In this document: positions 1 through 64,000 of the stretch, piece after piece | Position numbering within the stretch: position 1 is the stretch's first letter | Layout of the letters: every line of letters begins with the position of its first letter | From: Enterobacteriaceae bacterium RIT693 | GTDB taxonomy: Bacteria > Pseudomonadota > Gammaproteobacteria > Enterobacterales > Enterobacteriaceae | Assembly (NCBI GenBank): GCA_009668225.1 | Contig: WJYK01000001.1 | Coordinates: forward strand, 310,001 to 374,000 | Direction of reading: 5' to 3' | Length of the DNA: 64,000 bases | Made by a program: the position numbers and the translations under genes | Notes under the pieces: generated by a model | What the model was told of the DNA's origin: nothing | The model's input: the letters and a program-made list of their open reading frames with translations, nothing else | Databases searched by the model: none

Positions 1-748
1 CGAAGAGCTGACCAAAAAATTTGGCGACTTTGCGGCAACCGACCACGTTAACTTTGCCGTGAAACGCGGCGAAATCTTCGGTCTGCTCGGCCCCAACGGC
101 GCGGGGAAGTCCACCACCTTCAAGATGATGTGCGGTTTGTTAGTCCCCACTTCGGGTAAGGCGCTGGTGCTGGATATGGACCTGAAAACCAGCTCCGGCA
201 AGGCGCGCCAGCATCTTGGCTACATGGCACAGAAATTCTCGCTCTACGGCAACCTGACGGTGGCGCAAAACCTGCGCTTCTTCTCCGGGGTTTATGGCCT
301 GCGCGGGCGTGCCCAGCAGGAAAAAATTAACCGCATGAGCGAAGCATTTGCGCTGCAGCCTATCGCCAATAGCACCACGGACTCGCTGCCGCTGGGCTTT
401 AAGCAGCGGCTGGCGCTCGCCTGTTCGTTGATGCACGAACCGGACATTCTGTTTCTTGACGAACCGACCTCAGGCGTTGACCCGATTACCCGGCGTGAAT
501 TCTGGCTGCATATCAACAGCATGGTGGAGAAAGGCGTTACGGTGATGGTGACCACTCACTTTATGGATGAGGCCGAATACTGCGACCGTATAGGCCTGGT
601 GTACCGGGGCAAGCTGATTGCCAGCGGCACGCCGGATGACCTGAAGCAACAGGTGGCAGATGACGAGACGCCGGACCCTACCATGGAGCAGGCGTTTATC
701 GGGCTGATTCACGAATGGGATAAGGAACATAGCGATGAGCGAACATAG
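1..748 (+). CDS. ybhF: YbhF, ATP-binding subunit of YbhFSR exporter (3' part)
   Basis: The reading frame is open from base 2, so the window starts inside the gene and only the second nucleotide-binding domain is visible. It shows a Walker A (GPNGAGKST), a loose signature region (LPLGFKQR in place of LSGGQ), a Walker B (ILFLDEPT) and a switch histidine (TTHFMDEAE). In E. coli YbhF has two fused ABC domains and powers the YbhFSR exporter, linked to drug and cation efflux. The stop overlaps the ybhS start by 14 bases, which indicates translational coupling with the permease genes downstream. Identity rests on family similarity plus the ybhF-S-R order. Confidence 0.93.
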
Positions 749-1874
749 CCAGAGGGTATCGTGGCGCCGCGTGCGTGCCCTGTGCGTGAAAGAGACGCGG
801 CAAATTGTGCGCGACCCCAGCAGCTGGTTAATCGCCGTGGTGATCCCTTTGCTGCTGCTGTTTATCTTCGGCTACGGCATTAACCTGGACTCCAGCCGCC
901 TTCACGTTGGCGTTCTGATCGAGCAACAGAGTGAAGACGCGCTGGATTTCACCCACGCCATCAGCGCCTCGCCGTTTATTCAGCCCACCATCAGCGATAA
1001 CCGCGAGCAGCTTATTCAGCTGATGCAGGCCGGGAAAATTCGCGGCATGGTGACAATCCCCACTGACTTTGCGCAAAACATGGCGCGCCCCGGCGCCACG
1101 GCTCCGATCCAGGTAATAACGGACGGCAGCGAGCCGAATACGGCTAACTTTGTGCAGGGCTATATGCAGGGAATTTGGCAGCTTTGGCAGCAGCAGCGGG
1201 CGGAGGATCGCGGTGAACATTTTGAGCCGCTAATTGACGTCCAGCTTCGCTACTGGTTTAACCCCGCTGCCATTAGCCAGCACTTTATTATTCCCGGTGC
1301 GGTGACCATCATTATGACGGTGATTGGCGCGATACTGACGTCTCTGGTCGTGGCCCGTGAATGGGAGCGCGGCACCATGGAGGCGCTGCTTTCAACTCAG
1401 GTAACGCGTACCGAGCTGCTGCTCTGCAAGCTGGTGCCTTACTATGTGTTGGGCATGCTGGCGATGCTGCTATGTATGCTGGTGACGGTGTTTATCCTCG
1501 GCGTACCGTGGCGCGGTTCACTGATTCTGCTGTTTCTGATAACCAGCCTGTTTTTACTCAGCACGCTGGGTATGGGGCTGCTTATTTCCACCATCACACG
1601 CAACCAGTTTAACGCCGCTCAGGTCGCGCTGAACGCCGCCTTTTTACCCTCAATCATGCTGTCAGGCTTTATCTTCCAGATAGACAGCATGCCGGCCATT
1701 ATCAGGGCGGTGACCTATGTCATTCCGGCTCGCTATTTCGTCAGTACCCTGCAAAGCCTGTTTCTGGCCGGGAATATCACCTCGGTGCTTATCGTTAACA
1801 CGCTGTTTTTAATCGCTTCGGCGGTGATGTTTATCGGCCTGACGGCGCTGAAAACCAAACGTCGGCTCGATTAA
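735..1874 (+). CDS. ybhS: YbhS, permease subunit of ABC exporter
   Basis: This is an ABC-2 type membrane protein of 379 residues, close to the E. coli length of 377. One membrane segment lies near residues 33-51, followed by a roughly 140-residue extracytoplasmic domain. About five hydrophobic segments follow from residue 180 to the end, with the conserved [14 protein letters not shown] cytoplasmic helix near 230. It is expected to pair with YbhR as a heterodimeric channel driven by YbhF in the inner membrane. The start overlaps the end of ybhF, and ybhR follows after 10 bases with a GGGAGAAAGC ribosome site. Confidence 0.94.
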
Positions 1875-1884
1875 GGGAGAAAGC

Positions 1885-2991
1885 ATGTTTTATCGTTTAT
1901 GGACGTTAATCCGCAAAGAGCTGCAGTCGTTGCTGCGCGAGCCGCAGACCCGCGCCATCCTGATTTTGCCGGTGCTGCTTCAGGTTCTCCTGTTCCCGTT
2001 CGCCGCAACGCTTGAGGTGACTAACGCCACTATCGCCATCTATAATGAGGATAACGGCAGTCAGTCGGTAGAGCTGACCCAGCGCTTTGCCCGCGCAAGC
2101 GCCTTCAGCAACGTGCTGTTGCTAAAAAGCCCGCAGGAAATACAGCCGACCATCGACAACCAGAAAGCATTACTGCTGATTCGCTTTCCGGCAAATTTCT
2201 CGCGCGATATCGCCAGCCAGCAGCCAGCTAAGCTGCAAATTCTGCTCGACGGACGCAACTCAAACAGCGCACAGATTGCGGCAAACTACCTCCAGCAAAT
2301 CGTCAATAACTACCAGCAAGAACTGATGACGGGCATGCCAAAGCCAAACAATAGCGAGCTGACGATCCGCAACTGGTATAACCCAAACCTCGACTACAAA
2401 TGGTTCGTGGTGCCGTCGCTGATTGCCATGATCACCACCATCGGCGTGATGATTGTGACCTCGCTTTCGGTCGCTCGTGAGCGCGAGCAAGGTACGCTCG
2501 ATCAGCTGCTGGTTTCGCCGCTGGCGACCTGGCAAATCTTCATCGGCAAAGCGGTTCCGGCACAGATTGTCGCGCTGGTTCAGGCTACTATTGTGCTGGC
2601 GGTGGGGATTTGGGGCTATCACATCCCCTTCTCAGGCTCGCTGCTGCTGTTTTACTTCACGATGATTGTGTACGGGCTGTCGCTGGTCGGATTTGGGTTG
2701 CTGATTTCCGCCCTCTGCTCAACCCAGCAGCAGGCGTTTATCGGCGTATTTGTCTTTATGATGCCGGCGATTCTGCTTTCCGGCTACGTCTCGCCGGTAG
2801 AAAACATGCCGGTGTGGCTGCAGGATTTAACGTGGATAAACCCGATTCGCCATTTCACCGACATAACGAAGCAGATTTACCTGAAGGATGCGAGCTTTGG
2901 GATTGTCTGGCAAAGCTTATGGCCGCTGTTGGTGATTGCGGCCACTACCGGCTCAGCGGCGTACTGGATGTTTAGGCGTAAGATTGCGTGA
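1885..2991 (+). CDS. ybhR: YbhR, second permease subunit of ABC exporter
   Basis: This 368-residue ABC-2 permease has the same architecture as YbhS: an N-terminal membrane helix (residues 22-45), a soluble loop and a C-terminal membrane bundle. The motif [18 protein letters not shown] sits before the second helix group. It is the last gene of ybhF-S-R. Its final 39 bases overlap the 3' end of ybhQ on the opposite strand. The function follows from the E. coli family; nothing here identifies the substrate. Confidence 0.94.
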
Positions 2992-3360
2992 TTTGTCTTT
3001 CGCGAGCAGAGAGAAGATAGCCGGTCCGGCGAGCATCGCAAGGCCGGCCAGCGCCAGAATCAGGTGGCTCTGCACCACACGTGACAGCAGCCACAGGGCA
3101 ATCATCGCGTTGCCAAAATACCAGGTGGTGGTCAACTCTTCGAGGAAATCACCAATGTCGCGCAGCAGGCCGGTGTGAACACGCTGGAAGATAAACATCA
3201 TCACCACGGTGGCGACATAAAGCAGGCACAGCCCAACGCCCACGGGGATCAGGGTTGCCGTTTTCCAGCCAACGAGCAGGGCAGCGACCACCGCAAGATG
3301 CAGCATAATCTGCCAGCAACCCAGTCCGGTTCTCACTCTCACACGTTGTTGCCACTTCAT
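2953..3360 (-). CDS. ybhQ: YbhQ, small inner-membrane protein
   Basis: This 135-residue protein has about four hydrophobic segments and a basic C-terminus (PKHPVRR). It aligns from the first residue ([13 protein letters not shown]) with E. coli YbhQ, an inner-membrane protein of unknown function. It is encoded convergently to ybhR with a 39-base antisense overlap. In E. coli ybhQ is separated from ybhL by ybhM, ybhN, clsB and ybhP; here ybhL is directly upstream. Confidence 0.9.
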
Positions 3361-3494
3361 GGTTTATCTCCTGGAGTATTTCTTCCTGTTAATCAGAGTA
3401 CGCAAGTGTACGGAAATTTCCTCAATACGCCCCCTTTTTGTGACAGGTATTGCAATATATTTCCGTTCAGGCAGGCAAAAGTGCAGGAAAGAAA

Positions 3495-3526
3495 AGGGGA
3501 AAACCCTCTTCCGGGAAAGAGGGTAC
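3495..3526 (-). terminator. Rho-independent terminator of ybhL
   Basis: An 8-bp stem (ACCCTCTT / AAGAGGGT, 3503-3510 and 3517-3524) is followed on the minus strand by TTTTCCCC. It lies just after the ybhL stop. Confidence 0.7.
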
Positions 3527-3533
3527 GGGCATA

Positions 3534-4244
3534 TTAGCGGCGGTTACCGAAGATACGCAGCAGCATCAGGAACAGGTTAATAAAGTCCAGATACAGCGTC
3601 AGGGCGCCCAGAATGGAATACTTACGCAGCATTTGCGCGTCGCGGGTATCAATTTGCTCGCCGATGTTTTTCAGTTTCTGCGTGTCATAGGCGGTTAAGC
3701 CCACAAACACCACCACGCCGATGTAGGTAATCGCCCACATTAACGCATCACTTTTCAGCCAGAAGTTAACCAGAGAGGCAAGAACGATACCGATCAGCGC
3801 CATAAACAGCATATTGCCGAAGCCGCTCAGGTCACGTTTTGTGGTGTAGCCATAGAGGCTCATGGCACCAAACATCCCGCCTGCAACAACGAAGGTGCTG
3901 GCGATAGACGAATAGGTGTACACCAGGAAAATACTCGCCATGGTCAGGCCGGTCAGCGCCGAGTAAAGCATAAACAGCGACGTCGCCACCCCGGCGCTAA
4001 GCTTGTGCACCATACCTGAGAGCACAAACACCAGCCCCAGCTGGACGATAATCAGGCCAAAGAAGGTGATTTTACTGGAGAAGACAAACTCCATGACCGC
4101 TGGAGTATTGGCTGCATACCAGGCAATAAAGGCGGTCAAAAGCAGGCCGCAGGTCATCCAGCCATAGACTTGCGCCATAAAGGTCTGGAGGCCAGTATTG
4201 GCACGCTGCACGATAGTCTCATTGGGACGCGGGAATCGGTCCAT
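3534..4244 (-). CDS. ybhL: YbhL, Bax inhibitor-1 family membrane protein
   Basis: This 236-residue protein has seven predicted membrane segments and the BI-1 family hallmarks: YTTKRDLSGFG in the middle, and GLTAYDTQKLK with the C-terminal LYLDFINLFLMLLRIFG. E. coli YbhL has 234 residues. The family comprises calcium-leak or related channels of uncertain bacterial role. The gene stands alone between moaE and ybhQ with its own terminator. Confidence 0.93.
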   Translation of the reverse strand: MDRFPRPNETIVQRANTGLQTFMAQVYGWMTCGLLLTAFIAWYAANTPAVMEFVFSSKITFFGLIIVQLGLVFVLSGMVHKLSAGVATSLFMLYSALTGLTMASIFLVYTYSSIASTFVVAGGMFGAMSLYGYTTKRDLSGFGNMLFMALIGIVLASLVNFWLKSDALMWAITYIGVVVFVGLTAYDTQKLKNIGEQIDTRDAQMLRKYSILGALTLYLDFINLFLMLLRIFGNRR

Positions 4245-4334
4245 GATGCTTCCTCTGTGTTGTGAATTTAGCTTCTGACGCGAGCGGTTTGGCTCACCCG
4301 CTTTAAGATTAACACATCCCGCAGGCCGCGTAGC

Positions 4335-4787
4335 CTACCAGCGTTTAGCCGCCTGTTTATCGCTGTCTCTCGCCTCAACCCAGCGATTGCCTTCCTGAGT
4401 CGCTTCACGCTTCCAGAATGGCGCCCGGGTTTTCAGATAATCCATAATGAACTGGGCCGCTTCAAAGGCAGAGCTGCGGTGCGCGCCCGTCACGCCGACA
4501 AAAACAATTTCATCCCCTGGCCACAGCTCACCGATGCGGTGAATCACCGTCACGCGCTGCAGCGGCCAGCGGCTTCTGGCATCTTCAACGATTTCGGCCA
4601 GCGCTTTTTCGGTCATCCCCGGGTAGTGTTCGAGCGTCAGGGCGCTAACGCTATCTCCAAGATTGTGATTGCGGACCTTGCCGGTGAAGGTCACAACCGC
4701 GCCGTCTTCATCACACTGAGAAAGCCACTGGTACTCTTCGCCAACGTTAAAATTCTCGCGGCCAACAATAATACGCGTGCTGTCCAC
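4335..4787 (-). CDS. moaE: Molybdopterin synthase large subunit MoaE
   Basis: This 150-residue protein inserts dithiolene sulfur into cyclic pyranopterin monophosphate together with MoaD. The visible motifs include VTFTGKVRNHN near residue 30, GVTGAHRSSAFEAA near 100 and the lysine-bearing KTRAPFWKRE that contacts the MoaD tail. It is the last gene of moaABCDE, directly abutting moaD (the moaD stop lies next to the moaE start). The gene is full length and ends with KRW as in E. coli. Confidence 0.96.
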   Translation of the reverse strand: MDSTRIIVGRENFNVGEEYQWLSQCDEDGAVVTFTGKVRNHNLGDSVSALTLEHYPGMTEKALAEIVEDARSRWPLQRVTVIHRIGELWPGDEIVFVGVTGAHRSSAFEAAQFIMDYLKTRAPFWKREATQEGNRWVEARDSDKQAAKRW

Positions 4788-5033
4788 TTAGCCCCCTGTC
4801 ACAGGTGGGAAGAAAGCGACTTCGTCACCTTTCGCTAGCGGATGGTCGAAGCTCACCAGCGTTTGGTTTACCGCCGCCAGCAGCTTGCCGGACTCCAGCG
4901 CCAGCGCCCAACGGTCGCCTCTGGCGGCTAACGCCGCGCGCAGCTGCTCCACATCCTGATAGGTTTCTTCCAGCGTCAGGCTGTCGCAGTCGACCAGCTC
5001 GCGTACCTGGGCAAAAAACAGAACATTAAGCAT
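4788..5033 (-). CDS. moaD: Molybdopterin synthase sulfur carrier MoaD
   Basis: This ubiquitin-like sulfur carrier has 81 residues when started at the ATG at 5033 ([13 protein letters not shown]), matching the E. coli length. The open frame runs further upstream into moaC, but that extension has no counterpart. The C-terminal Gly-Gly (FFPPVTGG) is the site adenylated by MoeB and thiocarboxylated before donation to MoaE. The start overlaps the moaC stop by 8 bases, consistent with coupled translation. Confidence 0.95.
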
Positions 5034-5511
5034 CGCTTTCCACCCTGAAGTCACCAGATTTACCGCCGCTTTTTTCCAGCAGACGTACCGGGCCGATAAC
5101 CATGTCTTTTTGCACAGCCTTGCACATATCATAGATGGTCAGCGCCGCGACGGACGCCGCCGTCAGGGCTTCCATCTCAACGCCGGTTTTACCGGTCAGT
5201 CGGCACAGTGACTCAATGCGTACTCGGTTGTGCCCGGTCTGTGCCTCCAGCTGCACTTCTACTTTGCTCAGCAATAGAGGGTGGCATAGCGGGATCAGTT
5301 CCCATGTCCGTTTAGCGGCCTGGATACCCGCGATGCGCGCCGTGGCAAACACGTCACCTTTGTGGTGGCTGCCGTCAACGATCATTGCCAGCGTTTCCGG
5401 TTTCATGGTAACAAACGCTTCCGCGCGAGCTTCGCGCACCGTTTCGGCTTTGGCGGAGACATCCACCATATGCGCTTCTCCGGCGGCGTTAATGTGGGTC
5501 AGTTGCGACAT
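5026..5511 (-). CDS. moaC: Cyclic pyranopterin monophosphate synthase MoaC
   Basis: This 161-residue enzyme rearranges the MoaA product, 3',8-cH2GTP, to cyclic pyranopterin monophosphate. Diagnostic segments are [18 protein letters not shown] (residues about 63-80) and [20 protein letters not shown] (about 110-130), which carry the active-site residues. It is the third gene of the moa operon, separated from moaB by three bases and overlapping moaD. Confidence 0.96.
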
Positions 5512-5514
5512 AAC

Positions 5515-6027
5515 TTACTTCTTAAGATGTGGGTGGAAATTGCAAGGACGCTGGCGGGCATCCAGCTGTGCCTGAATGATATTTTCCCAGGCGGTGCGGC
5601 AGGCTTTTGTTGAGCCCGGCATGGCGAAAATCAACGTTTTGTTTGCCATACCCGCCACGGCGCGGGACTGCAGCGTAGAGGTCCCAATTTCTTCAAAAGA
5701 GAGCATGCGGAACAGCTCACCGAAACCTTCGACTTCGCGATCGAACAACGGGAGTAGCGCTTCTGGGGTCTGATCTCCATCCGTAAACCCGGTTCCGCCG
5801 TTAATCAGCACCACTTGAATCTGTTCATCGGCGATCCACTGCGAAACCACAGCCCGAATGGCATAGCGGTTTTCTTTTGCGATAGCCTGATCCACCACCA
5901 GGTGCCCCGCCTCCGTTGCAACCTCACGCAGATAATGCCCTGAGGTGTCGTCTTCTTCGCCGCGGCGGCTGGACACCGTCAAAATAGCAATACGTGCCGG
6001 GATAAACTCTACGCTTACCTGACTCAT
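5515..6027 (-). CDS. moaB: Molybdopterin adenylyltransferase family protein MoaB
   Basis: This 170-residue MoaB/MogA-fold protein has the substrate motif VLINGGTGFTDGD near residues 92-104 and the FAMPGSTKACRTAW loop near the C-terminus. In E. coli MoaB is dispensable and MogA performs adenylylation, so its exact role is unsettled. It sits between moaA (24 bases upstream) and moaC (3 bases downstream) in the operon. Confidence 0.95.
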   Translation of the reverse strand: MSQVSVEFIPARIAILTVSSRRGEEDDTSGHYLREVATEAGHLVVDQAIAKENRYAIRAVVSQWIADEQIQVVLINGGTGFTDGDQTPEALLPLFDREVEGFGELFRMLSFEEIGTSTLQSRAVAGMANKTLIFAMPGSTKACRTAWENIIQAQLDARQRPCNFHPHLKK

Positions 6028-6051
6028 CGATATTCTCCTTTTGGGCAGGCT

Positions 6052-7038
6052 TTAGCCGCCGATATACGACAAATTTTGGGTGATGCCGGTGTTACCGTCA
6101 TGCAGGAAATGGGTTTGCTTTTTCTGCGCCAGCGCGGAAGCGATACGCCCTTCCAGCTCACCTTGTTGGGCGTCATCCGCCAGCAGATCGCGGAGCGCAA
6201 TCCCCTGTTCGCCAAAAAGGCAAAGGTGCAGGTTGCCAACCGAGGAGACGCGCAGCCGGTTACAGCTGGCACAGAAATCTTTCTCGTACGGCATGATGAG
6301 CCCGATTTCCCCTTTATAGTCGGGGTGGCAGAAGACCTGAGCGGGGCCATCGCTGCGCTGGCGTAGCTGGTGTACCCAACCACGTTCAAGCAGCTGGTCA
6401 CGGATGGTTTTACCAGAGATATGGTGTTTGCGGAAAAGCGTACCGCCGTCGCCGGTTTCCATCAGCTCAATAAAGCGTAGCTGGATAGGACGAGGTTTGA
6501 TCCAGGCAAGGAAGCTTTCAAGCTGATTGTGATTTACGTCACGCATCAGCACGGTGTTCACCTTTACGCGTTCAAAACCGGCGTCAAAGGCGGCATCAAT
6601 CCCTTCCATCACCTGGCGGAATTTATCCTGGCCGGTGATGGCGTGGAACTGACGGGCATCGAGGCTGTCGACGCTGACATTAATGGCAGTCAGCCCGGCA
6701 TCACGCCACGCGTTAACATCTCTCGCCAGTCGATAACCGTTGGTTGTCACGGCAAGCTGGCGAATAGAGGCGTTTTCACGCACCGCGGCGATGATGTCGG
6801 TGAAGTCACGGCGTAGAGAGGGTTCACCGCCGGTCAGGCGTACCTTTTCCGTCCCCAGGGCGGCAAAAGCTCGGGTGACACGACGGATCTCATCGACGTT
6901 GAGGAAGCTTTTATTCGCCACACCGTGGGGCTTATAGCCGTCGGGCAGGCAATAGCTGCAGCGGAAATTGCAGACGTCGGTTATTGATAAGCGCAAGTAA
7001 TAGAACTTACGCGCAAAAGCATCGGTAAGCTGGGACAC
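6052..7038 (-). CDS. moaA: GTP 3',8-cyclase MoaA (radical SAM)
   Basis: First enzyme of molybdenum cofactor synthesis. It carries the radical-SAM cluster motif CNFRCSYC near the N-terminus, the GGEPSLRRD segment, a second cluster motif [18 protein letters not shown] near the C-terminus, and the C-terminal GG required for activity. I place the start at a GTG (7038) giving [11 protein letters not shown], because family similarity begins there and GGAAAGG lies 8 bases upstream. In E. coli an ATG follows the homologous GGAAAGGTGTAC, but here that codon reads TCA. An in-frame ATG at 7074 with an AGGA site gives a 12-residue longer alternative. It is the first gene of moaABCDE, directly behind the Moco RNA leader. 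Confidence 0.93.
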
Positions 7039-7077
7039 TGAGTACACCTTTCCAAATACGGGAGATGCAGTCATTTC

Positions 7078-7160
7078 TTCCTGCACCCTGGCAGCCTCAG
7101 GGGCTGCGGCCAGGGCACCTTATCGTATGACTTAGGTACCAGGGCTTGAGTGTGTGTTAC
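7078..7160 (-). promoter_or_regulatory. Moco RNA motif (riboswitch-like leader) of moaABCDE
   Basis: The minus-strand leader just before moaA reads ACACACTC, a CCTGG segment, GGTGCCCTGGCCGCAG, a hairpin of CAGCCCC/GGGGCTG type and CCAGGGTGCAGGAAG. Paired arms and spacing resemble the E. coli moaA leader, a molybdenum-cofactor-responsive RNA that represses translation of the operon. The 3' end reaches the AGGAAG site before the ATG at 7074, so folding could hide that ribosome site. Recognised by recall and inspection, not by a covariance search. Confidence 0.8.
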
Positions 7161-7372
7161 TGCGATAGTAGCGCGACATCTTCCTTCGCGCTATATCAGT
7201 TTTCGCTATATAAATCCATACATAACGAGATAATTGCTTAATTTCGCTACAGAGTACTTAAAAAGATAACTTTTACCTTGATTTGCATCATTATCCACAG
7301 AGCAAGAATCGTCTTTTTAGCGCTTTTACGCTACCTTAAGCGCCTGTATGCCTCTTAAGGATTATCTTTTCT

Positions 7373-8281
7373 ATGCGTAATCGCACGCTTGCAGATCTTG
7401 ATCGGGTCGTCGCGCTGGGCGGTGGCCACGGTCTGGGCCGCGTAATGTCATCGCTTTCCTCCCTGGGCTCACGTTTGACCGGTATCGTTACCACGACCGA
7501 TAACGGCGGTTCTACCGGGCGTATTCGGCGCTCGGAAGGCGGTATTGCCTGGGGAGATATGCGTAACTGCCTGAACCAGCTGATTACCGAGCCGAGCGTG
7601 GCGTCAACCATGTTTGAGTACCGTTTTAGCGGTAATGGTGAACTTTCAGGGCATAACCTTGGAAATCTGATGTTAAAAGCGCTGGATCACCTCAGTGTGC
7701 GCCCTCTGGAAGCGATAAATCTAATTCGTAACCTGCTTAAAGTGGATGCGCAGCTGATCCCAATGTCAGAACAACCGGTAGATTTAATGGCGACCGACGA
7801 CCAGGGCAATGCGGTTTACGGTGAAGTGAGCATCGATCAGTTAATCAGCCCACCTCAGGATCTGGCGGTCTACCCAAAAGCCCCGGCTACCCGTGAGGCG
7901 CTGGAAGCTATCGCTGAAGCCGATTTAATTCTTATTGGCCCTGGCAGTTTTTATACCAGCCTGATGCCTATTCTACTGCTTGATGAAATGGATCAGGCGC
8001 TGCGCCGAACACCAGCCCCGATGGTGTATATCGGTAATTTGGGCAAAGAACTCAGCCCCGCGGCGGCAAGCCTGTCATTGCGACAGAAGCTTGAACTGAT
8101 GGAACAACATGTAGGAAAACGTATCGTGGACGCCGTGGTCGTTGGCCCTCAGGTTGACGTAAGCGAAATGACCGACAGGCTGATTATCCAGCAACCGCTT
8201 GAAGCCAGCGATATCCGATACCGCCATGACCGCCAGCTGCTGCGGGCTGCACTTGAGCAGGCCGTACAACAGCTCGGTTAA
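7373..8281 (+). CDS. ybhK: YbhK, gluconeogenesis factor family (YvcK/CofD-like)
   Basis: This 302-residue CofD-fold protein has a nucleotide-binding start [16 protein letters not shown] (residues 13-28), [14 protein letters not shown] (about 41-54), [10 protein letters not shown] (about 94) and [14 protein letters not shown] (about 190). The Bacillus homologue YvcK binds UDP-sugars and affects central carbon and cell-wall metabolism; the enterobacterial role is not settled. It starts at an ATG after TATCTTTTCT and is transcribed away from moaA, convergent with uvrB (gap 9 bases). Confidence 0.93.
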
Positions 8282-8290
8282 GCGCGCCGC

Positions 8291-10306
8291 TTACGAAGCG
8301 GCGATAAACAGCTCACGCAGCTTATGAAGCTGGTCACGAACCTGCGCCGCCTCTTCAAACTCAAGGTTCTGTGCATGCTCCAGCATCTTCGCTTCGAGCT
8401 GGTGGATTTTCTGCTGTAGCGCCTTCGGCGTCAGGACAACTTCGTCGTCTTCAATCACGCTGCGCGCTTTGGTTTTGACTCGCCCTTTGGTTTTTGCCAT
8501 GCCTTCGCCAAGCTGCAGGACGTCCACCACTCGCTTATTCAGGCCCTGAGGCGTAATGCCGTTTTCTTCGTTGTAGCGCTGCTGCTTCTCGCGACGGCGT
8601 TCAGTTTCGCCAATCGCCTTCGCCATGGACGGGGTAATTTTATCGCCGTAAAGGATCGCTTTGCCGTTAACGTTTCGCGCCGCGCGGCCAATAGTCTGGA
8701 TAAGTGAACGCTCTGAACGCAGGAAGCCCTCTTTATCCGCATCCAGAATAGCCACCAGCGACACTTCGGGCATATCCAGGCCTTCGCGAAGCAGGTTTAT
8801 CCCTACCAGCACGTCAAACTCACCAAGCCGTAAATCGCGAATAATTTCCATTCGTTCCACGGTGTCGATATCCGAATGCAGATAGCGTACGCGTTCGCCG
8901 TGTTCTTCCAGATATTCAGTCAGGTCTTCTGCCATCCGTTTAGTCAGCGTCGTCACCAGCACGCGCTCGTTAATGGCCACGCGCTTGCGGATTTCTGAAA
9001 GCAGGTCATCGACCTGTGTGGCCACAGGACGTACTTCAATAATCGGGTCAAGTAGCCCCGTAGGACGCACCACCTGATCGACAATATCCTCGCCGGATTT
9101 TTCCAGCTCGTAGTTGCCCGGCGTGGCGGAAACATAGATGGTCTGCGGAGCAAGCGCTTCGAACTCTTCGAATTTAAGCGGACGGTTATCCAGCGCGGAC
9201 GGAAGGCGGAAGCCATATTCCACCAGCGTCTCTTTACGCGCGCGGTCACCGCGGTACATCCCGCCGATTTGCGGAATTGTCACGTGGGATTCATCAACCA
9301 CCAGCAGGCCATCCGCCGGAAGGTAGTCAAAAAGGGTTGGCGGCGGCTCGCCGGGACCACGCCCTGAAAGATACCGAGAGTAGTTTTCGATGCCCGAGCA
9401 ATAGCCCAGCTCGTTCATCATTTCGAGATCAAACTGGGTACGCTGAGCAATACGCTGCTCTTCCAGCAGTTTATTATTGGCCAGCAGAAATTTACGGCGC
9501 TCGGCCAGCTCCACTTTGATGTCTTCCATCGCCTGCACAATACGCTCACGCGGCGTAACGTAATGCGACTTAGGGTAGATGGTGAAGCGCTGAATCGTTT
9601 GATCGATTTGCCCGGTCAACGGATCGAAAAGTGACAGCCTCTCCACTTCTTCATCGAACAGCTCCACGCGCAGCGCAAGGTCATCCGACTCCGCCGGGAA
9701 GATATCAACCACCTCTCCTCTCACGCGGAAAGTCCCGCGCTGGAATGCCTGATCGTTACGTGTGTATTGCAGTTCGGTCAGACGGCGCAGGATCGCCCGC
9801 TGGTCGATGATCATGCCCTTCGTCAGATGAAGCATCATTTTCAGGTACAAATCTGGGTCGCCCAGACCGTAGATTGCCGACACGGATGCCACCACGATAA
9901 CGTCTCTGCGTTCAAGCAGCGCTTTCGTCGCCGACAGACGCATCTGTTCAATGTGTTCGTTTACCGAAGCGTCTTTTTCAATGAAGGTATCTGAGCTTGG
10001 GACATAAGCCTCAGGCTGATAGTAGTCATAGTAGGAGACGAAAAACTCAACCGCGTTATCCGGGAAAAACTCTTTCATCTCCCCGTAAAGCTGTGCCGCC
10101 AGCGTTTTATTCGGAGCCAGTACCATCGTGGGGCGCTGAAGGTCAGCAATTACGTTGGCGACAGTGAAGGTTTTCCCGGACCCCGTCACCCCCAGCAACG
10201 TCTGGTGGGCCAGCCCATTTTCAAGCCCGTCTTTCAGGCGATGGATAGCTTCAGGCTGGTCGCCAGAAGGTTTAAATGCAGAATTAAGTTTGAACGCTTT
10301 ACTCAT
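8291..10306 (-). CDS. uvrB: UvrB, excinuclease ABC subunit B
   Basis: This 671-residue helicase-fold component of nucleotide excision repair verifies DNA damage and recruits UvrC. The sequence shows Walker [15 protein letters not shown] (about 39-52), the damage-probing beta-hairpin [12 protein letters not shown] (about 92-103), DESH (about 338-341), the helicase motif QTIGRAARN near 540, and a C-terminal UVR domain ([15 protein letters not shown]). The open frame extends 30 codons upstream, but [17 protein letters not shown] is the conserved start. A LexA box lies about 80-95 bases upstream. Confidence 0.97.
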
Positions 10307-10381
10307 GAACGGGCTACCTGATGAAGAAACGAGCGGGCCGGAGAGTAATTTTACCCGGCAACGTAATTTTTGCCAGTAGAA

Positions 10382-10401
10382 AACTGTATAAAACACCAGT
10401 T
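10382..10401 (-). promoter_or_regulatory. LexA (SOS) box upstream of uvrB
   Basis: On the minus strand the core is CTG-GTGTTTTATA-CAG, the exact CTG-N10-CAG spacing of LexA operators, flanked by AA and TT. It lies about 76 bases upstream of the uvrB start, as expected for this known SOS gene. Confidence 0.9.
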
Positions 10402-10412
10402 CTCATTTTTAC

Positions 10413-10901
10413 TACGCCTGCCAACAAATGTATTTTGCCGTTTTGTTTGCCCACAATTTCACCCTTCGCCAGATAAATCTCCAGCTTCTGGCGGTTATCC
10501 CCAAATTTTTTCGCCTTTTAACATTTGTCAAGGGAGGTCAGGACACCACAGGCCCATTGTTTGACACTTTTATTGCAGCAGTTGATTTTATTTAACAGAT
10601 TGAATTTAAATAGATATTTAGCAAAGACCGGTTTCGCGTCAATTTGGCTGCAGGCCGCGCCCGCTCTCGCTTCCATGAAGTTTTCTAACTCTAATGCACA
10701 AGGTTATCCACAGGAATAGTGGATAACTGCAGCAAGCCCTTTTAGTTCGCCACTCGGGAAAACCCCTAATTTTTCTGTGTCAGGGGCGAAAAAAAAATTT
10801 CGCTAATTTTTTTGCTTTTATTCATTCGATTTCGCTATACCGCGCCGGTTTGAAGCAGATCCCGAAATCGAGATATATCCTGAGGTTAAAACGCGTTTTA
10901 T
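10413..10901. other. AT-rich intergenic region, no gene seen
   Basis: Between the uvrB LexA box and the NtrC-type sites I see no credible coding frame. It holds the DnaA-box pair at 10704-10726 and A- and T-rich runs around 10790-10815 but no recognised gene. Confidence 0.6.
10704..10726 (+). repeat. Pair of inverted DnaA-box sequences upstream of uvrB
   Basis: TTATCCACA (10704-10712, a perfect consensus DnaA box) is followed after five bases by AGTGGATAA (10718-10726), giving a TTATCCAC inverted repeat. DnaA binding upstream of uvrB has been reported in E. coli, so this may be a conserved regulatory element about 400 bases from uvrB. It is also upstream of the sigma54-driven gene on the other strand. 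Confidence 0.6.
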
Positions 10902-10940
10902 TGCACCAAATTCGTTCTTCTTTAGCACTCGTCAGGTGCA
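10902..10940 (+). promoter_or_regulatory. Two candidate NtrC (GlnG) enhancer sites
   Basis: The NtrC dyad is TGCACC-N5-GGTGCA, that is GCAC-N7-GTGC. The second site (10924-10940) contains GCAC-TCGTCAG-GTGC exactly. The first (10902-10918) has a perfect left half TGCACC and a degraded right half (GTTC). Their centres are about 22 bases apart, two helical turns on the same face. They lie about 130-155 bases upstream of the start expected from the sigma54 promoter, the usual distance for NtrC enhancers. Confidence 0.65.
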
Positions 10941-11036
10941 GCGAAACGCGAACCTGAGCACCATCAATTTGTTTAACGAAGTAAATACTAAGTTTTATCC
11001 TGGAGTGACGGTGGTTTTCAGGGAATATCACCAAGC

Positions 11037-11052
11037 TGGCAAGCTAATTGCA
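11037..11052 (+). promoter_or_regulatory. Sigma54 (RpoN) promoter
   Basis: TGGCAAGCTAATTGCA matches the -24/-12 consensus TGGCACG-N4-TTGCW at all but one position, with GG (11038-11039) and GC (11050-11051) exactly ten bases apart. The predicted start near 11063 leaves a leader of about 34 bases before the ATG at 11097, which has AAGGAG seven bases upstream. Confidence 0.8.
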
Positions 11053-11096
11053 GAATATCACTGGGGGAAGCCTCCTCCCAACCAAGGAGATGAACC

Positions 11097-11807
11097 ATGC
11101 TGAGCTTACGCGCTGTAAATCAGTTCTACGGTGACAATCACATATTGTGGAACCTCGACCTCGAACTGGCACCGGGCGAATGCACCTGCGTCCTTGGTGC
11201 TCCCGGGCAGGGAAAAACCACGCTGGTAAACTGCATTACCGGCTATTTGCCCGTACAAAGCGGCAGCATGCTCTGGCAACAAGCGGGGCTGCCTCCTGAA
11301 GACCTGGTCAATAAACCTGTTGAGAGCCGGGCCGCGCTGGGAATTGGCTATGTCCCGCAGGACAGGCGCATCTTCTCCCAGCTTAGCGTTGAAGAAAACC
11401 TGCAGATCGCCATGATGGCGGGCCACCACGCGCCCCGGGTTATCCCTTCGCTTATCTATGACCTTTTTCCGGAGCTCTATAGCCTGAGGCAGGTAAAAAG
11501 TGGCGAGCTCCACGTTGATATGCAACAGCAGCTGGCGCTTGCCCGGGCGCTGGTTCTACAGCCAAAGTTACTGATACTGGATGAACCAACCCTGGGCGGT
11601 GGTCAACGGTTTATCACTGAGATGGGTAATCTAATTCGGCGCTTAAACCGTGACTTCGGCTTGACGATTCTGCTGGTTGAACAGCGGCTGTCGTTTATAT
11701 GCCGGGTAGCAGATAAATTTTGCCTGCTGCACAAGGGCAGGAATATCGCTCAGGGTCATGTGTCGCAGCTGGATGATAAGCTTGTCGCGGGCTGGCTGGA
11801 GCCCTGA
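11097..11807 (+). CDS. Orphan LivF/UrtE-type ABC ATPase with degenerate signature
   Basis: This 236-residue single ABC domain is closest by eye to the LivF/UrtE group, which serve branched-chain amino acid, urea or amide importers. Features typical of the group are an early short Walker A region (GAPGQGKTT, residues 34-42), GIGYVPQDRRIFSQLSVEEN (about 82-101), and LLVEQ in place of the H-loop histidine. Walker B is intact (LLILDEPT). The family signature LSGGQQQQ is replaced by LHVDMQQQ, so the C-loop serine and glycines are gone. No permease or binding-protein gene is adjacent. The gene follows a sigma54 promoter with NtrC-type sites. It may be the surviving last gene of a nitrogen-regulated importer operon or a repurposed ATPase. 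Function not established. Confidence 0.8.
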   Translation: MLSLRAVNQFYGDNHILWNLDLELAPGECTCVLGAPGQGKTTLVNCITGYLPVQSGSMLWQQAGLPPEDLVNKPVESRAALGIGYVPQDRRIFSQLSVEENLQIAMMAGHHAPRVIPSLIYDLFPELYSLRQVKSGELHVDMQQQLALARALVLQPKLLILDEPTLGGGQRFITEMGNLIRRLNRDFGLTILLVEQRLSFICRVADKFCLLHKGRNIAQGHVSQLDDKLVAGWLEP

Positions 11808-11826
11808 ACGCATCTACTCTCCAGCG

Positions 11827-12345
11827 CTACAGATTTGCCAGCCGCGCCTGAAATGCCGGATTCAGGGCGGTCAATGCTCTGCGAAGGTTGCACTGGCGAG
11901 TCACTTTTGCAATATCCAGCAACGGCGCAGGTATCGCCTTCACGCCGGTGCTATTCATCCAATGTAAAACCGTTTCGAGATTCCACAGTGCGGTTTTTCC
12001 GTCATGTACCGGCGTCGGGAACGCTTCGCGGGAGACCATGACTTTTCGAATATATTGCCGAGAAACGCCCAGCAGTTCAGCTACGTCACTCAGCCCAACT
12101 AAGTCAGGTGCGGCTTCAACCAACGACGCGCCTGGAATAATATGAGAGACCTCCTTCAGCGCGCTAAGCAGCGCGTCTTCGGCACCGTTAGCTTCACGGG
12201 TGAAGTTCAGGGCGATGCGCCCCGTTACGCCTATACCAATAAGAGCATCATCGCACCCACCGGCACCCAGTACGCCAACCCACGGCTCAGGATCCTTCTG
12301 GCCATCAGGCAGGTTGAAAATAAGCGTAAACGTGTATTCCGCCAT
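11827..12345 (-). CDS. Helix-turn-helix protein, putative antitoxin-like partner
   Basis: This 172-residue protein has an N-terminal beta-rich region (YTFTLIFNLP) and the segment GCDDALIGIGVTGRIALNFT. A helix-turn-helix follows at about residues 85-110 (LSDVAELLGVSRQYIRKVM), then FPTPVHDGKTALWNLETVL, a layout like excisionase/MerR-type DNA readers. I recall homologues linked to the small protein encoded just upstream, but no established function. The start has AAGGAG eight bases before the ATG and lies 15 bases after the stop of the upstream gene, so the two form an operon. A role as antitoxin and repressor is inference. Confidence 0.75.
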   Translation of the reverse strand: MAEYTFTLIFNLPDGQKDPEPWVGVLGAGGCDDALIGIGVTGRIALNFTREANGAEDALLSALKEVSHIIPGASLVEAAPDLVGLSDVAELLGVSRQYIRKVMVSREAFPTPVHDGKTALWNLETVLHWMNSTGVKAIPAPLLDIAKVTRQCNLRRALTALNPAFQARLANL

Positions 12346-12360
12346 GATACGTTCTCCTTG

Positions 12361-12621
12361 TTAGTGCAGCACGCTGCGGGATGCTATGTTTGCGCATCCA
12401 TCCACAAGCCTGCGAATTTGCCTGGCATGGTTCTGCGCGTTTCGCGGCGTGCTCCAGACACAGCTAATGCAAAACTCTCCGCAGCGGCAGGCTTTATCAT
12501 TCCACGGGCAATAAAGCTTTCCCCAGCAGTGAGCGCCCCCCTCTTTTACCCGCCATCCCTGAAATTCGGCGTAGCTTAGTGCCGCCTCTATCTCTTTTTG
12601 CGGGTGCCGTTGTCTTGCCAT
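12361..12621 (-). CDS. Small HicA-like protein, putative toxin of a two-gene module
   Basis: This 86-residue basic protein contains GGAHCWGKLYCPWN (about residues 27-40), CRCGEFCISCVWSTPRN (about 45-61) and HARQIRRLVDGC. The glycine-histidine motif followed by a strand recalls the catalytic histidine region of HicA-type mRNA interferases, and the cysteine cluster could bind metal. These are resemblances, not proof. The order, toxin-like gene first and DNA-binding partner second, is that of hicAB modules. The start ATG has a perfect GGAGG six bases upstream. A perfect palindrome lies 33-48 bases upstream of the start. Confidence 0.7.
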   Translation of the reverse strand: MARQRHPQKEIEAALSYAEFQGWRVKEGGAHCWGKLYCPWNDKACRCGEFCISCVWSTPRNAQNHARQIRRLVDGCANIASRSVLH

Positions 12622-12653
12622 ATTTCCTCCGGCTAAAAAAGCATCTCATAAAG

Positions 12654-12669
12654 GTTGTCACATGACAAC
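12654..12669 (-). promoter_or_regulatory. Palindromic operator candidate of the TA-like pair
   Basis: GTTGTCA-CA-TGACAAC is a perfect 7-bp inverted repeat with a 2-base spacer, 33 bases before the start of the small gene, where a promoter is expected. It is a good candidate for autoregulation by the HTH partner. No direct evidence. Confidence 0.5.
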
Positions 12670-12737
12670 TTAAACTATGAAATACTCTATACCCTTTGCC
12701 GGTGGGGAAGAATCGTTGTTTATGAGGAAAGCACTAA

Positions 12738-12777
12738 AGAGGGAGCCAGCCCGCAGCGCGGCTGCGAGCGTGGCTTT
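12738..12777. terminator. GC-rich hairpin after bioD, possible terminator
   Basis: AGCCA and TGGCT form an outer stem and CGCAGC/GCTGCG an inner stem around a small loop. On the plus strand it is followed by TTTTGTTG. It separates bioD from the TA-like promoter. Which transcript it ends is uncertain. Confidence 0.4.
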
Positions 12778-12797
12778 TGTTGCATCAGACTTGAGGC

Positions 12798-13487
12798 TTA
12801 TAGCGCAATGACGGAGAGATCGAGATAATGACCAAGCGGGGTTTCATCGCTTATTCCCTCAAGCCAGGGGATCTCCCCCAGCAGAGGTGCCGGCAGCCGC
12901 TGCTTAAGCGTGGCAAGATATTCTGCGTGCCTTTTGCCTGCTGGCTGAACCCCGTTTGCAATCCAGCCAACAAGCGGTAATCCCGCAGCACACACGGCCT
13001 GCGCCGTCAGCATTGCATGATTAATGCAACCAAGTTTCACCCCAACGACCAGAATGACCGGCAGTTGCTCACCAATGGCCCACTCGGCAAACGTGGTGGT
13101 ATCCGAGAGCGGCGTAAACCAGCCTCCCGCGCCTTCTACCTGGATCCAGTCGGCTTTGCTGGTGAGGTTTTCCAGCCCTTCAGACAGTGCAGAAAACGTA
13201 ATGGGGCGCTGCTCTTCCGCGCTAATAATGTGTGGCGAGGTCGGTTCAATAAAAGCCAGCGGATTAATTTGCTCATATGGCAGCATAACCGAGCCATTAC
13301 GCTGTAAGGCTAACGCATCGCTATTACGTATGCCCTCAGGCGTCATTTCGCTGCCGGAGGCAACGGGCTTATAGCCTACCGAACGATACCCGGCGGCATT
13401 AGCCGCCTGCAGTAGCGCACAGCTGGCGACGGTCTTTCCAACTTCGGTGTCTGTCCCGGTTACAAACCATTTTTTAATCACGTTCAA
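12798..13487 (-). CDS. bioD: Dethiobiotin synthetase BioD
   Basis: This 229-residue enzyme closes the ureido ring of dethiobiotin from DAPA, CO2 and ATP. The P-loop FVTGTDTEVGKTVASCALLQ lies near residues 8-27, with KPVASGSE (about 41), VEGAGGWFTPL (about 117) and GCINHAMLTAQ (about 150) as conserved ligand-binding segments. It is the last gene of bioBFCD. Its start overlaps the bioC stop by 14 bases. Confidence 0.96.
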   Translation of the reverse strand: MNVIKKWFVTGTDTEVGKTVASCALLQAANAAGYRSVGYKPVASGSEMTPEGIRNSDALALQRNGSVMLPYEQINPLAFIEPTSPHIISAEEQRPITFSALSEGLENLTSKADWIQVEGAGGWFTPLSDTTTFAEWAIGEQLPVILVVGVKLGCINHAMLTAQAVCAAGLPLVGWIANGVQPAGKRHAEYLATLKQRLPAPLLGEIPWLEGISDETPLGHYLDLSVIAL

Positions 13488-14232
13488 TTACTCCAAAAAC
13501 TATCTGCCAGCTGAGGGAAAACTGCCCATCCTGCCGGGGCCATGTTTCGCTAAGCCGCTTTAGTTGCCCGCGCGTCATCAGCGTGTTTTTTCGGCCTTCA
13601 TGCAGGTGTGTTGCGCCAACGCCTTTCAGCGAACGCATTGCGCTCATGACGTCGGGAAAACGCTGGCTGACCGTGCGGCTGGCGACGACGGACCGCCACG
13701 GCCGACACGCTTGTTCAATCTCGGCCACGGATAAAAACTGATTGGCATGCGCCCGTTCATCTATCCCGCGCCAGGCCTCGTGCAGTTCAGGCAGTGAGCC
13801 TGCTGCAAGCGTAGTAAATGCAATGCACCCACCCGTTTTTGTCACGCGGTAAAGTTCGGATAAGCCTTGCTGCAGATCGCTACACCACTGAACGGCAAGA
13901 TTACTCCACGCCAGATCTACTTGTTCATTCGCCAGAGGAATAGACTCGATATCGCCCTCAAGGACACGATGCGCCGACTGGGTTTGCTGGCACTGCTCAA
14001 GCATCGCTTGCGAAATATCCAGCGCCAAAACTTCGCTTCCTTTATCCCGCCAAATTCGGCTGTACCAACCGGTGCCGCAGCCTGCATCCAGCACACTGAC
14101 TGCGGGGCGGCCTGCCACCTCTGTCAGCAGGTTATCGCCGCAGACTCGCTGCAACTCGGCAAAACGTTCGTAACTTCCCGCAGCCCGGCCAAACGCCGCG
14201 GCTACAGCGGCTTTATCGACCTGTTTCGTCAT
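13474..14232 (-). CDS. bioC: Malonyl-ACP O-methyltransferase BioC
   Basis: This SAM-dependent methyltransferase caps malonyl-ACP to begin pimelate synthesis. With the start at 14232 ([22 protein letters not shown]) it has 252 residues, in line with the family; the upstream ATG adds eight unconserved residues inside bioF. SAM motif I is [13 protein letters not shown] (about 47-59), followed by [21 protein letters not shown] and [17 protein letters not shown]. The gene overlaps bioF by 20 bases and bioD by 14, so it lies in a tightly coupled operon. Confidence 0.95.
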
Positions 14233-15367
14233 AAAGCGCCTCCAGCAGTGCATCAATATCGTGTGATGTATGGGCGGCCGTGAGAGTAATACGCAGGCGT
14301 GCGCTGCCGGGCGGCACGGTTGGAGGGCGAATGGCCGTTAACCACAATCCACGCTCTCGCAGACGAGAAGCAAGATCCAGCGTGCGCTGATTCTCTCCCA
14401 CAATTAACGGCTGAATAGCGCTGCCGGAGTCAGCAAGCCTCAGCGAAAGCTGTGCAGCCCCTTGCCGAAAGCGTTGGATATTCGCCGAGAGCCGAGCTCT
14501 GTAGGCATCCCCCTGCCGAATAACCGTTAAGGCAGCCTGAAGCGCCACGGCCTGCGCCGGCGGCATCGCGGTGCTGTAGATCAGATGGCGAGCAAACTGC
14601 AGCAGATAGTCGGCGGTTTCCTGGCTGCACAAAACCGCAGCGCCGCTTCCGCCAAACGCTTTGCCAAACGTAATGACCAGAATCTCTGGGCTGATATTTT
14701 GCTGATGACAGCTGCCGCGGCCTTCGTCGCCCAGGACGCCAATACCGTGCGCATCGTCGACCATCAACCAGCCACCGGCCTGATGGGCAACACGTGCAAT
14801 TTCAGCCAGCGGCGCGCTGTCGCCGTCCATGCTGAAAATACCTTCGGTAAGGATCAGCCGTTCGCCGTCATGCGCCTGACTAAGCAGCGCCGCAAGCGCC
14901 GGAATGTCGTTATGATGGAATCTTCGCAGCTGGGCCGAACTTTGCATCGCCGCCTCCATCATTGAGGCATGGCAAAGCTTATCGGCGATAAGCGTATCCG
15001 TTTTTTGCGCCAACGCGGAGATCACCGCCTGATTCGCGCTGTAGCCTGAAATAAACAACAGCGCTCGCTCAAACCCCAGCCATTCAGCCAGCTGTTCTTC
15101 AAACGCCTGATGCGCGCGGCTATAGCCGGTCACGTGCCCGGAACCACCGCTGCCAACGCCAAACTGCGCCGCGCCTTTTTGCCATGCATCAACAATCTGC
15201 GGATGGTGGCTAAGCCCCAGATAATCATTGCTGGAAAAATTCAGATACTCCCGCCCGTTAGCCGAAAAAATACGCCCGTTTCCGAGCGTATTGGCCTGCC
15301 GGGTGCGGAAGCTTGCGCTCGCCCGCCGTTCGCTTAAGGCTTCAGAGATTCGCTGCTGCCAGCTCAT
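14213..15367 (-). CDS. bioF: 8-amino-7-oxononanoate synthase BioF
   Basis: This 384-residue PLP enzyme of the alpha-oxoamine synthase family condenses pimeloyl-ACP with alanine. It shows NYLGLSHHP (about 47), [21 protein letters not shown] (about 71-91), the PLP aspartate region [16 protein letters not shown] (about 200-216) and the Schiff-base lysine in [12 protein letters not shown] (about 232-243). Its start overlaps the bioB stop by four bases (ATGA) and its end overlaps bioC. Confidence 0.96.
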
Positions 15368-16404
15368 ACCGCCGCCGCGTTGTAGTAACTGTCGGTATCG
15401 GCGTTCAGCAACTGCCCTGCCAACTGTTGCTGCTGCTCGTTATCCCCCATTTCGGTGGTGGTTTGCTGCGGGTTAAGCCCCAGCTTACGGAACAGCTGCA
15501 GATCCTTGTCCTCTTCCGGGTTTGGAGTCGTCAGCAGTTTGCAGCCGTAGAAGATGGAGTTTGCCCCGGCCATAAAGCACATCGCCTGTGTCTGCTCGCT
15601 CATTTGTTCGCGGCCTGCTGAAAGGCGCACGTAAGAGGTCGGCATCATGATACGCGCGACGGCGATGGTTCGAATAAAATCAAAGGCATCCACGTCTTCG
15701 TTATCCGCCAGCGGCGTCCCCTTCACCTTCACCAGCATGTTGATTGGCACGCTTTCAGGCGGGGTGGGTAAATTGGCTAGCTGCAGCAGCAGGCCGGCGC
15801 GGTCGGTGACTGTTTCACCCAGCCCGACGATGCCGCCGGAGCAGACTTTAATCCCTGCATCACGCACTTTATCGAGGGTATCAAGACGTTCCTGATAGGT
15901 TCGCGTGGTGATGATATTGCCGTAGAATTCCGGGGAGGTGTCCAGGTTGTGGTTGTAGTAGTCCAGCCCTGCCGATGCCAGACGCTGCGCCTGTTCATTG
16001 GTCAGCGTACCCAGCGTCATACAGGTTTCCAGTCCCATGGCACGAACGCCCTGCACCATCTGCTCAAGATAGGGCATATCGCGCTCATGCGGGTTTTTCC
16101 AGGCCGCGCCCATACAGAAACGGGTCGACCCTGCGTTTCTTGCCTTACGAGCAGACGCCAGAACCTGCTCAACTTCCATCAGGCGCTCGGACTCAAGACC
16201 GGTTTTATAGCGTGCGCTCTGCGGACAGTATTTACAGTCTTCCGGGCAGGCGCCGGTTTTAATCGACAGTAAGGTACTGACCTGTACCTGATGCGGATCG
16301 AAATGTTTGCGGTGGATCTGCTGGGCTTCAAACAGCAGATCCAGCAAAGGTTTTTGAAATAAAGCAGTGACCTGCGACAGTGTCCAGCGTGCGTGGTGAG
16401 CCAT
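15364..16404 (-). CDS. bioB: Biotin synthase BioB (radical SAM)
   Basis: This 346-residue enzyme inserts sulfur into dethiobiotin. The radical-SAM cysteines are in CPEDCKYC (about 53-60), preceded by [10 protein letters not shown] and followed by [18 protein letters not shown] (about 128) and [10 protein letters not shown] (about 188) supply conserved cysteines of the [2Fe-2S] site, and RLSAGRE (about 257) the arginine ligand. It is the first gene of bioBFCD. A GGAGAGG ribosome site precedes the ATG, and the BirA operator lies about 47 bases upstream. Confidence 0.97.
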
Positions 16405-16450
16405 GGGGCCTCTCCAAAGGGGTGTTATAGTGAATCGATTGACGTTATAA

Positions 16451-16484
16451 TTGTAAACCTAAATGTTTTTCAAATGGTTTACAA
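16451..16484. promoter_or_regulatory. BirA operator between bioA and bioB
   Basis: TTGTAAACC (16451-16459) and GGTTTACAA (16476-16484) form a perfect 9-bp inverted repeat separated by 16 bases, as in the E. coli bio operator bound by the BirA-biotinyl-AMP dimer. It lies between divergent bioB and bioA, so both promoters should be repressed together when biotin is plentiful. Its right arm ends eight bases before the bioA ATG. Confidence 0.92.
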
Positions 16485-16492
16485 GTCACCCT

Positions 16493-17782
16493 ATGAGCCC
16501 TGCTGATTTAGCATTCGACCAACGACATATCTGGCACCCTTACACTTCAATGAGCCAACCGCTGCCGGTTTACCCCGTAGTCGCGGCAGCCGGCTGCGAA
16601 TTGCAGCTGGAAGATGGACGTTTGCTTGTGGACGGCATGTCTTCCTGGTGGGCCACCATTCATGGCTACAATCACCCGCGCCTGAATCAGGCGATGAAGG
16701 CCCAGATAGACAGCATGTCGCACGTGATGTTTGGCGGAATCACCCACCCGCCTGCCGTTGAGCTTTGCCGCAAGCTGCTGGCGATGACGCCCGCGCCGTT
16801 GGATTGCGTGTTTCTGGCCGATTCCGGTTCAGTGGCCGTCGAGGTCGCCATGAAAATGGCGCTGCAGTACTGGCATGCAAAAGGCCAGCCGCGCCAGCGC
16901 TTCCTGACCTTCCGGAACGGCTATCACGGCGATACTTTTGGCGCGATGTCGGTCTGCGATCCCGATAACTCTATGCATAGCCTGTGGCAGGGCTATTTGC
17001 CTGAACATCTGTTTGCTCCGGCTCCGCAGTGTAGGTTTGGCGATGAGTGGAACGAGATGGACATGGTTCCGTTTGCACGCCTGATGGCCGCACATCGGGA
17101 AGAGATTGCTGCGATTATTCTGGAGCCGGTGGTACAGGGAGCCGGGGGAATGCGTTTCTACCATCCTGAATGGCTACGTCGCATCCGCCGCATGTGCGAT
17201 CGGGAAGGAATCTTGCTGATTGCCGACGAAATTGCAACGGGCTTTGGCCGCACCGGAAAACTGTTTGCCTGCGACCACGCGGATATTTCACCGGATATTA
17301 TGTGTCTGGGAAAAGCATTGACCGGCGGCACGATGACGCTCTCCGCAACGCTTGCCACCCGTCACGTTGCGGAAACCATCAGCAACGGTGAAGCCGGATG
17401 CTTTATGCATGGCCCAACGTTTATGGGGAATCCTCTCGCCTGCGCGGTTGCCTGCGAAAGCCTGGCGCTGCTGGAAGATGGAGACTGGCAGCAGCAGGTT
17501 CAGGCTATCGAGCATCAGCTGCAGGAAGGCCTGCTGCCACTGGCCGCGAGCGAGCACGTTGCCGATGTTCGCGTTCTGGGCGCAATCGGTGTTGTGGAAA
17601 CGCACAGGCCGGTCGACATGGCGGCTTTACAGCGTTTCTTTGTCGAACAGGGCGTCTGGATCCGTCCGTTTGGTCGCCTGATTTACCTGATGCCGCCTTA
17701 TGTCATCAGCCCCGCGCAGCTGGACAAGTTGATGACCGCTGTTGCACGGGCGGTAGCAAATCCTGCGTTTTTCAAGCCGTAA
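16493..17782 (+). CDS. bioA: DAPA aminotransferase BioA
   Basis: This 429-residue class III PLP aminotransferase converts KAPA to DAPA using SAM as amino donor. The start is ATG 16493 ([20 protein letters not shown]): E. coli has the same length and also begins right after the operator, while the open frame extends ten codons into the operator. Key segments are HPYTSM (substrate tyrosine), [37 protein letters not shown] and the Schiff-base lysine in [17 protein letters not shown] (about 274). It is transcribed divergently from bioB. Confidence 0.96.
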
Positions 17783-17842
17783 TATTCGGCGAACGCCCCC
17801 GTCTATACTAGACTGAGCGGGTCAAATACGGATTGAGGAGGG

Positions 17843-18322
17843 TTGATGAAACTGATCTCTCAGGATATTCGCGACGGTGAAAAGCTGCCTCCGCGTCATG
17901 TCTTTAACGGGATGGGCTATGAAGGGGATAATTTGTCTCCTCACCTGGAATGGGACGCCGTACCGTCCGGGACAAAAAGCTTTGTCGTGACCTGCTACGA
18001 CCCCGACGCACCTACCGGCTCGGGCTGGTGGCACTGGATTGTGGCAAACCTGCCGGCAGAAACGCGCGTGCTGCCTCAGGGATCGGGTTCAGGTCTGGTG
18101 GCTTTACCCGGTAATGCCATCCAGACCCGAACCGATTTTGGCCAAACTGGCTACGGCGGCGCGGCGCCGCCGAAGGGCGAAACGCACCGCTATATTTTTA
18201 CCGTGCACGCGCTGGATGTGGAAAAGATTGACGTTGATGAGGGCGCATCCGGCGCGATGGTCGGCTTTAACGTTCACTTCCATACCTTAGGTAGCGCTTC
18301 AATAACTACCTTATATAGCTAA
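17843..18322 (+). CDS. ybhB: YbhB, PEBP/RKIP-family protein
   Basis: This is a full-length 159-residue phosphatidylethanolamine-binding-protein family member. It shows the ligand-pocket motifs CYDPDAPTGSGWWHWIVANL (about 51-70) and GYGGAAPPKGETHRYIFTVHAL (about 103-124). The E. coli homologue has a PEBP fold with no assigned enzyme activity. There is no signal peptide, so it is cytoplasmic. An AGGAGGG ribosome site precedes the ATG; the gene follows bioA by about 60 bases. Confidence 0.94.
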   Translation: MMKLISQDIRDGEKLPPRHVFNGMGYEGDNLSPHLEWDAVPSGTKSFVVTCYDPDAPTGSGWWHWIVANLPAETRVLPQGSGSGLVALPGNAIQTRTDFGQTGYGGAAPPKGETHRYIFTVHALDVEKIDVDEGASGAMVGFNVHFHTLGSASITTLYS

Positions 18323-18486
18323 TCCCCAACGCTCTCTGGCTGGTGTACTTTGCCAGCCTTCTGCCTTTGCTGAGTAATCTTTTTCTGGAATTAATTTATA
18401 CAAATAAATTCCGTTAAGTTATTAATCCCTCCCCGTCTCGCTGCCGATTAACATTGCACCAGTTTCACATCACAGAGAGACAGAAA

Positions 18487-18726
18487 ATGAAGAGAATCGT
18501 TGTACTCAGCTTCTGCCTGATGGCGGGAAGTGTCTTTGCCGATACGGGTTCACCGCAGCTCAAAGCGGAATCACAGTCGGTGATTCGCCAGGCGGGCTAC
18601 CAGTGCGATACCGTGAACAGCGTTTACCCGGCCGCTTTTGGCGGCTCGCTCACCGTCTCCTGCGACAGTGACCAAAAATACATCATCCGCAAAAAGAACG
18701 GCCAGTACAGCGTTGAAAAAGAATAA
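18487..18726 (+). CDS. Small secreted protein of unknown function
   Basis: This is a 79-residue protein if started at ATG 18487. A clear signal peptide (MKRIVVLSFCLMAGSVFA, cleavage expected before DTGSP) leaves about 61 residues with two cysteines (GYQCD and VSCDSDQ) that could pair in the periplasm. The C-terminus is rich in lysine and tyrosine (KYIIRKKNGQYSVEKE). The open frame extends 11 codons upstream without signal features. I do not recognise the family with confidence. It lies alone between ybhB and ybhC; E. coli has no gene here that I recall. Confidence 0.75.
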   Translation: MKRIVVLSFCLMAGSVFADTGSPQLKAESQSVIRQAGYQCDTVNSVYPAAFGGSLTVSCDSDQKYIIRKKNGQYSVEKE

Positions 18727-18872
18727 CCCGCGGTCAGCGTCCTTCCCCTTGCGCGCTATCCCTCTCTTTTCTGAAGCCGATTTGCACAATCGGCTTCCCG
18801 TTTCGCTCAACTTAGTATAAAAAAGCAGGCTTTGAGATAATTCTCTATTTCACCGTACAGCAAGGAGCAACC

Positions 18873-20153
18873 TTGAACACATTATCGGTTTCTCGTCGCG
18901 CCGCAGCCCTGGCTTTTGCCGTAGCGCTGAGTGCATGTAGCTCAACCCCACCGCAGGACAAACCGTCGACTCAGGTGGCGCCGGGAACCCAGTCCCGCCC
19001 GATCCTGGCGGCAGATGAAGCACAGAATTTTGTTGCTGCACGCTACTTCACGTCAATGAATCCAAATGAAGCTGCGTGGACACCGTCCTCGATTCGTACT
19101 CCTCAGCAACCTGATTTCGTTGTAGGCCCTGCTGGTACCGCCGGGGTCACCCACACGTCGATTCAGGCAGCCGTCGACGCTGCGATTATCAAGCACAGCA
19201 GCTCCCGCCTTTATATCGCCATTATGCCGGGTGAATATGAAGGTACCGTGTATATTCCGGCCGCCTCCGGTAGCGTGACGCTGTACGGGACTTCAGGTAA
19301 CGCAGACGATGTCAAAATCGGCCTGACGCTGGACGCCGAAACCGATCCGGCAACGTGGCGCCGCACCGTTAACCCGGCGGGTAAATACATGCCGGGGAAA
19401 CCAGCATGGTACATGTTTGATAGCTGCCAGAGCCGCCGTAGCGCGACCGTGGGCGTAATGTGTTCCGCCGCCGTGTGGTCCCAGAATAATGGCCTGCAGC
19501 TCCAGAACCTGACTATCCAGAACACCCTGGGTGACAGCGTGGATGCCGGTAACCACCAGGCCGTGGCGTTGCGCAGCGATGGCGATAAAACGCAGCTGAA
19601 CAACGTTCACCTGCTGGGCCGCCAGAATACCTTCTTCGTCACCAACAGCGACGTTCAGAACCGCATGCTGACCAACCGCCAGCCGCGCACGCTGGTGACC
19701 AACAGCTATATCGAAGGTGATGTGGATGTGGTCGCAGGCCGTGGCGCTGTGGTGTTCGATAACACCGATTTCCGCCTGGTGAACAGCCGTACCAAAGAAG
19801 GCTATGTGTTCGCACCAGCAACCCTGCCAAACATCTACTACGGCTTCCTGGCGACAAACAGCCGCTTTACCGCAGCCGGTGACGCTCAACTGGGCCGCTC
19901 ATGGGATTTAGCCGGTGAAAACGGCCAGGCCGCGAATGGCCAGGTTGTTATCCGCGACAGCGTGATCAACGAAGGTTTCAACACGGCTAAACCGTGGGGC
20001 GATGCGCTGGAGTCTAAGCGTCCATTCGCAGGCAACGTTGGCACCAAAGACGATAAGGGCGCGATCAAACGCGATCTGAATGACCCAAGCTTCAACCGCA
20101 TGTGGGAGTTCAATAACCGCGGTTTAGGTAGCCCGGTCGTCGAAGAGAAGTAA
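18873..20153 (+). CDS. ybhC: YbhC, outer-membrane lipoprotein with pectinesterase fold
   Basis: This 426-residue protein starts at TTG with AAGGAG eight bases upstream. A lipoprotein signal ends in LSAC with the lipidated cysteine at 22. The rest is a right-handed beta-helix of the pectin methylesterase family (TSIQAAVDAAI, LQLQNLTIQNTLGDSVDAGNHQAVAL, GRQNTFFV, YIEGDVDVVAGRGAVVFDN). E. coli YbhC is an outer-membrane lipoprotein reported to hydrolyse acyl-CoA rather than pectin. Monocistronic, ending at a bidirectional terminator shared with pgl. Confidence 0.93.
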   Translation: MNTLSVSRRAAALAFAVALSACSSTPPQDKPSTQVAPGTQSRPILAADEAQNFVAARYFTSMNPNEAAWTPSSIRTPQQPDFVVGPAGTAGVTHTSIQAAVDAAIIKHSSSRLYIAIMPGEYEGTVYIPAASGSVTLYGTSGNADDVKIGLTLDAETDPATWRRTVNPAGKYMPGKPAWYMFDSCQSRRSATVGVMCSAAVWSQNNGLQLQNLTIQNTLGDSVDAGNHQAVALRSDGDKTQLNNVHLLGRQNTFFVTNSDVQNRMLTNRQPRTLVTNSYIEGDVDVVAGRGAVVFDNTDFRLVNSRTKEGYVFAPATLPNIYYGFLATNSRFTAAGDAQLGRSWDLAGENGQAANGQVVIRDSVINEGFNTAKPWGDALESKRPFAGNVGTKDDKGAIKRDLNDPSFNRMWEFNNRGLGSPVVEEK

Positions 20154-20169
20154 TTTTTAACTCAGTAAG

Positions 20170-20200
20170 AAAAAACCTCGCCGCGGCGAGGTTTTTTTTA
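20170..20200. terminator. Bidirectional terminator between ybhC and pgl
   Basis: AACCTCGCC/GGCGAGGTT forms a strong stem at 20174-20193 with an A-run before and a T-run after. It can end ybhC rightwards and pgl leftwards. Confidence 0.85.
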
Positions 20201-20210
20201 TGTCTGACAA

Positions 20211-21209
20211 TCAGTGCGCGTGAATCACAACCCACATAGGGCCCTGCCCGACTGCATAGCGGCCTTTTTCTTCCAGCAGCCCCTGCTCACCATTAATTTT
20301 ATACACGGCCGCATGATGGGATTTCTGCCCGACGGCCACCAGGAACTTACCGCTATGGTCAACGTTGAAGCCGCGAGGCTGCTCTTCCGTTGGCTGATAA
20401 CCTTCGATGTTCAGCACGCTACCGTCTTCGGAAACGCTGAACGCGGTGATAATACTGGCGGTACGGTCACAGGCATACAGGTGGCGGCCATCCGGCGTGA
20501 TATGGATATCCGCAGCCCAGCGGGTCCCGGAGAAGCCTGGCGGCATAAAGTCCAGCGTCTGAACGCATTCGATTTTGCCGTGCGGGTCGCGCAGTTCCCA
20601 GACATCAACGGTGCTGTTCAGCTCGTTAACGCAGTACGCATACTGCTGGTTCGGATGAAACGCCATATGGCGTGGGCCTGCGCCCTCAACCGTCGTCACC
20701 TCAGCAGGCGTTTGTGCCACCAGCTTGCCGTCTTCGGACAGCGTGAACAGGCAAATACGATCCTGCTTCAGGGCCGGCGTCCAGAGCGTGCGGTTATCCG
20801 GAGAGATGTTCGCCGAGTGGCAGCCGTCCAGCCCGTCGACCACATCAACGGTTTCGCCCGGCAGGCCATCGTTTTCAAGGCTTATCACCGCAACGTTTGC
20901 TGCATTGTACGAGGCACTGAACAGGAAGCGGCCTTTACGGTCGGTAGAAATATGGGTTGGACTGCCCGGCAGCGGGGCGACGCCCGCTTCCGTCAGGGAG
21001 CCATCATCCGGCGTAATGCGGTAAGCGATGACGCGAAACTCAGGACGCACGCCAACGTACAGAAAACGTTTATCCGGGCTAATGACCATCGGCTGAACCT
21101 GCCCTGGAGCATCCACCACCTGTACAAGGGTCATTTCACCGCTGGCGTGCAGCGTCCAAACGTGGATCTGCTGGCTTTCCGGGCTGGCGGTATAGACTGT
21201 CTGTTTCAT
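20211..21209 (-). CDS. pgl: 6-phosphogluconolactonase Pgl
   Basis: This 332-residue seven-bladed beta-propeller lactonase hydrolyses 6-phosphogluconolactone in the oxidative pentose phosphate pathway. Repeated blade motifs of the type [55 protein letters not shown] and [13 protein letters not shown] are visible along the chain. The length matches E. coli YbhE/Pgl (331). Cytoplasmic and monocistronic, transcribed away from ybhA. Confidence 0.95.
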
Positions 21210-21338
21210 GCGTTTACTTTCCTCCTGACGTCGTAAGTAATAATCATAAGGTGAGCCCCAGGCCGCTCGCTATTTTGCGCTTCAGCGCGAGCGGTGTACC
21301 ATCGGAACAAACCTTATGAATAATGACTGGAACCCTAA

Positions 21339-22169
21339 ATGAGTTATCGCGTAATCGCTCTCGATCTCGACGGCACCCTGCTGACCCCGCAAAAAACGAT
21401 TCTTCCGGAGTCCATTACGGCCCTTCACCGCGCCCGCGAGGCGGGAGTGAAAGTGGTGATCGTGACGGGTCGCCATCATGTCGCCATACATCCTTTTTAT
21501 CAGGCACTGGCGTTAGATACACCTGCAATTTGCTGCAATGGCACTTATTTGTATGATTATCATGCAAAAAAGGTTCTGGCCTCCGATCCCCTTCGCCCAG
21601 ACCAAGCTGCGCAAATGGTAGATTTGCTCACCGCTCACCGCGTACATGGCCTGATGTACGTCGACGATGCGATGCTTTATCTGGAAAGCTCGGAGCACGT
21701 GAAAGCCCACGTAGCCCGAACTCAAAACTGGGCACAATCATTGCCTGAAACCCAGCGCCCGGTGTTCCGCAGCGTGCCTTCCCTTAAAGAAGCCGCTCAG
21801 GAGGTGAAGGCTATCTGGAAATTCGCCCTGACGGACTCAGACATTCCTAAGCTCAAGCAGTTTACCACGGAGGTAGAGCGCGAGCTGGATCTCTCCTGCG
21901 AATGGTCCTGGCACGATCAGGTTGACGTTGCCCAGCGAGGCAACAGCAAAGGCGCACGACTGGCTCAGTGGGTTGAGTCTCAGGGACTGTCGATGGATCA
22001 AGTGATTGCTTTTGGCGATAACTATAACGATCTGAGCATGCTGGAAAGCGCCGGGATGGGCGTCGCGATGGGTAATGCGGACGAGGCGATAAAATCGCGT
22101 GCCGATATGACCATCGGTACCAATCTCGAAACCGGCATCGCCGAAACGCTGTACAAATACGTGCTGTAA
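21339..22169 (+). CDS. ybhA: YbhA, HAD-family pyridoxal phosphate phosphatase
   Basis: This 276-residue Cof-type HAD hydrolase has motif I DLDGTLLTP with nucleophile and acid aspartates (residues 9-17), VIVTGRHH (motif II), the cap-domain motif ICCNGTYLYDY and motif IV FGDNYNDLSMLESAGMGVAMGNA. The E. coli homologue dephosphorylates pyridoxal 5'-phosphate and some sugar bisphosphates. It ends immediately before the modC stop on the other strand (adjacent convergent stops). Confidence 0.94.
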   Translation: MSYRVIALDLDGTLLTPQKTILPESITALHRAREAGVKVVIVTGRHHVAIHPFYQALALDTPAICCNGTYLYDYHAKKVLASDPLRPDQAAQMVDLLTAHRVHGLMYVDDAMLYLESSEHVKAHVARTQNWAQSLPETQRPVFRSVPSLKEAAQEVKAIWKFALTDSDIPKLKQFTTEVERELDLSCEWSWHDQVDVAQRGNSKGARLAQWVESQGLSMDQVIAFGDNYNDLSMLESAGMGVAMGNADEAIKSRADMTIGTNLETGIAETLYKYVL

Positions 22170-23228
22170 TCAGGCCGTAATCGACACGCTTTTCACCTGC
22201 GCATACAGCCACTGACCGGGTTTCACCGCCAGTTCATCCCGGGCCCAGGGGCTGATGCGCGCCCACAAGGTACGGGAACCCACTTCAAGCTGAACCTCTA
22301 CCTGCCCCTCGTCATCAAAGCACTGAGCAACCTTAGCCCGCAGCACGTTACGAATACTGCTGTTAACCGGCGGCTGCAATGCCAACGATACGTCAGAAGC
22401 CTGAATGCGAATACGCAGCGGGGCCTGCACCGGCTTGTCCAGCTTATTGACCCACAGATGCTGGTCGCCCAGCGCCAGCGCCGTCATAGCGTAATGCGGA
22501 TGGTGTTCAAGCACGGTGACTTTCAACACGCTGCTTTGCTGCTCTTTAGGCAGCCACGGGTGCATCACGCTGCTGCCCCAAACCTCTTCAAGGTTACCGA
22601 ACGCTTTGACGGTTCCGCTATCCAGCACCAGGACTTTATCTGCCAGATGTAAAATCTCTTCCAGCGAATGGCTAACATAGAGCATGGGGATATTGATCTC
22701 ACGCGCCAGACGCTGGAGATAAGGCAGCAGCTCACGCTTACGCGGGATGTCCAACGAGGCCAGCGGCTCATCAAGCAACAGCAACTCTGGCGCGGTTAAT
22801 AGTGCCCGGCCAATGGCAACTCGCTGCTTCTCTCCCCCGGACAGACTCCACGGGAAACGTTCAAGCAAATCTTCGATACCAAGCAGCGCCACCAGCTTGT
22901 CAAACTGGCCTGCCATACTTTTTGCCATTCCGTATTTTAAATTGCCGCGAACCCGGTAATGCGGAAACAGTCGCGCATCCTGGAATACATAGCCAACCCG
23001 GCGTTTTTCTGGCGGCAGATAAAGCTGTTTTTCCGCGTCCGTAAGGACACGGTCATTGAGGACGATGCGCCCCTGTTCTGGACGAGTCAGCCCGCTGATA
23101 GCATTGATTAATGACGTTTTCCCGGCACCGGACACGCCAAAAACGGCGGTAATGCCCTGCCCCGGCAGGGTTTCATTAATTTCCAGCCGATGCGTGCCAA
23201 GCGTTTGAATAAAGTTAAGCTCCAGCAT
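22170..23228 (-). CDS. modC: Molybdate ABC transporter ATPase ModC
   Basis: This 352-residue ATPase drives molybdate import through ModB. It has Walker [12 protein letters not shown] (about 31-41), signature [16 protein letters not shown] (about 128-143), Walker [13 protein letters not shown] and H-loop [10 protein letters not shown]-terminal Mop/TOBE oxyanion-binding domain starts near residue 290 ([14 protein letters not shown]). The modB stop and modC start touch, so the two are translationally coupled. Confidence 0.96.
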
Positions 23229-23920
23229 CAGCTCGCTCCCATACGTTTACGGCTCACTCGAGCCAGCCACTCAGCCACCAGCAGCGAAGCCATCGCCAGC
23301 ACAATAGCAATCAGGCACAAACGCGCGGCAGCGCTTTCACCGCCGGGGGTCTGGATCAGGGTGTACATGGCCGATGGCAGCGTTCGGGTTTCACCGGGAA
23401 TGTTGGAGACGAAAGTGATCGTCGCGCCGAACTCACCGAGCGATCGGGCAAATGCCAGCACGGTACCGGCAATAATACCCGGCAGCGTTAACGGTAAAGT
23501 GATAGTGCAGAAGACACGCCAGCGCCCTGCGCCCAGCGTTCTTGCCGCCTGTTCAAGACGGAGATCAACGCCTTCCAGCGCCAGGCGAATCGCACGAACC
23601 ATCAGCGGGAACGACATGACCGCCGCCGCCAGCACCGCGCCACGCCAGCTAAAGGCAAAGGTAATGCCAAACCAGTCATACAGCCAGGCGCCAATAAATC
23701 CACGACGGCCAAAAGCGATTAATAACAGATAGCCCACCACCACCGGCGGCAGGACTAAAGGAAGATGAATCAGACTGTCGAGCAGGGCTTTGCCCGGGAA
23801 ACGGCAACGCACCAGTACCCAGGCAAAGAAGATCCCGATGGGAAGGCTAAACAGTACCGCAATAGATGACACTTTTAGGCTTAGCAGCACCGCCTGCCAT
23901 TCGGGATCGCTCAATATCAT
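23228..23920 (-). CDS. modB: Molybdate ABC transporter permease ModB
   Basis: This 230-residue inner-membrane permease has about five to six hydrophobic segments. The EAA loop contacting ModC is [19 protein letters not shown] (about 136-154). It is typical of the CysTW/ModB family and begins four bases inside the modA stop, consistent with the modABC operon. Confidence 0.95.
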
Positions 23921-24693
23921 TGTTTCGTCGTAAATCCGTATTTTTGGAAGACTTTCGCCGCTTCCGGTCCTTTCAGATAGCTATAGAACGCGGTCACTGA
24001 CGGGTTATCGTGGCCTTTAACGATCGCAATCGGGTATTCCACCTTCTTGTGGGAATCTTCCGGGAAGGTGCCCACAACTTTCACGCCTTTTCCGGCCACG
24101 GCATCAGAGCCGTAAACAATACCCAGCGGGGCTTCGTCACGCTGAACCAGAGCCAGCGCACCGCGAACGTCTTCAGCAGGGGCAAGTTTACTGGATAAGG
24201 TGTCCCACGCGCCCAGTTTTTGCAGCGCTTCTTTGGCGTAAATCCCCGCAGGCACGTGGTCAGGATCGCCCACCGCCAGACGACCGCCTTTTAACAGCGA
24301 GGCCCAGTCAGTTTTCGCGTCAATGGCGATGTCGCCCTGCTTGCTGGCAGTCGGGGCTACAACCACCAGGCTGTTGCCCAGCAGCGTCTCACGGGTATCC
24401 GTTTTGATGGTGTCTTTCTCAACAGCATAATCCATCCATTTCTGATCGGCAGAAATAAACAGATCGGCCGGTGCACCGGCTTCAATCTGGCGAGCCAGAG
24501 TAGAAGAAGACGCAAAGGAAGAGGCAACCTCAACCTTCTTCTCTTTCTGATACTGCGCCGCAATATCCTGCATCGCATTGGTTAACGATGCCGCCGCAAA
24601 GACGGTAATTTTGTTCCCCTCAGCCAGCGCCTGGCCTGCCAGAGAAACCGATAAAGCCGCGCCCAGGGCGAGGCGTACCCAACGTTGTTTCAT
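23917..24693 (-). CDS. modA: Periplasmic molybdate-binding protein ModA
   Basis: This 258-residue protein has a Sec signal (residues 1-24, ending ...SLAGQALA) and the mature start EGNKITVFAAASLTNAM. The oxyanion-binding serines fall in AAASL and SSSTLARQIEAGAPADLF, with FISADQKWMDYAV following. It delivers molybdate to ModBC. It is first in the operon and is preceded by a candidate ModE operator. Confidence 0.96.
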   Translation of the reverse strand: MKQRWVRLALGAALSVSLAGQALAEGNKITVFAAASLTNAMQDIAAQYQKEKKVEVASSFASSSTLARQIEAGAPADLFISADQKWMDYAVEKDTIKTDTRETLLGNSLVVVAPTASKQGDIAIDAKTDWASLLKGGRLAVGDPDHVPAGIYAKEALQKLGAWDTLSSKLAPAEDVRGALALVQRDEAPLGIVYGSDAVAGKGVKVVGTFPEDSHKKVEYPIAIVKGHDNPSVTAFYSYLKGPEAAKVFQKYGFTTKQ

Positions 24694-24711
24694 GTTTTCA
24701 CTCCGTTTGTT

Positions 24712-24737
24712 TCGTTATGTAACCTGAAATATAACGA
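24712..24737 (-). promoter_or_regulatory. ModE operator upstream of modABC
   Basis: TCGTTAT (24712-24718) and ATAACGA (24731-24737) are perfect inverted arms separated by 12 bases, similar to the E. coli modA operator. It lies 19-44 bases before the modA start, where molybdate-bound ModE would repress transcription. Confidence 0.8.
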
Positions 24738-24845
24738 TTGCCATGCGGAAGATACAGAATTTATCGGCAGAAAGGAGAAGGGCTTTAAAGTTCTTGACTG
24801 AGATCAACAGAAAGACGGCGTGTGCGGGGCTAATACGGCAGAAAG

Positions 24846-24872
24846 AGAAAGCCCGGCGAGTGCCGGGCTTTC
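24846..24872 (-). terminator. Terminator after acrZ
   Basis: GCCCGGC/GCCGGGC forms a 7-bp stem with loop GAGT directly downstream of the acrZ stop, followed on the minus strand by TTTCTCTTTCT. Confidence 0.65.
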
Positions 24873-24878
24873 AGGGAA

Positions 24879-25031
24879 TCAGTGATGCTGTTTCGGCTGT
24901 TGGTCGCGATGACCGACTTTTGAAAAGACGTTAAACACTTCACCCAATCCATAGATAAGACCCAGGATCACTGCCATCACAACCGGCACCATGACCACGG
25001 CAAACACCAGGCTTTTCAATAACTCGAACAT
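24879..25031 (-). CDS. acrZ: AcrZ, small AcrB-associated membrane protein
   Basis: This 50-residue open frame encodes [18 protein letters not shown] and onward: one transmembrane helix (about 8-30) followed by a short polar tail rich in His and Gln (PKQHH). It corresponds along its length to E. coli AcrZ (49 residues, formerly YbhT), which binds AcrB and adjusts AcrAB-TolC efflux. Its position between modA and modE is also conserved. A GGAGGCAAC ribosome site lies just before the ATG. Confidence 0.93.
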
Positions 25032-25159
25032 AGTTGCCTCCGGCAAAAGCGAGAATGATTATTCTAGCGGCAGTTGCGAAAAACGCACTCTCCTTTTGTG
25101 CCATTTGCCCGGATCGGCACAATAGAGGAAAATAAGGGTTTTTCTGGCACGGAGAGACC

Positions 25160-25951
25160 ATGCAAGCTGAAATTTTGTTAACGCTGAAACTCCAGCAACG
25201 GCTGTTCGCCGACCCGCGACGTATTGCGCTGCTTAAACAAATCCGCCACACAGGTTCCATTAGTCAGGGTGCGAAACTGGCAGGCATCAGTTACAAAAGC
25301 GCCTGGGATGCGATTAACGAAATGAACCAGCTGGCAGAATCAAGCCTGGTCGACCGTGCTACCGGCGGCAAAGGCGGCGGCGGCGCAGTGCTCACCCGCT
25401 ACGGCGAGCGCCTTATTCAGCTCTACGACCTGCTGGCGCAAATTCAGCAAAAAGCGTTCGACGTTTTGCAGGATGATGCCCTGCCGCTGGACAGCCTGCT
25501 TGCCGCCATTTCCCGCTTTTCACTGCAAACCAGCGCCCGCAACCAGCTGTTTGGCACCGTGCTCAAACGCGATGACGAGCAGGTTCAGCAGCACGTCGAT
25601 ATTCTGCTGGCTGACGGTGAAACTCGCCTGAAAGCGGCGATTACCCGCCAAAGTGCAGAGCGGCTGGGGCTGAACGAAGGCAAAGAAGTTCTGGTGCTGA
25701 TTAAAGCGCCGTGGATAGACATCGCCGCGGATGCCAGTGCGGCAGGAAATGCAGATAACCAGCTGCCGGGCAAAATCAGCAGCATTGAGCAGGGTAAAGA
25801 GCAAACCGAAGTCCTGGTTCAGCTTGCCGACGGCCAGACGCTTTGTGCGACCCTGCCGAATCTCCACGTCGAGCAGCAGGCGCTGGCGGAAGGTGCTGAG
25901 GTCACAGCATATTTCAATGCAGATCGGGTGATCGTCGCCACACTCTGCTAA
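25160..25951 (+). CDS. modE: Molybdate-responsive regulator ModE
   Basis: This 263-residue regulator has an N-terminal winged HTH (RRIALLKQIRHTGSISQGAKLAGISYKSAWDAINEM, about 20-55) ending in the glycine-rich TGGKGGGGAVLT. Two Mop oxyanion-binding repeats lie in the C-terminal half (SARNQLFGTV about 125, ADNQLPGKISSIEQG about 195). Molybdate-bound ModE represses modABC and activates moa in E. coli. It is transcribed divergently from acrZ and modA and followed by modF. Confidence 0.95.
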   Translation: MQAEILLTLKLQQRLFADPRRIALLKQIRHTGSISQGAKLAGISYKSAWDAINEMNQLAESSLVDRATGGKGGGGAVLTRYGERLIQLYDLLAQIQQKAFDVLQDDALPLDSLLAAISRFSLQTSARNQLFGTVLKRDDEQVQQHVDILLADGETRLKAAITRQSAERLGLNEGKEVLVLIKAPWIDIAADASAAGNADNQLPGKISSIEQGKEQTEVLVQLADGQTLCATLPNLHVEQQALAEGAEVTAYFNADRVIVATLC

Positions 25952-26028
25952 AAGCAGCGTTCTCATTGACATCGACGCGGACAGGTCGTATTCCTGTAGC
26001 CTTATCGCTGCAAAAAATGGGATAAAAC

Positions 26029-27507
26029 ATGTCTGCGTTGCAAATTTCGCAAGGTACGTTTCACCTTAGCGACACAAAAACCCTTACCCTGAACAATCTT
26101 ACTCTGCGCGCCGGCGAGAGCTGGGCGTTTGTCGGTGCTAACGGCAGCGGAAAATCTGCCCTTGCTCGCGCCCTGGCCGGCAGCCTGCCGGTAATGAAAG
26201 GCGAACGCCGCTGCGACTTCACCCGTATCGCCCACCTCTCTTTTGAACAACTGCAAAAGCTGGTCAGCGACGAATGGCAGCGCAATAACACCGATATGCT
26301 GAGCGTCGACGAAGATGACACCGGCCGCACCACCTCAGAAATCATCCAGGATGAGGTCGTGGACGAAGCCCGCAGCCGCGAACTTGCTACGCTGTTTGGC
26401 ATTGAACATTTACTCACTCGTCGTTTCAAATATCTGTCGACGGGTGAAACGCGCAAAGCGCTGCTTTGCCAGGCGCTGATGTCGGAGCCGGAGCTGCTGA
26501 TCCTTGATGAGCCGTTCGACGGGCTGGACGTGAAATCTCGCCAGCAGCTGGCAGAGCTACTGGCACAGCTGAGCGCTCAGGGCTATACCCTGGTGCTGGT
26601 GCTCAACCGCTTCGATGAGATCCCGGATTTTGTTCAATTTGCCGGCGTGCTGGCAGACTGCACGCTGACGGAAAGCGGTGAAAAGCAGGCCCTGCTGGAA
26701 CAGGCGCTTATCGCGCAATTAGCCCATAGCGAAAAGCTGGCTGGCGTTGCGCTCCCGGAGGCAGACGATCCCTCGGCCCGCTATACCCTGCCCGGGCAGC
26801 AACCGCGAATTGTGCTCAAAGACGGCGTGGTGGAATACAACGATCGCCCCATCCTGCACAAGCTTAGCTGGACGGTTAACCCAGGCGAACACTGGCAGAT
26901 TGTAGGGCCTAACGGCGCCGGAAAGTCGACATTGCTCAGCCTGATCACCGGCGATCATCCTCAGGGCTATAGCAACGATCTGACGCTGTTTGGCCGCCGT
27001 CGCGGCAGCGGTGAGACAATATGGGATATCAAAAAACATATTGGTTACGTCAGCAGCAGCCTGCATCTGGACTACCGGGTTAGCACCACCGTTCGTAACG
27101 TTATTCTTTCGGGCTATTTCGACTCGATTGGGATTTATCAGGCGGTTTCAGATCGCCAGCAAAAGCTGACCCGAGAATGGCTGAACATGCTGGGGATGGA
27201 TAACGCCACCGCCGACGCTCCTTTCCACAGCCTCTCGTGGGGCCAGCAGCGCCTGGCGTTAATTGCCCGCGCGCTGGTTAAACACCCGACGCTGCTTATC
27301 CTGGATGAGCCTCTGCAAGGGCTGGATCCCCTGAACCGGCAGCTGATACGCCGCTTTGTCGACATTTTGATTGGCGAAGGGGAAACACAGCTGCTGTTTG
27401 TTTCTCACCACGCCGAAGATGCACCGCAATGCATTACCCATCGGCTAACCTTTGTGCCGGAGGGGAATAAGTACGGCTACCGGATAGAAAACATTCTTCC
27501 CGCATAA
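26029..27507 (+). CDS. modF: ModF, tandem ABC-domain ATPase
   Basis: This 492-residue protein has two ABC domains and no membrane segments. Domain 1 has Walker A GANGSGKSALARALAG (about 36-51) and signature LSTGETRKALLCQAL. Domain 2 has [17 protein letters not shown] (about 293-309) and SLSWGQQRLALIARAL. Both have Walker B (LLILDEPFDGLD and LLILDEPLQGLD). E. coli ModF (490 residues) is molybdate-operon linked, but its role is undefined. It starts 77 bases after modE and ends at a terminator. Confidence 0.94.
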   Translation: MSALQISQGTFHLSDTKTLTLNNLTLRAGESWAFVGANGSGKSALARALAGSLPVMKGERRCDFTRIAHLSFEQLQKLVSDEWQRNNTDMLSVDEDDTGRTTSEIIQDEVVDEARSRELATLFGIEHLLTRRFKYLSTGETRKALLCQALMSEPELLILDEPFDGLDVKSRQQLAELLAQLSAQGYTLVLVLNRFDEIPDFVQFAGVLADCTLTESGEKQALLEQALIAQLAHSEKLAGVALPEADDPSARYTLPGQQPRIVLKDGVVEYNDRPILHKLSWTVNPGEHWQIVGPNGAGKSTLLSLITGDHPQGYSNDLTLFGRRRGSGETIWDIKKHIGYVSSSLHLDYRVSTTVRNVILSGYFDSIGIYQAVSDRQQKLTREWLNMLGMDNATADAPFHSLSWGQQRLALIARALVKHPTLLILDEPLQGLDPLNRQLIRRFVDILIGEGETQLLFVSHHAEDAPQCITHRLTFVPEGNKYGYRIENILPA

Positions 27508-27513
27508 TCCTTT

Positions 27514-27536
27514 AAGGCGCTACGGCGCCTTTTTCA
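27514..27536 (+). terminator. Terminator after modF
   Basis: AGGCGC-TACG-GCGCCT is followed by TTTTC directly after the modF stop. Confidence 0.8.
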
Positions 27537-27637
27537 TTGACTGCCACACGCAGACTTTCGGAATAGACGCACGCTTTCTTCTTTACGCATTTGTTTTACA
27601 ATGCGTTACGCCCCTTTTATTTACGGTAAGCAATGCT

Positions 27638-27653
27638 GTGTAAACGATACCAC
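27638..27653 (+). promoter_or_regulatory. External gal operator (OE) for GalR/GalS
   Basis: GTGTAAACGATACCAC matches the E. coli OE operator at nearly every position and sits about 90 bases upstream of galE. The internal operator partner lies 113 bases further on. Confidence 0.88.
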
Positions 27654-27656
27654 TAA

Positions 27657-27672
27657 TCTAGCACATATCACA
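27657..27672 (-). promoter_or_regulatory. CRP site of the gal promoter
   Basis: Read on the minus strand this is TGTGA-TATGTG-CTAGA: one perfect and one weak half-site, as in the E. coli gal promoter. It lies directly downstream of OE and upstream of the overlapping -10 elements TATGCTATGGTT near 27688-27699. Confidence 0.7.
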
Positions 27673-27731
27673 TTTTTCGGCTCTCTGTTATGCTATGGTT
27701 ATCTTAACCCATAGGCTATATGGAGCGAAAA

Positions 27732-28748
27732 ATGAGAGTTCTGGTTACAGGTGGTAGCGGTTACATTGGAAGTCATACCTGCGTGCAGTTACTGCAAAAC
27801 GGGCACGACGTAGTGATCCTCGACAACTTGTGCAACAGCAAGCGCAGCGTATTACCGGAGATTGAGCGCCTGGGGGGCAAGCATCCTCTGTTTATCAACG
27901 GTGATATCCGCGACGAAGCCCTGCTGGCAGAGGTTTTCCGTGACCATCGTATTGATGCCGTCATCCATTTTGCCGGCCTGAAAGCCGTCGGTGAATCGGT
28001 GAATAAGCCGCTGGAATATTACGACAATAACGTTACCGGCACCCTGAAGCTCATCTCCGCCATGCGCTCGGCAAATGTCACTAACTTCATCTTTAGCTCC
28101 TCCGCCACCGTATACGGCGACCAGCCCAAAATCCCTTACGTAGAAAGCTTCCCTACCGGCAAACCTGCCAGCCCTTATGGCCAAAGCAAGCTGATGGTTG
28201 AACAAATTCTTACCGACCTGCAGAAAGCACAGCCGAACTGGAGCGTTGCGCTACTGCGCTATTTCAACCCGGTTGGTGCGCATCCGTCAGGCGACATGGG
28301 TGAAGATCCGCAGGGTATCCCTAACAACCTGATGCCTTACATTGCACAGGTTGCCGTAGGCCGCCGCGACTCGCTGGCTATCTTTGGTAACGATTACCCA
28401 ACCGAAGACGGCACTGGCGTGCGTGATTACATCCACGTGATGGATCTCGCCGACGGTCACGTCGCCGCTATGCAGGCGCTGAACGGCAAGCCTGGCGTCC
28501 ATATTTACAACCTCGGCGCGGGCATCGGCAGCAGCGTACTCGACGTTGTGAACGCCTTCAGCAAAGCCTGCGGCAAACCGGTGAATTACCACTTTGCACC
28601 GCGTCGCGATGGCGACCTGCCTGCCTACTGGGCAGACGCCACCAAAGCCGATAAAGAACTCAACTGGCGTGTCAGCCGTACGCTGCAAGAAATGGCAGAC
28701 GATACCTGGCGCTGGCAGTCACGCCACCCCCAAGGTTATGAAGACTAA
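27732..28748 (+). CDS. galE: UDP-glucose 4-epimerase GalE
   Basis: This 338-residue SDR epimerase interconverts UDP-galactose and UDP-glucose. The NAD-binding motif is VTGGSGYIGSHT (residues 4-15). The catalytic serine lies in FSSSATVYG (about 121-129) and the YxxxK motif in YGQSK (149-153). The start at 27732 (MRVLVTGG) matches E. coli; the frame opens four codons earlier. It is the first gene of galETKM. The internal gal operator lies inside its first 35 bases. Confidence 0.97.
   Translation: MRVLVTGGSGYIGSHTCVQLLQNGHDVVILDNLCNSKRSVLPEIERLGGKHPLFINGDIRDEALLAEVFRDHRIDAVIHFAGLKAVGESVNKPLEYYDNNVTGTLKLISAMRSANVTNFIFSSSATVYGDQPKIPYVESFPTGKPASPYGQSKLMVEQILTDLQKAQPNWSVALLRYFNPVGAHPSGDMGEDPQGIPNNLMPYIAQVAVGRRDSLAIFGNDYPTEDGTGVRDYIHVMDLADGHVAAMQALNGKPGVHIYNLGAGIGSSVLDVVNAFSKACGKPVNYHFAPRRDGDLPAYWADATKADKELNWRVSRTLQEMADDTWRWQSRHPQGYED
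27751..27766 (+). promoter_or_regulatory. Internal gal operator (OI) within galE
   Basis: GTGGTAGCGGTTACAT is identical to the E. coli OI sequence as I recall it and encodes part of the GGSGYI motif. Centre-to-centre distance to OE is 113 bases, the spacing used for GalR/HU looping in E. coli. Confidence 0.88.
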
Positions 28749-28757
28749 GGATATGTG

Positions 28758-29810
28758 ATGGAGCAGTTTAACCCGGTCGATCATCCGCATCGCCGCTATA
28801 ACCCCCTAACGGGTCAATGGATTCTGGTTTCGCCACATCGGGCGAAGCGTCCCTGGCAGGGCGCGCAGGAAACGCCAGCGCAAGAGAAACTCCCGGCTCA
28901 CGATCCGGACTGTTTTCTCTGCCCCGGCAACACGCGCGTCACCGGGGATAAAAACCCTGATTACGCCGGCACTTTCGTTTTTACCAACGATTTCGCCGCG
29001 CTGATGACGGACACGCCCGATGCACCCACCAGCCATGACCCACTGATGCGTTGCGAAAGCGCGCGGGGTACCAGCCGGGTTATCTGCTTCTCTCCCGATC
29101 ACAGTAAAACGCTGCCGGAGCTTTCCATTCCTGCTCTGGAAGAAGTGGTAAAAACCTGGCAACAGCAAACCGCCGAGCTGGGGCAGACATACCCGTGGGT
29201 TCAGGTCTTCGAAAATAAAGGCACGGCCATGGGCTGCTCCAACCCACATCCTCATGGACAGGTTTGGGCGAACAGCTTTTTGCCTAACGAGGTCGCCCGT
29301 GAAGATTACCAACAACGTGAATATTTCGCCCACCAGGGCACGCCTATGCTGTTGGACTATGTGCAGCGTGAACAGGCGGACGGTAGCCGCACCGTGGTTG
29401 AAACCGAACATTGGCTGGCAGTCGTCCCTTACTGGGCTGCCTGGCCGTTCGAAACGCTGCTGCTGCCCAAAACACACGTCCTGCGTATCACCGACCTAAG
29501 CGCAGAACAAAGTACTGACCTGGCACTGGCGCTGAAAAAGCTCACCAGCCGCTATGACAACCTGTTCCAGTGCTCTTTCCCTTACTCCATGGGCTGGCAC
29601 GGCGCACCGTTTAACGGTGAGGACAGCCAGCACTGGCAACTTCATGCCCATTTCTACCCGCCGCTGCTACGCAGCGCCACGGTGCGTAAGTTTATGGTCG
29701 GCTATGAAATGCTGGCTGAAACGCAGCGAGATTTAACCGCAGAGCAAGCCGCAGAACGCTTGCGTGCCGTCAGTGATATCCATTTCCGCCAGTCAGGAGC
29801 GTCATTATGA
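28758..29810 (+). CDS. galT: Galactose-1-phosphate uridylyltransferase GalT
   Basis: This 350-residue enzyme transfers UMP between UDP-glucose and galactose-1-phosphate. The nucleophilic histidine is in [11 protein letters not shown] (about 160-170). CLYCPG-type zinc residues appear as CFLCPGN near 52, and HFYPPLLRS lies near the C-terminus. I start at ATG 28758, although a GTG three bases earlier is also possible. It lies nine bases after galE and overlaps galK by four bases (ATGA). Confidence 0.96.
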
Positions 29811-30955
29811 GTCTGAAAGAGAAAACCCAGCGTCTGTTTGCTGAACAATTTGGCTACCCGGCAACCCACACCATTCAGGCTCCGGGCCGCGTTAACCTGA
29901 TTGGCGAACATACCGATTACAACGACGGTTTTGTCCTGCCCTGCGCCATCGATTACCAGACGGTTATCAGCTGCGCGAAACGAGATGACCGCACCGTGCG
30001 GGTCATCGCCGCTGATTATGACAACCAGCAGGACAGCTTCTCGCTGGATGCGCCCATTGTGAAGCACGAAACGCAGCAGTGGGCAAACTATGTCCGCGGC
30101 GTGGTGAAGCATCTGCAAAAACGTGATAAAAACTTTTCCGGCGTGGATATGGTGATAAGCGGCGACGTGCCGCAAGGTGCTGGACTAAGCTCTTCTGCGT
30201 CGCTGGAAGTGGCGGTAGGCAAAGTGTTCCAACATCTTTACCATCTGCCGCTTGATGGCGCACAGCTGGCGCTTAATGGCCAGGAAGCAGAGAACCAGTT
30301 TGTCGGCTGCAACTGCGGCATCATGGACCAGCTGATTTCCGCCCTTGGTAAAAAAGATCACGCGCTGCTGATCGACTGCCGTTCTCTCGGCACAAAAGCC
30401 GTTTCGATGCCAAAAGGCGCCGCGGTGGTGATCGTCAACAGCAACTTTAAGCGCACGCTGGTTGGCAGCGAATACAACACCCGCCGCGAACAGTGTGAAA
30501 CCGGCGCCCGCTTCTTTAGCCAAAAAGCGCTGCGTGACGTCGAGCTGGCAAAATTCAACGAAGTGGCGCATGAGCTGGATCCGATCGTTGCCAAACGCGT
30601 TCGTCACGTGCTGACCGAAAATATCCGTACCGTGGAAGCGGCAGATGCGCTTGCCAAAGGTGACCTCATTCGTATGGGGCAGCTGATGGCCGAGTCACAT
30701 GCCTCCATGCGCGATGACTTCGAAATTACCGTGCCGCAAATTGATACCCTCGTGGACATCATCAAAGCCACGATTGGTGAGAAAGGCGGCGTACGCATGA
30801 CCGGCGGCGGTTTTGGGGGCTGCATTGTCGCGCTGGTGCCTGAAGACCTGGTTCCAGCCGTTAAGCAGGCGGTGGAAGAACAATACGAGAGCAAAACAGG
30901 TATTAAAGAGACTTTCTACGTTTGCAAAGCCTCCGAAGGAGCGGGTCAATGCTAA
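29807..30955 (+). CDS. galK: Galactokinase GalK
   Basis: This 382-residue GHMP kinase phosphorylates galactose at C1. The galactose signature is [15 protein letters not shown] (about 28-42), the ATP loop [18 protein letters not shown] (about 122-139), and the C-terminal motif [13 protein letters not shown] (about 330-342). It overlaps galT by four bases and galM by seven, so translation is coupled through the operon. Confidence 0.97.
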
Positions 30956-31989
30956 AAGAGACCCCGAAGCTGGCGCCGGACGGCCAGCCGTTTCGTCTTA
31001 TCACCCTGCGTAACAGCGCAGGGATGGCGATCACGCTGATGGACTGGGGCGCGACTTTGCTTTCCTGCCGCGTGCCGCTTAAAGACGGCAGCGTGCGGGA
31101 GACGCTGCTGGGCTGCGCTTCGCCGGAACACTATCTGCAGCAAAGCGCCTTTATGGGCGCGACCGTGGGGCGTTACGCTAACCGTATTGCGGGAGGGAAA
31201 CTCACCGTCAGCGGCGAGACTCTTCAGCTAGACATTAACCAGGGTGAAAACCAGCTACACGGTGGGCCGGAAGGCTTCGACAAGCGCCGCTGGCGTATTG
31301 CCGTACAAAATGAGCAGGAAGTGATTTACGAGCTGGACTCATGCGACGGGGACCAGGGTTTCCCCGGCAAACTCCGCGCGACGGCCCGTTACGCCCTGAC
31401 GGAAGATAACCGCATCAGTATTAAGCTTCGTGCCACCGTCGATAAGCCCTGCCCGGTCAATCTCACTAACCATGCCTACTTCAATCTGGACAACGCTCAG
31501 AACGACGTTCGTCAGCATCGGCTTCAACTGATGGCCGACAGCTACCTGCCGGTTGATTCCAGCGGGTTGCCCACCGATGGCCTGAAAAAAGTGGACGGTA
31601 CCAGCTTCGACTTCCGTGAGCCGAAATCCATCGGACAGGATTTCCTGAGCGATGCCGATCAGCAGGCCACCAAAGGCTATGATCACGCGTTCCTGCTGCA
31701 GGCAAAAGGCGATCTCAGCCAGCCGGTGGCCCAGGTCTGGTCAGCGGACGGCGAGCTGGAAATGGCGGTCTATACGACGGCACCGGCGCTACAATGCTAC
31801 AGCGGCAATTACCTGGCGGGTACGCCAGCGCGCGACGGGCAAAACTACAGCGACTGGAATGGTGTGGCGCTGGAAAGCGGATTCTTACCGGACAGCCCAA
31901 ACCATCCGGAATGGCCGCAGCCGGACTGCTGGTTAAAGCCGGGAGAAACATACCTCAGCATCACGGAATACCAGTTTTTGCCTCATTAA
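30949..31989 (+). CDS. galM: Galactose mutarotase GalM
   Basis: This 346-residue aldose 1-epimerase converts beta- to alpha-galactose for GalK. Catalytic histidine and surrounding residues lie in [11 protein letters not shown] (about 170-180), with NRIAGG and [13 protein letters not shown] earlier and [19 protein letters not shown] (catalytic glutamate) near 305-325. The start is ATG 30949 ([12 protein letters not shown]), overlapping the galK stop; upstream in-frame codons lie inside galK. Last gene of the operon. Confidence 0.95.
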
Positions 31990-32152
31990 AATTTGTTGCC
32001 CTTTTCATTAAGGGCAATTTCTCACCAAATCGCTGACTTTACCGCCAAATCACGCCAAAAATATAACAACCTTTTACAACCACCTTACACTCCACGCGCT
32101 TTTTCGCTATGTTAAACGTTTATCATTGCCGTGGCTTATGGCGCGGCAATAT

Positions 32153-32171
32153 AATGATAATTGTTATCATT
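32153..32171 (+). promoter_or_regulatory. Fur box upstream of gpmA
   Basis: AATGATAA-TTG-TTATCATT is an 8-bp perfect inverted repeat with a three-base centre, the form of a 19-bp Fur operator. It lies 28-46 bases before the gpmA start. E. coli gpmA is also iron- and Fur-regulated. Confidence 0.8.
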
Positions 32172-32198
32172 AATCCCAGGCTCATTAAGGAGTAAATC

Positions 32199-32951
32199 AT
32201 GGCTGTTACTAAGCTGGTTCTGGTTCGTCACGGCGAAAGCCAGTGGAACAACGAAAACCGCTTCACCGGTTGGTATGATGTTGATCTGTCTGATAAAGGT
32301 CGTACCGAAGCGAAAGCTGCCGGTAAGCTGCTGAAGGATGAAGGCTTCACCTTCGACTTCGCTTATACGTCTGTGCTGAAACGTGCCATCCACACCCTGT
32401 GGAACATCCTCGATGAACTGGACCAGGCCTGGCTGCCGGTCGAGAAATCCTGGAAACTGAACGAGCGCCACTACGGTGCCCTGCAGGGTCTGAACAAAGC
32501 TGAAACCGCCGAAAAATACGGTGACGAGCAGGTTAAACAGTGGCGTCGCGGCTTCGCGATCACCCCTCCTGAGCTGTCTAAAGACGACGAGCGCTTCCCT
32601 GGCCACGATCCACGTTACGCTAAATTAACCGATAGCGAGCTGCCAACCACCGAAAGCCTGGCGCTGACCATCGACCGCGTAACGCCGTTCTGGAATGAGT
32701 CCATTCTGCCACGTATGAAATCCGGCGAGCGCGTCATCGTTGCGGCTCACGGCAACTCCCTTCGTGCGCTGGTTAAATACCTGGATAACCTGAGCGAAGA
32801 TGAGATCCTCGAGCTGAATATCCCGACCGGCGTGCCGCTGGTTTATGAGTTTGATGAGAACTTCAAACCGCTGAAACGTTACTACCTGGGCAACGCTGAC
32901 GAAATCGCAGCCAAAGCCGCAGCGGTAGCCAACCAGGGTAAAGCGAAGTAA
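32199..32951 (+). CDS. gpmA: 2,3-bisphosphoglycerate-dependent phosphoglycerate mutase
   Basis: This is a 250-residue glycolytic mutase interconverting 3- and 2-phosphoglycerate. The phosphohistidine motif is [10 protein letters not shown] (about 9-18), the second histidine is in [15 protein letters not shown] (about 182-196), and [13 protein letters not shown] lies between. The start has AAGGAG nine bases upstream. Monocistronic, with a Fur box upstream and a strong terminator downstream. Confidence 0.97.
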
Positions 32952-32963
32952 TTCGCCGCCCAT

Positions 32964-32998
32964 AAAAAAAGGCGTGGTGCTTACCACGCCTTTTTTAT
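32964..32998. terminator. Bidirectional terminator between gpmA and aroG
   Basis: GGCGTGGT/ACCACGCC (32971-32990) is flanked by an A-run and a T-run. It serves gpmA rightwards and probably aroG leftwards. Confidence 0.88.
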
Positions 32999-33014
32999 TT
33001 ATGAAAACAAGCGA

Positions 33015-34067
33015 TTAGCCGCGACGAGCTTTTACCGCAGCGGCAAGCTTGCGCAGCGCCACTTCGGTATCTTCCCAGCCAATGCAGGCATCGGTGACGC
33101 TTTTGCCGTAGACCAGCGGTTCGCCACTCTCCAGATTTTGGTTACCTTCCACCAGATGGCTTTCAATCATCACGCCGATGATAGCCTTCTCACCCCCGGC
33201 AATCTGGCCGCAAACGTCGTCAGAAACGTCCATCTGCTTTTTAAACTGTTTGCTGCTGTTAGCGTGACTGAAATCAATCATCACCTGTGGCTCAAGACCT
33301 GCCTTAACCAGGCCAGCCTTCACCTCTTCCACATGTTTCGCGCTGTAGTTAGGCTCTTTGCCCCCGCGCAGAATAATGTGGCAGTCGCCGTTCCCACTCG
33401 TGTTGACGATGGCGGAGTGACCCCACTTCGTCACTGACAGGAAGCAGTGCGGTGCGCCTGCGGCATTGATGGCATCAATTGCCACTTTGATCGTACCGTC
33501 GGTGCCGTTTTTAAAGCCAACCGGGCAAGACAGACCTGAGGCCAGCTCACGGTGAACCTGCGACTCGGTGGTACGTGCGCCAATGGCGCCCCAGCTCATA
33601 AGATCCGCAAGGTACTGCGGAGTGATCATATCAAGGAATTCCCCTGCGGCTGGCAGGCCAGAATCGTTGATATCCAGCAGCAGCTTGCGCGCGATGCGCA
33701 GACCATCGTTAATCTGGTAGCTGCTGTCCATGTGCGGATCGTTAATCAGGCCTTTCCAGCCCACGGTGGTACGCGGCTTTTCAAAGTAAACACGCATAAC
33801 CACTTCCAGCTCGCCCTGAAGCTCTTCACGCAGCGCCAGCAGGCGTGCGCCGTACTCTTTGGCAGCCTTCGTGTCGTGAATGGAGCAAGGGCCAATCACC
33901 ACCAGCAGGCGATCGTCGCTGCCTTTAAGGATTTTATGGATTGCTTTTCGCGCCTGAGAAACAGTCCGGGCGGCGTTTTCAGTGGCGGGAAATTTTTCCA
34001 GCAGTGCTACAGGAGGGAGAAGCTCATTGATCTCTTTGATTCTTAAGTCGTCGTTCTGATAATTCAT
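33015..34067 (-). CDS. aroG: DAHP synthase, phenylalanine-sensitive (AroG)
   Basis: This 350-residue class I DAHP synthase makes the first shikimate pathway intermediate from PEP and erythrose 4-phosphate. It has VIGPCSIHD (about 57-65), KPRTTVGWKGLINDP (about 97-111), GARTTESQVHREL (about 162-174), KNGTDG and the metal-ligand regions IDFSHANSSK and HLVEGNQ. Assignment to the AroG rather than AroF or AroH paralogue rests on overall match and position beside gpmA, supported by a TyrR box upstream. Confidence 0.94.
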   Translation of the reverse strand: MNYQNDDLRIKEINELLPPVALLEKFPATENAARTVSQARKAIHKILKGSDDRLLVVIGPCSIHDTKAAKEYGARLLALREELQGELEVVMRVYFEKPRTTVGWKGLINDPHMDSSYQINDGLRIARKLLLDINDSGLPAAGEFLDMITPQYLADLMSWGAIGARTTESQVHRELASGLSCPVGFKNGTDGTIKVAIDAINAAGAPHCFLSVTKWGHSAIVNTSGNGDCHIILRGGKEPNYSAKHVEEVKAGLVKAGLEPQVMIDFSHANSSKQFKKQMDVSDDVCGQIAGGEKAIIGVMIESHLVEGNQNLESGEPLVYGKSVTDACIGWEDTEVALRKLAAAVKARRG

Positions 34068-34137
34068 GATAGTTCCGGGGTCATCCTGATATTTTTCTTC
34101 GTTGCAATCCTTTCAATCTAACTCGCATAACCACAAG

Positions 34138-34155
34138 TGTAAACGGGCTTTTACA
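34138..34155 (-). promoter_or_regulatory. TyrR box upstream of aroG
   Basis: TGTAAA-CGGGCT-TTTACA is a perfect TyrR strong-box dyad 71-88 bases upstream of aroG. TyrR with phenylalanine or tryptophan represses E. coli aroG at such a site. Confidence 0.85.
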
Positions 34156-34391
34156 CTTCTCACAGATTAATCCTGAAAACTCGAAAAAAACAGCGGAAAC
34201 ATGGCGAACACTCTCCTGCTAACTACACTTTCCAACTGTTAACGCTGAAAAATATTAAATTTTCAATATTGAATACCATTTTGAAGATTAAGATTTAAAA
34301 CACTCACTTGTACTGCACGGTTTTTCAGCATTTATCACTGCACTGTTGGACGAAGTTATCCAGCAATAACGACCCGAACAGGAGCATTAAC
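34156..34391. other. Intergenic region before ybgS, no gene seen
   Basis: This AT-rich spacer carries an AATATTAAATTTTCAATATT palindromic stretch near 34250-34270 and the ybgS leader. A ribosome site (GGAGC) lies before 34392. I see no other coding frame. Confidence 0.6.
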
Positions 34392-34718
34392 ATGAAAAAA
34401 TTAACCACACTGTTATTAACCGCTACTCTGGCGTTCGGCAGCGGCATCGCCTTTGCGGCAGATTCAACGTCAGGAGCAAACAACGGACAGGCAAACGCCA
34501 GCGCCGAAGCGGGCCAGGTCGCGCCTGACGCACATCAGAAAGTTGCGCCTAATGGCGTCAGCAATGACAAAATCAACGGCTCTCACCATAAAATGAGCAA
34601 AAGCGAAGTGCACAAAAACAGCATGTGCAAAGATGGACGTTGCCCTGACACCAACAAAAAGGTTGAGACCGGCAGCGGGCACGACGTGAATAAGAAAGTG
34701 GACGGGACGTCACAGTAA
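34392..34718 (+). CDS. ybgS: YbgS, small periplasmic protein
   Basis: This 108-residue protein has a Sec signal ([16 protein letters not shown] then GIAFA, cleavage before ADSTS). The mature part is hydrophilic: [22 protein letters not shown], histidines around 56-58, and the conserved [13 protein letters not shown] with two cysteines. It matches E. coli YbgS in start, cysteine motif and position between aroG and zitB, but is shorter (E. coli about 126). Role unknown; the histidines and cysteines next to a zinc exporter gene suggest metal contact, which is inference. The start was chosen by the signal peptide. Confidence 0.88.
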
Positions 34719-34775
34719 TTTCTGCCTTTCAAACAGAGGTAGCCTTTCAAATCACAGTGCCTTTTAACAACCTTC

Positions 34776-34806
34776 TCAAGAGAGCCAGCCGGCTCTCCTT
34801 TTTTAT
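34776..34806 (+). terminator. Terminator after ybgS
   Basis: AGAGCC-AGCC-GGCTCT (34781-34796) is followed by CCTTTTTTAT. Confidence 0.82.
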
Positions 34807-34879
34807 CGGCATCTTTCAACAAGTTGAAACCCGGAAGCGGTTATAATTAGCGCATCGTGACTGATATTTGTGAGAGATT

Positions 34880-35815
34880 ATGGCGCATTCACACCAACAC
34901 ACACCTTCTGACGGTAACGCAAAACGCCTGTTATTTGCCTTCCTCATCACGGCAATTTTTATGGTTGCCGAAGTCATCGGCGGCCTGCTTTCCGGCTCAC
35001 TGGCCCTGCTCGCCGACGCCGGTCATATGCTAACCGATGCAGCCGCCCTGCTGTTTGCCCTTATGGCCGTACATTTTGCTCGCAGACCGCCCAACGCCCG
35101 CCATACATTTGGCTGGCTGCGCCTCACTACACTCGCGGCATTTGTGAATGCCATTGCGCTGGTACTGATCACTATTTTAATTGTCTGGGAGGCGATTCAG
35201 CGCTTCTCTCACCCTCAGCCTGTTGCGGGTTGGGCGATGCTGGTTATCGCTATCGCAGGCCTGCTGGCTAATCTGTTTTCATTCTGGATATTGCATAGCG
35301 GTAGCGGGGAGAAAAACCTTAACGTCCGTGCAGCTGCGCTGCATGTTTTAGGGGATTTGCTGGGTTCAGTGGGGGCCATTGTGGCGGCGGTGGTGATCCT
35401 CTGGACGGGCTGGACGCCTATCGACCCGATTCTCTCCGTGCTGGTTTCCTGCCTTGTACTGCGCAGCGCCTGGAGCCTGCTGAAAGAGAGCGTCAATGAA
35501 CTGCTGGAAGTTGCGCCGAGCGCCATTGATATTGCCGCTCTGAAACGCAATCTGTCACGTTCGATACCGGAAGTACGTAATGTGCATCACGTGCATATCT
35601 GGCTGGTTGGAGAAAAACCGTTAATGACGCTGCATGTTCAGGTTGTACCGCCCCACGATCACGATGCCCTGCTTGAGCGCATACATCACTTTCTGGCGCA
35701 CGAATACCAAATTGAACATGCCACGGTGCAGATGGAGTATCAGCTTTGCCACGGGCCCGATTGTGACCTGAACGAGCATGACCATACGGCCGGCCATGCT
35801 CATCACCATCACTGA
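34880..35815 (+). CDS. zitB: ZitB, zinc efflux CDF transporter
   Basis: This 311-residue cation diffusion facilitator has six hydrophobic segments between about 16 and 200. Zinc-site motifs are [16 protein letters not shown] (about 47-62) and [16 protein letters not shown] (about 152-167). A cytoplasmic domain follows ([19 protein letters not shown]), with a histidine-rich tail ([14 protein letters not shown]) and N-terminal HSHQH. It exports Zn2+ in exchange for protons. The stop directly abuts the pnuC stop on the other strand. Confidence 0.95.
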
Positions 35816-36532
35816 TCAGGAGAAGGCGCGCGAGCCCGACTGCCGCGCGCTTTTGATCCACATCCGGCTACCGTTTAGCGCAATGAAGGTCAGGATGAGA
35901 TATTCCAGCGACATCGCGTAAACGCCCTGCAGGGCAAAGATAACCACGCTGATAACGTTAATGACAGTCCACAGCAGCCAGTTTTCCACGTATTTACGCG
36001 TCATGAGAATCATGGCCACAATCGACAGCACCATCATGCACGAGTCCCAGAACGGGTAAGCATCTGGCTGGAGTTCTGGCAGGGTAACGTTAATCCCCAG
36101 GCTTTGCATCACCGTCACGGCAATCCGGGTGAGGAAAGCAAAGACCGGGTCGATAAACATCGTCATTAGCCCAATCGAGGCGATGATAATCACCAGCCAG
36201 GCAATAGCCTTAGGCAAAGGAAGCCAGCGGATTTTCAGCAACGACTGATTATTGCTGCTTTGCCGTGACCACGCATACCATCCGTAAATATTCGCCACGA
36301 AAAAGAACAGCTGCAGCAGCAGGCTGGCGTAGAGCTGGATTTGAAAGAAAATGATGGCAAACAGCGTGACGTTGATTAACCCGAAAGCGTAGTTTCCAAT
36401 TTTCTCCAGGCTGGCAAGCCAGATGCAAAGCAAACCCGCCAGCGTCCCCACGGCCTCAATCCATGATAAGTCATACCCACCCGCCCCAATGGGAATGTGG
36501 ACAAGTATGTTCTGCGTACTAAAAAAATCCAT
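35816..36532 (-). CDS. pnuC: PnuC, nicotinamide riboside transporter
   Basis: This 238-residue inner-membrane facilitator has about seven to eight hydrophobic segments. It matches E. coli PnuC from MDFFSTQNILVHIPIGAGGY to the basic C-terminus. Substrate-site residues of the family occur in YGWYAWSRQ (about 83-91) and MTRKYVENWLLW (about 182-193). It takes up nicotinamide riboside for NAD synthesis. It lies 23 bases downstream of nadA in a NadR-controlled operon. Confidence 0.95.
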   Translation of the reverse strand: MDFFSTQNILVHIPIGAGGYDLSWIEAVGTLAGLLCIWLASLEKIGNYAFGLINVTLFAIIFFQIQLYASLLLQLFFFVANIYGWYAWSRQSSNNQSLLKIRWLPLPKAIAWLVIIIASIGLMTMFIDPVFAFLTRIAVTVMQSLGINVTLPELQPDAYPFWDSCMMVLSIVAMILMTRKYVENWLLWTVINVISVVIFALQGVYAMSLEYLILTFIALNGSRMWIKSARQSGSRAFS

Positions 36533-36555
36533 GAACTCCCCAGAGCGTAATTCTC

Positions 36556-37617
36556 TTACGCGTTACCTTTTACCGTCCGACGTAACTCTGCCGCAAAGTC
36601 GAGCATGCGATTAAGCGGAACGAGAGCCCCTTCACGCAGCGCAGCGTCTACTTCTATAGTGTGCGCAGCGCCACCCTGCTCCAGCCCCTCTGCAATCGCT
36701 TTGAGCCCATTCATTGCCATCCACGGGCAATGTGCACAGCTACGGCAGGTTGCTCCTTCCCCTGCAGTTGGCGCCTCCAGTAACTCTTTGTCCGGGCACG
36801 CCTGCTGCATTTTATAAAATATCCCGCGATCCGTTGCCACAATAAGCTGCTGATGAGGCAGCGTTTTTGCCGCGTTAATCAGCTGGCTGGTCGATCCTAC
36901 GGCATCGGCCATATCAACCACCACCTGGGGTGACTCGGGATGTACCAACACCGCGGCGTCAGGGTACATCGCCTTCATGCGCGCCAGCGCCTGAGTTTTA
37001 AATTCATCATGCACAATGCAGGCTCCTTGCCAGCACAGCACATCGGCACCCGTTTGCTTTTGAACATAACTGCCAAGGTGGCGATCCGGCGCCCAGATGA
37101 TTTTCTCACCCAGGCTGTCCAGATGTTCAATCAACTCTACCGCAATACTGGATGTGACCACCCAGTCGGCACGGGCTTTTACCGCCGCAGAGGTATTAGC
37201 ATAGACGACCACCGTCCGATCCGGGTGCTGGTCGCAAAAAGCGTTAAACGCCTCAATCGGGCAGCCGAGATCTAATGAACATTCTGCATTGAGGGTTGGC
37301 ATTAAAATTGTTTTTTCAGGGCTGAGGATTTTCGCCGTTTCCCCCATAAAACGAACGCCCGCCACCAGCAGCGTAGAAGCCGGATGGTTAGCACCGAAGC
37401 GAGCCATCTCAAGCGAGTCAGAGATACAGCCTCCGGTCTCTTCTGCAAGAGACTGGATTTCCGGGTCAGTGTAGTAATGCGCCACCATCACCGCATCACG
37501 CTCTCTCAGCAAGCGCTTGATTTTTTCACGATAAAATTGCTTTTCTTCCGCCTTTAGCGGGGCCGGTTTAGGTGGAAATGGATAAATCGCGGTTTCCGGA
37601 TCAAACATTACGCTCAT
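36556..37617 (-). CDS. nadA: Quinolinate synthase NadA
   Basis: This 353-residue [4Fe-4S] enzyme condenses iminoaspartate with DHAP. Cluster cysteines are in [11 protein letters not shown] (about 107-117), [13 protein letters not shown] (about 198-210) and [14 protein letters not shown] (about 291-304). [12 protein letters not shown] and [15 protein letters not shown] are also diagnostic. I start at [14 protein letters not shown] (37617); thirteen upstream in-frame codons lack conservation. First gene of nadA-pnuC. Confidence 0.95.
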
Positions 37618-37690
37618 CATGCAATCTCGTTTTACTGACTTAACATAACAGGCCACAGTTAGCGTGATTCACGCTATTACCTGCATTCAT

Positions 37691-37708
37691 TGTTTTATAT
37701 GCTAAACA
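37691..37708 (-). promoter_or_regulatory. NadR box upstream of nadA
   Basis: TGTTTT-ATATGC-TAAACA resembles the NadR operator TGTTTA-N6-TAAACA with one mismatch and lies 74-91 bases upstream of the nadA start. NadR represses nadA-pnuC when NAD is ample. Confidence 0.8.
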
Positions 37709-37820
37709 AGATAGCGAAATTTAATCAAAATGTCGTGAGGAATTGTTTGATGGGTCAGGTCAGAATCAAGAAAGTAGCGTCGAGTTTGTTCGGTGGCTGG
37801 GTTCTTAAATCTCAGATAGC

Positions 37821-37846
37821 AAAAAGGCGCCTTTAGGGCGCCTTTC
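37821..37846 (-). terminator. Terminator-like hairpin distal to tRNA cluster
   Basis: AAAGGCGCC/GGCGCCTTT stem (37823-37831, 37837-37845), then TTTTTGC on the minus strand. It is a near copy of the hairpin at 38093-38120, flanks included. Confidence 0.7.
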
Positions 37847-37851
37847 TACAT

Positions 37852-37915
37852 TGGTGGGTCGTGCAGGATGATTATCACCCTTCGGGCCGTCGTCGCAAGC
37901 AACGACGTTATCCTG
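37852..37915 (-). repeat. Truncated tRNA-Lys 3' end repeat, copy A
   Basis: Bases 37852-37869 equal the 3' end of the tRNA-Lys genes including CCA. The sequence then departs into TGATTATCACCCTTCGGGCC shared with copies B and C, followed by a degenerate inverted repeat (CGTCG...CGACG). No acceptor 5' half or anticodon arm is present, so this is not a tRNA gene. Confidence 0.75.
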
Positions 37916-37939
37916 CACATAATAGTCCTTGCTCCAGAG

Positions 37940-37970
37940 ACAACTAAAGCGCCTGAAGGCGCTTTAGTTT
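37940..37970 (-). terminator. Hairpin distal to copy B
   Basis: AACTAAAGCGCC/GGCGCTTTAGTT is a perfect 12-bp stem with loop TGAA (37942-37969). The run of T's after it is poor, so termination efficiency is uncertain. Confidence 0.55.
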
Positions 37971-37975
37971 GAATT

Positions 37976-38074
37976 TGGTGGGTCGTGCAGGATTATTATC
38001 ACCCTCTGGGCCGTTGTTATCACAACGTTGTTTCGCTTTCGCTCAACTCGAACCTGCTGCAGGCTCGAATCCTG
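37976..38074 (-). repeat. Truncated tRNA-Lys 3' end repeat, copy B
   Basis: A 19-base match to the tRNA-Lys 3' end (37976-37994) is followed by the shared unit (TTATCACCCTCTGGGCCGTTG), an ACGTTGTTTCGCTTTCGCTC segment and a T-arm-like GCAGGCTCGAATCCTGC (38059-38075). It lacks the D and anticodon arms. Confidence 0.75.
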
Positions 38075-38092
38075 CCCTATCTTGCAGATAGC

Positions 38093-38120
38093 AAAAAAGC
38101 GCCTTTAGGGCGCTTTTTTA
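38093..38120 (-). terminator. Terminator after tRNA-Lys cluster
   Basis: The stem AAAAAAGCGCC/GGCGCTTTTTT lies four bases after the CCA of the last tRNA and is followed on the minus strand by a T-run. It is the best candidate terminator of the operon. Confidence 0.85.
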
Positions 38121-38123
38121 CAT

Positions 38124-38199
38124 TGGTGGGTCGTGCAGGATTCGAACCTGCGACCAATTGATTAAAAGTCAACTGCTCTACCAACTGAGCTAACGACCC
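38124..38199 (-). tRNA. tRNA-Lys (UUU), third in transcription order
   Basis: A 76-nt cloverleaf read on the minus strand: GGGTCGTTAGCTCAGTTGGT for the acceptor and D arm, anticodon loop CTTTTAA with anticodon TTT, T arm GCAGGTTCGAATCCTGC and encoded CCA. It is identical to the two other copies. It corresponds to the lysT-lysQ cluster of E. coli between nadA and cpoB. Confidence 0.98.
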
Positions 38200-38204
38200 G
38201 CTTT

Positions 38205-38275
38205 GTGCGGTTACTGCTTTGAAGTTTTGCTTTCGCTAGATTAGAAACCTGCTGCAGGTTCAAACCCTTCACGAT
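38205..38275 (-). repeat. Spacer sharing the CTGCTGCAGGTT motif
   Basis: Between tRNA copies, TTTTGCTTTCGCT and AACCTGCTGCAGGTTCAAACC (near 38246-38266) recall the distal halves of repeat units B and C. It is probably a decayed unit. Confidence 0.45.
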
Positions 38276-38301
38276 TCACTTACATTTTTCATCTTAAAAG
38301 A

Positions 38302-38377
38302 TGGTGGGTCGTGCAGGATTCGAACCTGCGACCAATTGATTAAAAGTCAACTGCTCTACCAACTGAGCTAACGACCC
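38302..38377 (-). tRNA. tRNA-Lys (UUU), second in transcription order
   Basis: A 76-nt gene identical to the neighbours, with anticodon TTT and encoded CCA. It is 102 bases upstream of the next copy and part of the same presumptive transcript. Confidence 0.98.
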
Positions 38378-38422
38378 GCTGTGCGGCTTATGCAAACTTC
38401 TTTACTGCTTTTACTTTAAAGC

Positions 38423-38524
38423 GGTGGGTCGTGCAGGATGATTATCACCCTTCGGGCCGTTGTTACCAGAACGTTGTTTCGCTTTCGCTCAACTCAAACC
38501 TGCTGCAGGTTCGAACCCTTCACG
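38423..38524 (-). repeat. Truncated tRNA-Lys 3' end repeat, copy C
   Basis: GGTGGGTCGTGCAGGAT (tRNA-Lys 3' end) is followed by TGATTATCACCCTTCGGGCC, an ACGTTGTTTCGCTTTCGCTC segment and AACCTGCTGCAGGTTCGAAC. It sits between two intact tRNA-Lys genes, so it would be transcribed as a spacer with a tRNA-like T arm and 3' end. Confidence 0.75.
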
Positions 38525-38550
38525 CCTGACTACAGCTTATTACTTTAAAG

Positions 38551-38626
38551 TGGTGGGTCGTGCAGGATTCGAACCTGCGACCAATTGATTAAAAGTCAAC
38601 TGCTCTACCAACTGAGCTAACGACCC
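38551..38626 (-). tRNA. tRNA-Lys (UUU), first in transcription order
   Basis: A 76-nt gene with anticodon TTT and encoded CCA, identical to the other two. It lies about 50 bases downstream of a promoter with a GC-rich discriminator. Confidence 0.98.
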
Positions 38627-38676
38627 ACTTTTGCGTCACTTTGGGTTTGTTTCGTATCCCTTGGCAACGGCGGCAT

Positions 38677-38704
38677 ATATTACTGATTTAAGATTTTGAC
38701 GCAA
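38677..38704 (-). promoter_or_regulatory. Promoter of tRNA-Lys operon
   Basis: On the minus strand, TTGCGT (-35) and TAATAT (-10) are separated by 16 bases and followed by the GC-rich discriminator GCCGCCG typical of stringently controlled stable-RNA promoters. A direct repeat of TGCGTCAAAAT lies around the -35. Confidence 0.65.
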
Positions 38705-38790
38705 CAATAATTTTGACGCAGATCGCTCAACTGCTTATGTTTCGCACGGCAAGACCAGAAAAACGACGATATCTGGTCAGGCCGCACGCA

Positions 38791-39576
38791 TTATTGCGCA
38801 TTCAGACGTTTTTGAGCCTGCTTTGCACCGTCAGTATTGGGATACTGTTTAACGACCTGCTGGTAGACGGCTTTCGCTTTTGCAGCGTCGCCTTTGTCCT
38901 GCATGATCACGCCAACCTTAAACATGGCGTCCGGTGCTTTAGGAGATTTTGGGTAGTTTTTCACCACGGAGGCAAAATAAAACGCCGCATCATCCTTTTT
39001 GCCTTTGTTGTAATTCAACTGACCAAGCCAGTAGTTGGCGTTAGGTAGATAAGTTGAATCCGGATACTTCTTCACAAAGGACTGAAACGCGTTGATAGCA
39101 TCGTCCTGACGCGATTTATCCTGCACCAGCGCGATAGCAGCGTTGTAATCGCTATTAGCGTCACCGCCCTGCACCGGGGCAGCAGGAGCCGTGTTTGAGG
39201 CCCCAGCGTCCGGCGTGGCAGTCTGGGTAGCTCCGGCAGCAGGCTGTTGCCCTGCTCCCGCAGCAGCGCCGCTAAGGCTATCCATCTGCAGCAAAATTTG
39301 CTTTTGACGTTCCACAACCTGATTCAGCTGATACTGATTTTCCTGAATCTGACCGCGCAGGGAATCAATATCATTCTGGTTATCGGAGAGTTGTTGCTGG
39401 AGTTGGGTCAAAAGCTGACTGTGAGCGTTAGAAATACGCTCGAGTTGAGTGACGCGGTCTTCGACCGAGCCTGAGCCGACACTACTGATTGGCGCCTGAG
39501 CAGTAGCGGCCCAGGGGGCCGCTATGCCAACCAGTAACGACAGACTCAACACGTGATGTCTGAAGTTACTGCTCAT
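38791..39576 (-). CDS. cpoB: CpoB, Tol-Pal and cell-division coordinator
   Basis: This is a 261-residue periplasmic protein (formerly YbgF). It has a signal peptide (to about residue 28, TAQAP) and a coiled-coil trimerisation segment (about 35-100, LTQLQQQLSDNQNDIDSLRG). A low-complexity Ala/Pro/Gln linker (about 105-140) leads to C-terminal TPR repeats (YNAAIALVQDKSRQDDAINAF onward). It links PBP1B to the Tol machine in E. coli. Last gene of the operon, 9 bases after pal. Confidence 0.95.
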   Translation of the reverse strand: MSSNFRHHVLSLSLLVGIAAPWAATAQAPISSVGSGSVEDRVTQLERISNAHSQLLTQLQQQLSDNQNDIDSLRGQIQENQYQLNQVVERQKQILLQMDSLSGAAAGAGQQPAAGATQTATPDAGASNTAPAAPVQGGDANSDYNAAIALVQDKSRQDDAINAFQSFVKKYPDSTYLPNANYWLGQLNYNKGKKDDAAFYFASVVKNYPKSPKAPDAMFKVGVIMQDKGDAAKAKAVYQQVVKQYPNTDGAKQAQKRLNAQ

Positions 39577-39585
39577 GCGATTCTC

Positions 39586-40119
<534 letters not shown>

Positions 40120-40138
40120 TTAATAATCAATATTGTTA

Positions 40139-41431
40139 TCACAGATACGGCGACCAGGCAGGGAATTTGACCTGTCCATCAGTTGCCGGAAGACGCGCTT
40201 TGAAACGCCCATCTGTTGAAACCAAATTCAGCACGGATCCCATCCCCTGAGAAGAGCTGTAGATTACCATAGTGCCGTTAGGTGCCAGACTTGGCGTTTC
40301 ATCCAGGAACGTTGACGATAAAGTTGTTACGCCACCCGCTACCAGATCCTGTTTGGCAATGTGCTGCTGACCGCTAGCGGAGCTGACCATTACCATAATT
40401 TTACCGTCGGCACTGACATCGGCATCCTGGTTCTGAGAACCTTCCCAGGAAAGACGCTGCGGAGCACCGCCACTAATACTGACTTTATAAATCTGTGGAC
40501 GACCCGCCTGGTCAGAGGTGTAAGCCAGGGTTTGGTTGTCCGGGAACCAGGTTGGTTCGGTGTTGTTGCTGCGACCTTCAGTCACCTGACGAATCTGGCC
40601 AGAGCCAAGGTCCATCACGTACAGCTGCAGGCTGCCGGTTTTAGACAGCGCGAACGCCAGCTTAGAACCATCCGGAGAGAATGCCGGTGCACCGTTGTGC
40701 TGCGGGAACGACGCAATCTGACGCACTGCGCCGTTAGCCAGCGTCTGCACCACCAGCGCAGAACGACCGCTTTCGAAGGTGACGTAAGCCAGTTTGCTGC
40801 CGTCCGGAGACCATGCAGGAGACATCAGCGGCTGCGGAGAACGGTGAACCACAAACTGGTTGTAGCCATCGTAATCAGAAACACGCAGCTCATACGGGAA
40901 CTGGCCGCCGTTAGTCTGCACAACATAAGCGATACGGGTACGGAATGCGCCCTTAATCCCGGTCAGCTTTTCAAACACTTCGTCGCTGGCGGTATGTCCA
41001 GCATAGCGCAGCCACTGTTTGTTCACTTTATAGGAGTTCTGGGCCAGAACCGTGCCCGGCGCACCTGAGGTGTCGACCAGTTGGTAAGCAACGGTGTAAC
41101 TCCCGTCGCCGTTTGGCGTAACCTGACCTACCACGACGGCGTCGATGCCGAGCGCGGTCCAGGCCGCAGGCTGAACTTCCTGAGCAGAACCCGGCTGCTG
41201 AGGCAGGCGAGATCTGTCGAGAGGGTTGAATTTACCGCTGTTACGCAGGTCGGCAGAAACAATACCACCAATATCTTCAGGCGCGGCGCCAGGGCCTGCC
41301 CAGGTAAACGGAACCACACCAATAGGGCGAGCAGAGTCGACACCCTGGGTGATCTCGATACGAACTTCTGCGTGCAGCACCGCTGCCCACAGCATTAAGA
41401 AACTTAACGCTACACGAAATGCCTGCTTCAT
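40139..41431 (-). CDS. tolB: TolB, periplasmic Tol-Pal protein
   Basis: This 430-residue protein has a signal peptide ([20 protein letters not shown], cleaved before EVRIEI), an N-terminal alpha/beta domain and a six-bladed propeller with repeated SPDGSKLAY-type blades (about 205-410). It binds Pal and TolA. I chose the second of two adjacent ATG codons because GGGAG is better spaced from it; the first adds one Met. Confidence 0.97.
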
Positions 41432-41562
41432 CATATCTCCCTTATCCAGGCGGAAAGCCCACGATAATTTAGCAGAATGTTAACAAACTCAAATACACAA
41501 AACTACCAAAACCCTGTAACTCAGCTTAGTGTGCTTTCCCCGCGTTGGCGGGGAAAACGGCG

Positions 41563-42882
41563 TTAAGGCTTAAAGTCGATCGGTGCGTTTTTGAAGACTT
41601 CATAAACGGCTTCAGTTGGCGGTTTCGGAATCTTAGCCAGACGCGCTGCCGCAATAGCAGCCTGACAAAGAGCCGGATCGCCACCTTCGGATTTAATATC
41701 CAGCAGCAGCCCATCTGGCGCCAGCTTAACGCGCAGTGAACAGGTCTTACCGGCGAACGAAGGATCGTTATAGAACTTACTCTCGATCGCTGCTTTTATC
41801 TGACCTGCGTAACCACTGATCTCGGCACCGCTTGCGCCGTTGTTTTTATTATTCCCTTTTCCGGCAGCGGCTGCGGCATTACCTTTCGCCCCACCGCCGG
41901 TTTTCGGTGCATTCTTACCTGAGCTTAAATCACCGAACAGGTCATCAACGCCCTGCGCTGCGGCTTTGTCAGAAGCGGCTTTCTCAGCAGCCGCCTTTTT
42001 CTTCGCGTCAGCTGCCGCTTTCTTATCTGCTGCGGCTTTCGCTGCCGCAGCTTTATCAGCGGCGGCCTTCTCGGCAGCCTTTTCAGCCGCTGCTTTTTCG
42101 GCAGCAGCCTGTTTAGCCGCTTCTGCTTTTTCGGCGGCGGCCTCTTTCGCGGCCTCAGCGGCGGCTTTCTTCTCGGCTTCCTGCGCAGCTTTCTTAGCGG
42201 CAGCATCTGCAGCTTTTTTCTCAGCATCCTGCTGAGCTTTCTTCGCTGCTGCTGCAGCGTCTGCGGCCGCTTTTTTCTCTGCGTCAGCCGCTTTCTTAGC
42301 GGCTTCTTCAGTGGCTTTCTTCTGAGCGTCCGCCGCGGCTTTCTTCGCCGCTTCTTCCGCAGCCTTCGCCTGGGCATCAGCCTGAGCTTTCGCCTGTGCG
42401 TCTGCCTGGGCCTTCGCCTGCGCATCGGCTTTTGCTTTCGCGGCTGCTGCAGCCGTCTCAGCCTGTTTCTGCTGTTCCTGAGCCTGCTTCGCGGCCGCTT
42501 CAGCCTGCTTCTGCTGCTCGGCCTGCGCTTTTGCCTGCTCCTGCGCGGCTAAACGCTCTTTCTCCAGCGCTTTCAGGCGCTGTTGCTCCGCCGCCTGTTT
42601 TTGCTGAAGTTCTTCTGCCTGCTGCTGCGCCTGTTTTTCACGCTGCTCGGCAGCACGTTTACTGCTTGCCTGCTGCTGCTGTTGGCGATTGTAGTTATCC
42701 ACTACCGCACCCGGGTCAACCATCACCGCGTCAATAGAAGAACCACCGCCACCACCCGCGGATGCATCAATGTGCTCATCAAACGAGCTCCAGATCAGGA
42801 TGCCAATCAAAATGATATGCAGCACCACTGAAACGACGATCGCTCGTTTTAATTTAGCATTCTCTTCGGTTGCCTTTGACAC
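41563..42882 (-). CDS. tolA: TolA, energy-transducing Tol protein
   Basis: This 439-residue inner-membrane protein has a membrane helix near residues 14-34 (VVSVVLHIILIGILIW), then a very long Ala/Lys/Glu/Gln-rich helical domain (about 70-310) built of repeats such as KAQADAQAKAQADAQ and AAEKAAAEKAAEKAAADKAA. The globular C-terminal domain (about 335-439, FYNDPSFAGKTCSLRVKL) binds TolB and Pal. It is 18 residues longer than E. coli TolA, within the repeat region. Confidence 0.97.
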   Translation of the reverse strand: MSKATEENAKLKRAIVVSVVLHIILIGILIWSSFDEHIDASAGGGGGSSIDAVMVDPGAVVDNYNRQQQQQASSKRAAEQREKQAQQQAEELQQKQAAEQQRLKALEKERLAAQEQAKAQAEQQKQAEAAAKQAQEQQKQAETAAAAAKAKADAQAKAQADAQAKAQADAQAKAAEEAAKKAAADAQKKATEEAAKKAADAEKKAAADAAAAAKKAQQDAEKKAADAAAKKAAQEAEKKAAAEAAKEAAAEKAEAAKQAAAEKAAAEKAAEKAAADKAAAAKAAADKKAAADAKKKAAAEKAASDKAAAQGVDDLFGDLSSGKNAPKTGGGAKGNAAAAAGKGNNKNNGASGAEISGYAGQIKAAIESKFYNDPSFAGKTCSLRVKLAPDGLLLDIKSEGGDPALCQAAIAAARLAKIPKPPTEAVYEVFKNAPIDFKP

Positions 42883-42914
42883 TATCGGTTCCCAAACGTT
42901 TTAAGCGAGATGGA

Positions 42915-43340
42915 TCAGATTGGCTGTGTCATCAAACCGACGGACTTCACGCCCGCCTGATGCAACAGATTCAGCGCCTTGATGATCTCGTCATACGGAA
43001 CATCTTTTGCGCCACCGATCAAAAAGACCGTTTTAGGATTCGCCTGCAGACGGCGCTGCGCTTCCGCAACAACCTGCTCTGACGGCAGCTGATCCATACG
43101 ATCTTTTTCAACCACTACGCTGTACTGCCCTACCCCGGACACTTCAATAATGACCGGCGGCTCATCGTTACTGCTAACCGTCTGAGAATCTGTCGCATCC
43201 GGCAGATCCACCTCAACGCTCTGAGTGATGATAGGTGCCGTCGCCATAAAGATAAGCAACAGCACCAACAGCACGTCCAGCAAAGGAACGATGTTAATTT
43301 CTGACTTCAGCTCACGACGACCACGTCCACGTCTGGCCAT
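42915..43340 (-). CDS. tolR: TolR, Tol motor subunit
   Basis: This 141-residue protein has one membrane helix (about 18-38) with the ion-path aspartate in NIVPLLDVLLVLLLIF. The periplasmic domain contains EVSGVGQYSVVVEKDR and VFLIGGAKDVPYDEIIKALNLL. It partners TolQ in the proton-driven motor and lies 13 bases after tolQ. Confidence 0.96.
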   Translation of the reverse strand: MARRGRGRRELKSEINIVPLLDVLLVLLLIFMATAPIITQSVEVDLPDATDSQTVSSNDEPPVIIEVSGVGQYSVVVEKDRMDQLPSEQVVAEAQRRLQANPKTVFLIGGAKDVPYDEIIKALNLLHQAGVKSVGLMTQPI

Positions 43341-43353
43341 GACTTACCCCTTG

Positions 43354-44441
<1,088 letters not shown>

Positions 44442-44531
44442 TTTACATCCCGGTAATGCAATTTAACGCTGCTTACTATACGCAAGAGAATGAGGGTTTG
44501 GAATGGATTGTTTTAAACGTTAAGTAAATTT

Positions 44532-44555
44532 TTATGGGCTTGTTAAAGCCCATAA
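44532..44555 (-). terminator. Hairpin between ybgE and ybgC
   Basis: TTATGGGCTT/AAGCCCATAA is a perfect 10-bp stem with a four-base loop, after the ybgE stop and before ybgC. The minus-strand side is followed by AAATTTAC without a clear T-run, so it may be a weak terminator or a processing site. Confidence 0.45.
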
Positions 44556-44589
44556 TTTCTGCATCGTGCGGGGGAATGCGCGACGGCAT

Positions 44590-44883
44590 TCAGAAGAAGA
44601 AAAACAGCAGTCCAGCGATGAGCACTAAATCGGCAATCAGCGGGCAGAAAATGCCCTGCCAGAGCACTTTGGTTGGGCGGAAGCCCACGCCGTGAACGAT
44701 CCCGGCACAAACGCCCCACATCAGCAGGAAGCCGTGCCAAATCTCCAGCTCACTCGTTTTCGCGGCGAAACGAGACGGGTCCCAAAAAATGCACCCTGCC
44801 AGCACCAGCGCCATCACTAAGGAAAGAGCCCGCAAGGGGCTCTTGTCCATTACCGCGTATAGTTTCGCGATAACGTATTCCAT
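44590..44883 (-). CDS. ybgE: YbgE, cytochrome bd operon membrane protein
   Basis: This 97-residue protein has three hydrophobic segments (LRALSLVMALVLAGCIFW, LLMWGVCAGIVHGVGF and the C-terminal LVLIAGLLFFFF). It belongs to the cyd-operon YbgE family, conserved after cydABX; its function is unproven. Its start touches the cydX stop, so it is co-translated. Confidence 0.92.
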   Translation of the reverse strand: MEYVIAKLYAVMDKSPLRALSLVMALVLAGCIFWDPSRFAAKTSELEIWHGFLLMWGVCAGIVHGVGFRPTKVLWQGIFCPLIADLVLIAGLLFFFF

Positions 44884-44996
44884 CAGTGCTCTTCTTTTCC
44901 GGCTTTGCTCGCCTCAACGTGCTCGAGAGCCAGCGCGGTAATAATCCCGAATGCACACGCGAGAAGCGTGCCCAGAATCCATGCAAAATACCACAT
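44883..44996 (-). CDS. cydX: CydX, small subunit of cytochrome bd-I oxidase
   Basis: A 37-residue protein starting MWYFAWILGTLLACAFG, with one transmembrane helix and a polar C-terminus EHVEASKAGKEEH. It is the same length and start as E. coli CydX, which stabilises the haem b595/d site. It starts 13 bases after cydB and its stop overlaps the ybgE start. Confidence 0.95.
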   Translation of the reverse strand: MWYFAWILGTLLACAFGIITALALEHVEASKAGKEEH

Positions 44997-45009
44997 AATC
45001 AGCTCCTTA

Positions 45010-46149
45010 TTAGTACAGAGAGGTGGAGTTGCTTTCGATGTGCTCTTTGGTGATACGACCGAACATTTTCCAGTAACACCAGGTGGTGTAGAGAAGAATG
45101 ATGGGTACGAACACGATAGCAACATAGGTCATCACATTCAGCGTCAGCTGGCTGGATGTCGCATCCCACATGGTCAGGCTAGCGTTCATCATGGTGCTGG
45201 AAGGCATCACGAACGGGAACATAGCAATACCGGCGGTCAGGATCACACAGGCCAGCGTCAGCGAGGAGAAGATGAACGCCAGGGCGCCTTTCTCCAGACG
45301 AGACATCAGAATGGTCAGCAACGGCAGCACAACGCCCAGCGCAGGGATTGCCCACAGGCCTGGCATATTGTTGAAGTTCACCAACCAGGCTCCTGCCTGA
45401 CGTGCCACTTCTTTAGTCAGCGGGTTAGAAGCAGCGTGATGATCTAATGCAGAGGTCACAACGTATCCATCAATGCCGTAAACCACCCAAACGCCTGCCA
45501 GTGCGAAGCAAACCATCATTACCAGCGCGGCAATCTGAGCCGCCGCTTTAGCACGCAGATGTAACTCACCGACGGTACGCATCTGTAGGTAGGTTGCACC
45601 CTGAGCAACAATCATCGAGACGCTGACAACGCCAGCCAGCAGGCCAAACGGATTCAGCAGCTGGAAGAAGTTACCGGTGTAGTAGAGACGCAGATATTCA
45701 TCTACGTGGAACGGCACGCCCTGCAAGAGATTGCCGAACGCCACGCCAATGACCAGCGGCGGCACAAAGCTGCCGATGAAAATGCCCCAGTCCCACATGT
45801 TACGCCAGCGGGTATCTTCAATCTTCGAACGGTAGTCGAAACCTACCGGGCGGAAGAACAAAGAAGCCAGCACCAGAATCATCGCCACGTAGAAGCCGGA
45901 GAAGGCTGCGGCATAGACCATTGGCCAGGCGGCAAATAACGCACCACCGGCGGTGATCAACCAGACCTGGTTACCGTCCCAGTGCGGCGCAATGGAGTTC
46001 ACCATAATGCGGCGCTCAACGTCGGTGCGGCCAATCACGCGTGACAGCATGCCCACGCCCATGTCGAAGCCGTCGGTGACGGCGAAGCCAATCAGCAGGA
46101 CGCCGACCAGCAGCCACCAGATAAAACGCAATACTTCATAATCGATCAT
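45010..46149 (-). CDS. cydB: Cytochrome bd-I ubiquinol oxidase subunit II CydB
   Basis: This 379-residue membrane subunit has about nine hydrophobic segments, starts MIDYEVLRFIWWLLVGVLL and ends with HIESNSTSLY as in E. coli. VTDGFDMGVGML (about 24) is the family signature. It pairs with CydA in the high-affinity oxygen-reducing oxidase and lies 15 bases after cydA. Confidence 0.97.
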   Translation of the reverse strand: MIDYEVLRFIWWLLVGVLLIGFAVTDGFDMGVGMLSRVIGRTDVERRIMVNSIAPHWDGNQVWLITAGGALFAAWPMVYAAAFSGFYVAMILVLASLFFRPVGFDYRSKIEDTRWRNMWDWGIFIGSFVPPLVIGVAFGNLLQGVPFHVDEYLRLYYTGNFFQLLNPFGLLAGVVSVSMIVAQGATYLQMRTVGELHLRAKAAAQIAALVMMVCFALAGVWVVYGIDGYVVTSALDHHAASNPLTKEVARQAGAWLVNFNNMPGLWAIPALGVVLPLLTILMSRLEKGALAFIFSSLTLACVILTAGIAMFPFVMPSSTMMNASLTMWDATSSQLTLNVMTYVAIVFVPIILLYTTWCYWKMFGRITKEHIESNSTSLY

Positions 46150-46164
46150 TTGACGACTCCTGTC

Positions 46165-47733
46165 TTAGCGTGCCGGCTGAGAAGCCACGTTGGACTGCTC
46201 AAAGTGATAGCGTCCTGTTTTCAGACTGCTCGGCCCAAGGCGAGCAAATTTGAACATCAGGAACAGCTCCGCCACCATAAACAGCGTGTAAAGGCCACAA
46301 ATCAGTATCATGGAGAACAGCAGGTCACCCACGCTTAGCGAAGAGTTGGCCACTGCCGTCGGCAGAACCTCACCTACCGCCCACGGCTGACGGCCGTATT
46401 CAGCCACAAACCAGCCGGACTCGATAGCGATCCACGGTAGCGGAATGCCGTACAACGCGGCGCGCAGCAGCCATTTTTTCGAACCGATGGCGTTGCGGGT
46501 CACGGTCCAGAAGGACGCAGCAATAATGAACAGCATCAGGAAGCCACAGCCCACCATGATGCGGAACGCGAAGTACAGCGGCGCTACGCGAGGGATAGAG
46601 TCTTTGGTCGCATTCTGAATCTGCTCTTCGGTCGCGTCGGTGACGTTTTCCGTGTAGCGCTTCAGCAGCAGGCCATAGCCAAGGTCTTTCTTCACATGGT
46701 TGAAGTCATCACGCACGCTTTGATCGGCCGAGCCTTTACGCAGCTGCTCGAGCAGGCTGTAGGCCTTCATCCCGTTACGGATACGCTCTTCGTGCTGCAC
46801 CATCAGCTCTTTCAGGCCGGTAACCTGCTTATCAACGGAACGGGTAGCAATAAGACCCAGCGCGTAAGGGATCTGAATAGCAAAGCGGTTTTCTTGTTTG
46901 TCCTGGTCCGGGATACCAAACAGGGTGAAGGCAGCCGGTGCAGGCTGAGTTTCCCATTCGGCTTCAATCGCCGCCAGTTTGGTTTTCTGCACGTCACCCA
47001 TTTCATAACCGGACTCATCACCCAGCACGATAACGGAGAGAATAGCCGCCATACCGAAGCTTGCAGCAATCGCAAAGGAACGCTTCGCAAACGCGAAATC
47101 ACGGCCTTTCAGCATGTAGTAGGAGCTGATGCCGAGAACAAACATTGCGCCACACACATAGCCGGATGCCACGGTGTGAACAAATTTAACCTGCGCAACC
47201 GGGTTGAGGACCAGCTCGGAGAAGCTGACCATTTCCATGCGCATGGTTTCGAAGTTGAAGTCGGAAGCGATTGGGTTTTGCATCCAGCCGTTGGCGACCA
47301 GAATCCACAGTGCGGAGAGGTTGGAGCCCAACGCCACCAGCCAGGTGACGGCCATATGCTGAACTTTGCCGAGGCGATCCCAGCCAAAGAAGAACAGACC
47401 AACGAAGGTGGACTCGAGGAAGAACGCCATCAGACCTTCGATCGCCAGCGGCGCACCGAAGATATCCCCGACGTAGTGAGAATAGTAAGACCAGTTAGTC
47501 CCGAACTGGAACTCCATGGTTAAACCGGTTGCCACCCCCAGCGCAAAGTTGATTGCAAACAACTTGCCCCAGAATTTGGTCATATCTTTATAAATCTGCT
47601 TACCTGACAGCACATAGACCGTTTCCATGATGGCCAGCAAAAACGCCATACCGAGCGTTAATGGCACAAACAGGAAGTGGTACATCGCGGTCAAGGCAAA
47701 CTGTAAGCGCGACAGTTCGACAATATCAAACAT
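46165..47733 (-). CDS. cydA: Cytochrome bd-I ubiquinol oxidase subunit I CydA
   Basis: This 522-residue haem-bearing subunit has the haem b595 ligand in [14 protein letters not shown] (about 15-28) and haem b558 ligands in [11 protein letters not shown] (about 183-193) and the methionine region around 393. The long periplasmic Q-loop spans about 240-380 ([20 protein letters not shown]). It oxidises ubiquinol and reduces O2 to water under low oxygen. First gene of cydABX-ybgE, behind an 740-base non-coding region. Confidence 0.97.
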
Positions 47734-48020
47734 CTTGACTCCTTGCTCTTCGCATGAAGACTTCGACTGTGGTTCACCGGGAGGTTTGCCACAAGCATGC
47801 CCTAATACAAATACATTCGCTTCCAGACCCCTTTTGCTCGCCCACTTTATTCAAATGTGAAATCAAAAGGTGAAAGGTTACAAACACGTTAATAAAATCA
47901 AAAATAACCCGTAATTATATTACCCTGCAATTCCCTTACAATAAACAGGTCATTGCTTAATGTTTTTTACGTTTTACGACGGCGATCAATTTATAGCTAA
48001 AGCACACATATTCAGCCAGT

Positions 48021-48034
48021 TTGATCTAAGGCAA
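48021..48034 (-). promoter_or_regulatory. FNR-like site in cydA control region
   Basis: TTGAT-CTAA-GGCAA against the consensus TTGAT-N4-ATCAA: one perfect half and a partial half. FNR represses E. coli cydA at full anaerobiosis. Assignment is tentative. Confidence 0.4.
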
Positions 48035-48072
48035 TTTTGCCCCTTTATACCCCGCAATGCCAGCTTTAAACA

Positions 48073-48086
48073 TTGATCCAAAACAA
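48073..48086 (-). promoter_or_regulatory. Second FNR-like site in cydA control region
   Basis: TTGAT-CCAA-AACAA has one perfect and one 3/5 half-site, 52 bases from the other candidate. Confidence 0.4.
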
Positions 48087-48473
48087 TTTACGCTGGACAT
48101 GTTAATTATTTTTCAATAGAGAATTAATCGTGAGTTTGTTGTTAATGATATGTTTTAGCACTTCGCTTTGCGTTAAAATCAAAACGCTTATTATCAACAT
48201 AAAGCGAGAACTGGGGCGTATAGCGACAATTTATCGGCGGCCCTTACCCTTTCCCAAACGTTATTTAACTCACATTATTTCGCCCTTATTGGTAGTATCT
48301 TTTTAATATTCACAAATACTTCACTTTTGATAAAAAATAAATTAACAATGCATTATTTTTTATAAGGTTACAGAGCGTAAATATCGCGGAAGGAAACAAT
48401 TATTGTTTATGAATAGAAAAGGGTTGAAACACGGAATATCGGCAAAAGAACCGAGCGAACGGAAGAGAAAACA

Positions 48474-48500
48474 TAAAAAAAGGCCACCCAGGGTGGCCAA
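48474..48500 (-). terminator. Terminator of the sdh-suc operon
   Basis: GGCCAC/GTGGCC stem with loop CCAGG (48482-48498), followed by TTTTTTT on the minus strand, 56 bases after the sucD stop. In E. coli the equivalent 3' UTR yields the small RNA SdhX; conservation here needs testing. A second hairpin (CCCCCG/CGGGGG, 48529-48546) lies between the stop and this terminator. Confidence 0.88.
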
Positions 48501-48553
48501 CCATGTCGAACACTTATTATTGCTGTTTCCCCCGCTTACACGGGGGCATCTGC

Positions 48554-49426
48554 TTACTGCGGCAGAATAGCTTTCAGCGCGTCGCCGATGTCGGCGAGGC
48601 TGCGAACGGTTTTCACGCCAGCGGCTTCGAGCGCGGCGAATTTCTCATCCGCAGTCCCCTTCCCGCCTGCGATGATGGCGCCAGCATGGCCCATACGCTT
48701 GCCTTTAGGCGCGGTTACGCCAGCAATGTAGCCTACAACAGGTTTGGTCACGTGCTCTTTAATATAAGCAGCCGCTTCTTCTTCTGCGCTACCGCCGATT
48801 TCACCGATCATCACAATGGCTTCTGTTTTCGGATCGTCCTGGAACATCTTCAGGATATCAATGAAGTTAGAGCCAGGAATCGGGTCACCACCGATGCCGA
48901 CACAGGTCGACTGGCCGAGGCCGATGTCGGTAGTCTGCTTAACAGCTTCATAGGTCAGCGTACCGGAACGGGAAACGATGCCCACTTTGCCCGGCAGGTG
49001 GATATGGCCCGGCATGATGCCAATTTTGCATTCGCCTGGGGTGATAACGCCCGGGCAGTTTGGCCCGATCATGCGCACGCCTGCTTCATCCAGCGCAACC
49101 TTCACGGTCAGCATATCCAGCGTCGGGATACCTTCGGTAATGGTAATAATCAGCTTGATGCCTGCATCAATCGCTTCCAGGATGGAGTCTTTGCAGAACG
49201 GAGCTGGAACGTAGATAACGGAAGCGGTCGCCCCGGTCGCTTCTACGGCTTCACGCACGGTATTGAATACCGGCAGGCCCAGATGTTCAGTACCGCCTTT
49301 GCCTGGCGTCACGCCGCCAACCATTTTCGTACCGTAGGCAATCGCCTGCTCGGAGTGGAAAGTCCCCTGGCTGCCGGTGAAGCCCTGGCAAATTACCTTG
49401 GTGTTTTTATCGATCAAAATGGACAT
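48554..49426 (-). CDS. sucD: Succinyl-CoA synthetase alpha subunit SucD
   Basis: This 290-residue subunit carries CoA binding ([18 protein letters not shown], about 16-33) and the phosphohistidine in [18 protein letters not shown] (about 242-259). [17 protein letters not shown] is also diagnostic. It completes the TCA step from succinyl-CoA to succinate with ATP formation. Its start overlaps the sucC stop by one base. Confidence 0.97.
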
Positions 49427-50592
49427 TATTTCCCCTCCACGGCAGCAACAACCTGCTGTGCTGCGTCCGTCAGACTTTTCGCTGCAATGATGTTCAGGCC
49501 GCTATCCGCCAGTTTCTTCGCGCCCAGTTCGGCGTTGTTACCTTCCAGACGAACCACAACCGGCACGTTAACGCCCACTTCGGCTACCGCGCCAATAATG
49601 CCGTCGGCAATCAGGTCGCAGCGTACGATACCGCCGAAGATGTTCACCAGAACGGCTTTCACTTTGTCGTCTGACAGGATGATTTTGAAGGCTTCGGTAA
49701 CGCGTTCTTTGGTCGCGCCGCCGCCCACGTCGAGGAAGTTAGCCGGCTCGCCGCCGTGCAGCTTAACAATGTCCATGGTGCCCATTGCCAGGCCCGCACC
49801 GTTAACCATGCAACCGATGTTGCCGTCCAGCGCAACATAGTTCAGCTCCCACTGTGCGGCCTGAGCTTCACGCGGGTCTTCCTGAGACTGGTCGCGCATT
49901 TCACGCAGATCCGGCTGGCGGAACAGTGCGTTGCCATCAGCGCCCAGTTTGCCGTCGAGGCACACCAGGTCACCCTGCTTAGTGATAACCAGCGGGTTGA
50001 TTTCGATAAGCGCCAGGTCGCGCTCGAGGAAAATGGTCGCCAGCCCCATAAAGATCCTGGTGAACTGCTGAACCTGTTTACCTTCCAGACCCAGTTTGAA
50101 CGCCAGCTCACGGCCCTGGTAAGGCATTGGCCCAGCCAGCGGGTCCAGCGCTACTTTGTGGATCAGGTGCGGGGTTTCTTCCGCCACTTTTTCGATTTCC
50201 ACGCCGCCTTCGGTGGAAGCCATGAAGACTACGCGGCGAGAGCTACGGTCAACAACCGCGCCCAGGTAGAGCTCTTTGTCGATGTCGGTCGCAGCTTCAA
50301 CCAGAATCTGGTGAACCGGCTGGCCGTTTGCATCCGTTTGATAAGTTACCAGGCGTTTGCCCAGCCAGTGCTCAGCGAAAGCGCGAATATCTTCTTTGCT
50401 GTTAACCACTTTCACACCGCCCGCTTTACCGCGGCCACCGGCATGAACCTGACATTTCACCACCCAAGGACCCGCGCCAATTTTAGAGGCGGCTTCTTCC
50501 GCTTCACGCGGTGTGGTGCAGGCGTAACCGACGGGTGCCGGTAAACCATACCGAGCAAACAACTGTTTCGCCTGATATTCGTGTAAGTTCAT
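49426..50592 (-). CDS. sucC: Succinyl-CoA synthetase beta subunit SucC
   Basis: This 388-residue ATP-grasp subunit begins [18 protein letters not shown]. It has [13 protein letters not shown] (about 50-62), [19 protein letters not shown] (about 195-213), [12 protein letters not shown] and [13 protein letters not shown]. Coupled to sucD by overlapping stop and start. It follows sucB after 98 bases. Confidence 0.97.
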
Positions 50593-50690
50593 GAGTTCTA
50601 TCCATCCAGATAAAGAGCATTAACGCTCGGGGTAAGGTTAGATTAGGTTGTAGGGGCGGGTGTCTAAGCACCCGCCAGAGTCTTATTCGA

Positions 50691-51917
50691 CTATACGTCC
50701 AGCAGCAGGCGAGTCGGATCTTCCAGCAGCTCTTTAATCGCGACCAGGTAACCCACGGACTCGCGGCCATCGATCAGACGGTGATCGTAAGACAGCGCCA
50801 GGTACATCATCGGCAGGATCTCAACTTTACCGTCAACCGCCATTGGGCGGTCTTTGATGGCATGCATACCCAGAATCGCGCTCTGCGGTGGGTTGATGAT
50901 CGGCGTAGACATCAGGGAACCGAAAACACCGCCGTTGGTGATGGTGAAGTTACCGCCGGTCAGCTCTTCTACGGTCAGCTTGCCGTCACGGCCTTTCACC
51001 GCCAGCTCTTTGATGCGTTTTTCGATGTCGGCCATACCCAGGGTATCAACGTCTTTCAGCACCGGCGTCACCAGGCCACGCGGAGTAGAAACCGCGATGC
51101 TGACGTCGAAGTAGTTGTGGTAAACCACGTCTTCACCGTCGATGGAAGCGTTCACTTCCGGATAGCGTTTCAGTGCTTCAACCACGGCTTTAATATAGAA
51201 GGACATGAAGCCCAGACGCACGCCGTGACGTTTTTCAAACGCTTCACCGTACTGCTTACGCAGTTCCATGATTGGCTTCATGTTCACTTCGTTGAAGGTT
51301 GTGAGCATGGCGGTGGAGTTTTTCGCTTCCAGCAGACGCTCGGCCACGCGCTTGCGCAGGCGGGTCATCGGAACGCGTTTTTCGCTGCGGCCAGCCAGCG
51401 GTGCAACCGGTGCCTGAGTCGCTTCAGCTGCTTTCGCCTGTGCAGGCTGCTTCGTTTTTGCTTCGCTCAGGTGTTTTTCAACGTCTTCACGAGTGATACG
51501 GCCGCCTACGCCGCTGCCTTTGATAGCGCTGGCGTCGAGGTCATTTTCTGCGATCAGACGGCGGATGGCCGGGCTGAGGGCATCGTTATTCTGCTCTTCC
51601 AGAGAAGCCTGCTGGCGCTGAGCCGGAGTGGACTCTTTGCTGTCAGATTTCACGGAGGTTTCTTTCCCGCCGCTGTTGCCTTCACGCAGGCGGCCCAGGA
51701 TCTGGCGGGAGGTGACGGTGGTACCTTCGTCTTCCAGTACCGCATCCAGAACGCCGTCCGCAGATGCCGGTACTTCCAGCACCACTTTGTCAGTTTCGAT
51801 CTCAACCAGTACTTCGTCGCGCTTGACGCTGTCGCCCGGTTTTTTATGCCAGGTTGCCACTGTCGCGTCGGCTACGGACTCTGGCAGGTCAGGAACTAGA
51901 ATATCTACGCTACTCAT
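50691..51917 (-). CDS. sucB: Dihydrolipoyl succinyltransferase SucB (E2o)
   Basis: This 408-residue 2-oxoglutarate dehydrogenase core has one lipoyl domain with the lipoyl-lysine in [12 protein letters not shown] (about 38-49) and a peripheral-subunit-binding domain ([21 protein letters not shown], about 115-135). An Ala/Pro/Gln linker precedes the catalytic domain, with [16 protein letters not shown] near the C-terminus supplying the active-site His and Asp. It lies 15 bases after sucA. Confidence 0.97.
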
Positions 51918-51932
51918 TATTTATCCTTTAAT

Positions 51933-54740
51933 TTATTCGACGTTCAGCGCGTCATTAACCAGATCTTGCTGCTGCTTCTGGTGAACGGACATATACCCTA
52001 CCGCCGGAGAGGCGGAGGCTGGGCGACCTGCATAACGCAGAGCGGACCCAAACGGAATCACTTCGCGGAGGTGGTGTTGGCTGCAGTACCAGGCGCCCTG
52101 GTTCAGCGGCTCTTCCTGGCACCAGACAAAATCATGCACGTGAGCGAACGGCTTCAGCGCTTCCTGTACCGCCTGATGCGGGAACGGATAGAGCTGCTCG
52201 ATACGCACAATCGCCACATCCTTCTGGTCGTTCTTGCGACGCTGCTCAAGCAGGTCGTAGTAAACCTTACCGGAACACAGTACTACACGCTTCACGCCTT
52301 TAGGATCCAGTTCGTCAATCTCACCAATTGCCGGCAGGAAAGTGCCGTTGGCCAGTTCGTCGAGGCTGGAAACCGCCAGCGGATGGCGCAGCAGAGATTT
52401 CGGTGACATCACGACCAGCGGACGGCGCATCCCGCGCAGCGCCTGACGACGCAGCATGTGATAAACCTGAGCCGGCGTAGACGGGACGCAAACCTGCATA
52501 TTCTGCTCGGCGCACAGCTGGAGGTAACGTTCCAGGCGCGCGGAAGAGTGCTCTGGCCCCTGGCCTTCATAACCGTGCGGCAGCAGCATCACCAGGCCAC
52601 ACATACGGCCCCACTTCTGCTCGCCGGAGCTGATGAACTGGTCAATGACGACCTGAGCACCGTTAGCGAAGTCGCCAAACTGGGCTTCCCAAATGGTCAG
52701 CGTGCGTGGTTCTGCCGTGGCGTAACCGTATTCAAAGGCCAGAACCGCTTCTTCAGACAGTACGGAATCCCAGACTTTGAAGATGCCCTGGCTGTTATGC
52801 ACGTGCGCCAGCGGGGTATAGGTAGAACCGTTGGTCTGGTTATGAATCACCGCATGGCGGTGGAAGAAGGTACCGCGACCCGCATCTTCACCGGACAGAC
52901 GGACGGACACGCCCTCGTCGACCAGCGTGGCGTAAGCCAGATTCTCGGCAGCGCCCCAGTCGAATAGCTTGTTACCGCTCGCCATTTCCTGACGATCGCC
53001 GTAAATCTTAGCCACGCGAGACTGCATTTCTACGGCTTCCGGCACGGTGCTGATGCGCTTAGCCAGTTCCTGCACGCGCTTCATCTCAACCTTGTTCGGG
53101 TAGCTTTCGTCCCACTCGTGGTTGAGGTACGGCGACCAGGTAAAGGAGTGCATGTTCATCGGACGCCATTCGTTGACGACGCATTCGCCGGCATCCAGCG
53201 CATCGCGGTACAGATTCACCATTTCGGTAGCATCTTCCAGCGTTGCCAGCTTAGCTTGCTCAAGCTTATCAGCGTAGATCTTACGTGGGGTCGGATGTTT
53301 TTTGATTTTCTGGTACATCACTGGCTGAGTTGCGCTTGGCTCATCCGCTTCGTTATGGCCGTGGCGACGGTAGCAAACCAGGTCGATAAACACATCGCGT
53401 TTGAAGGTATTACGGAAGTCCAGCGCCAGACGAGTCACGAAGGCAACGGCTTCCGGGTCGTCCGCATTGACGTGGAAAATCGGCGCCATCACCATCTTAC
53501 CGATATCGGTACAGTACGGCGTGGAACGCGCATCCAACGGGTTAGAGGTGGTGAAACCAATCTGGTTGTTGATAACGATACGCACGGTACCGCCCACTTC
53601 ATAACCACGCGCTTTGGACATGTTCAGGGTTTCCTGAACCACGCCCTGCCCGGCTACAGCGGCATCACCGTGAATGGTGATCGGCAGAACCTGGTTGCTG
53701 CCTGGCTTATCCAGACGATCCAGGCGCGCGCGCACGGAGCCGATAACCACCGGGCTAACGATTTCAAGGTGAGACGGGTTAAACGCCAGCGCCAGGTGAA
53801 CCAGGCCGCCTTCGGTTTCCACGTCTGATGAGAAGCCCATGTGGTACTTCACATCACCGGTGCCGAGGTGCTCTTTATGTTTACCGGCAAACTCATCAAA
53901 CAGATCCTGCGGTTTTTTACCCAGAACGTTGATCAGCACGTTAAGACGACCGCGGTGCGCCATACCCAGCACCACTTCGCGCGTGCCGCTCTTGCCCGCG
54001 TGGCGAATCATCTCTTTGAGCATCGGCACCAGCGCGTCGCCGCCTTCCAGCGAGAAGCGTTTCGCCCCGGGGAATTTGGCACCCAGGTAACGTTCCAGGC
54101 CTTCTGCTGCAGTCAACTCGCTCAGGAAGCGTTTTTTCTCTTCCGGCGTGAAGGTTGACTGACCCACCACAGATTCAATGCGCTGCTGGATCCAGCGTTT
54201 CTCTTCTGTGTTGGTAATGTGCATGTACTCGGCGCCGATAGAGCCACCGTAGGTTTGCTGCAGCGCCTCAATCAGATCCGCAAGCTTCATGGTTTCTTTG
54301 CCGCCGGCAAAAGAACCCACGTTAAAGCTCTGCTGCAGATCCCCATCCGTCAGGTTGTGGAAAGCCGGATCCAGATCGGGAACGGACTCTTGCTTCCACA
54401 GGCCAAGCGGATCAAGGTTTGCTGCCTGATGCCCGCGGAAACGCCAGGCGTTGATCAGCTGCAGAACCTTAACTTGCTTAACGTCAGTATCAGGATCGGT
54501 GATTGCGGTGGAGTAACGTGAGGCATCCTTCGCCAGACGACGGAAATAATCACGCGTTTTTGAATGGAATTGATCCGGTCTGGCTCCGGTGCCAGCTAAC
54601 TGCTGGAACATGGTGCGCCAGTGCGCATCAACAGAGTCAGGATCGGTTAAGAAGTCTTCATAGAGCTGCTCTATGTAGGACTGGTTTGCGCCCGCCAGCC
54701 AGGAAGAGTCCAGCCAGGGCTTCATCGCGCCGTTCTGCAT
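51933..54740 (-). CDS. sucA: 2-oxoglutarate dehydrogenase E1 SucA
   Basis: This 935-residue thiamine diphosphate enzyme begins MQNGAMKPWLDSSWLAGANQ. It has VVLGMAHRGRLNVLINVLGK (about 255-274), VTIHGDAAVAGQGVVQETLN (about 355) with the GDG-like cofactor region, VCYRRHGHNEADEPS (about 460) and the C-terminal pyrimidine-binding domain (EDAGRGTFFHRHAV). It decarboxylates 2-oxoglutarate and passes succinyl groups to SucB. It starts after a 272-base spacer from sdhB. Confidence 0.97.
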   Translation of the reverse strand: MQNGAMKPWLDSSWLAGANQSYIEQLYEDFLTDPDSVDAHWRTMFQQLAGTGARPDQFHSKTRDYFRRLAKDASRYSTAITDPDTDVKQVKVLQLINAWRFRGHQAANLDPLGLWKQESVPDLDPAFHNLTDGDLQQSFNVGSFAGGKETMKLADLIEALQQTYGGSIGAEYMHITNTEEKRWIQQRIESVVGQSTFTPEEKKRFLSELTAAEGLERYLGAKFPGAKRFSLEGGDALVPMLKEMIRHAGKSGTREVVLGMAHRGRLNVLINVLGKKPQDLFDEFAGKHKEHLGTGDVKYHMGFSSDVETEGGLVHLALAFNPSHLEIVSPVVIGSVRARLDRLDKPGSNQVLPITIHGDAAVAGQGVVQETLNMSKARGYEVGGTVRIVINNQIGFTTSNPLDARSTPYCTDIGKMVMAPIFHVNADDPEAVAFVTRLALDFRNTFKRDVFIDLVCYRRHGHNEADEPSATQPVMYQKIKKHPTPRKIYADKLEQAKLATLEDATEMVNLYRDALDAGECVVNEWRPMNMHSFTWSPYLNHEWDESYPNKVEMKRVQELAKRISTVPEAVEMQSRVAKIYGDRQEMASGNKLFDWGAAENLAYATLVDEGVSVRLSGEDAGRGTFFHRHAVIHNQTNGSTYTPLAHVHNSQGIFKVWDSVLSEEAVLAFEYGYATAEPRTLTIWEAQFGDFANGAQVVIDQFISSGEQKWGRMCGLVMLLPHGYEGQGPEHSSARLERYLQLCAEQNMQVCVPSTPAQVYHMLRRQALRGMRRPLVVMSPKSLLRHPLAVSSLDELANGTFLPAIGEIDELDPKGVKRVVLCSGKVYYDLLEQRRKNDQKDVAIVRIEQLYPFPHQAVQEALKPFAHVHDFVWCQEEPLNQGAWYCSQHHLREVIPFGSALRYAGRPASASPAVGYMSVHQKQQQDLVNDALNVE

Positions 54741-54899
54741 CGTGATCCCTTAAGCAAATTTATGCTTATTTCGCCGTGGATAACTATAACGCACACCGTA
54801 GGGTATACAGGTATACGTTCCAGGGTTCACTTTCTTCGAGCCTGTTGCCGTGGAGGGCGGCCCGCGAAGGAACCTTTAGAAACTGTCTTAAGGGTTTCC

Positions 54900-55005
54900 C
54901 CTCACCCCTTCCCCCTCTCCCCACAAGAGAGAGGGGGAAGATCGTCGGCAGTTTTTAAAGATTTCCTGCAATTTGTACCCTCTCCCCTGCGAGGAAAGGG
55001 TACTT
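54900..55005. repeat. Intergenic palindromic repeat between sdhB and sucA
   Basis: CTTCCCCCTCTC/GAGAGGGGGAAG (54908-54919 and 54929-54940) is a perfect 12-bp inverted repeat with a nine-base loop. A second imperfect hairpin, GTACCC...GGGTAC, lies at 54975-55003. CCCTCACCCC-type palindromes of this kind are scattered repeats in many enterobacterial intergenic regions. It lies in the sdhB-sucA spacer where an internal sucA promoter and mRNA processing are expected. Confidence 0.6.
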
Positions 55006-55012
55006 TTCTTAC

Positions 55013-55729
55013 TTAAGCGCTTTTCTGCAACAGCATCGACTTGATATGGCCGATGGCCTTCGTCGGGTTTAGCCCCTTAGGACAGACACTGACGCAGTTC
55101 ATAATGCTGTGACAGCGGAAAACGCTGAAAGCATCGCTCAGGCCGTCCAGACGCGCGTCCGTTTCCGTGTCGCGGCTGTCGATCAGGAAACGATACGCCG
55201 CCAGTAGGCCAGCCGGACCGATGAACTTGTCCGGATTCCACCAGAACGATGGGCAGGAGGTCGAGCAGCAGGCGCACAGAATGCACTCGTACAGACCATC
55301 CAGCTTTTCACGCTGCTCCGGCGACTGCAAATGCTCACGAGCGGGTGGATTTTGCCCATTATTCAACAAGTAAGGCTTAATCTTCTCATATTGAGCATAG
55401 AATTGTCCCATGTCTACAACCAGATCGCGGATCACCGGGAGACCAGGTAGAGGGCGGATGACAATTTTCTGCTTGCCGTTGCCGAGCGCCGAAATTGGCG
55501 TAATGCAGGCCAGACCGTTTTTGCCGTTCATATTCAGGCCGTCAGAGCCGCAAACCCCTTCACGGCAAGAACGACGGAACGACAGACTTGGGTCTTTTTC
55601 TTTCAGCTGCATCAGGGCGTCCAGCAGCATCATGTCGCGACCCTCTTCCGCTTCCAGGGTGTAATCCTGCATACGCGGAGCGTCGTCTACGTCCGGGTTA
55701 TAACGATAAACTGAGAATTCGAGTTTCAT
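55013..55729 (-). CDS. sdhB: Succinate dehydrogenase iron-sulfur subunit SdhB
   Basis: This 238-residue subunit has [2Fe-2S] ligands in RRSCREGVCGSDGLNMNG (about 53-70) with a downstream Cys. The [4Fe-4S] and [3Fe-4S] cysteines lie in CILCACCSTSCPSFWW (about 148-163) and CHSIMNCVSVCPKGLNP (about 205-221). It passes electrons from SdhA flavin to ubiquinone in SdhCD. It lies 15 bases after sdhA. Confidence 0.97.
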   Translation of the reverse strand: MKLEFSVYRYNPDVDDAPRMQDYTLEAEEGRDMMLLDALMQLKEKDPSLSFRRSCREGVCGSDGLNMNGKNGLACITPISALGNGKQKIVIRPLPGLPVIRDLVVDMGQFYAQYEKIKPYLLNNGQNPPAREHLQSPEQREKLDGLYECILCACCSTSCPSFWWNPDKFIGPAGLLAAYRFLIDSRDTETDARLDGLSDAFSVFRCHSIMNCVSVCPKGLNPTKAIGHIKSMLLQKSA

Positions 55730-55744
55730 TGTCCTGTCTCCGCA

Positions 55745-57511
55745 TTAATAAGTACGAATCTTCGGCGGGAACGCCGGACGCAGTTTCGGTTCCATGTTGA
55801 CGCTACGACGCGTCATGGACTCCGACTCTGGCAGGTACAGGGAATGGCACAGCCAGTTTTCGTCATCACGATCCGGGAAGTCGAAGCGGCTATGCGCGCC
55901 ACGGCTCTCGGTACGGAAGTTTGCCGACACCGCGGTGGCGTAGGCGGTTTCCATCAGGTTATCCAGCTCCAGACACTCAACGCGCTGGGTGTTGAACTCG
56001 CTGGACGTATCATCCAGACGGGCGTTTTTCAGGCGCTCGCGGATCGCTTTCAGCTGCTCAAGACCTTTGGCCATCGCGTCACCTTCACGGAATACCGAGA
56101 AGTTGTGCTGCATACATTCCTGAAGCGCTTTACGGATTTCCACCGGATCTTCACCGTTACGGTTACCGTTCCAGCGGTTGAGGCGCTCAAGGGACGCATC
56201 GATTTCGGCTTCGGTCGCGTCAAGCAGGTCGCCCTGCTCGGCAATCGACTCCTGCAGATGCAGGCCGACCGCACGACCGAATACCACCAGGTCAAGCAGG
56301 GAGTTGCCGCCCAGACGGTTTGCACCATGTACGGATACGCAGGCAATTTCGCCCACGGCGAACAGGCCAGGGATAACAACATCTTCGCCCTGCTCGTTCA
56401 CGGTCAGCGCCTGACCGGTCACTCTGGTCGGAATGCCGCCCATCATGTAGTGGCAGGTTGGGATAACAGGAATCGGCTCTTTCACCGGATCTACGTGGGC
56501 GAAGGTACGGGACAGTTCCAGGATACCCGGCAGGCGGGATTCCAGCACTTCTTTACCCAGGTGATCCAGTTTCAACTTGGCGTGTGGACCCCACGGGCCA
56601 TCACAGCCGCGACCTTCGCGGATTTCGATCATGATGGAACGCGCCACCACGTCACGACCCGCCAGGTCCTTAGCATTCGGGGCATAACGCTCCATGAAGC
56701 GTTCGCCGTGTTTGTTCAGCAGGTAACCGCCTTCACCACGACAGCCTTCTGTAACCAGAACACCCGCACCGGCGATACCGGTTGGGTGGAACTGCCACAT
56801 CTCCATATCCTGCACCGGCACGCCAGCGCGGATAGCCATACCTACGCCATCACCGGTGTTAATGTGGGCGTTGGTAGTGGACTGATAAATACGGCCCGCA
56901 CCGCCGGTTGCCAGCACGGTTGCGCGGGCTTTGAAGTAAACCACGTCACCGGTTTCGATGCACAGTGCGGTACAGCCAACAACTGCACCATCGGCGTTTT
57001 TAACCAGATCCAGCGCATACCACTCCGAGAAGATAGTGGTGTGGTTTTTCAGGTTCTGCTGGTACAAGGTGTGCAGCAGCGCGTGACCGGTACGGTCAGC
57101 CGCCGCGGCAGTGCGTGCCGCCTGCTCGCCGCCGAAGTCTTTCGACTGGCCGCCAAACGGACGTTGATAGATGGTGCCATTTTCCAGACGGGAAAAAGGC
57201 AGGCCCATATGGTCAAGCTCCAGAATCGCTTCCGGACCGGTCTTACACATATATTCGATGGCGTCCTGGTCACCGATATAGTCGGAACCTTTTACCGTGT
57301 CGTACATGTGCCATTCCCAGTTGTCTTCATGGGTATTACCCAGCGCAACGGTAATACCGCCCTGCGCAGACACGGTGTGGGAACGGGTTGGGAAAACTTT
57401 GGACAGCAGGGCACAACTCTGGCCCGACTGGGAAATCTGTAGCGCGGCGCGCATACCTGCGCCACCAGCACCAATCACAACAGCATCAAATTCTCTGACT
57501 GGCAGTTTCAT
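55745..57511 (-). CDS. sdhA: Succinate dehydrogenase flavoprotein SdhA
   Basis: This 588-residue flavoprotein starts at [20 protein letters not shown] (57511), matching E. coli exactly. It has a dinucleotide fold [11 protein letters not shown], the covalent FAD histidine in [11 protein letters not shown] (about 43-53), and active-site residues in [21 protein letters not shown] and RGCDGPWG. The start overlaps the sdhD stop by one base (TAATG). It oxidises succinate to fumarate at the inner face of the membrane. Confidence 0.97.
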
Positions 57512-57858
57512 TACACACCCCACACCACAACGAATCCATAAATGACGTAAACCAACAGCGCAACAACAATCAGCAGCTGTAAAGGAAGGCGAATCGCCAG
57601 CGGTTTAACGTAGTCGGTCAACACCTGCCACATGCCAATCCAGGCATGGATCAAAATGGAGAACAGTGCCAGCAGGGTGAAAACTTTGGTGAAGGCAGAG
57701 GCAAAGAAGCCGTGCCAGACGTCGTAGGTCAGCTCGCTGGTGAAAGCGAAGAAGCCAATCATATAGATGATGTACAGGGTTAATACGATGGCGGTAGCGC
57801 GAACCAGCACATAATCGTGCACGCCATTGCGACCCAATGCGGAGGCATTGCTTACCAT
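57511..57858 (-). CDS. sdhD: Succinate dehydrogenase membrane anchor SdhD
   Basis: This 115-residue anchor has three membrane helices. Starting at 57858 ([19 protein letters not shown]) reproduces the E. coli length; the longer frame upstream lies within sdhC. The haem/quinone region is [20 protein letters not shown] (about 66-85), containing the haem b ligand histidine. It overlaps sdhC by 7 bases. Confidence 0.96.
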
Positions 57859-58241
57859 ACGAGGACTCCTGCAAGAATTGAAAGCACGACGGTAATAACA
57901 AAGGAGATATGTGCGGATCGTTTGCCCGCTACAAGGGTTTCGTCCAGATAGCCGAAGTCCATCAGCAGATGGCGAATACCGACCACCACGTGATAGGCCA
58001 GTGCCGTCAGAATACCCCACATTATGAATTTAACGATAAAGCTGCTCATCACGGCAGAAGCGGTGATAAAACCTTCCGGGGAGGAGAGTGACAGTCCCAG
58101 CAACCAAAGCAGAATGCCGACCGCCACAAATGTGATCACGCCGGAAACGCGGTGGAGGATGGAAGCGATTGCAGTGACGGGGAACCGAATCGTTTTCAGA
58201 TCCAGATTGACAGGTCGTTGTTTTTTCACGTTTCTTATCAT
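57852..58241 (-). CDS. sdhC: Succinate dehydrogenase cytochrome b556 subunit SdhC
   Basis: This 129-residue protein starts at [15 protein letters not shown] (58241); the upstream in-frame Met five codons earlier is not conserved. There are three helices. [16 protein letters not shown] (about 27-42) supplies quinone-site residues, and [17 protein letters not shown] (about 82-98) the haem b ligand histidine. First gene of sdhCDAB-sucABCD, divergent from gltA. Confidence 0.96.
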
Positions 58242-58901
58242 GAATAGCGCCCACATGCTCTTCTTATTGTTTCCTTCCTCCGGATCTGCATTCGGGGTCA
58301 GACAGCGCTAACTTTCTATAACTGTGCGTCATGCAAAAAACAGCTACATCCAGAGGCCAAAAAAATGGCTACAACGCTGGGTGGCTCCCGGTAGCAGGGT
58401 GTTCCGGAGACCTGGCGGCAGTATAGGCTCTTCACAAAATCATTACAATTAACCCACATAATGTTTGAAGGGTTTTGCTCGGAACAGTGAGCAGGATCAC
58501 GATAACAACATTATTTTAAATTTTAACCATCCGATTTGACAAAAGTTAAACATTATTGTTACAAACAGGGCCAGAAAAGCCGTATAATGCGCAAAAGTTA
58601 TAGGGGCAGCCTTTCACCTGAGTAATAGTTATGTAACAGTGGATGGGTATTGACCCGAGTAATCAGGACAGTTATTAGTGGTATACAGGTTTGAATGATA
58701 CTGATTGCTAAGACGCTGATTTGTTGTAGTTTCACCCTCAAAGCGAGTGTTACCTGCAAGCGCCCATCGCTCTGTACCCTGGTTGTACTCCTCTAAACAG
58801 AGCCGCGAGCCAATTAAAAAACTGGTAACCAACCATTGTGGGTTTGAATGCAAATTGGACGCCTGGCAGTCTTATGAAATAAGGCGCTAAGGAGACCGTA
58901 A
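58242..58901. other. Divergent sdhC-gltA control region
   Basis: This 660-base region has no credible gene. It must hold the sdhC promoter and at least one gltA promoter. In E. coli ArcA, CRP and Fnr act here. AT-rich GTTAAT-like stretches around 58440-58560 suit ArcA, but I cannot place sites with confidence. Confidence 0.6.
58565..58588 (+). promoter_or_regulatory. Candidate gltA promoter
   Basis: A perfect -10 TATAAT lies at 58583-58588. The best -35 is TTACAA 18 bases upstream (58559-58564), while TTGACA at 58536-58541 is too far away and may serve another start. This gives a leader of about 305 bases before gltA. Confidence 0.5.
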
Positions 58902-60188
58902 ATGACTGATACTAAAGCAAACCTCACCCTAAATGGTGACGATGCTCTCGAACTTGATGTGCTAAAGGGCACGCTAGGTCAGGATGTAATTGATATCCGT
59001 AGTCTTGGTTCTAAAGGTGTATTTACTTTTGACCCGGGTTTCACCTCTACCGCATCCTGCGAATCTAAAATCACTTATATCGACGGTGACGAAGGCATTC
59101 TTTTGCACCGCGGCTTCCCGATTGACCAACTGGCCACCGAATCCAGCTATCTGGAAGTGTGCTACATCCTGCTAAACGGCGAAAAGCCGACGCAGGAACA
59201 GTTCGACGAATTCAAAACCACCGTTACCCGCCATACCATGATTCACGAGCAGATTACCCGTCTGTTCCACGGATTCCGTCGCGACTCGCATCCGATGGCC
59301 GTGCTGTGCGGCGTGACCGGTGCGCTGGCGGCCTTCTACCACGACTCCCTTGACGTGAATAACCCACGCCACCGTGAAATCGCGGCATTCCGCCTACTGT
59401 CTAAAATGCCGACCGTAGCAGCAATGTGTTACAAGTATTCGATTGGTCAGCCGTTCGTTTACCCGCGCAACGACCTCTCCTATTCGGCTAACTTCCTGAA
59501 CATGATGTTCTCTACACCATGCGAAGAGTACAAAGTTAACCCAATTCTGGAACGCGCAATGGACAGGATCCTGATCCTGCACGCTGACCATGAACAGAAC
59601 GCGTCTACTTCCACCGTGCGTACCGCAGGTTCCTCCGGCGCTAACCCGTTTGCGTGTATCGCCGCGGGTATCGCTTCCCTGTGGGGACCGGCTCACGGCG
59701 GCGCGAACGAAGCTGCGCTGAAAATGCTGGAAGAGATCAGCACCGTTGAGCACATTCCAGAATTTATCCGTCGCGCCAAAGACAAAAACGACTCGTTCCG
59801 CCTGATGGGCTTCGGCCACCGCGTGTACAAAAACTACGACCCGCGCGCCACCGTAATGCGTGAAACCTGCCACGAAGTGCTGAAAGAGCTGAACCTGAAG
59901 GATAACAACCTGCTGGAAGTGGCGATGGAGCTGGAACACATCGCGCTGAACGACCCGTACTTCATCGAGAAGAAACTCTACCCGAACGTCGACTTCTACT
60001 CCGGCATCATCCTGAAGGCGATGGGCATCCCATCCTCCATGTTTACCGTCATCTTCGCGATGGCGCGTACCGTGGGCTGGATTGCGCACTGGAACGAAAT
60101 GCACGACGACGGCATCAAAATCGCCCGTCCACGTCAGCTGTATACCGGCTACGATAAGCGTGATTTCAAATCCGACCTCAAAAAGTAA
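58902..60188 (+). CDS. gltA: Citrate synthase GltA (type II)
   Basis: This 428-residue hexameric, NADH-sensitive citrate synthase has catalytic His regions [15 protein letters not shown] (about 225-239) and [15 protein letters not shown] (about 262-276), [14 protein letters not shown] (about 305-318) and the catalytic aspartate in [14 protein letters not shown] (about 363). An AAGGAG ribosome site precedes the ATG. Monocistronic, transcribed away from sdh, with a terminator shared with nei. Confidence 0.97.
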
Positions 60189-60207
60189 TATTTTAACTTT
60201 CTGAGTA

Positions 60208-60238
60208 AAAAACGCGCCCGATGGCGCGTTTTTTTTAT
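60208..60238. terminator. Bidirectional terminator between gltA and nei
   Basis: ACGCGCC-CGAT-GGCGCGT (60213-60230) flanked by an A-run and TTTTTTTT. It ends gltA, and the minus-strand side lies just after the nei stop. Confidence 0.88.
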
Positions 60239-61026
60239 TTCTGACAGGCAGGGCACCAGTAGAATGGTCTTGAAGAGAGCATTGTTTTTTCAATTATCCC
60301 TCCGCAGCGCTCGCACGGCTCTCCGGCACGATGAAACACCCTGAAGCTAAAGATTGCTCCGTGATGTTTATTTTCATCCACCTGCCCTCGCGTCCGATAA
60401 GAAAGGCGTGGAATCGCCAGCAGAACCGCGGCAAAACGCTCAGCCTGCTCAGCGGTGAGATCTTCGGCGCGGTGATGAGGCGCAAGCCCGGCTTCCCAAA
60501 GAATCTCCACCCGAAGATAGTTACCCAGCCCGGCCAAAAACGCCTGCTCCAACAGCAGGCCGCTGAACTGCCTGCGGCGAAACCTCGGCGACAGCAGACG
60601 CGCTTTAACCTGTTCCACCGTCAGCGTCTCGTCCAGCACATCGGGCCCTACACGCAGCAGGAAGGGATGTTTCTCGAGCTGTTCCTGCTCCAGCATTTCA
60701 ATGTCCGAAGCGCTATACAGCAAAATGGCCTTTTCAGCCGTTTGCAGACGAACCCGCAGCACTCGCTTAGTTTCTGGCTCTTTATTAGCCTCAACCACTC
60801 GCCAGACGCCGTACAGCTGGTTATGGCTGTACAACGTTAAGCCATTAGAAAAATGCGTCAGCATCGCCTTGCCTCGGGTTTCAATCCGCTCAATAGTCTT
60901 ACCCTTGAGCATGGTCTCAAACGGCTTTAGCTCTTCAAAAGCAAACCAGGCTTCAGTTAACGGCTCACCGCCCACGGCGGCTTCAAGCTTGTCCGCCGCG
61001 CGGCGTATTTCTGGTCCTTCCGGCAT
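60235..61026 (-). CDS. nei: Endonuclease VIII (Nei) DNA glycosylase
   Basis: This 263-residue Fpg/Nei glycosylase excises oxidised pyrimidines. Starting at [20 protein letters not shown] exposes Pro2 (the Schiff-base nucleophile after Met removal) and Glu3. It has [11 protein letters not shown] near 225 and the C-terminal zinc finger CERCGG...WCPACQ. Two upstream in-frame residues (MS) are not family-like. It lies 18 bases downstream of pxpC; pxpA, which separates them in E. coli, is absent. Confidence 0.95.
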
Positions 61027-61044
61027 ACTCAACTCCCTGAAACG

Positions 61045-61977
61045 TTACTCTTCCTGCGCCAGTTGCCAGGCAATCTGTTCAAGATAAAGCGCCTGCTCGC
61101 GGCACGCTTTCAGCGCCTCTTCCAGCGAACACGGCACAAAATGAATGGGCTCCCCCAGCCTGACCTGTGCCAGATGGTAAAGATCGGCCTCAATCACACA
61201 GGCAATGCGGGGGTAGCCGCCGGTGGTCTGGGCATCATTCATCAGCACAATAGGCTGGCCATTAGGCGGCACCTGAATGACCCCGGGCAGCAGACCGTGG
61301 GACAGCATCTCTCGCTGAGTCGTTCGTTCCAGCTCCGGCCCCTGTAGCCGATAGCCCATGCGGTTGCTTTGTGGGCTGATTTGCCAGGCAAGACGCCAGA
61401 AACTCTCCTGTGCCGCCTGACTAAACTCCCGGTATTCCGGCCCGGCTAATGCGCGAATGCGGTTACCCCACAGCAGCTGTTTTACGCCCCGTGAACGCTG
61501 AAATTTGTGCTGAGATTTCCGTAAAGGAATCTGGTCGCCATCACGCAACAGGCGTCCGTCATGGCCGCCAATACCAGCTTTAAGGTCAGTGCTGTAAGAG
61601 CCCATTACCTCTGGGACATCTAAGCCACCGTCAACGGCAAGGTAGCTACGCATTCCGTGCGTCGGTTTTTTTAACGTTAACCTTTGCCCTTTTTTAACCG
61701 GCAGCCGCCAGCCTGTCCACACGACTTTGCCATCCAGATCCGCATGACAACCTGCGCCAGTCAGTGCAAACCAGCCGCTGCGCCCAAACTCTACAACACA
61801 CTGTCCAAGTGTGATTTCCAGCGCCGGCGTGTCTGGCCTATTCCCCACCAATAAATTGGCCACTGAGATAGCCGGTGTATCCAGCGCACCGCAGCGGCTA
61901 ACGCCGAGCTGGCGAAGCCCTTCACGACCGGTATCCTGCACGCTGGTCTGTAGACCGGCGCGAATAATTTTCAGCAT
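61045..61977 (-). CDS. pxpC: 5-oxoprolinase subunit PxpC (YbgK)
   Basis: This 310-residue biotin-dependent-carboxyltransferase-like protein starts [20 protein letters not shown]. It has [17 protein letters not shown] (about 30), [18 protein letters not shown] (about 109-126) and [19 protein letters not shown] (about 237-255). With PxpA and PxpB it forms ATP-dependent 5-oxoprolinase. It overlaps pxpB by seven bases. Confidence 0.94.
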
Positions 61978-62627
61978 ATGCCTTCCTTCTGCGGCACAAA
62001 ACGCACGCTGTCTCCGGGCAATAATAAAGTGGGTGATGATTTGCCAGGGTTAAACAAGCTGAGCGGAGTGCGGCCGATAATTTGCCAGCCGCCCGGCGTC
62101 GCCAGCGGATAAATGCCGGTTTGGCTACCGCCGATGCCCACGGAGCCGGCGGCAACCTGCAGTCGGGGCTCTGCCCGGCGCGGCGTGGTGAGGGTTTCAG
62201 GCAATCCCCCCAAATAAGCAAACCCGGGCTGGAAGCCGAGGAAATAGACAATGTATTCAGCACTGGAATGCAGGGCGACCACCTGAGCGGGAGTGAGATC
62301 GTTCTGGCGAGCTACTGCGTCAAGATCGGGCCCGGCTTCACCGCCATAAACTACCGGGATCTCAATCCGGCGAGGCGTGGGTATTACCGCCTCACTTTCT
62401 TCCCACCAGCGCTGGAGCCATTCAATGCCATCCAGCGCCAGCCGCTGAGGATCTTTCAGCACAACGGTGATGTTATTCATGCCCGGAATGGCCTCTTTCA
62501 CCTCATCAGAGGCATTCAGGCGATCCAACAGCCCCCAAATACGCTGCTGGCTGGCGAGCATGACGGGAGGCTCCAGTTCCAGAACCACCGCTTTTTCACC
62601 GAGTAAATAACAGCGAGCTCGTTGCAC
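61971..62627 (-). CDS. pxpB: 5-oxoprolinase subunit PxpB (YbgJ)
   Basis: This 218-residue cyclophilin-like subunit has [16 protein letters not shown] (about 90-105), [17 protein letters not shown] (about 128-144) and [20 protein letters not shown] (about 157-176). It acts with PxpC in ring opening of 5-oxoproline. The gene is coupled to pxpC and lies 13 bases after ybgI. Confidence 0.95.
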
Positions 62628-62640
62628 AGGCCCTCCAGAA

Positions 62641-63384
62641 TCAGGCTGGGTTTGGGATATCGATAAAAATAACGTCGAGATCGGTTTCGCTGTTTAGCCA
62701 GTCGCTCAGCGCCTGGATACCGCCGCGTTCAGTGGCATGATGGCCAGCAGCGTAGAAGTGCAGCCCCTGCTCGCGGGCCGAATGAATCGTCTGCTCGGAA
62801 ACCTCGCCGGTAATAAACGCATCCACGCCAAAACGTGCCGCGCTATCGATAAAGCCCTGCCCGCCGCCGGTACACCACGCCACGCGGCGAATCTGATCCG
62901 GGCCGGTATCGCCGCACCACAGCGGCGTGCGGCCTAATCGCATTTCAATCCAGGAGGCAAGCTCAACGCCGGAAAGCGGCGTCGGGAATTCACCCCACGG
63001 CACCAGAGGCTCAACTTCCCCTTTTGTTTCAATGCCCAGCAGCGCACCCAACTGGGCGTTATTGCCCAACTGCGGATGGGCATCGAGGGGTAAATGCCAG
63101 CCGTAAAGATTGATATCGTTCGCCAGCAGCGTCTTAAGGCGATTACGCTTCATGCCGCGAATGACCGGTGATTCGTTTTTCCAGAAATAGCCATGGTGCA
63201 CAATCACCGCGTCGGCCTGCTGACGCACGGCTTCATCCAGCAGCGCCTGGCTGGCGGTGACGCCGGTAACGATCTTGCGGATCTCTTCCCGGCCCTCAAC
63301 CTGCAGGCCATTCGGGGCGTAATCACTGATTGCCGCGCTGTTCAGCTTGTCATTAATCAGGCGTTCCAGTTCACTGTTTTTCAT
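62641..63384 (-). CDS. ybgI: YbgI, NIF3-family metal-binding protein
   Basis: This 247-residue protein starts at [15 protein letters not shown]; an adjacent upstream ATG gives one extra Met. NIF3/DUF34 motifs are [13 protein letters not shown] (about 58-70), [10 protein letters not shown] and the C-terminal [18 protein letters not shown] (about 205-222), whose histidines bind a dimetal centre. Proposed as a GTP cyclohydrolase type 1 or cofactor-damage enzyme; not settled. It lies 15 bases downstream of phr. Confidence 0.93.
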
Positions 63385-63399
63385 CATTATTCTCTTCGG

Positions 63400-64000
63400 T
63401 TATTTTCTTGCTGCTTCATAAGCGGCAAGCGTATTCAGTCGGGCCTGCTTATGGTCAACAATCGGGCGCGGGTAGTCCAGCGTTTGCTTTTGTTTATCAG
63501 CCCAGGCCCATGGGGAATGGATTTGCTTGCCGGGAACCGCTTTCAGCTCCGGCAGCCAGTGGCGGATAAAGTCGCCGTCCGTGTCGAAGCGCTCGCCCTG
63601 GGTTGTCGGGTTAAAAATACGAAAATAGGGCGCGGCATCGGTACCGGTGGAAGCGGCCCACTGCCAGCCGCCGTTGTTAGCCGCCAGGTCGCCGTCAATC
63701 AGTTGGGACATAAAGTAGCGCTCACCCTGCCGCCAGTCGATCAGCAAATCCTTTACCAGGAAACTCGCCACAACCATGCGTAAGCGGTTATGCATCCAGC
63801 CCGTTTGGTTCAGCTGGCGCATCGCCGCATCGACAATCGGGTAGCCGGTTTTCCCCTGCTGCCAGGCTTCAAGCCGCGCATCATCCCCGCTCCAGCGAAC
63901 CTTATCGGTCCAGGCGATAAACGGACGATGACGGCTAAGTTTCGGGTAAGCGACCATCAGGTGGCGGTAAAATTCGCGCCAGATAAGTTCGTTGAGCCAG
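63400..64000 (-). CDS. phr: Deoxyribodipyrimidine photolyase Phr (C-terminal part)
   Basis: The frame stays open to the window edge, beginning WLNELIWREFYRHLM, so the 5' part lies outside. About 199 C-terminal residues are visible, covering the FAD-binding domain: GKTGYPIVDAAMRQLNQTGW, MHNRLRMVVASFLVKDLLIDW, DGDLAANNGGWQWAASTGTD and FNPTTQGERFD. It repairs cyclobutane pyrimidine dimers using light. In E. coli dtpD separates phr from ybgI; here they are adjacent. Confidence 0.95.
   Translation of the reverse strand, partial: WLNELIWREFYRHLMVAYPKLSRHRPFIAWTDKVRWSGDDARLEAWQQGKTGYPIVDAAMRQLNQTGWMHNRLRMVVASFLVKDLLIDWRQGERYFMSQLIDGDLAANNGGWQWAASTGTDAAPYFRIFNPTTQGERFDTDGDFIRHWLPELKAVPGKQIHSPWAWADKQKQTLDYPRPIVDHKQARLNTLAAYEAARK

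Follow-up and report, generated by a model that had tools for sequence, protein, structure and literature searches.

Between uvrB and bioD in many enterobacterial chromosomes lies a stand-alone gene for an ABC ATPase (the orphan gene), and comparison of 109 loci supports a genuine NtrC/σ54 promoter in front of it, since the box, the dyad, the half-site, their phasing and the locus are conserved together. The protein comes from the UrtE family; judging from the alignment of its copies, the dimer-interface motifs (signature and D-loop) are lost or relaxed and the ATP-binding and catalytic residues are kept. We put at about even the chance that the product is an NtrC-regulon ATPase that binds nucleotide without normal dimer cycling and docks on a partner, likely a permease other than those of the Urt and Liv systems.

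The window, i.e., the whole stretch of 64 kb that was analyzed, is part of an enterobacterial chromosome with moa genes, yvcK, uvrB, the orphan gene, two small genes and a bio cluster (the common genes, moa, yvcK, uvrB and bio, were identified by eye). Features of the orphan gene and its upstream region are collected in Table 1. Since the next downstream gene is convergent, the transcription unit consists of one gene, and a sequence-only reading of the window was right to describe a single ABC ATPase gene behind the promoter. A scan of positions 10700–12700 revealed no terminator-like hairpin just 3′ of the orphan gene, and a consensus scan of the same region revealed no σ70-type promoter (1.7 expected by chance). 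Records of relatives annotate the product as “ATP-binding cassette domain-containing protein”, and in searches of the open-access literature we recognized no description of the gene. The two small genes between the orphan gene and bioD (11827–12345 and 12361–12621, both on the minus strand) hit the two members of a candidate defence pair in PADLOC, PDC-M06B at 217 bits and PDC-M06A at 146 bits. Homologues of this pair occupy the same place in eight of eight loci of the window’s genus, in genus g20 and in Edaphovirga, as well as in two of the three loci from g90; no homologues were found in the remaining loci read.

Table 1. Putative promoter elements and the orphan gene, in window coordinates.
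Feature	Position	Strand	Remarks
Weaker NtrC site / half-site GCACCAAATTCGTTC	10903..10917	+	7/8 core bases; 22 nt upstream of the dyad
Strong NtrC dyad GCACTCGTCAGGTGC	10925..10939	+	Perfect dyad
Additional GCACC half-site	10958		
σ54 −24/−12 promoter TGGCAAGCTAATTGCA	11037..11052	+	GG (11038–39)-N10-GC (11050–51); predicted start near 11063
Ribosome-binding site AAGGAG	11084..11089	+	Assigned from sequence; start ATG at 11097
Orphan UrtE-derived ABC ATPase, 236 aa	11097..11807	+	Signature LSGGQ replaced by LHVDM; mean pLDDT of the model 91.3

Within the window, neither promoter motif is exceptional. Allowing at most one mismatch, the motif TGGCACG-N4-TTGCW, which we take to be the σ54 box consensus, has two hits against 1.38 expected, and the perfect dyad occurs once against 2.05 expected; a box and a dyad paired within ~100 nt are expected about 0.004 times, a figure that is the product of those for the single motifs. 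Since each motif alone is within chance in 64 kb, the case for the promoter rests on comparison. Genome-wide, the loose box TGGCA-N6-TTGC shows no excess (84 matches vs. 88 in the reversed control), and the NtrC dyad shows a mild one (76 sites vs. 50). Six other box–dyad neighbourhoods were chosen by eye from the box list and from 50 of the 76 dyad sites, and their genes were also named by eye. In four of them, the dyad lies upstream of the box, in front of genes for a PII protein, a Nac-like LysR protein, another LysR protein and an isochorismatase-like protein; among the six, one has no convincing downstream gene and one has its dyad downstream of the box. NtrC and RpoN scored over cut-off in all 11 genomes checked, that of the window included.

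Searches for the protein covered 59 relatives and, across the family, 295 genomes. Of these 295, 103 (about a third) carry the gene with a score of at least 200 bits, and the next-best matches, mostly UrtE, reach at most 179 bits. The 103 carriers, four loci of the window’s genus, a truncated copy (G033) and one Kosakonia locus make up the 109 distinct loci, two duplicates and locus L255 having been merged by identical sequence. A full-length frame is present in 108 of them. The position in the chromosome is constant: uvrB lies upstream in 107/109 loci and bioD downstream in 106/109, and every locus has at least one of the two. A simple pattern search of the 578-nt gap between uvrB and bioD in E. 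coli K-12 revealed neither box nor dyad, and the protein matches there are weak and at chance level (E 0.038 for the best among the matches listed). A blastn search of an E. coli collection also gave no match; since blastn could overlook a diverged copy (~60% protein identity), the claim of absence is limited to K-12.

For the σ54 box with GG-N10-GC spacing and for the exact GCAC-N7-GTGC dyad at enhancer distance, both proposed from the window alone, orthologous loci give a clear answer. The box (TGGC-N8-TGC) is found in 108/109 loci, and 98/109 have a perfect dyad 70–180 nt upstream of it, with actual distances of 81–145 nt. Among the remaining eleven, the dyad has a single core mismatch in eight, the perfect dyad of L019 lies at 56 nt, and L251 and L254 lack a dyad. 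The supposed half-degraded second dyad two turns away also recurs: in 90 of 97 loci, a GCAC half-site precedes the dyad by 20–23 nt; the 149-aa truncated copy (L024/G033) was excluded from these 97 loci, which served for both the half-site and the phasing counts. The box–dyad distances fall into clusters at 81, 90–91, 100–101, 108–115, 121–124, 130–135 and 144–145 nt, forming a ladder with steps of about one DNA helical turn. None of 20,000 random placements of the clusters was equally periodic, a comparison that ignores shared descent and does not give a strict probability. As a control, the frame itself plus the stretch from 800 to 1500 nt upstream (mostly uvrB) was scanned in these loci and gave 6 box-like and 28 dyad matches in 152,591 bases. 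Named relatives among the matches listed contain the same array with box–dyad distances of 81 nt (Klebsiella pneumoniae), 90 nt (Enterobacter hormaechei), 101 nt (Kosakonia pseudosacchari) and 135 nt (Edaphovirga cremea). By eye, the weaker upstream site keeps only its TGCACC half in Kosakonia, Klebsiella and Enterobacter (L083, L292 and L293), as if the half-site form were the one selected there.

The distance from the box to the ATG is more variable (53–472 nt in 98 loci). Long leaders, with 282–472 nt between box and start, are present in 20 of these 98 loci (L014, L016, L179, L201, L209, L214 and L221–L223 among them) vs. 53–176 nt elsewhere. Inspection of 12 of the 20 revealed no obvious shared small open frame. 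The idea that the promoter serves only an RNA or an upstream peptide was considered and rejected, given the variable leaders, the lack of a shared frame and the selection on the ATPase frame.

Two loci stand out. L251 (G143) is the only one without a TGGC-type box, retaining a weaker TGG-N9-TGC match; like L254 it has no dyad, and its product is the sole copy of 108 in which the catalytic Glu is missing (Gln instead). In G033 (L024/L255), a 149-aa truncated orphan stands behind an intact promoter, and the RpoN match of this genome spans only 351 of 434 positions. The truncated orphan and the short RpoN match possibly reflect linked decay, in a single case.

A tree built from 70 proteins places the 34 sampled orphans together in a single clade (support 100/100, stem 0.57). 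Their nearest neighbours, with support 83/85 under midpoint rooting, are four UrtE-like proteins with an intact signature, three from other families of the order and one from a Solemya symbiont; enterobacterial UrtE groups with betaproteobacterial sequences, apart from the orphans. The sequence-only reading had offered a urea/amide importer operon as one possible source; the gene does come from the UrtE family, but it lies outside the group of enterobacterial UrtE. Median dN/dS values within ten genera are 0.018–0.119, and dN/dS in genus g122 is 0.043–0.054; these values are approximate, since many dS values exceed 1, and for this analysis the Kosakonia pseudosacchari locus L083 was placed with genus g96 by resemblance. 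Such ratios indicate that the gene is under purifying selection across the ten genera tested. Taken together, the single clade and the low dN/dS argue for an old, maintained descendant of UrtE and not a recent remnant.

The protein matches the ABC ATPase domain PF00005 (80 bits), with Walker A and Walker B. Its AlphaFold model shows a regular ABC fold, and the best PDB matches are ABC nucleotide-binding domains (NBDs). Motifs were counted in an alignment of the 108 full-length copies, i.e., without L024/G033. Walker A residues G34, G37, G39 and K40 and Walker B residue D162 are kept in 108/108, and the catalytic E163 in 107/108, the exception being L251. The signature GG is present in 0/108 orphans vs. 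LSGG in 30/30 UrtE proteins (the best 30 of 35 found). Mean entropy is 2.28 bits for the signature and 2.20 bits for the D-loop vs. 1.29 bits for the whole protein and 0.72 bits for the region 82–104, which we take to be the groove that receives the permease coupling helix in ABC importers. By entropy, the signature window comes 19th among 215, and surface loops outside the catalytic motifs vary still more. In the groove, F93 and N101 are present in 108/108 copies; at positions 94 and 95, the orphans have Ser (103/108) and Gln (100/108) vs. Pro (28/30) and Arg (30/30) in UrtE. Some copies have departed further, since the Q-loop Gln is absent in 11/108 and position 196 is varied (Gln in 76/108, His in 25/108).

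The genome of the window has, elsewhere, a separate cluster of genes for allophanate hydrolase, urea carboxylase, a GntR protein and urtABCDE. A σ54-like box, TGGCATCGTAATTGC, precedes this urt cluster (2536–2550 of L187, minus strand; G000:C12:88035–88049), and by eye a 7/8 NtrC dyad lies ~78 nt upstream of the box. In the tally of INDEPENDENCE from Urt over the 295 genomes, with UrtA counted when over cut-off, 75 have both the orphan gene and UrtA, 28 the orphan gene only, 19 UrtA only and 173 neither, the last count being inflated by small symbiont genomes. The association with urt fits a urea-linked role in most hosts.

The 28 carriers without UrtA deserve a closer look. UrtB is over cut-off in none of them. 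One, G224, has an UrtB fragment at a contig edge plus a full-length LivH-like permease and is probably urt-positive. Another 23 contain a full-length LivH-like permease that matches the UrtB profile with E 1e-43 or better. In three genomes of one genus (G128, G238 and G311, genus g122) and in G184, the best match to this profile is weaker, at E 1e-7 to 1e-14; each of the four has one or two permeases by PF02653, and by eye those of G128 and G238 adjoin double-domain sugar-type ATPases. With the UrtE profile, the top match in these genomes is the orphan itself (234–242 bits in g122, next 170; 189 bits in G184, next 171), and LivF-like proteins reach 225–226 bits in G000 and G062. Thus, 4 of the 28 UrtA-less carriers, the three g122 genomes and G184, have neither a detected Liv/Urt-type permease nor a detected LivF-like ATPase. 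A function with Urt only was accordingly rejected as a general explanation, 28 of the 103 carriers having no UrtA and four having no detected Urt or Liv system.

According to PMC8381380, Klebsiella oxytoca M5a1 strongly upregulates its urea (Ure, UrtABCDE) and LivKHMGF operons when it fixes nitrogen; the same paper suspects NtrC/σ54 behind the urea genes. The passages of that paper on the urea and Liv operons do not mention the orphan gene.

We propose the following mechanism. On nitrogen starvation, NtrC and σ54 would switch on the monocistronic gene between uvrB and bioD. Its product would bind nucleotide but not enter the usual ABC dimer cycle, and the former coupling groove would serve to dock it on a partner. 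That partner would most likely be an ABC permease outside Urt and Liv, bound at its cytoplasmic face; there the orphan, induced by starvation, might act as an alternative, accessory or braking subunit. We infer a permease here; the groove and the absence of Urt and Liv do not by themselves establish one. A bolder version, a “decoy motor” in which a non-cycling ABC cassette plugs into the coupling site of a permease and retunes or brakes uptake during starvation, is a tentative idea that we hold to be possible rather than probable.

Two other functions deserve weight. Instead of docking on a permease, the orphan could be a soluble nucleotide-sensing regulator, a monomer that binds ATP/ADP and acts on a cytosolic partner. 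The relaxation of both NBD–NBD interface motifs next to strict Walker A and B motifs is in line with this, as is the presence of the gene where no Urt or Liv system was detected; however, a cytosolic role does not require the groove region, which is among the better-kept parts of the protein (0.72 vs. 1.29 bits), and we regard such a regulator as rather doubtful. Alternatively, during starvation the orphan could replace UrtE (or LivF) and pair with UrtD (or LivG), yielding an asymmetric ATPase in which one site is canonical and the other degenerate, so that uptake is tuned. A heterodimer of this kind is compatible with the relaxed interface, since an intact signature in the partner could complete the orphan’s Walker A/B site, and UrtE-family ancestry, the retained groove and Walker motifs, UrtA over cut-off in 75/103 carriers and the σ54-like box of the urt cluster all speak for it. 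Against it stand the 28/103 carriers without UrtA over cut-off (the probably urt-positive G224 among them) and the four carriers without a detected Liv/Urt-type permease or LivF-like ATPase, of which those of g122 keep the gene under purifying selection. Such an exchange of subunits thus appears unlikely.

The sequence-only reading had offered a choice between a remnant of a nitrogen-regulated importer operon whose other genes were deleted and a member of the nitrogen-starvation regulon that has taken on a new role. The former would make the gene a decaying leftover of a lost urt operon whose promoter has not yet eroded. UrtE-family ancestry, loss of the signature and isolation of the gene would fit, as would the decay seen in two genomes (the truncated copy in G033, and G143 with its missing TGGC-type box, dyad and catalytic Glu). 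Yet dN/dS is far below 1 in the ten genera tested, which contradicts decay, the frame is full-length in 108/109 loci, and promoter and gene are retained together; the gene occupies one family-wide locus, its sampled copies form one clade, and a separate urt cluster exists elsewhere in the window’s genome. The remnant is therefore very improbable. The lack of excess of either motif within the window would agree with a box and dyads that are chance matches, a reading contradicted by conservation over 109 loci, helical phasing and half-site spacing and deserving next to no credence. Of the other half of the choice, membership in the regulon is supported by comparison of sequences, and the new role is likely, since the ABC signature is lost and the gene persists without detected Urt or Liv systems. 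The NtrC-regulon ATPase that would dock on a permease other than Urt or Liv is the reading that we prefer.

The promoter itself is of a well-known kind and ordinary within it, and the gene it would regulate codes for an unnamed, conserved variant of the ABC NBD. The conserved promoter–gene pair suggests a part of the nitrogen-starvation response that has no counterpart in E. coli K-12. If so, Klebsiella, Enterobacter and their relatives share an extra conserved member of the nitrogen-starvation regulon, one that is easily overlooked because the E. coli K-12 reference does not contain it. The protein, if our reading of it is true, would be a natural ABC motor domain that keeps nucleotide binding and partner docking and has dropped the motifs that form the dimer. 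The one-turn ladder of enhancer distances illustrates the helical phasing of NtrC sites relative to a σ54 promoter.

The closest known systems include UrtE, which supplies ATP-binding to the urea importer UrtABCDE. Its profile (TIGR03410) is the best NCBIfam match of the orphan (219.3 bits, below the curated cut-off of 285.8), and UrtE-like proteins with an intact signature are ~42–52% identical to it. The fold, Walker A/B and the Q-loop region are common to both; in contrast to UrtE, the orphan has no signature GG (0/108), a relaxed D-loop and, in the aligned copies, a 5-residue insertion, it has no urt genes beside it, and its clade is separate from enterobacterial UrtE. LivF, from the importer of branched-chain amino acids, belongs to the same NBD family, but the orphan matches its profile NF008626 at only 114.8 bits, far under the cut-off of 441 bits, lies outside a transporter operon and has lost the signature. 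Heterodimeric ABC transporters such as TAP and TM287/288 contain a degenerate NBD. The orphan shares with these NBDs a degenerate signature next to a retained catalytic Glu; unlike them, it has no fused or adjacent permease and no adjacent partner NBD, and its D-loop is relaxed as well. Finally, Ntr promoters of E. coli (glnK-amtB, nac, astC) combine a −24/−12 box with a GCAC-N7-GTGC dyad and a weaker site two turns away. The orphan promoter has the same box, a dyad at enhancer distance and a second, weaker site two turns off, but the gene that it would drive is not present at this locus in K-12.
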